This document shows, piece by piece, positions 1 to 32,326 of a DNA stretch of 32,326 nucleotides. Origin of the DNA: Bacteroidales bacterium (lineage in GTDB: Bacteria > Bacteroidota > Bacteroidia > Bacteroidales > P3); the NCBI GenBank assembly GCA_017428115.1, contig JAFRRK010000098.1, positions 1-32,326 on the forward strand, written 5' to 3'. A program made the translations under genes and the position numbers. Under the pieces are notes generated by a model, which saw only the letters and a program-made list of their open reading frames with translations, was not told the DNA's origin and did not search any database. Positions within the stretch are counted from its first letter, which is position 1; every line of letters starts with the position of its first letter.

Positions 1-72
1 AAGTTTATTATGGACATGAACGAGCAGGTTTTTCTTCTTTTCGATTGCGCAATGGGGTTCCATTGTAATTGA
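1..72 (+). other. Possible 3' end of an upstream gene (weak)
   Basis: Frame 1 is open from the first base to a TGA at 70-72 and would give 23 residues. It could be the tail of a gene entering from the left, but so short an open frame is expected by chance. I recognise nothing in it. The remaining bases up to 138 hold no supported gene. Confidence 0.12.
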
Positions 73-138
73 GAAAAGAAGAAAAAGATGCCGTTCAGGT
101 GCTTTAAGAAAATCATTGAATTAAATTTAAACAGCTTC

Positions 139-402
139 TTAGTCCTTACTTCTTACCTCCAAAGTCACGTGCACCATGTCGCCAAAGCCCTTGCCTATCT
201 TCTGGCGGATATCCTTGCGCACACCTATAATATGGCAGGGGGTGCCCATCCGCACCACCTGCCCGTCGTAAGGCTCGCCGTCGAACGTGGCATGCACCGC
301 CACACGTCCCTTGCCAAACGTCGCCTTCACATCAAAAGGCACCTCCACATACCCCGCATCCATCGTCCCATTCTGCACGATGACGGCATCAAATTCTATC
401 AT
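139..402 (-). CDS. DUF1905 domain protein
   Basis: An 87-residue soluble protein that is essentially one DUF1905 domain. Visible family hallmarks are the opening FDAVI segment, GYVEVPFDV, the phrase [10 protein letters not shown] near the middle, [20 protein letters not shown], and the closing DMVHVTLE. The family is a small predicted beta-barrel of unknown function; some members are fused to a YdeI/OmdA-type domain, but this one stands alone. It has no signal peptide or membrane segment, so it is probably cytosolic. It lies 84 bp downstream of the TPM-domain gene on the same strand and could be cotranscribed with it, though the gap leaves room for its own promoter. The family call is firm; the biological role is unknown. 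Confidence 0.85.
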
Positions 403-486
403 AACTATATATTATTATGAATATAAGTCCCGAAAATGACTGTACGACAATAATGTGACGAGCTCTATACCAACAGACTACAACTG

Positions 487-1281
487 CTAGAAGCGTCCAT
501 GCGCGCCGCCGCCGCCGAAGCTTCCTCCGCCAAAGCCGCCAAAGCCGCCCGACGAGCCGCCGCCAAAGCCGCCGAAACCGCCGCCGCGCGGTATGCCGCC
601 CCAATAGGTCCAGCCGCCACGATGGCGCGGACCACCGGTGCCGTCGATGAAATCATCATGGTCGTGTGGATGCTTCTTATTATACCTGTCGCCCAGCACA
701 AAGCAAATCACCACCACTATCAGCATCACACCCAGCAGTCCAAACAGGGCGCGGCGGTCCTCCTTCTTATACTGCTCATAGCTGTACTCGCCACGGCACA
801 CAGGCTCAATCACCTCCAGTGCGTTGCATATAGCCTGGTAGTAATCGCCCTCCGACAGGGGGGCTATCATCTCGTCGTCGATAATATGCTTGCAAAAGGC
901 ATCGGGCAGGGCACCCTCCAGACCGTAGCCGGGCAGCAATGCCACATCGCCATAGTCGTCAGCCAGGCTCCTATCCCTCGACTTAATCAATATCACAAGG
1001 CCGTTCTTCAAATCCTTCTGCCCCACGCCCCACTGCGTGCCTATGCGGGTGCCAAGCTCCATTATCTCGCAGTCGTGCAACGAGGGCAAAATAACCACCA
1101 AAATCTGGTTGGAGGTGCTGTCGTCGAAAGCCACCAGCCGCTCTTCCAAGGCGTAGCGTTGCTGCGACGACAGCACACCCGAATAGTCGTTCACCAGCCG
1201 ATTGGTCGGTTCGGGACACCACAACTCCTGTGCCGAGAGCCACAGCGGCAACAGAAGGAGCAATATGACGACTCTTTTCAT
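487..1281 (-). CDS. TPM-domain (YgcG-like) membrane protein with Gly-rich tail
   Basis: A 264-residue protein. Residues 1-17 are a signal peptide ending LSAQ. A TPM domain follows at about 25-150, opening with the typical NRLVNDYSGVLSSQQRYALE segment. A transmembrane helix lies at about 179-198, then a charged stretch KKHPHDHDD and a tail of GGFGG/GGSFGG repeats to the C terminus. This order (signal, periplasmic TPM domain, one helix, glycine-rich tail) is that of bacterial YgcG/TPM proteins. TPM domains have been linked to photosystem repair in plants and to membrane stress, but the bacterial biochemistry is unsettled. The ATG overlaps the lemA stop by one base (TGATG), so the two are probably translationally coupled; LemA-TPM pairing is common. 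The tail gives a GC-rich, low-complexity DNA stretch at 490-620. Confidence 0.88.
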   Translation of the reverse strand: MKRVVILLLLLPLWLSAQELWCPEPTNRLVNDYSGVLSSQQRYALEERLVAFDDSTSNQILVVILPSLHDCEIMELGTRIGTQWGVGQKDLKNGLVILIKSRDRSLADDYGDVALLPGYGLEGALPDAFCKHIIDDEMIAPLSEGDYYQAICNALEVIEPVCRGEYSYEQYKKEDRRALFGLLGVMLIVVVICFVLGDRYNKKHPHDHDDFIDGTGGPRHRGGWTYWGGIPRGGGFGGFGGGSSGGFGGFGGGSFGGGGAHGRF

Positions 1282-1880
1282 CAGAAGTCGAACTTCACCT
1301 CTACGGGCTCGTCGCTACCTTCGGGAGCGGTGAAATAGCCCTTCTTCTCGAAACCGCAGATGCTGGCCACGATATTGTTGGGGAACACACGCAGCTTCCT
1401 ATTGTAGGCGTTCACCGCATCGTTGAAACGGCCGCGCTCGGTGGCAATACGGTTCTCGGTACCCTCGAGCTGCACCTGAAGGTCCTGGAAGCCCTTGGTG
1501 GCCGTCAGCTCGGGATAACGCTCCACAATCACATTCATCGAATGGGTGAGTGCGCTCGACAGGGCATCCTGTGCCTGCTGGAACTTGGCCACATTGGCCT
1601 CGCTCAGATTGTTGGCATCCACCTGCACCGATGTGGCCTTGGCACGGGCCTCCACCACTTCGGTCAAGGTGCCCTTTTCGTAATTGGCCGCACCCTGCAC
1701 CGTGGCCACCAGCTGCGGAATAAGGTCGGCACGACGCTTATAGGCATTCTCCACCTGTGCCCATGCCTGCGACACATTCTCCTCGCCGTTGATAAGCTTG
1801 TTGTTAATGCCTATGCCCCACAGCAAGGCCACGGCCAGAATACCGATAATGACAATCCAAATGATGCTTTTTTTCTTCAT
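1281..1880 (-). CDS. lemA: LemA family membrane protein
   Basis: A 199-residue LemA protein, the usual size. A single N-terminal transmembrane helix (about residues 6-25, after MKKKS) is followed by the diagnostic helical segment WAQVENAYKRRADLIPQLV and then by long alpha-helical regions, including ERYPELTATKGFQDLQ and ENRIATERGRFNDAVNAYN. The end, VFPNNIVASICGFEKKGYF, is also typical (the family has F-P-xx-xx-A at this place). LemA proteins are membrane-anchored helical bundles of uncertain function, repeatedly found next to TPM-domain proteins, as here. The ATG at 1880 is followed by a classic basic-then-hydrophobic start, which supports it. A -7-like box lies about 65 bp upstream. Confidence 0.94.
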   Translation of the reverse strand: MKKKSIIWIVIIGILAVALLWGIGINNKLINGEENVSQAWAQVENAYKRRADLIPQLVATVQGAANYEKGTLTEVVEARAKATSVQVDANNLSEANVAKFQQAQDALSSALTHSMNVIVERYPELTATKGFQDLQVQLEGTENRIATERGRFNDAVNAYNRKLRVFPNNIVASICGFEKKGYFTAPEGSDEPVEVKFDF

Positions 1881-1945
1881 AACAAATATAATATTACTAT
1901 TTTATTAAACAAATCGGGGCACAAGTCGTCACCCGTTTCAATTTG

Positions 1946-1953
1946 CAAAGATA
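1946..1953 (-). promoter_or_regulatory. Bacteroidota -7 box (TATCTTTG) upstream of lemA
   Basis: Read on the minus strand this is TATCTTTG, matching TAnnTTTG. No convincing -33 TTG is seen at the expected distance. It would start an mRNA near 1940 with a leader of about 60 bases ahead of lemA. Confidence 0.45.
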
Positions 1954-2283
1954 ATCATTTTTCTCCACATAACATCATTTTTCTCCGCCCCGCCACACAA
2001 ATCAATTGCCCGAACGCAAGAGATACCGCCCTCCCCCACAAGCCATAACTCATTCATTACAACCTCGCAGCAACCTTCTTTTCCAACTCCAACGCCAACC
2101 TATCGAGGCCACTTCACCGCAGGTAGAACGGCCATCAACTGAGCAGAAATCGGGCAAAAAACTGGCAATAACCGTACTTATGGTTGATGAACAACGGCTC
2201 CGCCACGAGAGGCAAAGGAAAAGGCAAAGCAGCAAGGGAAAGAGATGGCGAAAGGAAGAAAAATCAAAAAAATGAACAAAAAA
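1954..2283. other. Intergenic stretch without a supported gene
   Basis: Open frames exist on both strands (plus 2006-2275, minus 2050-2235). Both are rich in Arg, Lys, Ser and Cys, lack a recognisable domain, have no promoter at a sensible distance, and overlap each other. I treat the stretch as non-coding. Confidence 0.5.
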
Positions 2284-2314
2284 TTGTGTATATCAGAAAT
2301 AATGTGTAATTTTG
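2284..2314 (+). promoter_or_regulatory. Bacteroidota promoter for the 44-residue gene
   Basis: A -33 TTG at 2284-2286, a 20-base spacer and a -7 box TAATTTTG at 2307-2314 match the Bacteroidota housekeeping consensus (TTG, about 19-21 bases, TAnnTTTG). It would start transcription near 2320, giving a leader of about 70 bases before the ATG at 2391. Confidence 0.7.
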
Positions 2315-2390
2315 CAGAACGTTTTTTGAGGGCAATAATCAAATTACGCACAATAAATCAAGAAGTTAAACATTAAAAAATAATCGTGTC

Positions 2391-2525
2391 ATGGGTATCA
2401 ATGCTAATAAAAAGATTAAAAGACGCAAAGTAAGAATCAACGGCAACAAGAATTCCACCAACAATTGGGGCATCACCGCCGCTGGTTGGAACGCCGTCCA
2501 CAAAGCCGTCATCAATGCCGAATAA
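2391..2525 (+). CDS. Small basic protein, 44 residues, unrecognised
   Basis: ATG at 2391 to TAA at 2523-2525. The first half is strongly basic and Asn-rich (KKIKRRKVRINGNKN); the second half, NWGITAAGWNAVHKAVINAE, could form an amphipathic helix and carries two Trp. There is no signal peptide, no double-glycine leader and no Cys. The case for a real gene is its setting: a good promoter 77-107 bp upstream, an intrinsic terminator about 100 bp after the stop, and no longer gene in between, so the transcript seems built for this peptide. No Shine-Dalgarno is visible; the leader is A-rich, as usual in this phylum. Roles compatible with the composition are nucleic-acid or ribosome binding, or a membrane-active peptide; the sequence does not decide. 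Alternatively the locus could be a non-coding RNA with a chance frame. Confidence 0.55.
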   Translation: MGINANKKIKRRKVRINGNKNSTNNWGITAAGWNAVHKAVINAE

Positions 2526-2623
2526 GCATTAGCGACGCCCCTATCGTTTGCGGAGCATGCCCTATGGCCGAACGAGAGGGAAAGACTTATTCATAATGAA
2601 TGTTTTTTAAGGGTTAAAGAAGA

Positions 2624-2656
2624 GGGTGCCTCGCTGAGAGGCACCCTTGTTATTTA
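2624..2656 (+). terminator. Intrinsic terminator after the 44-residue gene
   Basis: A perfect 9-bp stem (GGGTGCCTC at 2624-2632 with GAGGCACCC at 2638-2646), a 5-base loop, then the T-rich tail TTGTTATTTA. It closes the transcription unit that begins near 2320. Confidence 0.85.
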
Positions 2657-2673
2657 TCGCTCTTAGCTATATT

Positions 2674-2852
2674 TGACTGATTTTTCACCAGCCTCGAAGA
2701 GGCTGAATCCCAACAACCCCACACTGCACGGAAACAGGGTCGTGCCCTTTCGGTCGCGACCCTGTTTCCGTGCAGTGTGGGGACAACAAATCCCCTACTA
2801 CTCAGCGTCTCGGAGAGACGCGACATTGAGAAAGTATGATAAAAATCAGTCA
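2674..2852. repeat. 179-bp nested palindromic element (REP/MITE-like)
   Basis: The outer ends are a perfect 12-bp inverted repeat: TGACTGATTTTT at 2674-2685 and its complement at 2841-2852. Inside are three further hairpins: 2689-2705 (7-bp stem, 3-base loop), a long perfect 26-bp stem made by 2717-2742 and 2757-2782, and 2805-2821 (7-bp stem, 3-base loop). There is no transposase, and short open frames on both strands are by-products of the palindrome. Such architecture is typical of non-autonomous mobile or extragenic palindromic elements. No target-site duplication was confirmed. It could instead act as RNA secondary structure between two transcription units. Confidence 0.7.
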
Positions 2853-2947
2853 TATATTACATAAGAGCCTAAAGATTTAAATTGACAAAAAATGAATGAC
2901 CGACCTTGGGCAAATGAGTTTTTTCTTTTCAATCTAAAAAAAAAATG

Positions 2948-2955
2948 TATCTTTG
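2948..2955 (+). promoter_or_regulatory. -7 box (TATCTTTG) upstream of the structured leader
   Basis: TATCTTTG fits TAnnTTTG exactly and lies in an AT-rich stretch (A-run just upstream). The -33 element is weak. The transcript would start near 2962 and run into the hairpin and terminator at 3083-3225 and, with read-through, into mod. No better promoter is visible between 3226 and 3289. Confidence 0.55.
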
Positions 2956-3082
2956 CACGATGATTTAGACAACTCATATAGGTTTAACCCGTCATTAAAA
3001 CAATGATTATGACATAATATTGAAACATAGAACAAATTGAATTAATTATATATGATAACATAGCGTTTGCTGTTTGTTCCGA

Positions 3083-3194
3083 CCAACGTGAAACTTAGGA
3101 AATTTCTGTATTGGCAAAAAGACAAATGCGCAAATGCTCGCCGATAGGTGAGCATTTTGTCTCTTTGCCAAGGTATCCTAAGACCTCACGTTGG
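3083..3194 (+). ncRNA. Long structured RNA leader or sRNA upstream of mod
   Basis: The stretch folds on paper into one long interrupted stem: CCAACGTGA 3083-3091 with TCACGTTGG 3186-3194; CTTAGGA 3094-3100 with TCCTAAG 3176-3182; TTGGCAAA 3111-3118 with TTTGCCAA 3164-3171, extended with one mismatch to 3123/3159; and AAATGCTC 3132-3139 with GAGCATTT 3150-3157. No gene fits inside. It lies between a -7 box and an intrinsic terminator, which suggests either an independent sRNA or a 5' leader controlling mod. A mobile-element hairpin is the main alternative. I do not recognise a named RNA family. Confidence 0.5.
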
Positions 3195-3225
3195 AGACAT
3201 AAAAAAATGCTCTCCTTCTTTTTTT
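3193..3225 (+). terminator. Intrinsic terminator in the mod leader (possible attenuator)
   Basis: GGAGACAT at 3193-3200 pairs with ATG-(C)-TCTCC at 3207-3215, with one bulged C and an A-rich loop, followed by TTCTTTTTTT. Its first two bases are also the last two of the long stem, and AAATGCTC (3205-3212) repeats the inner-stem sequence of 3132-3139, so alternative pairings exist. It ends 63 bp before mod. Confidence 0.6.
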
Positions 3226-3288
3226 GTGGTCTTGGGATGCTTGTTTGGTAAAGGACGGACTGCAAACCGCTGAAAAAACAGCAGACCT

Positions 3289-5154
3289 ATGCCTATAAAG
3301 AGTCTTATTGGCGAGTTGCCCGACATAGTGCGCGATGGCAACCGCGAGGCGGGAGCGATACTAGACCGCCTCAGTTCAGCTAATCGTATCACCCTTCAAA
3401 CCAACGAGGTGGTGCTGCCTGCCAAGGCTAGTGCCAACATACGCTTTGGCACACAAGCATTGCCACTGGCGGAGATGAACCGCCTAATCTATGGCGACAA
3501 CCTGCTGGCCATGCAGGCCCTGCTGGCAGGCGACCCACAGACAGGGCTTCCCTCGCTGCGCTGCAAGGTGGATTTGATATACATCGACCCACCCTTCGAC
3601 AGCAAGGCAGACTACCGCACCAAGCTCACCCTCCCCGGGGGTGACATCAGCCAGAAGCCCACCACCATAGAGCAGTTTGCCTACGCCGACACCTGGAAGG
3701 ACGGCACAGTGAGCTACCTGCGGATGCTCTACCCTCGGCTTGTGTTGATGCGAGAGCTATTGAGTGAGCACGGCAGCATCTATGTCCATATTGACTGGCA
3801 CGTGGGGCACTATGTCAAGGTGCTGATGGACGAGATATTTGGAAAGAACAATTTTGTAAATGAAATAGTATGGCACTATCCATCAATGTCTCGCACTGAT
3901 TCTAACTATCCAAGGAAACACGATGTTCTTTTCTTTTATGTAAAAAATAACGAGTCATATCAATTTGACACACAAAATGACTATGTGAGAGAAAAATATG
4001 CAGCGACAACTGTGACAAGAAGCCAGTATGCTGCTGGTTTCAACAACGATGTGGCTGGATATTTAAAGTCTGACACAAAACTTTGTGATGATGTCTGGAC
4101 AATAGGCCATGTTAAGTCAAAGAACGAAATTGTCAATTACGCCACGCAAAAACCCGAGAAACTTCTTCAACGCATTATTGCTGCCAGCAGCAATGAGGGT
4201 GATTTGGTATGCGACTTCTTCGGGGGCAGCGGCACTACCGCAGCGGTGGCGGAGAGACTAGGACGGCGTTGGATTACGACAGACATAGGCAAGCCCGCCA
4301 CACTAGTAATGCGCAAGCGGTTGATAGACCAAGAGGTGAAGCCGTTCCTCTATCAGGCCATAGGCGACTACCAGAAGGAGATGATGCACGGCACGAGGCT
4401 GTTCCGCAACATCGGGGAGCTGAGCCAGGTGGTGATGCAATTGTATGGTGCGCTACCCTTCACGCCCGAGCAGGTGAGCGACCGCAACTATGGCTATGTG
4501 AAGGACGAGAGGACGCTGGTGTATGTGGACAGCCCCAACAAGCTGACGGGGCGTGCCACCCTGCGCCGCGCCAGCGAAGCCACACAGAGCCTCCTGGGCG
4601 GAGGCTGGAAGAAGGTGGTGGTGCTGGCGTGGAACTTCAGCTACGACATCAGCCAGGCCGTAGAGGAGTATAAGAACACGGTGGAGGTGTTGGTCATCCC
4701 GCCCGACCTGATGGACAAGCTGAAGAAGCAGGGGTTTGCCAAGCTGGTGCAGAGCGGCACGGTAAGGTTCAGCGGATTGCAGTACCTATCGCTGCAGCCC
4801 ATAGAGAAAAAGACGGTGGGCGACAACGATGTGCTCGCCATACGGTTGCAGGACTATGTGCAGCTGTCGCCCGACAGCATCCCCCTTGACGACAAAGACC
4901 GCGAGGCGGTGCGCCGAGTGATGAACGAAGACCCGCTGGCACTGATAGAGTACTGGAGCATCGACCCCGACTACGACGGGCATACCTTCCGCAGCCTGTG
5001 GCAGGACTACCGCGAGAACACGGCCATGGGTCGCGACCCATTGCACTGCGTCTACCACGTCGACCTAACAGTCCCTCACAAGGAGAACAGGGCGGTGTGC
5101 GTCAAGGCAGTGGATGTGTTCGGATTTGAAAGTGTAGTAGTTGAACGAATATAG
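3289..5154 (+). CDS. mod: Type III restriction-modification DNA methyltransferase (Mod)
   Basis: A 621-residue beta-class amino-methyltransferase that would transfer a methyl group from S-adenosylmethionine to adenine in an asymmetric site and give the whole complex its specificity. The catalytic motif DPPF is at residues 100-103 within [20 protein letters not shown]; the AdoMet-binding motif [10 protein letters not shown] lies later, at about 308-317. Catalytic motif before FxGxG is the beta-class order used by type III Mod. The region between (about residues 184-303, DNA 3838-4196) is the target-recognition domain. Its DNA is about 36 percent GC by hand count over 3841-4140, against 57-62 percent in the blocks I counted on either side, which suggests recombinational replacement. 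The C-terminal part (380-621) is the usual Mod extension for dimer and Res contacts. Res begins 10 bp after the stop. Length and motifs look intact, so methylation should be active. Confidence 0.95.
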
Positions 5155-5164
5155 GAGCAACGTT

Positions 5165-7989
5165 ATGCAGTACAATCAAGACAATATATCGCTGCTGCTG
5201 GCGCAGCGGCTGAGCGACATGGTGAACAATGCGTGGGAGAGCGGTGAGATGCTAGAACAGGTAACTCAGGTGACAAGAGAGCTGTTGCAACACTGGTTTT
5301 GCGAGCCATTCACCGAGGAACGCAACATCAACTTCCACATCGGGCAGCGACAAGCCATACTGAATACCATCTACCTGCACGAGGTGGCAGGGGTGCGGAC
5401 GGTGGAGGACAGCTATGCCGCCGCCATTGCTGACGAGATGGGGCAGGCGGACATGGCGATGCTGACACAGGAGAAATACCAACTGCCCAAATATGCGGTG
5501 AAGATGGCCACGGGCACAGGTAAGACATGGGTGATGCATGCCCTGGTGCTGTGGCAGATGCTCAACTCCAGACATACGGGCGGAGAACGGTACACGCAGC
5601 GCTTTCTGCTAATAGCGCCGGGCATCATCGTGTACGAACGGCTGCTGGACGCATATCTGGGCAAGATGGAAAACGGCACACGGCACGCCGAGAAGGGCGA
5701 CCTGCACCGGTACGAAGAGCTGTTCATCCCACCCCAATATCGAGAGGAGGTGTTCAACTTTGTGCAGACCAACACGGTGAGCAAAGAGCAAGGCATAGGG
5801 CGCAACGCATCAGGCGAAGGACTGATAGCCATCACCAACTGGCACCTGTTCCTACAAAAAGAGGACGAGGAGAAGAAGGACATTGTGGACGAACTACTGC
5901 CATTGCGCCCGGGCGTTGCATCTGGCAACGCATTGGACGTATTAGACCGACGATACCTGCGTGGAACAGAGGTGGAATATCTGCATGACCTGGAAAGCCT
6001 GATGGTCATCAACGACGAGGCACACCATGTGCACGAGAACGGCGGCGACGAAGAGGATGTGCAATGGCAGCAGGCGTTGGACTATATACTGCAAGGCAAG
6101 CAATGCCAAGTGCAAGTGGACTTTAGCGCCACCCCCTACGAGCAACGCGGCAGCGGCAGACGGACAAGGAAAGTGTACTTCCCCCATATAGTGGTGGACT
6201 TCGATTTGAAGGATGCCATGACACATGGACTGGTGAAAACGCTGTCACTCGACCAGAGGCAGAGCTTCACAGAGCTGGCCGACCTGGACTATAGCGCCAT
6301 ACGCGAGGGACGCTCGGTGATAGCACTAAGCGAAGGGCAGAAGTTGATGCTGAGGGCTGGGCTGGAACGGCTGAACCGACTGCAGGCAGACTTTGAGGGA
6401 CAGAAGTATCCTAAAATGATGGTGGTGTGCGAGGACACCAAGGTGACACCCCTAGTGGAACAATACCTTATAGCAGAGGGCATGGAGCCGGAGGAGGTGT
6501 TGCGGGTGGACAGCGATGCCAAGGGCAACATGAAAGAAGAAGAATGGCGACGGGTGAGCGAAAGGCTGAGCCACGTGGACGACCATGCAGAGCCAAAGGT
6601 GGTGGTGAGCGTGATGATGCTGCGCGAGGGATTTGACGTGAACAATATCTGCGTCATTGTGCCATTGAGAAGCAGCGAGTCGTCGATACTGCTGGAGCAG
6701 GTGGTGGGGAGGGGCTTACGCCTAATGTGGCGCGAGCCAGAATACAGCGAAGCGAAGAGGGAAAACAGGCAACGCCTGCTGGTAGAGAAACGGGAGCCGC
6801 TGAACTATATGGACATACTGTTCATCGTGGAGCATCCACGGTTTAAAGAGTTTTACGATGAGCTGATAAATGGCGGGCTGGCCGTGGTGGACACCGGCAA
6901 TGCGACTACCAGAGGCATGGGCGACATGCTGATGGCAGAGCTGAAGGAGGACTACCAGAAGTATGACCTGGCATGGTTAAACATACTACAGGACAGTGAG
7001 GAAATACTAGAGCTGTCCTCACTTGAGGTGGAAAAAATGGAGTTGTTTACGGCCTATACGCTGGAGCAGTTGCGGAGGTATCTGGCCACGGAGGGGGAGA
7101 CCTTTGTGTCGCAAGCGGTGGCAATGAAGACCACATTTGGCAAGTTTACGGTCAAGGCAGACTTATTTACGGCAGAGAGCTATCGAGAGTACTTGCAGAA
7201 GTTGCTGAGGACGGTGACACACTTGCAAGTGCACAACATGCCCCTGTTGCAGGTGGGCGAGGCCATGCTGATGCGAACTCTAGACAAATATATCCGCACA
7301 CGGCTGTTTGGGCAGGAGTTTGACCCCTTCGACGGTAACGACTGGAAGATACTGCTGGCCCAGAATGGCGTGGTGACGCAACATATAGTCAAAGTGATGG
7401 CCAGAGAACTGTATGCCCTGCAAAAGGAGGTACAGACAACCGAAGCAATGGCGGAAGAGACCTGGTTCTCGAGTGTGGAGAAGATGCCTGTGAGAGAGCA
7501 GTATTCGTTGGAGATGCAAAAGACCATTTACACACGTACTCCGTTCCCCTCGCATGGGGGCGGGCTAGAGAAGGCCTTTATAGAATTTATCGATGCGGAC
7601 GGAGCAGTAGACCGATGGATAAAAATAAGCGAGACAAGGCACCGCTTTGCATCAATCACCTATATGCGCACCGACGGACTGCTGGCGACCTATCATCCCG
7701 ACTTTATTTTATAGTAGAGACAGAGGATAAGCTGTATTTGGTGGAAACGAAAGGGTCCGACAAAGTGAAAGACCCCAATGTGCAGCAGAAACGACGTGCC
7801 GCAGTGGAATGGTGTGAGAAGATAAACCAGCTGTCAGAAGAGCTGCGCGACAATAGGAAGTGGGAGTATGTGCTGATAGGGGAAGAAGAGTTCTACGGCC
7901 TGTCGACAAATGGCGCTACTTTTGAGGACATTTGCCAGCACTGCCGCATGAGTGCGGCAATGGTGCAAGGGGTGTTGAACTTCGAATAA
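5165..7989 (+). pseudogene. res: Type III restriction endonuclease (Res), frameshifted in the nuclease motif
   Basis: Res is the ATP-dependent helicase/nuclease subunit that works with Mod. I start it at ATG 5165, with AGGAG just upstream and 10 bp after mod, rather than at the TTG at 5141 inside mod. Superfamily 2 motifs are in order: ATGTGKT (115-121), NDEAHH (283-288), VDFSATPYE, and EQVVGRGLRLMW (511 onward). The first frame stops at TAG 7712-7714 after HPDFIL; the neighbouring frame continues with IVETEDKLYLVETKG. The break is a perfect tandem pair TTTAT-TTTAT at 7703-7712. Removing one copy gives 940 codons (939 residues) and the continuous motif HPDFIVETEDKLYLVETKG, a PD...ExK nuclease site (D846, E859, K861). 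As written, the product has 849 residues and lacks ExK, so cleavage should be lost while ATPase motifs stay intact. Confidence 0.9.
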
Positions 7990-7994
7990 CGAAA

Positions 7995-8030
7995 GAAGCT
8001 CCCGACAGGTGCCGGGAGCTTCATTTTGAT
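7995..8030 (+). terminator. Intrinsic terminator after res
   Basis: A perfect 10-bp stem, GAAGCTCCCG (7995-8004) with CGGGAGCTTC (8013-8022), an 8-base loop and the tail ATTTTGAT. It lies between convergent genes and may serve both strands. Confidence 0.8.
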
Positions 8031-8076
8031 CAGGGGGTATAGCGGTTATACTCGGCTGATGCAATGAGGGTCGAGG

Positions 8077-8943
8077 CTATTTTTTCTTGAATTTGGTAAC
8101 CATCTCGATGTCGTTGGGTTCGGGGTCGTCGGAAATATAGGTTATCTTGAGGAAGGCGGTGTCTTTAAGAAAGTCGATGCTGCCCAATTGCACTTTGACA
8201 ATGTCGAGCCCCGTACGATTGCGAAGGTCGGCGAGGAGCTCGTCGTGGCGTTCGGGCTTGATGAGGTCTATCTTCTCGTAGGTGATTATCTTCTGAGCCT
8301 TACGATTGGACATACCCACGGCCTCAAGCACCCAGATGACAGCTATAAAGATGAGATTGACAGCAATGAACGAGGCATAGCTGGTGGCCATGCCGGCACC
8401 GTTGATGATGCTGATGGCGATGAGGACGAAAAGATAAGTCATTTCGCGAATGGGGAGCTGTTCGGTGCGATAGCGTATCATGCTGAAGATACCAAACAGG
8501 CCAAGGGCTATGCCGACCTCGACTTTCATGTTTTGGAGATTGTAGAGAATAAGGAAGATGGCGGTGGAGAAAAGCATATAGGTAAAGTAGTAGTCGCGAC
8601 GATGGCTCTTGCGGTAATAGAAGAAATGAGTGATAATCCAACAAACGAGGAGGTTGATGCCAAATAGAATGAGCAGCTTGAGGAGGCTGGCAGAATCGTA
8701 GAATGGCAGGCCAAGAAAGTCTATTGTCTGCTCCTCGGCATTGCCAAAGCGGGCAGCAATGTCTTCATTCTGTTCAGTCCCATCGGGGGCCGCAGGCAGA
8801 GACTCGGGGGTTGCCAGCACATCACTCTCATCGGTGGCCATAACTGCTTGTGGCATGAAGTTATCATCAAGGTCTTGTGCCATGACATGAGTGGAGGCGA
8901 CAAGAGCCAGAGAAAGAAAGAGAAATAAACGAATTGATTTCAT
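8077..8943 (-). CDS. DUF4956 multi-pass membrane protein
   Basis: A 288-residue protein. Residues 1-22 look like a cleavable signal peptide (ending VMAQ), followed by an acidic, Pro/Ala-rich segment (about 23-85) and then hydrophobic segments near 88-108, 119-136, 140-157, 168-183 and 187-206. The stretch GIFSMIRYRTEQLPIREMTYLFV is the DUF4956 signature between two helices. Residues 215-288 form a soluble tail (ITYEKIDLIKPERHDELLADLRNRT) with a predicted alpha/beta pattern. DUF4956 genes are frequent neighbours of VTC-domain polyphosphate polymerases; the function is unknown. Its ATG overlaps the stop of the VTC gene in the ATGA arrangement, which indicates coupled translation and perhaps a complex. 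I infer, without proof, that it is the membrane or channel partner of the polymerase, as Vtc1 and the membrane parts of Vtc4 are in yeast. Confidence 0.88.
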   Translation of the reverse strand: MKSIRLFLFLSLALVASTHVMAQDLDDNFMPQAVMATDESDVLATPESLPAAPDGTEQNEDIAARFGNAEEQTIDFLGLPFYDSASLLKLLILFGINLLVCWIITHFFYYRKSHRRDYYFTYMLFSTAIFLILYNLQNMKVEVGIALGLFGIFSMIRYRTEQLPIREMTYLFVLIAISIINGAGMATSYASFIAVNLIFIAVIWVLEAVGMSNRKAQKIITYEKIDLIKPERHDELLADLRNRTGLDIVKVQLGSIDFLKDTAFLKITYISDDPEPNDIEMVTKFKKK

Positions 8944-9725
8944 TTTAAAATTGGGTTTGAAGGGTTTAGGTTTGAAAGCATAATTTTATCAATAAAAAGG
9001 AGTTTGGGTTTGAAGCGATTGCGCTTGGCCGAGGGGTCTGTTAGAGCGGTGCCGATGCAGTATTTGCTCATACGGCGTGGCAGGACGTGGAGCTGGTGTA
9101 GGGCACGTTCGATGTCGCTCATGGGTGCACCCACTTCGTGTTTCACCTCGATGACGAGCAACTTGCTGATGTCGCTGGAGATGCCAGTAGCGCGATTATG
9201 GAAGCATATTTTGCGGTCGATGGTGACGCGTTCGCTCATACCCTTGTCGACAAGGGTGATGCGTTCGAAGCTGTTCTCCAGACAGGCGTGTAGCACGGCG
9301 ACAGGATAAGGGGTGTTTTCGTTGACAAAGGCTGCCACCTCGGGTACGTCGAGACACTTGTCGAACTGATGGACACTGATGGGGATACGCACCTTGCGGG
9401 TCTTTTTCTTATTGTCTTTATTTTTGATTTCGAAGAAGGTGGTATCGGTGGAGCGGTAGGTGCGTACGCGTAGTTTCTGACGATTGAGTTTCTTGTTGTG
9501 GTGCATGGTGTACATGCTAAGGTTGTCAGTATCGAAATACAGGGTACGGTAGGGTGCCAGTGGATTACCCTCGATGTGCTGCACATAATAGTTGGCTGCA
9601 ACGCGCGAGAGGAGTTCTTCGAGTTGGTCGGCCGAGGCCATGTACTTTTGATCCACGCGGTTCATCAGGCGCACGGCCTTCATATTGTCAAGCCCGATAG
9701 GCTGCATTTGGCTTAGAATGTCCAT
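8940..9725 (-). CDS. VTC-domain polyphosphate polymerase-like protein
   Basis: A 261-residue soluble protein that is almost entirely a VTC domain, a triphosphate-tunnel fold. In yeast Vtc4 this domain makes polyphosphate from ATP with metal ions. The expected tunnel residues are present: R23 and K27 in NRVDQKY, the basic strand LNRQKLRVRTYR (R82, K84, R86, R88, R91), E99 and K101 in FFEIKNK, the run KKKTRKVRI, R171 in VTIDRKI, the acidic metal-ligand candidate E193 in LLVIEVKHE, and K221 in MSKYCIG near the end. So an active enzyme is likely, although another nucleotide-polymer or triphosphatase activity cannot be excluded. No membrane helix or SPX domain is present, so any membrane coupling must come from a partner; the DUF4956 gene overlaps its stop by 4 bp. 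It is the fourth gene of a five-gene operon. Confidence 0.9.
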   Translation of the reverse strand: MDILSQMQPIGLDNMKAVRLMNRVDQKYMASADQLEELLSRVAANYYVQHIEGNPLAPYRTLYFDTDNLSMYTMHHNKKLNRQKLRVRTYRSTDTTFFEIKNKDNKKKTRKVRIPISVHQFDKCLDVPEVAAFVNENTPYPVAVLHACLENSFERITLVDKGMSERVTIDRKICFHNRATGISSDISKLLVIEVKHEVGAPMSDIERALHQLHVLPRRMSKYCIGTALTDPSAKRNRFKPKLLFIDKIMLSNLNPSNPILK

Positions 9726-9746
9726 AGATGATTGTATAATGGTTCA

Positions 9747-10160
9747 TCATTTGTAAGAATACTCGAAGGTCTTGGTGCTTTCCAGCTTGCCGCTGGGCTT
9801 GTAGTTGTACTGTTTTTTCTTGGTGCCGTCGGGGTTGTATTCAAACTGTTTGATGCGGACGGGCTTGTTCTTGTCGTCGTATTCCACCTGTTCTTTGCAC
9901 TTGGTGCTGGTGCCCTCGTAGCTGTAGGTGACGCGCTTCTTTTGGCCGTAGGAAGCATATTCAATCTCTTCGATCTTACGTCCCAGATGGTCGTAGGTGA
10001 CCTGATTGTCGAGATAGGGGGTGGTTGAGCCAGCACGGGTGTTCCACTCTTTGACCACAAGGTTTTTCTTGCGCTCGCGCTTAGAGGTGTTGTTGTCTTG
10101 AGCAGAAAGAGTGCCTACGCAGAGGCCCAGAAGCAATAGGATAATAAAATGTTTCTTCAT
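9747..10160 (-). CDS. Small secreted protein with YD-like repeats
   Basis: A 137-residue protein with a clear signal peptide (MKKHFIILLLLGLCVGTLSAQ), so probably periplasmic or surface-exposed. The mature part is short beta-rich repeats with the rhythm Y-D-x-x-G/N-K: VTYDHLGRKIEEIEY, VEYDDKNKPVRIKQFEY, YNPDGTKKKQYNY, YKPSGKLESTKTFEYSY. These resemble single RHS/YD-type or MORN-like beta-hairpins and are strongly basic (many Lys). No enzyme motif is visible. It is third in the operon, 21 bp before the VTC gene and 29 bp after the DUF2490 gene. A lysine-rich exported protein next to a presumed polyanion polymerase could bind the polymer, but that is only inference. I do not recognise a specific family. 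Confidence 0.75.
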   Translation of the reverse strand: MKKHFIILLLLGLCVGTLSAQDNNTSKRERKKNLVVKEWNTRAGSTTPYLDNQVTYDHLGRKIEEIEYASYGQKKRVTYSYEGTSTKCKEQVEYDDKNKPVRIKQFEYNPDGTKKKQYNYKPSGKLESTKTFEYSYK

Positions 10161-10189
10161 GACTGTAGTGGACTAATCGTTATAACTTG

Positions 10190-11038
10190 TTATTTTATAG
10201 AGTAGGTGTAGCCTACCGTTATCCAACCTTTGAAACCTTTTTCGTAAGTGTATGACTTTAGTTTTGTTCCATCCGAATTAGCATCGAGCACTTTATCCGT
10301 CACGCGGTCTAGTAGTATGGCCACATCAAGGCTACTGGCACGTGAGAGGCGGTAGTCGAAACCTAGTGAGCCACGGATGCGGTTGAGGTATGCACCCGAC
10401 CATCCGTCGATAAACCAGCCTGCATCACCTTTGATGTAGAAGATACCATCGTCGTAATAGCCCCATGTGTCGGTAGCGGTATTGTAGACGGCTCTGATGA
10501 CAGGAGCGTTAAGGGTGTTGCGTAGCTCGAGGTATGCATATGGCTCAATGCGACGGAAACCCTTGTAGGATAGTTTTAAGCGAGATTTCAAGGTAAGGGC
10601 TGTGCGAGGGTTTTGATATTCGTTCATGTCGCCAGAACGGTAGGTGGCCTGGAAACGTTCCTTGAGAGAGAGACGCCAATCGCCGAAGCGAACCATTCCA
10701 GTTGCATCAAACATCAAACGGTGGCGGGAGGATTTGAAAGTACTATTGTCACTGTCGTAGGGGTTAATCATGGCATAACCTAGCCCCAGCTTAAGGTAAT
10801 CGTTCAATTTGTAGGTGACACCCAATGAGGTGTGAAAGCGTCCAAAAGAGGAGAAGTTGTCGACCATACGTATTTCCTCCTCCAGTTCAAGATGCAGCCT
10901 ACGCACCAGTTTCTTGTCGAGTGTGAATGATAAGCGTCCGCCTAGTTCTGGGTCAAGGCCTACCTCGGTTTGTGCATACACGGGAGACCCCATCAGCCAC
11001 ATTAAGCATAAAAGACTTATTAAAACATATTTCTTCAT
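10190..11038 (-). CDS. DUF2490 outer-membrane beta-barrel protein
   Basis: A 282-residue protein with a signal peptide (ending SPVYAQ) and a mature part made of alternating-hydrophobicity strands, ending in aromatic GWITVGYTYSIK as outer-membrane barrels do. Family features of DUF2490 visible here are the start (E-x-x-LxFTLDKKLVRRLHLELEEEIR), then SSFGRFHTSLGVTYKLNDYLKLGLGY, and the arginine-containing segments SSRHRLMFDATG and RLSLKERFQATYR. DUF2490 proteins are predicted barrels with about ten or more strands and no known substrate. It lies between the lipoprotein gene (30 bp upstream) and the small secreted protein gene (29 bp downstream), so it is almost surely cotranscribed. In this operon it could be the outer-membrane exit or an anchoring partner; that is inference. 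Confidence 0.85.
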   Translation of the reverse strand: MKKYVLISLLCLMWLMGSPVYAQTEVGLDPELGGRLSFTLDKKLVRRLHLELEEEIRMVDNFSSFGRFHTSLGVTYKLNDYLKLGLGYAMINPYDSDNSTFKSSRHRLMFDATGMVRFGDWRLSLKERFQATYRSGDMNEYQNPRTALTLKSRLKLSYKGFRRIEPYAYLELRNTLNAPVIRAVYNTATDTWGYYDDGIFYIKGDAGWFIDGWSGAYLNRIRGSLGFDYRLSRASSLDVAILLDRVTDKVLDANSDGTKLKSYTYEKGFKGWITVGYTYSIK

Positions 11039-11068
11039 ATCATCATTGTGTTTTAAACAGAATATTAT

Positions 11069-12598
11069 TTAGTGTCTTCCTGGGCCTCCACCACTATTGC
11101 CGCCACTGTAGGTAGAGAGGGTAACCTCACTGCCGCCACTACAAGAGGTATATCCGTAGCCATTCCAAAAACTGGTGCCGCTGCCAGTGACACCCGACTT
11201 GAGGGAGGGGCTATCGGTGGTGTAGACCACCATTGGAGCTCCCATGTTGCTGTTGGACGGGACTTTGAAAGCAAAAGCTACAGTGGTGCCGTTGTAAAGG
11301 GCGTACCAAGTGCCTTTGCTGTAGGATGAAGCCTGTTTTGCAGTTCCACCTGATACGCTGGCACCCTGCTCTAAGCCGCCAATAGCAACAATATTACCTC
11401 CGGTGATATAGAGTTGTTTGTTATCTTCAGTGTTGGCATCGAGGGCTACTTCTGCACCACTAGTCGAGATGGCAAGGAGATTACCGCCTTTAATATACAA
11501 GTTGCCATTAGCATCGATACCGTCGTTGCCTGTAGAGTAAGCCATGACATGGCCACCACTGATGGTAAGGTCGGAAGAGGAATTGATTGCATCGTCTGAG
11601 GAGGTTGCAAACACATAGCCTCCACTGATGGTGAGCTCTGACTTGGTTTCAATAGCCTCATGGCTGCTAGCACTGACATTGAGTGTTCCACCCGTGATAT
11701 TGATATTGCCATCGAATTTGATGCCTTTTGCGGCTACACTGTTATCGTTAGAGCTTTGCCCACCGCCACCAGGTCCACCGCCAAAACCGCCACTACTGGA
11801 GCCGAAATTGGAACCCGTGACAGTGATGTCGACAGTGCCTCCGGCGAAGGTGGCTGAGCCATCGCCACATATGCCCTTTGCCCCAGTTCCTGAACTGGTG
11901 ACAGTAAGTGTGCCGTCGATGATACGGAAGGCATCCTTTCCTTTCATTCCAGCCACTTTGGTAGTGTCGCCATTACTGACAAAAGTGCTAGCAGTGCAAT
12001 TGATGGTAATGGTGCCGGACGAAATGGTCAGGTTGTCGTCAGTCACTATACCACTCTTACCTTTGGCAAGAACAGTAAGGCTGCCGCTACCACTGAACAA
12101 TAAGGAACCTTCGGCAAAGAGAGTACCTTTTTCGTCCTCATCACTAGGAGTGCTACTATACTTAGAGCCATCGGAGAGTGTACTGCTTCCGTTGAGAACG
12201 ATATAAGAAGGCTCATTGCTCTGGATATTCAAGGCCGCACCGCTGGTGTTGGTGATGCTGGCACTGCTGAGGACAATAGCCTGCTTGGTATCACTATATA
12301 TCTTCAAGAATCCATTAGAAGTGGAACCGCTGACATTATATTGCACCTTCTCAGAACCAGTGTTGGTGATAGTTGCACCAGCAGAGCTGATGTTTAGCTC
12401 TTGGGAATCGCCTTCTCCAGACACAGAGACACCATCCGAAGAGTAGACAATAGTGATAGTGCGGTCGAATTCGGTGTCAGAATAGCTGCCGTCGTCGCTA
12501 CTGCCAGAGTCAGCATCATTGGTAGTTGTAATGTTGTCCTTCTGACAACCTGCCATGAGAATCAGGCCCATAATCAATAACAAATGTAATTGTTTCAT
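11069..12598 (-). CDS. Cthe_2159-like carbohydrate-binding lipoprotein
   Basis: A 509-residue lipoprotein. I start it at ATG 12598 because the next residues form a lipoprotein signal (MKQLHLLLIMGLILMAGC, lipidated C18); a longer start eight codons upstream would spoil it. After a Ser/Asp-rich linker come repeated beta-helix-like rungs: ATITNTGSEKVQY, SGSGSLTVLAKGKSGI, ISGGYVFATSSDDAINS, ISGGHVMAYSTGNDGID, IKGGNLLAIS, ITGGNIVAIGG. This is the pattern of Cthe_2159-type 'carbohydrate-binding domain-containing' proteins, whose Clostridium thermocellum founder binds acidic polysaccharide or cellulose and adopts a calcium-binding beta-helix. An insert GGFGGGPGGGG sits at mid-protein. It is the first gene of the operon and is divergent from the AraC regulator. 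Its surface localisation fits a polymer-binding or scaffold role. Confidence 0.85.
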   Translation of the reverse strand: MKQLHLLLIMGLILMAGCQKDNITTTNDADSGSSDDGSYSDTEFDRTITIVYSSDGVSVSGEGDSQELNISSAGATITNTGSEKVQYNVSGSTSNGFLKIYSDTKQAIVLSSASITNTSGAALNIQSNEPSYIVLNGSSTLSDGSKYSSTPSDEDEKGTLFAEGSLLFSGSGSLTVLAKGKSGIVTDDNLTISSGTITINCTASTFVSNGDTTKVAGMKGKDAFRIIDGTLTVTSSGTGAKGICGDGSATFAGGTVDITVTGSNFGSSSGGFGGGPGGGGQSSNDNSVAAKGIKFDGNINITGGTLNVSASSHEAIETKSELTISGGYVFATSSDDAINSSSDLTISGGHVMAYSTGNDGIDANGNLYIKGGNLLAISTSGAEVALDANTEDNKQLYITGGNIVAIGGLEQGASVSGGTAKQASSYSKGTWYALYNGTTVAFAFKVPSNSNMGAPMVVYTTDSPSLKSGVTGSGTSFWNGYGYTSCSGGSEVTLSTYSGGNSGGGPGRH

Positions 12599-12782
12599 AG
12601 TTCTATTTTCTATTATTACCATAAATAGTGATTTTTCATGCTATCTTAAAATACTGATGTTTTTATATTGGTGGACTAGGATTTATCACTGGATTGCCAA
12701 GGTATGGGAGACACAACTAGTAGTCGTAAAATCAAGAATATAGAGCCACTTATTATAATAAAGTGAAGCCTAATTAATTTTG

Positions 12783-12790
12783 CAAAATTA
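12783..12790 (-). promoter_or_regulatory. -7 box (TAATTTTG) for the envelope operon
   Basis: On the minus strand the bases read TAATTTTG followed by C, an exact TAnnTTTG match. No TTG is found at the ideal -33 spacing. Transcription would start near 12776, leaving a leader of roughly 180 bases ahead of the lipoprotein gene, in the region shared with the divergent regulator. Confidence 0.45.
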
Positions 12791-12876
12791 CAAACATTTC
12801 TCTGTCTATCTTATATCAAAAGAGAGGTATGTGATGGCAAAAAAACCGATTTCTACGGAAACAAAAGAAAAAAACG

Positions 12877-12884
12877 TATTTTTG
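12877..12884 (+). promoter_or_regulatory. -7 box (TATTTTTG) next to the AraC regulator start
   Basis: TATTTTTG is an exact match. It ends only four bases before ATG 12889, so the mRNA would begin at or near the start codon. Either translation is leaderless or the true start is the in-frame ATG at 12919, giving a leader of about 30 bases. Confidence 0.55.
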
Positions 12885-12888
12885 CAAT

Positions 12889-13746
12889 ATGAAAACTAAG
12901 ATACAGAAACAGCACCCAATGCTCCTTAATTTACATAAAATCAAGGAAAACGGCATTGTAATACTAGATGATGTCCGGGGGCTTCCATCGGGTGACGAGT
13001 CATACACGTCGCCAGAATATGTCATTTGTATTGGACATCAGGGCAATATGCAACTGTGCTATGACGACTATCCCGACCATTCTGAGGCTAGAACTGTGGC
13101 CGTCGTATTCCCAAATCACACTCTGAGAAAGGTGAGCCTGAGTGACAATTACCTGGCCACATTAATTGTTGTCGACTCCACGATGTTAAACGACCCATTG
13201 CTAAATATTATCAATCAGATGCGCTACCGATACGAACCACACCCGTGGGTTAAATTAGACCGACACCAATACGGTATAATCATGAAACTAGTTGGTGTAA
13301 TGCGCGAAACATCCACCATCAATATTGACGACTGTCGGCTACTACTGACTCGACAACTAGAATACCTTATGCGTCTGCTGGGATACTATCGGGATATTAA
13401 CCTACAGGAACCGCATTCTTGCCATCGAGTCAGTACCAAGTTCCTCAACGACCTCGCCAATCATTTCCGCAAGCATCGCGACGTGGCATTCTATGCCGAA
13501 AAGGCCTGTTTGTCGACCAAACATTTCAGCACCGTCATCAAACAGGAAACGGGACATACAGCAGCATGGTGGATCCATACACAAGTAGTTAACGAAGCAA
13601 AAATGCTTCTTCACATGCGAAACGACCTTAATATCCAGGCCATTGCCGACTTGTTGGGATTCAATGACCAATCTACCTTCAGCCGCTACTTTCAACGCGA
13701 AATAGGACTTTACCCCACAGAATATCGCAAGCAGTTAAAAGGATAG
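12889..13746 (+). CDS. AraC/XylS-family transcriptional regulator
   Basis: A 285-residue regulator. Residues 1-165 form an N-terminal sensor part with a beta-rich cupin-like segment (PEYVICIGHQGNMQLCYDDY, AVVFPNHTLRKVSLSDNYLATLIVVD). The last 100 residues are the two helix-turn-helix units of AraC proteins: FLNDLANHFRKHRDVAFYAE with CLSTKHFSTVIKQETG as the first, and LNIQAIADLLGFNDQSTFSRYFQREIGLYPTEYR as the second, ending in the usual G-x-x-P-x-x-Y-R. No membrane segment, so it is cytosolic. It is transcribed away from the five-gene envelope operon with 290 bp between, making that operon its most natural target. The ligand is unknown. The start is uncertain between ATG 12889 and ATG 12919 because the -7 box nearly touches the first. 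Confidence 0.92.
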   Translation: MKTKIQKQHPMLLNLHKIKENGIVILDDVRGLPSGDESYTSPEYVICIGHQGNMQLCYDDYPDHSEARTVAVVFPNHTLRKVSLSDNYLATLIVVDSTMLNDPLLNIINQMRYRYEPHPWVKLDRHQYGIIMKLVGVMRETSTINIDDCRLLLTRQLEYLMRLLGYYRDINLQEPHSCHRVSTKFLNDLANHFRKHRDVAFYAEKACLSTKHFSTVIKQETGHTAAWWIHTQVVNEAKMLLHMRNDLNIQAIADLLGFNDQSTFSRYFQREIGLYPTEYRKQLKG

Positions 13747-13783
13747 GAATCATGAAGTTTCTGGGTGAGAAATGCAATATAAG

Positions 13784-13820
13784 AATGAGGCTTCTGATAA
13801 GAGTCAAAAGCCTCATTTAT
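13784..13820. terminator. Terminator hairpin between the AraC gene and hutU
   Basis: A perfect 10-bp stem, AATGAGGCTT (13784-13793) with AAGCCTCATT (13808-13817), loop of 14 bases, followed on the plus strand by TATT. It sits between converging genes and could stop both. Confidence 0.65.
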
Positions 13821-13858
13821 TGGAAGACAAAAATATAGATGCTACACCTTGCTATTTC

Positions 13859-15859
13859 TTAGAATAGGTTCTCGAGCAGATTGTCGTCGACGAGGTTGGG
13901 CATGGTGACTTTGAGTTGGGGGCAGGCGGCCATGGCGCGCTTGATGGCGAACATGGCGCCTTCGTTTCTAGCCCAGCTGCGACGGGAGATGCCATTGTTG
14001 ACATCCCAGTGGAGCATTAGGGTCAGACGACGGTCGCACTCGGGAGAGCCGTCGAGGACCATGCCAAAGCCACCGTTCATCACTTCGCCCCAGCCTACGC
14101 CGCCACCGTTGTGGATGCTGACCCAGGTGGCACCGCGGAAACTGTCGCCGATGACGTTCTGCACAGCCATGTCGGCAGTACGGTTGGAGCCGTCGTAGAT
14201 GTTGGAGGTTTCGCGGAAGGGGCTGTCGGTGCCGCTGACATCGTGGTGGTCGCGTCCTAGGACAATGGGGGCAGAGATTTCGCCGTTGCGGATGGCCTCG
14301 TTGAAGCGGGCGGCTATCTTGGTGCGGCCCTCACAGTCGGCATAGAGGATACGTGCCTGAGAGCCGACGACAAGGTGATTTTCCTTGGCGCCACGAATCC
14401 ACTGTATGTTGTCGTGCATCTGCTGCTGAATCTCGGCAGGGGCGGTGGCAGCTATCTCGGCGAGTACCTCCATGGCGATGTGGTCGCTCTTGTCGAGGTC
14501 CTCGGGTTTGCCGCTAGTGCATACCCAACGGAATGGGCCGAAGCCGTAGTCGAAGCACATGGGGCCCATGATGTCCTGCACGTAGGAGGGATAGCGGAAG
14601 TTGATACCATCGGGGGCCATGATATCGGCACCGGCACGGCTGCTCTCGAGGAGGAAGGCGTTGCCGTAGTCGAAGAAGTACATACCCTTGGCGGTAAGTT
14701 TATTGACGGCTGCCACATGGCGGCGGAGGCTCTCCTGCACCTTTTCTTTGAATAGCTCGGGTTGGTCGGCCATCATCACTTTGGCATCTTCGAAGGTGAC
14801 ACCCACGGGGTAATAGCCGCCAGCCCAGGGATTATGGAGGGAGGTCTGGTCGGAGCCGAGGTCGACGTGAATGTCCTTGTCGGCACAGTATTCCCAGAGG
14901 TCCACCACATTGCCCTGATAGGCAAAGGAGCGAGCCTGCTTGGCAGCGATGGCCTTGTTGACTTGGACGAAGAGCTCATCGAGGTCGGCATGCACCTCGT
15001 CGACCCAGCCTTGGTCGAAACGTTTCTGTGTGGCGGCAGGGTTGATTTCGGCGGTAATGGAGACCACGCCGGCAATGTCGCCCGCCTTGGGCTGTGCACC
15101 GCTCATGCCACCGAGTCCGGCGGTGATAAAGAGTTTGCCAGCAGTGCCGCCGCCAAGTTTACGGGCGGCATTGAGTACGGTGATGGTGGTGCCGTGGACG
15201 ATGCCCTGCGGACCGATGTACATATAGCTGCCGGCGGTCATCTGGCCATACTGTGTGACTCCGAGGGCATTGTAACGCTCCCAATCGTCGGGTTTGCTGT
15301 AGTTGGGTATCATCATACCGTTGGTGACCACCACACGAGGAGCCTCTTTGTGGCTGGGATATAGCCCCATGGGGTGGCCGCTATACATGACAAGGGTCTG
15401 CTCGTCAGTCATCTCGCTGAGGTATTTCATCACCAGACGATACTGAGCCCAATTCTGGAAGACGGCGCCATTGCCGCCGTAGGTAATCAGCTCGTGGGGG
15501 TGTTGAGCTACAGCGGGGTCGAGGTTGTTCTGAATCATGAGCATGATGGCAGCAGCCTGACGGCACTTGGCAGGATACTCGTCAATGGGACGTGCATACA
15601 TCTTGTAGGTAGGACGCAGACGATACATATAGATGCGCCCGTATTTTTTCAACTCCTCGGCAAACTCGGGGGCGAGCATGGCGTGGTCCTTGGGGTCGAA
15701 ATAGCGGAGTGCATTGCGGATAGCCAGTTTTTTCTCGGCCGGGGTGAGGATATCCTTGCGCTTAGGCGCATGGTTGACGGTGGTGTCATAGAGTTGTGGT
15801 GCGGGCAGGGGGTTAGGAATACCCTGGCGCAATTCGTTTTGGAATTCTTCGAGTTTCAT
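13859..15859 (-). CDS. hutU: Urocanate hydratase
   Basis: A 666-residue urocanase, the second enzyme of histidine degradation, turning urocanate into 4-imidazolone-5-propionate with tightly bound NAD+. Hallmarks are YGGNGAVFQNWAQY, MYSGHPMGLYPS, QGIVHGTTITVLNAARK, GLGGMSGAQPKA, DLGSDQTSLHNP, the active-site block GFGPFRWVCTSG (Cys447, equivalent to the conserved urocanase cysteine) and GRDHHDVSGTDSPFRETSNIYDGSN. At 666 residues it is the long form usual in Bacteroidota and resembling the animal enzyme, rather than the form of about 555 residues in pseudomonads. It is cytosolic. The other hut genes (hutH, hutI, ftcD or hutG) are not beside it: it is bounded by the AraC gene downstream and the zeta-kinase group upstream. 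No clear promoter was found in the 71 bp upstream. Confidence 0.97.
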   Translation of the reverse strand: MKLEEFQNELRQGIPNPLPAPQLYDTTVNHAPKRKDILTPAEKKLAIRNALRYFDPKDHAMLAPEFAEELKKYGRIYMYRLRPTYKMYARPIDEYPAKCRQAAAIMLMIQNNLDPAVAQHPHELITYGGNGAVFQNWAQYRLVMKYLSEMTDEQTLVMYSGHPMGLYPSHKEAPRVVVTNGMMIPNYSKPDDWERYNALGVTQYGQMTAGSYMYIGPQGIVHGTTITVLNAARKLGGGTAGKLFITAGLGGMSGAQPKAGDIAGVVSITAEINPAATQKRFDQGWVDEVHADLDELFVQVNKAIAAKQARSFAYQGNVVDLWEYCADKDIHVDLGSDQTSLHNPWAGGYYPVGVTFEDAKVMMADQPELFKEKVQESLRRHVAAVNKLTAKGMYFFDYGNAFLLESSRAGADIMAPDGINFRYPSYVQDIMGPMCFDYGFGPFRWVCTSGKPEDLDKSDHIAMEVLAEIAATAPAEIQQQMHDNIQWIRGAKENHLVVGSQARILYADCEGRTKIAARFNEAIRNGEISAPIVLGRDHHDVSGTDSPFRETSNIYDGSNRTADMAVQNVIGDSFRGATWVSIHNGGGVGWGEVMNGGFGMVLDGSPECDRRLTLMLHWDVNNGISRRSWARNEGAMFAIKRAMAACPQLKVTMPNLVDDNLLENLF

Positions 15860-15930
15860 ATTGTTACTATTTATTTTGTTTCAAGTTAATTGACTATCGC
15901 TGCTCGTTTCTGAGGGGAGACGATTTCGCG

Positions 15931-16086
15931 TTAAGTGACGTTGGTGTGCTCCGGCTTGTCGTAGATGGTTGCCAATATCACACGGCCTTCTCTGGTATAA
16001 ATGCCTAAACCCTTAAACATCGTGACCACGGTGTCGTAGTATGCAACAGGAACCTGGGCTGCAAGCTGTCTAGTATCCATAGTCAT
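15931..16086 (-). CDS. Small protein, 51 residues, third in the zeta-kinase operon
   Basis: ATG 16086 to TAA at 15931-15933 gives 51 residues: an N-terminal helix (TRQLAAQVPVAYYDTVVTMF) and then a short beta-like part (GIYTREGRVILATIYDKPEH). An alternative ATG two codons later is equally possible. It lies 63 bp after the 56-residue gene on the same strand. It has no signal peptide, no membrane segment and no family I recognise. Codon use is ordinary for the window. The conditional reading is that it belongs to the same unit as the kinase; it could also be the start of a degraded gene. Confidence 0.45.
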   Translation of the reverse strand: MTMDTRQLAAQVPVAYYDTVVTMFKGLGIYTREGRVILATIYDKPEHTNVT

Positions 16087-16149
16087 TCTTCCTTTTTCCT
16101 TAAAACGAGAAATGTGATAAAATATTGTATGCCTTCTGCCGGCAACACT

Positions 16150-16320
16150 TTATAATGCCTTGATAGCCTCCTGAGCCGGCACATTGTGGATGGTGCCATC
16201 GGTGTGACAAACTACTATGTCCTGTCCGCGCAGGGCTTTTTCTTCAAGCATTCGCCGTTCGGCAATGTTAAGTCCGTATTGCAGTCTCTCGGCAAATTCT
16301 TCTATCTCTTTATCTGACAT
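16150..16320 (-). CDS. Small protein, 56 residues, overlapping the zeta-like kinase gene
   Basis: ATG 16320 to TAA at 16150-16152. The start lies 11 bp inside the end of the kinase gene, so the two are probably translationally coupled. The first half is a charged helix (SDKEIEEFAERLQYGLNIAERRMLEEKALR) and the second half a short beta-hairpin (QDIVVCHTDGTIHNVPAQEAIKAL). Small proteins of this shape follow zeta-family kinases in other genomes, from memory and not checked. By position it is the leading candidate for an antitoxin or cofactor, although epsilon/PezA antitoxins lie upstream of their toxins. No DNA-binding motif is evident. Confidence 0.65.
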   Translation of the reverse strand: MSDKEIEEFAERLQYGLNIAERRMLEEKALRGQDIVVCHTDGTIHNVPAQEAIKAL

Positions 16321-16885
16321 ATTCCTTCATTTTTGAGAACAGCTCCATGTTGAGGATGGTGGTGGGGACGGCCTTGCCGCCATGTGCCACCTCGGTGCGT
16401 GGGGTGTCGCTGTTGTCGTAGACAAACCATGCATCCACCTCGGGAGCATAGAGGTTAAACAAATTACGTATTCCGGCAGTGTAGCGCCTGCGTGTGGTGG
16501 CCACGGGGATATTGTGGCCGCCATTGCTCACACGCTCTGCCACACGCCTCAAGGCCAGCTCTGGCGTGCGCAACCAAAAGAAAACCAAGGTGACGACATA
16601 CCCCCTGGCCTGTGCCTGATGAACCAAATTGACGTACGACTTGGTAGCCAATGTGGTCTCAACAGCGAAAGTAGCATCCCGTCCCAATAGTTCATTAATG
16701 CGTTGCAGCATCAGCCGACCGGCCTCAAGACCGACACTATCAGGGTTAAACGGAGACAATCCATGAGCAATTTCGTCGGCGTTGACGAACTCACGGCAAT
16801 GCAGTATATCAGGCAGAACGGTATAGGAGGCAGTGGTTTTCCCAGCGCCATTACAACCTCCAATGATATACAACCTCTTGTCCAT
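16310..16885 (-). CDS. Zeta-toxin-family P-loop kinase
   Basis: A 191-residue nucleotide-binding kinase. Features are the Walker A loop GGCNGAGKTT (residues 9-18, K16), the presumed catalytic Asp in FVNADEIAHGLSPFNPD (D37), FAVETTLA (73-80), the lid arginines in ALRRVAERV (111-119), and RRRYTAGIRNLFNLYAPEVDAW with the closing VYDNS. Zeta toxins phosphorylate UDP-N-acetylglucosamine and block peptidoglycan synthesis; related family members act on other small molecules, so the substrate here is open. I start at ATG 16885; a TTG at 16897 falls inside the -7 box. The gene is short, soluble and first of a three-gene set with two tiny genes downstream. No epsilon-like antitoxin precedes it. Confidence 0.85.
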   Translation of the reverse strand: MDKRLYIIGGCNGAGKTTASYTVLPDILHCREFVNADEIAHGLSPFNPDSVGLEAGRLMLQRINELLGRDATFAVETTLATKSYVNLVHQAQARGYVVTLVFFWLRTPELALRRVAERVSNGGHNIPVATTRRRYTAGIRNLFNLYAPEVDAWFVYDNSDTPRTEVAHGGKAVPTTILNMELFSKMKEYVR

Positions 16886-16894
16886 TTCAAAATG

Positions 16895-16902
16895 CAAAAG
16901 TA
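16895..16902 (-). promoter_or_regulatory. -7 box (TACTTTTG) for the zeta-kinase operon
   Basis: On the minus strand the bases read TACTTTTG followed by C, an exact TAnnTTTG match, nine bases before the ATG at 16885. The leader would be only a few bases long. This settles the start codon, because the TTG upstream is part of the promoter. Confidence 0.6.
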
Positions 16903-16956
16903 CGAAGAAAAATTGGAATGGGTAGCATTTTCTTCAATTGTGCCTAAACTCTATTG

Positions 16957-16993
16957 TAGTAGGGGGGTGGTGCAGGAGTGCCACCCCCTACTA
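16957..16993 (-). terminator. GC-rich hairpin after the subtilase gene
   Basis: A 13-bp stem with one bulged base: TAGTAGGGGGGTGG at 16957-16970 with CCACCCCCTACTA at 16981-16993. It lies 3 bp beyond the stop of the subtilase gene on the minus strand. There is no long T-run, so it may be a weak terminator or an mRNA 3'-end protector. Confidence 0.55.
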
Positions 16994-16996
16994 GGT

Positions 16997-19318
16997 CTAC
17001 AAAGCCAACTGCAAGCCCACCTCAAACATGGGTATACCGTGGAACGAGTTGTCCTTGGACATGGTGAAGGGCATGGTGAAGCGGCCATAGATACCCACCA
17101 TGTCGTAGGTAAGACGGGTGGTGACACCCCACACAAATCGGAAGTCGTGAACGGGGAAGCCGAGCTTGTACACAGTGGTCACCTGAGTATACATCTCGGT
17201 GGACTGGGGAGTCTGTTTGAGGAAATAGTTCTGGGCAAAGTTCCAACCGGCAAATGCGCCGAGGTCCCAGTTAACCCCCTTGCTGGTCAAACCGCCAGGG
17301 ACGAAGCGCACACGCTGGAAGAGCTCGAGCGACAGCTGGTGCTGCTTGAGACGCTTGAGGTCGTAGGTGGCAGTGGTGGGAAGAGACAACCAGCTATCGA
17401 TACCCGTGTGGTTATCGCCGACAAAATGGATGTGCGACACATTCCATTCTGCCCCCACACCCAGGCTGTAGGCCTTGCCAAAGGTGCGCAGCAGACGATA
17501 GCCTAGGTGGAAACTGGGCGACCAAGCCTCTAATCCTCCCGAGATGCCGAAAGGCAGGCGGTCGCCATACTGTAGGTAGAGTTCGCCTCCATACTTGGCA
17601 TTGCTACCCCAGTTGGAGGGAACGAGGTCGTCGGCATCACGGTCATACCGGGCATTGATGCCATAGTCGCCTTGAGTAGCATAGGGTGTGGCATTGAATG
17701 CAGCACGTTCGAGGCGGAAGCGTTGATAGTCTTTGTCGGAAAGACGATACGACTCAGTAAAGCCATTGTAGCAGACATTGAGACTACAGCTGTCGAGCGA
17801 GCCTTTGTAGATGCGGAGGCAATCCTGGGGAGTGGCGTTGACGAGTTCGCAGCTGGCATAGCGCACAAGTGTTCCGTCGGGTCTTTGCTTGTTGTAGAAG
17901 ATGGTGGCATACTGGGCAGGTTCGAGCAGATGCACTTCGACGGAGTCCTTCGTATCGCGGAGGATAAAGGTAGGTTTTATGGGCTGAGGACCATCGACGA
18001 AATAAGAGGCCTGTGGCACACCATAGCCTAGAGCATAGTCATAATAAGGATAGAGGTCGGCCGAACGTTGGATGAGGTCAAACATCTCCATGGCGGTCTT
18101 GTCGGGCGTAGTTTGCCAAGCGCAAGCAGCGAATCCAGCGGTAAGGGGGCAAGAAAAAGAGGTGCCGAAGACAGTGCCAATAGATTCGTTGCCTCCATTA
18201 GTGGCTGCATAGACATGTCCGAAGGCAGATACATTGGGTTTCAGACGACCATCTGCAGAGGGGCCGTAGGAGCTGAAAGATATATGCTTGTAGTGTTGAA
18301 GGCTCATTTCAATTCCACCAACACAGAGCACGCTGTCGGCATCGGAGGGGGTGACGATAGTCTTCCACTGAGGGCTGTCGGCTTCGTTGCCGGCCGAACA
18401 ACAGACCAGAATACCTTTGCGGGCGGCACGGTTGGCGGCCTTAGCCACATAGGAGGTGCCGTCCATGTCTTTGGTCCAATAGCGTTCTTTGCCATAGCCG
18501 AGCGAGCTGCTGATGATGTTGGCACCATGCTTGTCAGCACGTTCCACAGCCTGCATCCACCACACCTCCTCCTTAAAGGGTTCCAGCTCCACCTCAGTGC
18601 GATAGAGCAGAAACTCGGCACCGGTAGCAAGACCCAGCTGGCTATCGCCAAGGAGGCCAGTAATACAAGAGAGGGTTGAGAGGCCATGACTATTCCAGCC
18701 ATATACATCCGGCTTTTTGTTGGGGAAGTTCCATGTGTCGAGTATGCGGTGGTTGTCGCGCAGATGCTTGAAAGCGGCATGGGTGTTCACGCGAGGGAAT
18801 CCACCGTCGAACACGGCTATGCGCATCCCCTTGCCGTCGATACCCCTATCGCGAAACAGACCGCCCTGCATGCGAATGAGCTGGTCGGTGAGTGCGGGTT
18901 GGGTGGAGGGTGCGGACTTGTCAGACTTGTTGGACTTGACAGACTTGACGGACACTGAGGCAAGCTGCATATCACCACCGATTAGCTGGGTTCGGCTGAC
19001 GAAGGGAAGCTGCTCGATGTGGCTGATTTGTTCGGGTGTGGCCATTACTGCCACCGCATTGAGCCAACGGCTGCAGCCCACCTCCTCGGTGGCCAGGGCA
19101 TCCACTTGGCTGACATAAGAGCCATTGAGGGGATAGTTACTCACGTCGTAAAGGTCAGCCCCGTTGCGCTGATAGCGTTCAATGGCCTTAGCGTCGAAAT
19201 AGGTGTAGGGGTCGAAGGTAGTACCCTGCTTGTCGGTGAGGAACACCCAGTAGCACGATTGTCCAAAGGAGGGCAGCAGTGCCAACAAGAAAAGAACTGA
19301 AAAGACTATTTTCTTCAT
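16997..19318 (-). CDS. Subtilisin-like S8 serine protease with C-terminal beta-barrel-like domain
   Basis: A 773-residue exported protease. Residues 1-19 form a signal peptide. An N-terminal region (20-120) resembles an inhibitor-type prodomain. A linker of four S-x-K triplets encoded by 9-bp DNA repeats lies at 123-134. The S8 domain spans about 145-450, with catalytic D171 (IAVFDGGFP), H211 (NSHGLSTLS), oxyanion N311 (CCSAGNEAD) and S387 (GTSFSCPLTAG), all intact. After a beta-sandwich-like part (460-535), the last 220 residues have amphipathic strands (SFHLGYRLLRTFGKAYSLGVGAEWNVSHI, ending FEVGLQLAL), as in outer-membrane barrels. No T9SS C-terminal domain is seen. It follows recO by 10 bp. 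It may anchor itself in the outer membrane; whether the protease faces in or out is open. Confidence 0.88.
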   Translation of the reverse strand: MKKIVFSVLFLLALLPSFGQSCYWVFLTDKQGTTFDPYTYFDAKAIERYQRNGADLYDVSNYPLNGSYVSQVDALATEEVGCSRWLNAVAVMATPEQISHIEQLPFVSRTQLIGGDMQLASVSVKSVKSNKSDKSAPSTQPALTDQLIRMQGGLFRDRGIDGKGMRIAVFDGGFPRVNTHAAFKHLRDNHRILDTWNFPNKKPDVYGWNSHGLSTLSCITGLLGDSQLGLATGAEFLLYRTEVELEPFKEEVWWMQAVERADKHGANIISSSLGYGKERYWTKDMDGTSYVAKAANRAARKGILVCCSAGNEADSPQWKTIVTPSDADSVLCVGGIEMSLQHYKHISFSSYGPSADGRLKPNVSAFGHVYAATNGGNESIGTVFGTSFSCPLTAGFAACAWQTTPDKTAMEMFDLIQRSADLYPYYDYALGYGVPQASYFVDGPQPIKPTFILRDTKDSVEVHLLEPAQYATIFYNKQRPDGTLVRYASCELVNATPQDCLRIYKGSLDSCSLNVCYNGFTESYRLSDKDYQRFRLERAAFNATPYATQGDYGINARYDRDADDLVPSNWGSNAKYGGELYLQYGDRLPFGISGGLEAWSPSFHLGYRLLRTFGKAYSLGVGAEWNVSHIHFVGDNHTGIDSWLSLPTTATYDLKRLKQHQLSLELFQRVRFVPGGLTSKGVNWDLGAFAGWNFAQNYFLKQTPQSTEMYTQVTTVYKLGFPVHDFRFVWGVTTRLTYDMVGIYGRFTMPFTMSKDNSFHGIPMFEVGLQLAL

Positions 19319-19328
19319 GGTAAGTGTA

Positions 19329-20066
19329 TTATTGTAAAACAGAATGCAATATTTCGTGCGACTTGAAATTGTGAAACTCTGCCAGATGCATCTGGTAATA
19401 GTCTAGAAGACGATTGATTAGTTCAGTGCGCTGTGGCAGTGAGGCGATAGGGAGTGGGCTGCCGGTGTGCATCGACTGCAGATAGAGGTGCAGCAGCAGG
19501 GAGATGGTGGCATCCAGGGTTTGGTCGCCAGCGTACTGGAAACGGCCTGACATCATGTCGAACAGAGGCTCACGATGGCTGTAGTTGTCCATTGGCTCAA
19601 TACCTAGATGACGCGACACCTTGAGGAGAAATAGTATAGGGTGTTGCGACAGCCGTTGGTCGGAATCGTTGAAACAGGAGCTGTCGACCACATAGTCAAA
19701 CAGTTCAGGCATTGGTTCTTCCTCCTTAAGAGTCTTGTAGAGCACTTCTGTCATAAAGAACCGCAGCGCGTTGTGTATGGCTTGATTGCTTGACTGTTCG
19801 AACGCATGAGAGGTAGAGGGACCAATATGTGGACCAATTTCTTTGATATAATTAATCTGGGTCTTGGGGTTGTTATACACCACCAAATCCAGATGGCTCA
19901 GTGGCTGAAGGAGATTCTGCTTAGTACGCCCGCCACCTTTGCGCACCCCCTTTATGATATAGGAACGCACCCCCAATTGCCGGGTAAAGATCTTCGCTAT
20001 CACCGATGTCTCGGAGTAGGCTGTAGTGTGCAGCACCAGGGCCGGTGTGGAGAGTGTAGGGGTCAC
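19329..20066 (-). CDS. recO: DNA repair protein RecO
   Basis: A 245-residue RecO, the recombination mediator that works with RecR to load RecA on SSB-coated DNA. The family start is plain: TPALVLHTTAYSETSVIAKIFT, then GVRSYIIKGVRKGG (the OB-fold with its basic loop), LLQPLSHLDLVVY, and a helical C-terminal part with ELFDYVVDSSCF and LFLLKVSRHLGIEP. The zinc-binding cysteines of some RecO proteins are not obvious here, as is common in Bacteroidota. The frame stays open upstream into porZ without an ATG, so I choose GTG at 20066, which gives the usual length and begins just before the conserved segment. The gap to porZ is 26 bp. It is second of three genes porZ-recO-protease. Confidence 0.93.
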   Translation of the reverse strand: MTPTLSTPALVLHTTAYSETSVIAKIFTRQLGVRSYIIKGVRKGGGRTKQNLLQPLSHLDLVVYNNPKTQINYIKEIGPHIGPSTSHAFEQSSNQAIHNALRFFMTEVLYKTLKEEEPMPELFDYVVDSSCFNDSDQRLSQHPILFLLKVSRHLGIEPMDNYSHREPLFDMMSGRFQYAGDQTLDATISLLLHLYLQSMHTGSPLPIASLPQRTELINRLLDYYQMHLAEFHNFKSHEILHSVLQ

Positions 20067-20092
20067 TTGAAATGATGCAGTTTGATTTGTTT

Positions 20093-22447
20093 TTAATTCA
20101 CCACTAAAATCTTGGTCACCGAGCGCATCTGCCCCATTTGGTCGGAGGCAAAGACGAAATAGGTGCCGCTTGCCACCCTCTGCCCTTGCAGCGTCTTTCC
20201 GTCCCATATGGCCTGCCCACCATGGGCGGTGGTAGAATAGACCACATGGCCTCTTGCATCGGTCACGTGCACCAGGGCATCTCGTGTAAAACCTTTAATA
20301 GCGATAGGGCCTTCATAATCTGGCCTTACCGGATTGGGGAAAGCATGGATGTCATTGGCGGGATAGCTGTCTGCCGCCGTAGCCGTAGAGCGGTAGGACT
20401 GCAAACCCATGTTGGTGCCAATAAACACCACACCCGTCTCAGGATGCACCGCTAGCGCTACTATCTTATCAGAATTCAATGGGCTGTTGGCGGTGGTAAA
20501 ATGGTGCAACTGTTCCAATCCGTTGGCGGAGATAAGGTAGAGACCGTTGTTTGACGTGCCAACCCATTTACGGTTGGCGCCGTCCACAGCAATACAGGTA
20601 ATGCTTTCGTATGCCATGAGATACTCGTTGATACCATCCTCATTGTAGAGTATGTTGCTACAGTTGAGGGGCGACAGCTCGCCATGTCCCCCATTCATAA
20701 AAGCCCGATAGCCATCATAAATAACCTTCAGACCTTTGTCCGTACCAAACCACATATCGCCCGACCGGTCTTGCACCAAACATGTCACCGTGTGAGTTTC
20801 CAATTTGCTTCCATTATTAGGGTTCACATATGCCATATTGCCCTCGCCATCAAGAATGTAAATACGGTTTGCACGACCCGAGACCCACTTATATCCACGC
20901 ACACTGTCCCACACCACATTGTCAATCTCACGTTTCTCATAGGTGAGTCCTTGCAACATCACACTAATGTCGAACGAAGCCCAGTCGCCATTGCGGTAGC
21001 GCACTGCCAGGCCTTTGTCCACCAGCGAATTTGTAACCCAGAGGTTTCCTTGGTCGTCATAGGCCACACCGGACACTCGCAGATGTGTATAGCCGTCGCT
21101 GGAGTATGGCGTCAACGCACCTCCAGTATTAGTGCCATCAAACATAGTCGTCACCTTACCATCCTGGATGTCCACCACCCCATGCCCCCAAGCAGTCGCA
21201 CTCAAGTGATTCTTATCCTTAGGGTCGACCGCCACATGCAAAATATCCTGATAGGCCATGCCTAATGTGCCACCACTCACATTACTCCAATTCTGGTTGT
21301 CGAAAACAGAAAGACTTCCCGGCAGCGATGAGCTCTCATAGGTGGGCTTCTTTCCTCCGGGGCAAAGATAAAGCCTGTCGGTCGTCGAGGTCAACGAATA
21401 CACATAGTCGTCGTTATACGGCCCCACAGGCATATAGCTGCGTGCCTCTACACGAGTGGCCGGTGTGCTCACCAGTCCCGCCCAGTTGTGCCCCATCCAC
21501 AAGGTGCCGTCGGCATCAAGATCCACATCCCATGCCACAACACCGTAGTCGGGCAGGTCTTCCAGCACCTCGTCAAGCATATAGTCCTCGTCATACAATT
21601 CCACCTTTCCGTATCTTCCTAGCACTATCCGCCCATGCCTGCAGCGCAATGTAGTCAGGCGTCCGGCTGCCCAGTAGCCCCAATCATGCCAATTGGCTGG
21701 CTCTATCTGGTAGAATGGCGTAAGGCTGTCGGGGCTATCCACACATGCCGCAGCCAGAATTCTATTGTGCGACACTTCCAACATCCTCACCGACATGCCG
21801 TTCATAGGCGATAGTGTATCCCTAGTCCATTCCTCAAAGATGTGTAAACGCTCGCTATTCTTGGGGGCAAACAACAACCCTCTGTCGGTACCCGCCACAA
21901 TAAGACTATCGGTAAACGCCACATCATACACCGCACCGTGTTCGCCACCCTCGCCTATATAGTATGTTTCCTCTATCTCGTGGCGTTTTTTGTTCAACAC
22001 CACAATGCCAAACCCGGTAGCCAGATACACCCTGTCGCCGTTGAAACGTATATGATATATCTGCTTGTCGCCGCTGATGCTGCTATATCTGATATCAGCC
22101 ACATGATAGACACTCCCTCCATACACCATGTCTATACCGGAATTGGCGTATGCCACCACAAGCCCGTCGAGCTCTTCATCATAAGCCATAGTACTCACAC
22201 CCACATCTGTCAGTCCTGCCACCTTGGACATCACCACTGGCTGCGACTTGTCTCTATCGTAATAGAACAATGCCATACGCGTGGCAGCATACACCCTGCT
22301 GGGTGTGGCGCACACCTCTTTCACCCGCACAAACGAATTATGGTCCTGCCATTCTCCTATAGCTGGTTGTGCTCCAACCGAGTTGATAGCAATTACAGAA
22401 ACTATAAGGTAAAAACCGAAAAGCGAAAAAAACTTTTTCATAGCCAT
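20093..22447 (-). CDS. porZ: T9SS protein PorZ (beta-propeller protein with T9SS sorting domain)
   Basis: A 784-residue exported protein. A signal peptide (MAMKKFFSLFGFYLIVSVIAINSVGAQ) precedes the start of the mature protein, IGEWQDHNSF, typical of PorZ. Two large propeller regions with 'two-component regulator propeller'-like blades follow (for example DGTLWMGHNWAGLVS, QGNLWVTNSLVDKG, SGDMWFGTDKGLKVIYDG, RKWVGTSNNGLYLI). The final 75-80 residues (AFPNPVRPDYEGPIAI ... GTYFVFASDQMG ... KILVVN) are a type A T9SS C-terminal domain. In Porphyromonas, PorZ sits on the surface, binds A-LPS and feeds it to the PorU sortase that attaches it to cargo. Length matches PorZ (about 776). The MKK start six bases later is equally plausible. 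It marks a type IX secretion system in this organism. Confidence 0.88.
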   Translation of the reverse strand: MAMKKFFSLFGFYLIVSVIAINSVGAQPAIGEWQDHNSFVRVKEVCATPSRVYAATRMALFYYDRDKSQPVVMSKVAGLTDVGVSTMAYDEELDGLVVAYANSGIDMVYGGSVYHVADIRYSSISGDKQIYHIRFNGDRVYLATGFGIVVLNKKRHEIEETYYIGEGGEHGAVYDVAFTDSLIVAGTDRGLLFAPKNSERLHIFEEWTRDTLSPMNGMSVRMLEVSHNRILAAACVDSPDSLTPFYQIEPANWHDWGYWAAGRLTTLRCRHGRIVLGRYGKVELYDEDYMLDEVLEDLPDYGVVAWDVDLDADGTLWMGHNWAGLVSTPATRVEARSYMPVGPYNDDYVYSLTSTTDRLYLCPGGKKPTYESSSLPGSLSVFDNQNWSNVSGGTLGMAYQDILHVAVDPKDKNHLSATAWGHGVVDIQDGKVTTMFDGTNTGGALTPYSSDGYTHLRVSGVAYDDQGNLWVTNSLVDKGLAVRYRNGDWASFDISVMLQGLTYEKREIDNVVWDSVRGYKWVSGRANRIYILDGEGNMAYVNPNNGSKLETHTVTCLVQDRSGDMWFGTDKGLKVIYDGYRAFMNGGHGELSPLNCSNILYNEDGINEYLMAYESITCIAVDGANRKWVGTSNNGLYLISANGLEQLHHFTTANSPLNSDKIVALAVHPETGVVFIGTNMGLQSYRSTATAADSYPANDIHAFPNPVRPDYEGPIAIKGFTRDALVHVTDARGHVVYSTTAHGGQAIWDGKTLQGQRVASGTYFVFASDQMGQMRSVTKILVVN

Positions 22448-22543
22448 TACAGACAGTTTGATAAACTATGCCGTGTCATAATTTATACGTTGAATTAGTT
22501 CAATGCTAGCACGAATACTATTGATGAATAAATGGAAGACCGC

Positions 22544-23062
22544 CTAATTCTTACTCTTCTCCTTAATCAGCAGCTGGCAAAGCATTACCAGCACCCACGC
22601 CACGGCAGTGTTCACCGCCATTGAGATGGCTGTAAGGCCGAAATTTCCCAGGCTGAAAGCCTCAAGCAGCCCATAAGTCACGCTATACACCAATGCCAGC
22701 AGCAACACATACATGGCAAACACCTCAAACGGCACACTCCGCACACTTGGCACATCCACCACCTCCGTAGGGTCGTCGCGAGTGAGCATCTTATTGCCAA
22801 ACAGAATACGGAAAAAAGCCATCATCGTGCAGCTGAACATGTGGAACCCCGGTATGTTGCAAAACAGGTCCACCATCCCTCCCGAAACAAAGGAGATGAG
22901 CAGCAGAGGGATATTTCCCAGCCGTGTAGGCAGCATCATAATGGCCAGTATATAGATAAACGGCACCACATAGCCGCCCAAATACACATAATTCAGCATC
23001 AACACCTGCAACACTATCAGTGCCACAAAGCGCAATATATTTGTCAATACCAGTTTCGTCAT
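22544..23062 (-). CDS. mreD: Rod shape-determining protein MreD
   Basis: A 172-residue integral membrane protein with about five hydrophobic segments (roughly 8-30, 33-47, 50-68, 115-135 and 142-165) and the MreD features GNIPLLLISFVSGGMVDLFCNIPGFHMF and YSVTYGLLEAFS. MreD belongs to the elongasome with MreB, MreC, PBP2 and RodA, which guides cell-wall synthesis along the long axis. It starts 4 bp after mreC. The next gene on the strand is porZ, 96 bp on, not pbp2/rodA as in many Bacteroidota. Length and fold are ordinary for the family; the call rests on both sequence and the mreC neighbour. Confidence 0.93.
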   Translation of the reverse strand: MTKLVLTNILRFVALIVLQVLMLNYVYLGGYVVPFIYILAIMMLPTRLGNIPLLLISFVSGGMVDLFCNIPGFHMFSCTMMAFFRILFGNKMLTRDDPTEVVDVPSVRSVPFEVFAMYVLLLALVYSVTYGLLEAFSLGNFGLTAISMAVNTAVAWVLVMLCQLLIKEKSKN

Positions 23063-23066
23063 CGTG

Positions 23067-23900
23067 CTAGTCCTCCTTCTGTGTTCTTGCCATCAGCGAA
23101 TCCTGTTCGGCCTTGAAACGGTTGTCAATAATATACACATGATCCAGCTTGGTAAACTCCGTCGCCAACCTCACCTTGATGGTATAGAAGCCGCTGCCGC
23201 GCTCGGTAAACGCCTTTTCCACATATCCTACCATTATTCCTTCGGGGAAGTCATTCGCCATGCCACTAGTGACCACCGTGTCGTTCACCCTCAACCTATA
23301 AGTCGTTGGGATATCTATCAGCGTGGCATAGCGAAAGTCGCCACCAGTCCACACCAGCGACCCATTTGTATTGATGCGCGGTATCTTCACGCTGTTGCGA
23401 CTGTTGGAATGCAGCACCGGCATCACCGTACAGAAATTATCGGTCGTATTCACCACCACCCCCACTATACCCTGGGGCGAAATCACCGCCTGGTCGAGCT
23501 TGATGCCCTGGCGGCGTCCCTTATTGAGCATGATATAGTTGTTACGCTGGTTCCAAGTATTCTTTATCACCTGTGCCTCGGTATAGCTGTAGCGCTGGTT
23601 ATACACCGTATCTTCATGCTGGAAGGTACGCAGGGTGTAGCTGATATACGACGATTCCAGTCTTGCCCTCAACTCTGCGTTCTCGGCTGCCAACAGCTCG
23701 TTCTCGCGCCGCAGGCCGAAGTAGTCAAACACCGACGTCACCACACCATAGCAGCGGCCTGCCACAGCGTTGCCTGCCTGCACAATCTTCGACGACTGGT
23801 AGTTGCTGTTCTTGGTGATAAAAATTACAGACAGTATCTCCAATAGCAGAAATACAAACACATAGTTATACCGTTTCAAAAAAGCCAGCAGCGATTCCAT
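23067..23900 (-). CDS. mreC: Rod shape-determining protein MreC
   Basis: A 277-residue MreC. Residues 1-10 are cytosolic, 11-29 a transmembrane helix (YNYVFVFLLLEILSVIFI), 62-92 a coiled coil (RRENELLAAENAELRARLESSY) used for dimerisation, and the rest the periplasmic double beta-barrel with NYIMLNKGRRQGIKLDQAVISPQGIVGVV, a second barrel around LRVNDTVVTSGMANDFPEGIMVGYV, and a helical tail. It is the periplasmic scaffold that links MreB filaments to PBP2. It starts one base after gmk and ends 4 bp before mreD, so gmk-mreC-mreD is a tight operon. mreB and pbp2/rodA are not in the window. Confidence 0.95.
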   Translation of the reverse strand: MESLLAFLKRYNYVFVFLLLEILSVIFITKNSNYQSSKIVQAGNAVAGRCYGVVTSVFDYFGLRRENELLAAENAELRARLESSYISYTLRTFQHEDTVYNQRYSYTEAQVIKNTWNQRNNYIMLNKGRRQGIKLDQAVISPQGIVGVVVNTTDNFCTVMPVLHSNSRNSVKIPRINTNGSLVWTGGDFRYATLIDIPTTYRLRVNDTVVTSGMANDFPEGIMVGYVEKAFTERGSGFYTIKVRLATEFTKLDHVYIIDNRFKAEQDSLMARTQKED

Positions 23901-23901
23901 C

Positions 23902-24471
23902 TCAATTCATCAAGTAGTTGTTAATAATCCGCTGTGTCTCATCCACTGCACGGTACAGCAGGTCGTTGACAACCGTCACATCAAACTTGTCCGACATCTT
24001 CAGTTCCTCGGCACTGCGTGCCAGGCGCCTTACGATAGCCTCCTCGCTTTCTGTGCCACGGCTGCGCAGCCGCTGGCTCAGCACCTCCACACTAGGAGGC
24101 ATCACAAAGATGGCCAGAGCGTCCGACCCAAAATACTTTTTAATATTCATGCCACCATTCACATCCACGTCAAAGATAATCACATGCCCGTTGTCCCAGA
24201 TGCGGTCTATCTCCGACTTCAACGTGCCGTAGCATGTACCGGCATACACCTCTTCCCACTCCAAAAAGTCACCCTCCCGCACTCGTTGGGCAAAAGTCTC
24301 TGGGCTGAGAAAATAGTAGTCTACACCGTCACGCTCGCCCTCACGTGGGCTACGGCTGGTGGCGGAAATAGAGAACTCAAAGCAATCAAAACGCTTCAAT
24401 ATCTCGCGAATGATGGTGGTCTTGCCGCTCCCCGACGGCGCCGAAAACAATATGGCCTTACGATAGTTCAT
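23902..24471 (-). CDS. gmk: Guanylate kinase
   Basis: A 189-residue enzyme, the usual length, that phosphorylates GMP to GDP with ATP. The phosphate-binding loop SAPSGSGKTT covers residues 9-18; the GMP-binding segment is FSISATSRSPREGERDGVDYYFLS; FLEWEEVYAGTCYGT and IIFDVDVNGG follow, and the lid region has SQRLRSRGTESEEAIVRRL. All expected active-site residues are present. It is cytosolic. It is directly joined to mreC (1 bp) and follows the repeat-rich gene by 72 bp, so its supply of GDP/GTP and the elongasome genes may be expressed together. Confidence 0.97.
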   Translation of the reverse strand: MNYRKAILFSAPSGSGKTTIIREILKRFDCFEFSISATSRSPREGERDGVDYYFLSPETFAQRVREGDFLEWEEVYAGTCYGTLKSEIDRIWDNGHVIIFDVDVNGGMNIKKYFGSDALAIFVMPPSVEVLSQRLRSRGTESEEAIVRRLARSAEELKMSDKFDVTVVNDLLYRAVDETQRIINNYLMN

Positions 24472-24543
24472 GATAGGTTGATATGTTTAGAGTTTAAAGG
24501 GGTTGAGCCTAATTATGTTTTTTAGTTTATACTATTTCGTTTT

Positions 24544-25698
24544 CTAAAATTTCCTGTCAAATATCTTAAAGAATTCCTTAACCACTACCGAGTTGTTGTC
24601 CCAATTATTCTGGGAGGCTATCTCAGACACATACTCCAAGGCTCCCTCTCTGTTCGACATGGCGTTCAGCCTCAGAATAAAGTCGTTGTATGCTTTCATG
24701 TTGTTATGGAACAACTCGCTCATAAAGCTAAACTTATCGTTGATATTGATAATAGTACGAAGGTCATCCACTTTCTTAGCATTCACACGTGTCTCCAGCT
24801 GTTCCTCCACATTGCGCTGCTTTTTGGTGAGGGTGTCGGCCAATGTGCGCACCTTTGGTTGCTCTGTTGCCTTTTCATTCTTAAAAAGGTCAAGCAACGA
24901 CGGCTCTTTCTGTTTGCCGGCAGGCTCGTCAACAAACAACTCGTCGTTGGGATTGCCTTCAAGGCTCTCCAGTTGGGGCTCCATAATAGGCTCGCTTAGC
25001 TCCTCCTTAGTGGCTGGGGCAAACTTGGGATGGAACTCGTCGTCAACAATCTGTCGGGCCCTCTCCTCGGCATCCTTCCTTGCGGCAGCCTCCTCGGCCA
25101 GGCGTTTCTCCTCGGCGGCCTTCTTTGCGGCTGCCTCCTCGGCTAGGCGTTTCTCCTCGGCGGCCCTCTTTGCGGCTGCCTCCTCGGCCAGGCGTTTCTC
25201 CTCGGCAGCCTTCTTCGCGGCAGCCTCCTCGGCCAGGCGTTTCTCCTCGGCGGCCTTCTTCGCGGCAGCCTCCTCGGCCAGGCGTTTCTCCTCGGCAGCC
25301 TTCCTTGCGGCAGCCTCGTCGGCCAGGCGTTTCTCCTCGGCAGCCTTCTTTGCGGCAGCCTCTTCGGCCAGGCGTTTCTCCTCGGCGGCCTTCTTTGCGG
25401 CAGCCTCCTCGGCCAAGCGTTTCTCCTCGGCGGCCTTCTTCGCAGCAGCCTCTTCGGCCAGGCGTTTCTCCTCGGCCAGGCGCTTCTCCTCGGCTGAGCG
25501 GTCGACATCATTCCTATTCGTCACGCACGACTTGCCTGTAGCCTCCAGCTGCAATGCCACCATATACAAGTTGCGCAGCTCCTCCAGAATAATGTCAATT
25601 TCTATTTGGGGAGTCTTACCCTCGTTATTACGAATACGTGTGGCTATCAATCCCAGCCGTTCCATGCCCTCAACGAGCGAGTTTGTGATGCTATTCAT
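24544..25698 (-). CDS. Cytosolic protein with nine 15-residue Ala/Glu/Lys helical repeats
   Basis: A 384-residue protein with no signal or membrane segment. Residues 1-68 form a conserved-looking helical head ([39 protein letters not shown]). Residues 70-75 are a partial unit, then nine near-identical 15-residue units of the form [15 protein letters not shown] (76-210), which should make one long single helix or coiled coil of about 20 nm. An acidic linker (216-300) holds SLLDLFKNE. The C-terminal part (about 305-384) is a second globular region: [32 protein letters not shown] and a closing FFKIFDRKF. Similar repeats occur in TolA, but no membrane anchor is present. A structural spacer or polar/envelope linker is plausible; the function is unknown. 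It is the first gene before gmk-mreC-mreD. Confidence 0.8.
25069..25473. repeat. 45-bp coding tandem repeat, nine units
   Basis: Nine in-frame 45-bp units within the helical-repeat gene, with few differences between units (for example Asp for one Glu in unit 4 and Arg for Lys in units 4, 7 and 9). Such identity suggests recent expansion or contraction by slippage or unequal exchange, always keeping the frame. Confidence 0.9.
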
Positions 25699-26335
25699 AT
25701 TTTAAAAAAAATATATATCTTTGACTAAAAAACGTTTGCGCGACGATATGGCACACAAAATAATTTGTAAAAATACGAAATAAAAATGATTAATTGAAAA
25801 AAAATCTCAACCTACCACCTTAAGCTTGATTCTATATCAAACCGCAACTTAATATTACAAAGACAGATAAAACCACCGAGACGGCAACTCGAAACTGTTT
25901 TTTTTCATCGACGGGGAAAGAAAAAAACTTATTCATTCCTCCAGAGGGTGTGATGCACGCATCCCTATTGTCATTGTCATCGTCATCATGTCCCATTTTA
26001 CTTCGTGACGTTGCTTTGGCTCTACAAAGAAAGCGAGCTGTCTTTGTTCTCGCTTTGTACAACGTTGTGCCACTTTTTTCTAAAAGTGGCACCCTAATTT
26101 TTGCTTTTTTTCGGTATAATTATAGCAGAAAGAATATATCACACACATCAATCACTCGCCATGCCTTCGTCGTGCCTTCGATTCCTAGAGCGAAGAGAGG
26201 TGGGGAACTTGGAGGAGGGAAGAGGGAAGTAAGAAATAGTAGTTAGGAATCATGAAATTATATGCTCCAGACAGAGCCGCAACAAAATATAATAATATTA
26301 TGAATTGAAAAAAATAGAATATCGATTTTTTTTTG
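25699..26335. other. Long AT-rich intergenic region with two hairpins
   Basis: No gene is supported. A minus-strand frame at 25832-26092 has no family and runs through the hairpins. Two stem-loops stand out: AAAGCGAG (26030-26037) with CTCGCTTT (26049-26056), and a perfect 11-bp stem GTGCCACTTTT (26067-26077) with AAAAGTGGCAC (26082-26092), followed by TTTTTGCTTTTTTT on the plus strand, which looks like an intrinsic terminator. A TATCTTTG at 25716-25723 could be a plus-strand -7 box, so a small RNA between about 25730 and 26110 is possible. Confidence 0.4.
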
Positions 26336-26343
26336 TATTTTTG
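26336..26343 (+). promoter_or_regulatory. -7 box (TATTTTTG) for the M16 protease gene
   Basis: TATTTTTG, exact match to TAnnTTTG, 55 bp before ATG 26399. The -33 element is poor. It gives a leader of about 48 bases, AT-rich as is common in this phylum. Confidence 0.6.
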
Positions 26344-26398
26344 AAGTTTGTTAGAAATGTAACAAACAAACGAATTTTATTAATAAACAACTATTTAT

Positions 26399-29323
26399 AT
26401 GAAAAAATTCCGTTTAATTTTCTGTTTCGTCATGCTGGCGGTGCTCAGCTTCGGCACTGCTATGGCACAAAAGACCTACCAGTACAAGACCTATCCCAAC
26501 GACCCGCTGGGAGTGAGGGAGTACACCCTCGACAATGGTCTGAAAGTATTCATGAGCGTCTACAAGGATGCTCCTAAGATTCAAACCTACATCGCCGTGC
26601 GTGCCGGCTCGCGCAACGACCCGCACGAGACCACCGGCCTGGCCCACTATCTGGAGCACATGATGTTCAAGGGCACCCAGCGCCTCGGCACCACCGACTG
26701 GGAGAAGGAGAAGGTGCTCATCCAGAAGATTGAGGACCTCTTCGAGGCCTACCGCATGTTTGACGACCCGCAGACCCGCGCCGCCATCTACCACAAGATT
26801 GACAGCCTCAGCTACGAGGCCTCTAAGATTGCCGTGGCCAACGAGTACGACAAGGCCATGACCGCCATCGGCTCCACTGGCACCAACGCCTTCACGAGCA
26901 ACGACTACACCATGTATGTCGAAAACATCCCCAACAACCAGTTGGAGACCTGGTGCGAGATTCAGGCCGACCGTTTCCAGCACCTGGTGCTGCGCCTGTT
27001 CCACACCGAGCTGGAGACCATCTACGAGGAAAAGAACATGAGCCTCACCAAGGACAACCGCAAGGTGAACGACGCCATGTTTGCCGCCCTCTTCCCCCAC
27101 CACCCCTACGGCAACCAGACCACCTTGGGCAGCCAGGAGCACCTGAAGAACCCCTCGATGCGCAACATCCGCAACTTCGTGTCCACCTATTATGTGCCCA
27201 ACAACATCTGCATCAGCATGGCCGGCGATTTCGACCCCGACGAAGCTATCAAGATCATAGACAAGTATTGGGGCAATATGGAGCCTCGCCCTGTGCCCGA
27301 ACTGAAGTTTGAGCGCGAGCAGCCCATCACCTCTGTCATCACCAAGAACGTCAGCGGCCTGGATGCCGAGAACACCGTGCGTGCCTACCGTCTGGACAGC
27401 GGCAACGGCAGCCACGACGCCATGCTGGCCGACCTGATGGAGAGCGTGCTCAACAACGGCAAGTGCGGCCTTATCGACCTCAACATCAACCAGCAGCAGC
27501 GTTGCATGGGAGCCTACGCCGGCACTTACACGCTGAACGACTACGGTGCCTTTATGTTCGGCGGCCAGCCCCTTGAAGGGCAGACGTTGGAACAGGTGCA
27601 AGCCCTCTTCGACGAGCAGATAGCACTGGTGAAACAAGGCAAGTTCGACGACTGGATGCTCGAGGCCGCCATCAACAACATGAAGCTCGCCATCATGAAA
27701 CGCGCCGAGAGCAACAACAGCCGTGCCAGCCAGATGGCCTACGCCTATGTGGAGCACCGCAACTGGGGCGACGTTTGTAACGAGATTAACGAGCTCTCAA
27801 AGATTACCAAGCGCGAGATTGTGGCCTTCGCCAACCGCCTGTTCAAGGAGAACAACTACGTCATCATCAACAAGCTGAAAGGCGAGCCCGAGCCTATCCT
27901 CAAAGTCTCCAAGCCTCCTATCACCCCCATCGAGGTGGGACGCGACAAGGAGAGCCAGTTCCTCAAGGAAATCAAGGCCCGTCAGGTGAAGCCCATCGAG
28001 CCTGTGTATGTCGATTTCAGCAAGGACCTCAAGAAGTCCAAGCTCAAAAACGGTGCCGAAGTACTCTATGTGCAGAATGTTGAGAACAAGACCTTCAACC
28101 TCATATACCGCTTCGACTTTGGCTACCGCGCCGGCCAGCTGGGCAAAACCATGGACATGGCTGCCGACATGCTCGAATATCTGGGCACCAGCAAACACAC
28201 TCCCGAACAGCTACAGGAAGAGTTCTACAAACTGGCCTGCAACTACAGCGTCAACGTGGGACAGGAGAACATCAACATCAGCATCAGCGGTCTGAGCGAG
28301 AATATGACCCAGGCCATGGCATTGGTTGACGAAATCATCACCGACGTTCAGCCCAACGAGCAGGCACTGCAGATGCTGGTGGCCCGCATACTGAAGAGCC
28401 GTGAGAACGCCAAGCACAACCAGCAGCGTTGCTTCTCAGCCCTTGGCAACTACGGCATCTATGGCAGCGACTCCCCCACCCTCGACCAGCTCAGCGAGGC
28501 ACAGCTCAAAGCCCTCACATGCCAGCAGCTCACCGACGCCATGCACAGCCTCATGAACTACAAGCACCGCGTGCTCTACTATGGCCCTGAGAGCATGGAC
28601 AACTTCAAGACCCTCGCCAACAAGTTCTACTACCAGATGAACAAGAAGGCTCCCGCCAACAAGAAGATCACCCCCAAGGCCGTGAGCGAAAACACCGTCT
28701 ACTTCGTCGACTACAACGCCAACCAGACCTACATGCGCGAGCATTTCCGTGGCGAGAAGTTCAACACCAAGAACACGCCCGTGATGAACATCTTCAACGA
28801 GTACTTCGGCGGCTCGATGAACGCCATCGTCTTCCAGGAGATGCGCGAGAAGCGCAGCCTCGCCTACAGCGCACAGAGCTACTATGCCACCCCCGGCGAC
28901 AAGGACGGCTATTTCACCAATGCCGCCATCATCGCCACGCAGAACGACAAGCTCATCGACGCCATGACCGCCTTCAACGAGCTGTTTGACCAGATGCCCG
29001 AGTCGGAGGCCAACTTCCTGATGGCCAAAGATGCCATGCTCAGCGGCATCCGCACCGCCCGCACCACCAAGATGGGCATCATCAACAGCTACCTCCAGTA
29101 TGAGAAGATGGGCTACGACATGAAGAAGAGCCGCGCCCAGATACTCTTCGAGGCCTACCCCAAGGTGACCATGCAGGACATAGTGAACTTCAACCACAAG
29201 TACATCCGTGGTCAGAAGAAGGTCTACATGTGCCTTGGTAAGGAAGCCGACATGGACTTCAACGCCCTCGCCAAGTTCGGCAAGGTGAAGAAGCTGAAAC
29301 TAGAAGACATCTTTGGATACTAA
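26399..29323 (+). CDS. M16-family (pitrilysin/insulinase-type) zinc metalloprotease
   Basis: A 974-residue exported protease. Signal peptide at 1-23 (ending TAMAQ). The first M16 unit carries the inverted zinc motif HYLEH (H83, E86, H87) in TGLAHYLEHMMFKGT, with the third ligand probably E204 in FHTELETIYEEKNM. The second half (about 520-974) is an M16C-type unit without the zinc motif, including GGSMNAIVFQEMREKRSLAYS, the usual Arg/Tyr substrate-clamp block. M16 proteases degrade peptides inside a closed chamber; in Bacteroidota such proteins act in the periplasm. The gene uses GC-ending codons very strongly, far more than its neighbours, a sign of high expression. It is isolated by a long upstream region and a downstream hairpin. 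Confidence 0.95.
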   Translation: MKKFRLIFCFVMLAVLSFGTAMAQKTYQYKTYPNDPLGVREYTLDNGLKVFMSVYKDAPKIQTYIAVRAGSRNDPHETTGLAHYLEHMMFKGTQRLGTTDWEKEKVLIQKIEDLFEAYRMFDDPQTRAAIYHKIDSLSYEASKIAVANEYDKAMTAIGSTGTNAFTSNDYTMYVENIPNNQLETWCEIQADRFQHLVLRLFHTELETIYEEKNMSLTKDNRKVNDAMFAALFPHHPYGNQTTLGSQEHLKNPSMRNIRNFVSTYYVPNNICISMAGDFDPDEAIKIIDKYWGNMEPRPVPELKFEREQPITSVITKNVSGLDAENTVRAYRLDSGNGSHDAMLADLMESVLNNGKCGLIDLNINQQQRCMGAYAGTYTLNDYGAFMFGGQPLEGQTLEQVQALFDEQIALVKQGKFDDWMLEAAINNMKLAIMKRAESNNSRASQMAYAYVEHRNWGDVCNEINELSKITKREIVAFANRLFKENNYVIINKLKGEPEPILKVSKPPITPIEVGRDKESQFLKEIKARQVKPIEPVYVDFSKDLKKSKLKNGAEVLYVQNVENKTFNLIYRFDFGYRAGQLGKTMDMAADMLEYLGTSKHTPEQLQEEFYKLACNYSVNVGQENINISISGLSENMTQAMALVDEIITDVQPNEQALQMLVARILKSRENAKHNQQRCFSALGNYGIYGSDSPTLDQLSEAQLKALTCQQLTDAMHSLMNYKHRVLYYGPESMDNFKTLANKFYYQMNKKAPANKKITPKAVSENTVYFVDYNANQTYMREHFRGEKFNTKNTPVMNIFNEYFGGSMNAIVFQEMREKRSLAYSAQSYYATPGDKDGYFTNAAIIATQNDKLIDAMTAFNELFDQMPESEANFLMAKDAMLSGIRTARTTKMGIINSYLQYEKMGYDMKKSRAQILFEAYPKVTMQDIVNFNHKYIRGQKKVYMCLGKEADMDFNALAKFGKVKKLKLEDIFGY

Positions 29324-29337
29324 TTTAAGTACGAAGC

Positions 29338-29396
29338 ATGAACTAAGAACTAAGAATTCATCCGAGTACACAGCAAATTCTTAGTTCTTAGTTCAT
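29338..29396. repeat. 21-bp perfect inverted repeat between the M16 and DUF3667 genes
   Basis: Arms at 29338-29358 and 29376-29396 are perfect complements with a 17-base loop; GAAG (29333-29336) and CTTC (29398-29401) extend them beyond one mismatch. Each arm contains a tandem heptamer (ACTAAGA twice on the left). It may be the terminator of the M16 gene, but it ends only 11-15 bases before the next ATG and would also sequester the next gene's leader. Confidence 0.8.
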
Positions 29397-29411
29397 ACTT
29401 CTTATTTCATT

Positions 29412-30332
29412 ATGAGAATCAAGCACCTCATCCGTCAATTCCGCGCGTGGCAACGCAATCCCGTACAATACTCTGACCAAGGGTTGCAGGAGCATCATTG
29501 TGCCAACTGTGGGCACACCTACACGGGCAACTTCTGCCCCGTGTGCGGACAAGAGGCTGGCGACATACGCATCACATGGCGGTTGATAGGGCAGAGCTTT
29601 TTAAAGGCCTGGGGCATAGATTCTCACTCGTTGCCCAACACGTTGATGCAGCTGATGCTGCGCCCCGGATACCTTATCAGTGACTACCTCTACGGACACC
29701 GCCGGGCCAGTTACCCGCCTGTGAACATGCTCTTTGTGGTGACAGTAGTCTACCTTATCATCGCACAATTGTTCGACATCAGTCGCACCGAACACTTTTC
29801 CTATTCCGACGTGCCTGAGAAATATGCCATTGCTGTCGACATAATGAACTGGTTTATTGATAACCCGGCATGGGGTCTGCTAACCTTCACGCTGATGTTT
29901 TGCATCCCAACATGGTTCTTCTTCCGTTTTGCACCACGACACACACAACACACATTGGCCGAAGGTGTTTTTATCCAAATTTATATGGCGACAATCAGCA
30001 TCATCTGTACTTTTATCTCAAACATATTCACAAATGTGATAGGGTTGTTCATCATACTGGTCGCTGCATACTATTATGTCACCTATCGGCAATTGTTTGG
30101 TTATCGTTTTTGGGGGACTTTATGGCGCATGTTGCTGGCTATTGCTGTGGCCTTTTGGCTGATTGTACTTGCCATGGTAATCATGGTAATTGTGTGGAGG
30201 AGCGAGAAAATAGAAATGCTTCCAAGTCTGTTCCGACCCATAATAATCATAACTGCTCTTTTGGCGGCGGGCTATTTTATCAGCCGTCGTACAGCTGTGA
30301 ATCGGCGGACTGCCAAAGACAATAAAGGTTGA
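29412..30332 (+). CDS. DUF3667 membrane protein with zinc ribbon
   Basis: A 306-residue protein. Residues 29-46 hold a zinc ribbon, CANCGHTYTGNFCPVCGQ (two C-x2-C pairs), on the cytosolic side. The conserved family phrase LRPGYLISDYLYGHRRASYPPVNMLFVV lies at about 83-110, followed by about five hydrophobic helices (roughly 103-118, 155-175, 190-207, 208-225, 240-262 and 272-287). DUF3667 is common in Bacteroidota and unstudied. It starts just after the 21-bp inverted repeat and ends 25 bp before the next gene on the same strand, so the two may be cotranscribed. No catalytic motif is seen. Confidence 0.85.
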   Translation: MRIKHLIRQFRAWQRNPVQYSDQGLQEHHCANCGHTYTGNFCPVCGQEAGDIRITWRLIGQSFLKAWGIDSHSLPNTLMQLMLRPGYLISDYLYGHRRASYPPVNMLFVVTVVYLIIAQLFDISRTEHFSYSDVPEKYAIAVDIMNWFIDNPAWGLLTFTLMFCIPTWFFFRFAPRHTQHTLAEGVFIQIYMATISIICTFISNIFTNVIGLFIILVAAYYYVTYRQLFGYRFWGTLWRMLLAIAVAFWLIVLAMVIMVIVWRSEKIEMLPSLFRPIIIITALLAAGYFISRRTAVNRRTAKDNKG

Positions 30333-30357
30333 CGTGGACAACTTTCAAAACAATAGA

Positions 30358-32326
30358 ATGAGGCGAATTGTATGGGTCATAGCATTGTTACTATCGTCTG
30401 TGTGCCAAGCGCAGACCGATACGGTGTTTTGGTTTGCCCTGCCACCGACAGCCGACCCAGGGCGTTTTGTGTTCCACACTTACGACCAACCCGCCGACGT
30501 CACCATCTCACAGCCGGGCAACCCTTATATGCCTGTGGCATCTTTCACGATGGTAGCGCACGACTACACCACATATACTGTCAGCAACAGCGAGTATGCC
30601 AACAGTGTCACTGACCCCTACAATACCGTCCTCAATCGCGGCTACCGCATCTCTTCCACCGCCCCAATCACTTGCTACTACCAAATCACAACAACACAGC
30701 GCGAGACCTTCACGCTGAAGGGGCGCAACGCCCTCGGCACCGACTTTCAGGTGCTGACGCCATTACCGTACCGCCCTTCTGCCGAAGGGCAGAGCATCAC
30801 GATGATAGCCACCGAGGACAGCACCCACGTTCTCATTGTTGCCCCCCGCAGGGTGATCAGCGGCAACATCGCCATGTTGGACACCATCGGCCTGGGCGAC
30901 ACAGTGGCAGTGACGCTCAATCGGGGACAATCCTATGCCCTCCAAAGTCCTCCAGCGACCCTGGGTTTTATGAAAGCCAAGATTCATGCCTCGCAACCGA
31001 TAGCCATCAGCTTCTCGGACAAGGCCATGCGGTCGCGAACCAGTGCCAGCCATTCCAACCCCGCAGGCGAGCAGCTGTTGCCCCTCACGCATTGGGGCAT
31101 GGAGTATGTGAGGATTAATGGCTTTACCTCTTCCGATTTGTTCCGTGCAACCGACTACATCGATACTGGCATCTATCGTATCTGGCCTGGTGGAGGTGGC
31201 AATTCAGGTGGCATGGACTGGAATGTAGGATGGGCCAATTTCTTCGATTCGGTACAATACTTTCGAAGCGAACGCCCTTTGGGAATGATGCACCAACTGG
31301 ATCCCAACGAGTTGATGGCCGCCACCGTGGTTCCCCATATAGTTGGTTCGGGGTCGCACCAGATTTCGTACCTCCATACCGACAGCACCAGTTTGGCTAT
31401 TCACATGGTCATCCCTACACGTGCCGTGGGCGACGTACTCTTCAATGGCAATCCCGCCATCCTCACCGCCGATTGTTTCCGACCTGTGCCGCAAAAGCCT
31501 GAGCTCTCGTGGTGCAACAAGGATGTCAGCACATTCGTGCCATGGGATTCTGTGATGACTGTGTCGTGCAGCGCAGACAAGTTTCTTTTGGCCATTATTG
31601 AGACTTACAGCCTTCGCGGAACGGCCTACACCTACCTCACCGACTATGCCCCTGCCGGGTACGTCCTCTTTGATATGGACACGACCTATTGCGAATACGA
31701 CAGCATCACATTCATATATCGCATCAATCAGGTAGACAGTGTGGCATTGCATTGCCCTGATGGGCATACCATCACCCGCCCGCCATTCATTATCCTCCAT
31801 GCCGACAGCACTGCCGAGGGTGCCTATATCATCGAGGCATTTGATACGGCTAGAAACATCGTTTACACAGACAGCATTTATATTCATATTCATCCCCGTT
31901 CGATGACTGAGTACAGTGACACTATTCTTGAAAGCCAATTGCCCTGGAACCGCTTCGGTTTATTCTTCTATACCGAAACTGATACAACCATTCTGCGACC
32001 AGACCCCATGTCGGTGTGCGACAGCCTGATGAACTACCACCTCCACATTTACGACACCATCTACGACACAGTGCTCTACTACGCCTGTGAGAGCGACCTG
32101 CCCATACGCTACAACGACACCCTATTCACACAGGAGGGTCAGGCCGACTTCCTCTATACCGGCAACCATGGCGAGGACAGCCTCATCACCTTCATCCTCC
32201 ACGTCATCCCTAGCAGCGACACCACCATCTGCGACAGCATTACCGAAGACCAGCTGCCATGGTTTGCCATGGACACAGTGTTCAACGACACCGTGGCCGA
32301 CTATATCGTCCACACCACCAACGAGG
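30358..32326 (+). CDS. IgGFc-binding-like surface protein with T9SS-type repeats (partial, runs off the window)
   Basis: Open from ATG 30358 to the last base (656 codons, no stop). The signal peptide is MRRIVWVIALLLSSVCQAQ. The mature start DTVFWFALPP and the segments FTLKGRNALGTDFQVLTP, MIATEDSTHVLIVAPRR, LNRGQSYALQSP, KIHASQPIAISFSDK and GEQLLPLTHWGMEYV match the IgGFc-binding N-terminal domain found in many Bacteroidota surface proteins. From about residue 515 there are repeated short beta modules with the pattern C-D/E-S-x-x-E/D-x-LPW/PI ... DT ... HI/HV (ESQLPWNRFG, ACESDLPIRYNDT, CDSITEDQLPWFAMDT), as in large T9SS cargo. A C-terminal T9SS signal is expected beyond the window. Adhesion or host/mucin binding is the family-based guess. 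Confidence 0.85.
   Translation, partial: MRRIVWVIALLLSSVCQAQTDTVFWFALPPTADPGRFVFHTYDQPADVTISQPGNPYMPVASFTMVAHDYTTYTVSNSEYANSVTDPYNTVLNRGYRISSTAPITCYYQITTTQRETFTLKGRNALGTDFQVLTPLPYRPSAEGQSITMIATEDSTHVLIVAPRRVISGNIAMLDTIGLGDTVAVTLNRGQSYALQSPPATLGFMKAKIHASQPIAISFSDKAMRSRTSASHSNPAGEQLLPLTHWGMEYVRINGFTSSDLFRATDYIDTGIYRIWPGGGGNSGGMDWNVGWANFFDSVQYFRSERPLGMMHQLDPNELMAATVVPHIVGSGSHQISYLHTDSTSLAIHMVIPTRAVGDVLFNGNPAILTADCFRPVPQKPELSWCNKDVSTFVPWDSVMTVSCSADKFLLAIIETYSLRGTAYTYLTDYAPAGYVLFDMDTTYCEYDSITFIYRINQVDSVALHCPDGHTITRPPFIILHADSTAEGAYIIEAFDTARNIVYTDSIYIHIHPRSMTEYSDTILESQLPWNRFGLFFYTETDTTILRPDPMSVCDSLMNYHLHIYDTIYDTVLYYACESDLPIRYNDTLFTQEGQADFLYTGNHGEDSLITFILHVIPSSDTTICDSITEDQLPWFAMDTVFNDTVADYIVHTTNE

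Follow-up and report, generated by a model that had tools for sequence, protein, structure and literature searches.

How polyphosphate exits bacterial cells, and what role bacterial VTC proteins play, are questions that seemingly stand unanswered in the literature searched. The introduction to a 2026 paper mentions VTC4 in connection with microbial eukaryotes alone, and for bacteria speaks of PPK enzymes (PMC13318637). Both questions are raised by a five-gene operon found in a 32,326-nucleotide stretch of DNA from a Bacteroidales bacterium (GenBank contig JAFRRK010000098.1), with that entire stretch referred to here as the window. The best explanation, as judged from sequence comparison, is that this operon encodes a VTC-type polymerase-translocator which would export polyphosphate across the Gram-negative envelope, a reading to which we give about an even chance of being correct. 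If true, then a gut commensal would carry a metal-binding polyanion on its surface, and a genus in which no match to the usual bacterial polyphosphate enzymes turned up may possess a bacterial cousin of the polyphosphate machine of the yeast vacuole. With a named membrane partner, and with relatives in cultured Bacteroides and Parabacteroides, both questions become experimentally accessible.

Operon structure

Five minus-strand open reading frames make up the operon, as seen with ORF calls in combination with a Pfam scan. Down the operon, these encode a lipoprotein of the Cthe_2159 family, i.e., of a carbohydrate-binding beta-helix family (11069–12598; PF14262, E 9e-37; ORF start at 12598, first ATG at 12622); a basic DUF2490 protein that is presumably an outer-membrane beta-barrel (10190–11038; PF10677, E 5e-17); a small, basic, Lys-rich and probably secreted protein with a signal-peptide-like start, designated SEC (9747–10160); a VTC-type triphosphate-tunnel enzyme, a probable polymerase (8940–9725; PF09359, E 5e-28); and a DUF4956 multi-pass membrane protein, a probable translocator (8077–8943; PF16316, E 8e-56). 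Successive intergenic gaps are 30, 29, and 21 bp, and the VTC and DUF4956 genes overlap by 4 bp. The ORF coordinates thus confirm a preliminary description of this DNA as having five same-strand genes with gaps of 21 to 30 bp and one 4-bp overlap.

The VTC enzyme

The VTC family profile finds yeast Vtc4 in the PDB (E 2e-19), with the best five matches all being Vtc4 chains. Active-site residues of Vtc4 were compared, with the register between Vtc4 and the window protein mapped by hand. The window protein has the same residue at ten of the 12 positions examined, i.e., those of K200, R264, R266, K281, K294, R361, R373, E426, K428, and K458. Across relatives, each of the ten is kept in no fewer than 37 of a diverse set of 39 proteins and no fewer than 79 of 80 others (overlapping sets). 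The lysine matching catalytic K458 is present in all 118 non-gap VTC proteins. An earlier claim that the tunnel residues are intact consequently stands for those ten positions but not for the other two, as the R253 position is His and the K455 position, which is variable among relatives, is Arg. No SPX domain was seen in the window VTC protein by Pfam scan. These residues point to a probable polymerase of the Vtc4 kind.

DUF4956 and its linkage with VTC

Hydrophobic stretches of the DUF4956 protein number four to five; its basic loops are conserved, and it has a hydrophilic tail and a signal-like N-terminal extension. Its R157 and R159 are invariant in 141 of 141 aligned proteins, and a PDB search returned no credible relative (best E 0.55).

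Co-occurrence of bacterial VTC and DUF4956 genes, as had been stated previously, is borne out. That is, DUF4956 directly follows VTC in 66 of 69 loci and in 79 of 80 loci of an overlapping set, the two sets sharing species and some loci being cut by contig ends. Within a 198-genome sample of the phylum, DUF4956 is found in all 37 genomes with VTC versus 22 of 161 others (Fisher 5e-25, relatedness being ignored), and among 14 control genomes both families match the same three, i.e., Bacteroides ihuae, Corynebacterium glutamicum, and Methanosarcina acetivorans. Plasmids hold DUF4956 in 16 records and VTC in 16, with both present in 15; the exceptions to strict linkage are from Pseudoalteromonas, with DUF4956 alone, and from Streptomyces, with VTC alone. 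This near-constant pairing, which exceeds chance, supports the earlier suggestion that DUF4956 is the inner-membrane partner of VTC. DUF4956 nevertheless is not VTC-specific, since 22 of the 59 genomes that have it lack VTC. Running against polyphosphate export are a VTC locus in a genome without a DUF4956 match (L174), and the distribution of VTC within the genus, where it is seen in 23 of 37 genomes and is not matched in the other 14, six of which are 93–98% complete.

Conservation of the larger gene set

Is the operon conserved as a five-gene unit? Of 23 loci from the same genus, 14 bring all five families together, although in one (L041) two of the genes are on the opposite strand; for the wider set the figure is 23 of 80. 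The exact order of Cthe_2159, DUF2490, SEC, VTC, and DUF4956 is found in four of those 80. As order and lipoprotein both vary, a fixed five-gene order as the unit is rejected, and these loci do not keep all five linked in a single order. What is common is instead a core of SEC-VTC-DUF4956 accompanied by DUF2490, with the lipoprotein variable: SEC occurs in 68, DUF4956 in 79, DUF2490 in 65, and the Cthe_2159 lipoprotein in 31 of the 80 loci. SEC sits directly before VTC, and in the 69-locus set is present in 27.

Envelope components

The Cthe_2159 lipoprotein had been described as beta-helix-like, and its lipobox (LMAGC) and its family agree with that; the family, though, has a name and a solved relative (4peu, E 2e-10). 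In Bacteroidota lipoproteins, C-X-K-(D/E)2 following the lipidated cysteine is reported to be a surface-export signal (PMC5080379). The window protein reads CQKDN after its lipobox, i.e., with one acid rather than two, and among 28 lipobox-bearing sequences of 50 in this family, 19 read C-X-K-D and 10 fit the signal fully (overlapping sets). The mature lipoprotein has a pI of about 4.4, and lipoproteins at these loci are acidic, which speaks against export of polyphosphate. The DUF2490 barrel has a pI of 9.3 and conserved Lys/Arg pairs spaced two residues apart (K126/R128, K151/R153, R220/R222). For SEC, which matched no Pfam family above the cut-off, the median mature pI is 9.2 among 68 relatives versus 5.9 for 187 secreted-like background proteins.

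Export partners differ by lineage

New here is the observation that export parts adjoining DUF4956 differ by lineage. Of the 69 VTC loci, 20 have adaptor-like (HlyD-like) genes and 30 have DUF2490, and none has both; in the 80-locus set, two loci (L194, L224) hold both, 3–9 kb from the core. This separation tracks lineage and so may reflect few events. For four upstream adaptor-like proteins (L119, L114, L092, L246) no Pfam match above the cut-off was obtained. Of 67 genes on the same strand and no more than 250 bp downstream of the core (from 87 loci, 20 of which lack such a gene), 66 were scanned, yielding 17 DUF2490, 15 HlyD_D23, and one OEP. A TolC-type channel accompanies VTC in a single locus, with DUF4956, HlyD, OEP, and VTC in a row (L123). 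At least 11 of the 15 downstream HlyD matches have no VTC beside DUF4956, nor do the two loci in which porin O/P follows DUF4956. HlyD likewise adjoins DUF4956 in 12 of 20 fetched loci possessing DUF4956 alone; the roughly 410-residue protein found after HlyD in those 12 was considered as a TolC but dropped, given no Pfam match in the member scanned and only a partial TolC-type match at 82% probability.

HlyD and TolC-type proteins are efflux parts, and neither an adaptor nor a TolC-type gene is present in the window operon. A DUF2490 barrel serving as outer-membrane exit would fit, because other lineages place HlyD-like adaptors by VTC-DUF4956, and porin O/P or HlyD by DUF4956 alone. Since the porin O/P cases and most of the downstream HlyD cases are without VTC, however, polyphosphate readings, both the best and a broader one considered below, are weighed slightly lower and their rivals higher; those two readings are lowered slightly also on account of the two loci of 80 that combine DUF2490 with an adaptor-like gene.

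Alternative explanations

The operon might instead serve an acidic exopolysaccharide or polysaccharide handling, with VTC and DUF4956 accessory or energizing and with barrel and lipoprotein handling a uronic-acid polymer. Cthe_2159 proteins are reported to bind cellulose and polygalacturonic acid (PMC6712302), the DUF2490 profile finds its top PDB match in KdgM, an oligogalacturonate porin whose name refers to a sugar polymer, and groups of CotH, poly-phosphate polymerase, and DUF4956 genes were reported in 2020 to flank Gram-positive Pel clusters (PMC7112168). In 5 of 69 loci there is also, no more than seven genes away, a cluster that was judged by eye to resemble a family-2 glycosyltransferase, among neighbor clusters of which a minority were named. 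Yet no glycosyltransferase, lyase, or SusCD was seen in the 25 commonest of 50 Pfam families among the 66 downstream genes, Cthe_2159 is limited to its 31 of 80 loci, and alphaproteobacterial neighbors are phosphate genes, leaving this explanation unlikely, though hardly negligible. Alternatively, VTC could be a hydrolase or regulatory triphosphate-binding protein rather than a polymerase, with DUF4956 and the envelope partners moving something else. TTM enzymes have many activities, and the tri/polyphosphatases among them (CYTH type) have a glutamate acidic patch for a second metal (PMC4641920). The window's D25, acidic in 119 of 119 proteins, falls where those enzymes have an acidic-patch Glu and Vtc4 has Thr, and DUF4956 without VTC is, as noted, often found by HlyD. 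D25 alone is acidic, however: R23 and K195 are basic, Vtc4-like, at two mapped patch positions (register inferred; fourth position unmapped), and this together with the universal K458 equivalent and the Vtc4 matches in the PDB makes a non-polymerase improbable.

Somewhat different is the idea that the VTC-DUF4956 pair provides secreted CotH-family kinases, in this case encoded elsewhere in the genome, with polyphosphate or some other phosphoryl donor beyond the inner membrane, where ATP is scarce. In 23 of 69 loci a CotH-containing cluster (two members Pfam-checked) is no more than seven genes away from VTC, CotH was matched by 5 of the 34 upstream genes that were scanned out of 71 and by 3 of the 66 downstream ones, Deinococcus taeanensis has CotH-VTC-DUF4956, and CotH occurs in 20 of 32 VTC genomes versus 10 of 29 others (p 0.04). 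The window's own genome has a CotH gene, on another contig (C24). Against this, no CotH gene is found beside the VTC-DUF4956 pair in the window operon, 12 of the 32 VTC genomes have no CotH match, and we know of no CotH that uses polyphosphate. CotH as a Bacteroidales neighbor was also dropped, since none of its 12 profile matches in the 80-locus set reached 37 bits. The donor idea accordingly seems quite unlikely. Least probable is an uptake and storage module, the barrel importing anions and VTC-DUF4956 storing phosphate in the periplasm with no export. Its attraction is phosphate genes and porins in other lineages. Among plasmid records, 6 of 16 of which were opened for neighbors, phytase-like genes follow three of three alphaproteobacterial VTC-DUF4956 pairs, one of these with a PHO4 phosphate transporter, and acid phosphatase and phn genes are near one of two Deinococcus pairs; porin O/P adjoins DUF4956, as noted, without VTC. 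The phosphate genes speak equally for polyphosphate export. HlyD and TolC-type partners are efflux parts, though, and PPX, with which stored polyphosphate would be recovered, had no match in 37 genus genomes. PPK1 and PPK2 likewise had no matches in those 37 (the window's own genome being 80% complete), consistent with the prior claim that no ppk-type enzyme is involved; the lack of PPK1, PPK2, and PPX matches counts in favor of the export reading.

A putative export route and its relatives

Under polyphosphate export as favored above, cytosolic VTC would polymerize phosphate from ATP, given its retained Vtc4 residues, and DUF4956, given the near-constant pairing, would bind VTC and carry the nascent chain over the inner membrane. 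Basic SEC and the basic DUF2490 barrel may then conduct the polyanion through periplasm and outer membrane, and the Cthe_2159 lipoprotein could conceivably hold or organize polymer outside, perhaps via Ca2+. In other lineages the VTC-DUF4956 core would work instead with HlyD-like adaptors, once also with a TolC-type channel, and DUF4956 lacking VTC would pair with HlyD proteins or porin O/P. More broadly, and more tentatively, at somewhat below an even chance, VTC-DUF4956 could be an ancient and modular machine by which bacteria and archaea secrete polyphosphate, coupling synthesis to inner-membrane passage and using whatever outer-membrane exit a lineage has, such that some gut Bacteroidota, seemingly without PPK1, PPK2, and PPX, would be coated with or release polyphosphate.

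The window enzyme belongs to the same tunnel-domain family as Vtc4 of the yeast VTC complex (Vtc4 with Vtc1/Vtc3), has its best PDB match there, and retains most of the active-site residues. Basic residues of the yeast membrane helices are reported to be needed (PMC9911596), to which the two invariant arginines of DUF4956 may be compared. Unlike in yeast, the window protein has no SPX domain, the membrane component comes from a different family, one for which the PDB offers no relative, and polymer would be destined for the outside of the cell rather than the vacuole, with outer-membrane and surface parts added. KdgM and the phosphate-selective porins O/P are outer-membrane barrels for anions; KdgM, however, is a weak match for the DUF2490 profile (E 0.005), and DUF2490 is its own Pfam family, while porin O/P, unlike the window operon, comes without VTC alongside. 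HlyD-TolC tripartite exporters, though echoed by the adaptor-like genes of other loci and by HlyD plus OEP in L123, differ from the window operon in having an adaptor and a TolC gene. The Gram-positive group likewise has a VTC-type polymerase beside DUF4956 (PMC7112168), so that calling the system undescribed was only partly right; unlike that group, with its Pel and CotH, the window operon lacks CotH and adds DUF2490, SEC, and Cthe_2159. DUF4956 with DUF2490 also appears as one row, BT3498-BT3499 of Bacteroides thetaiotaomicron, in an iron-deficiency expression table that gives no function (PMC10434189).

Boundaries and candidate regulation

A terminator-like hairpin (7995–8022, minus strand), with a 12-pair stem including eight G-C pairs and a T-rich tail, lies just beyond the stop of the last gene and would close the operon; such sites number nine versus 4.3 expected. 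Promoters showed no excess (six sites versus 6.9 expected). The host is a gut bacterium, probably ruminant-derived. Diverging from the operon is an AraC-type regulator gene (12889–13746, plus strand; HTH_18, E 2e-19), a candidate for operon control, with AraC homologues found anywhere in the locus in 11 of 80 and 4 of 69 relatives' loci.

Operon Setting and Linkage of VTC with DUF4956

The five-gene, minus-strand operon put forward in the preliminary description was borne out, that is, with genes encoding a Cthe_2159 lipoprotein (11069..12598), a DUF2490 barrel (10190..11038), the small basic secreted protein SEC (9747..10160), VTC, i.e., of the triphosphate-tunnel family of yeast Vtc4 (8940..9725), and DUF4956 (8077..8943). 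Gaps are of 30, 29, and 21 bp, VTC and DUF4956 overlap by 4 bp, and a terminator-like hairpin lies downstream. An AraC-type regulator gene (window 12889-13746) is found upstream of the operon and divergent from it; 11 of the 80 loci of relatives also contain a homologue, not necessarily at that place. Elsewhere in the window, an ORF resembling a type III restriction helicase (5141-7714) overlaps a 124-aa ORF (7615-7989) in a different frame, and 5141-7989 may be two genes or instead a single gene with a frame change. One VTC copy was detected in the 2.78-Mb, 80%-complete genome of which the window is contig C93. The closest named relatives of this genome are Bacteroidales metagenome genomes, most with ruminant titles, with Parabacteroides sp. 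52 and Bacteroides salyersiae among more distant relatives.

Of the 61 relatives searched, 32 have VTC, among them 23 of the 37 that belong to the genus. A sample of the phylum, comprising 198 genomes, yielded VTC in 37, all of which are among the 59 that possess DUF4956 (Fisher 5e-25). Linkage was considered with two overlapping sets, one consisting of the window plus 68 flanked loci and the other of 80 loci drawn from genome contigs. DUF4956 directly follows VTC in 66/69, the exceptions being L123 (different order), L125 (intervening gene), and L128 (contig end), and in 79/80, where the sole exception, L174, has a VTC gene (L174:8995-9759) but no DUF4956 match in its genome. The 80 loci also contain SEC (68), DUF2490 (65), Cthe_2159 (31), and CARB, another and often lipoprotein-like family (32). 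Versus other slots of the same loci, SEC (23/23 copies) and DUF2490 (21/28) are enriched adjoining the VTC-DUF4956 core, as are adaptor-like genes (16/17 and 3/3), the latter in part circularly because the profiles were made from these same neighbours; Cthe_2159 is not so enriched (4/15, p 0.18).

The Enzyme and Its Membrane Partner

A profile built from 39 VTC proteins has Vtc4 chains as its top five PDB matches (E 2e-19 to 8e-14). The tunnel had been described as intact, which holds for ten of the twelve Vtc4 residues examined: by profile alignment, the window VTC keeps K200, R264, R266, K281, K294, R361, R373, E426, K428, and K458, but has His for R253 and Arg for K455. Polyphosphatase tunnel enzymes, according to PMC4641920, have four glutamates at places where Vtc4 is basic. 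Given an inferred register, the window VTC is basic at two of these (R23, K195) and acidic at another, D25, which is D or E in 119/119 proteins. With R23 and K195 basic, D25 acidic, and Vtc4 residues kept, the window VTC looks, as judged by sequence, like a polymerase to which one peculiarity has been added.

DUF4956, as averaged for hydropathy over 141 proteins, displays four to five hydrophobic stretches and a hydrophilic tail, with basic loops around 111-116 and 157-166, including invariant R157 and R159. The window copy has 288 aa, beginning with a stretch like a signal peptide, versus ~237 aa in many genus relatives. In the yeast complex, according to PMC9911596, the channel wall carries basic residues from the first membrane helices, and mutating them abolished the vacuolar polyphosphate store. 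The likeness of DUF4956 to those helices is one of functional analogy, not homology.

Candidate Exits

DUF4956 is accompanied by envelope-crossing parts of several unrelated kinds, and these varied exit partners are the main new evidence of this study. Examined were 87 loci, i.e., 67 of the 69 (minus the window and L128) plus 20 with DUF4956 lacking adjacent VTC. A same-strand gene is found ≤250 bp downstream of the core in 67, and the 66 of these that were Pfam-scanned include 17 DUF2490, 15 HlyD_D23, 3 CotH, 3 Cthe_2159, 2 phytase-like, and 1 OEP matches. Only four candidate HlyD genes occur in VTC loci (L104, L107, L122, L123), with the remainder following DUF4956 alone. The commoner adaptor-like family of VTC loci sits instead upstream of VTC (15 loci); its profile partially matches RND adaptors such as AcrA, and also EmrA (E 5e-8 to 5e-4), with members inspected lacking a Pfam match over cut-off. 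The order in L123 is CotH-DUF4956-HlyD-OEP-VTC-CotH, and L246, with no VTC, has adaptor-like, DUF4956, and OEP genes. Porin O/P follows DUF4956 without adjacent VTC in Pseudoalteromonas (E 2e-47) and L261 (E 3e-7). DUF2490 is present in 30/69 loci and an adaptor in 20/69, with zero overlap, a separation for which lineage accounts in part; two loci of the 80-locus set, L194 and L224, carry both kinds of gene, though at a distance of 3-9 kb from the core.

The 20 DUF4956-alone loci (L242-L261) represent 19 of the 22 genomes that have DUF4956 but no VTC, plus the L261 genome, which has its VTC elsewhere. Twelve of them display the order DUF4956-HlyD-unclassified ~410-aa protein, suggesting other cargo or an unrecognised polymerase. 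At L245:9419-10441 and L248:7842-8864, a ~340-aa protein follows DUF4956 without VTC and resembles CotH-type kinases by eye; a Pfam scan of the L245 copy gave no family. A repeat-rich protein family is encoded immediately upstream of DUF4956 alone at L244:7250-7972 and in L247, and MORN_2 matched in 2 of 34 upstream genes scanned.

In the 80-locus set, median mature pI is 9.2 for SEC (68 proteins) and 9.3 for DUF2490 (65), both sets of homologues, versus 5.9 for a background of 187 secreted-like proteins unmatched for fold; signals were crudely cut. In DUF2490, some of the conserved basic residues are spaced at i and i+2 (K126/R128, K151/R153, R220/R222), as would be predicted where both side chains of a pair point to the same side of a β-strand. 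The PDB entry that DUF2490 matches best is KdgM, a porin for oligogalacturonate (E 0.005), a match that is suggestive only.

Previous Work and Phosphate Context

Genes for CotH, poly-phosphate polymerase, DUF4956, and DUF4832 adjoin Gram-positive Pel clusters (as reported in PMC7112168), BT3498-99 are listed as DUF4956 and DUF2490 (a table of PMC10434189), and a Clostridium locus with polyphosphate polymerase and CotH genes is listed in PMC11677781. Within the open-licence literature, with subscription papers mostly uncovered, no work was found on the function of the bacterial VTC-DUF4956 pair. The observation of the preliminary description is borne out, and its polymer-export interpretation is supported in part. 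Genes, linkage, residues, neighbours, and the absence of matches within the genomes searched are direct findings; that VTC polymerises, what it makes, which way the product moves, and what SEC, the barrel, and the lipoprotein do are inferences.

In agreement with the claim that no ppk-type enzyme is involved, PPK1 and PPK2, and PPX as well, have no matches in 37 genus genomes, some incomplete (67-100%); across all 61 genomes searched, PPK1, PPK2, and PPX matched in 16, 8, and 15 (PPX: 14 over cut-off). Because no known cytosolic polyphosphate recycler was found, an exported polymer makes more sense than a stored cytosolic one, though unknown enzymes may exist. Of 16 plasmid records bearing DUF4956, 6 were examined. 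A phytase-like gene follows DUF4956-VTC on plasmids of Shinella (by annotation) and of Aminobacter and Nitratireductor (both by Pfam), with a PHO4 phosphate transporter gene intervening in Nitratireductor. An acid phosphatase gene (opposite strand) and phn genes lie near the pair on a Deinococcus QL22 plasmid. The Pseudoalteromonas plasmid record has DUF4956 and no VTC, and a D. taeanensis plasmid has the order CotH-VTC-DUF4956.
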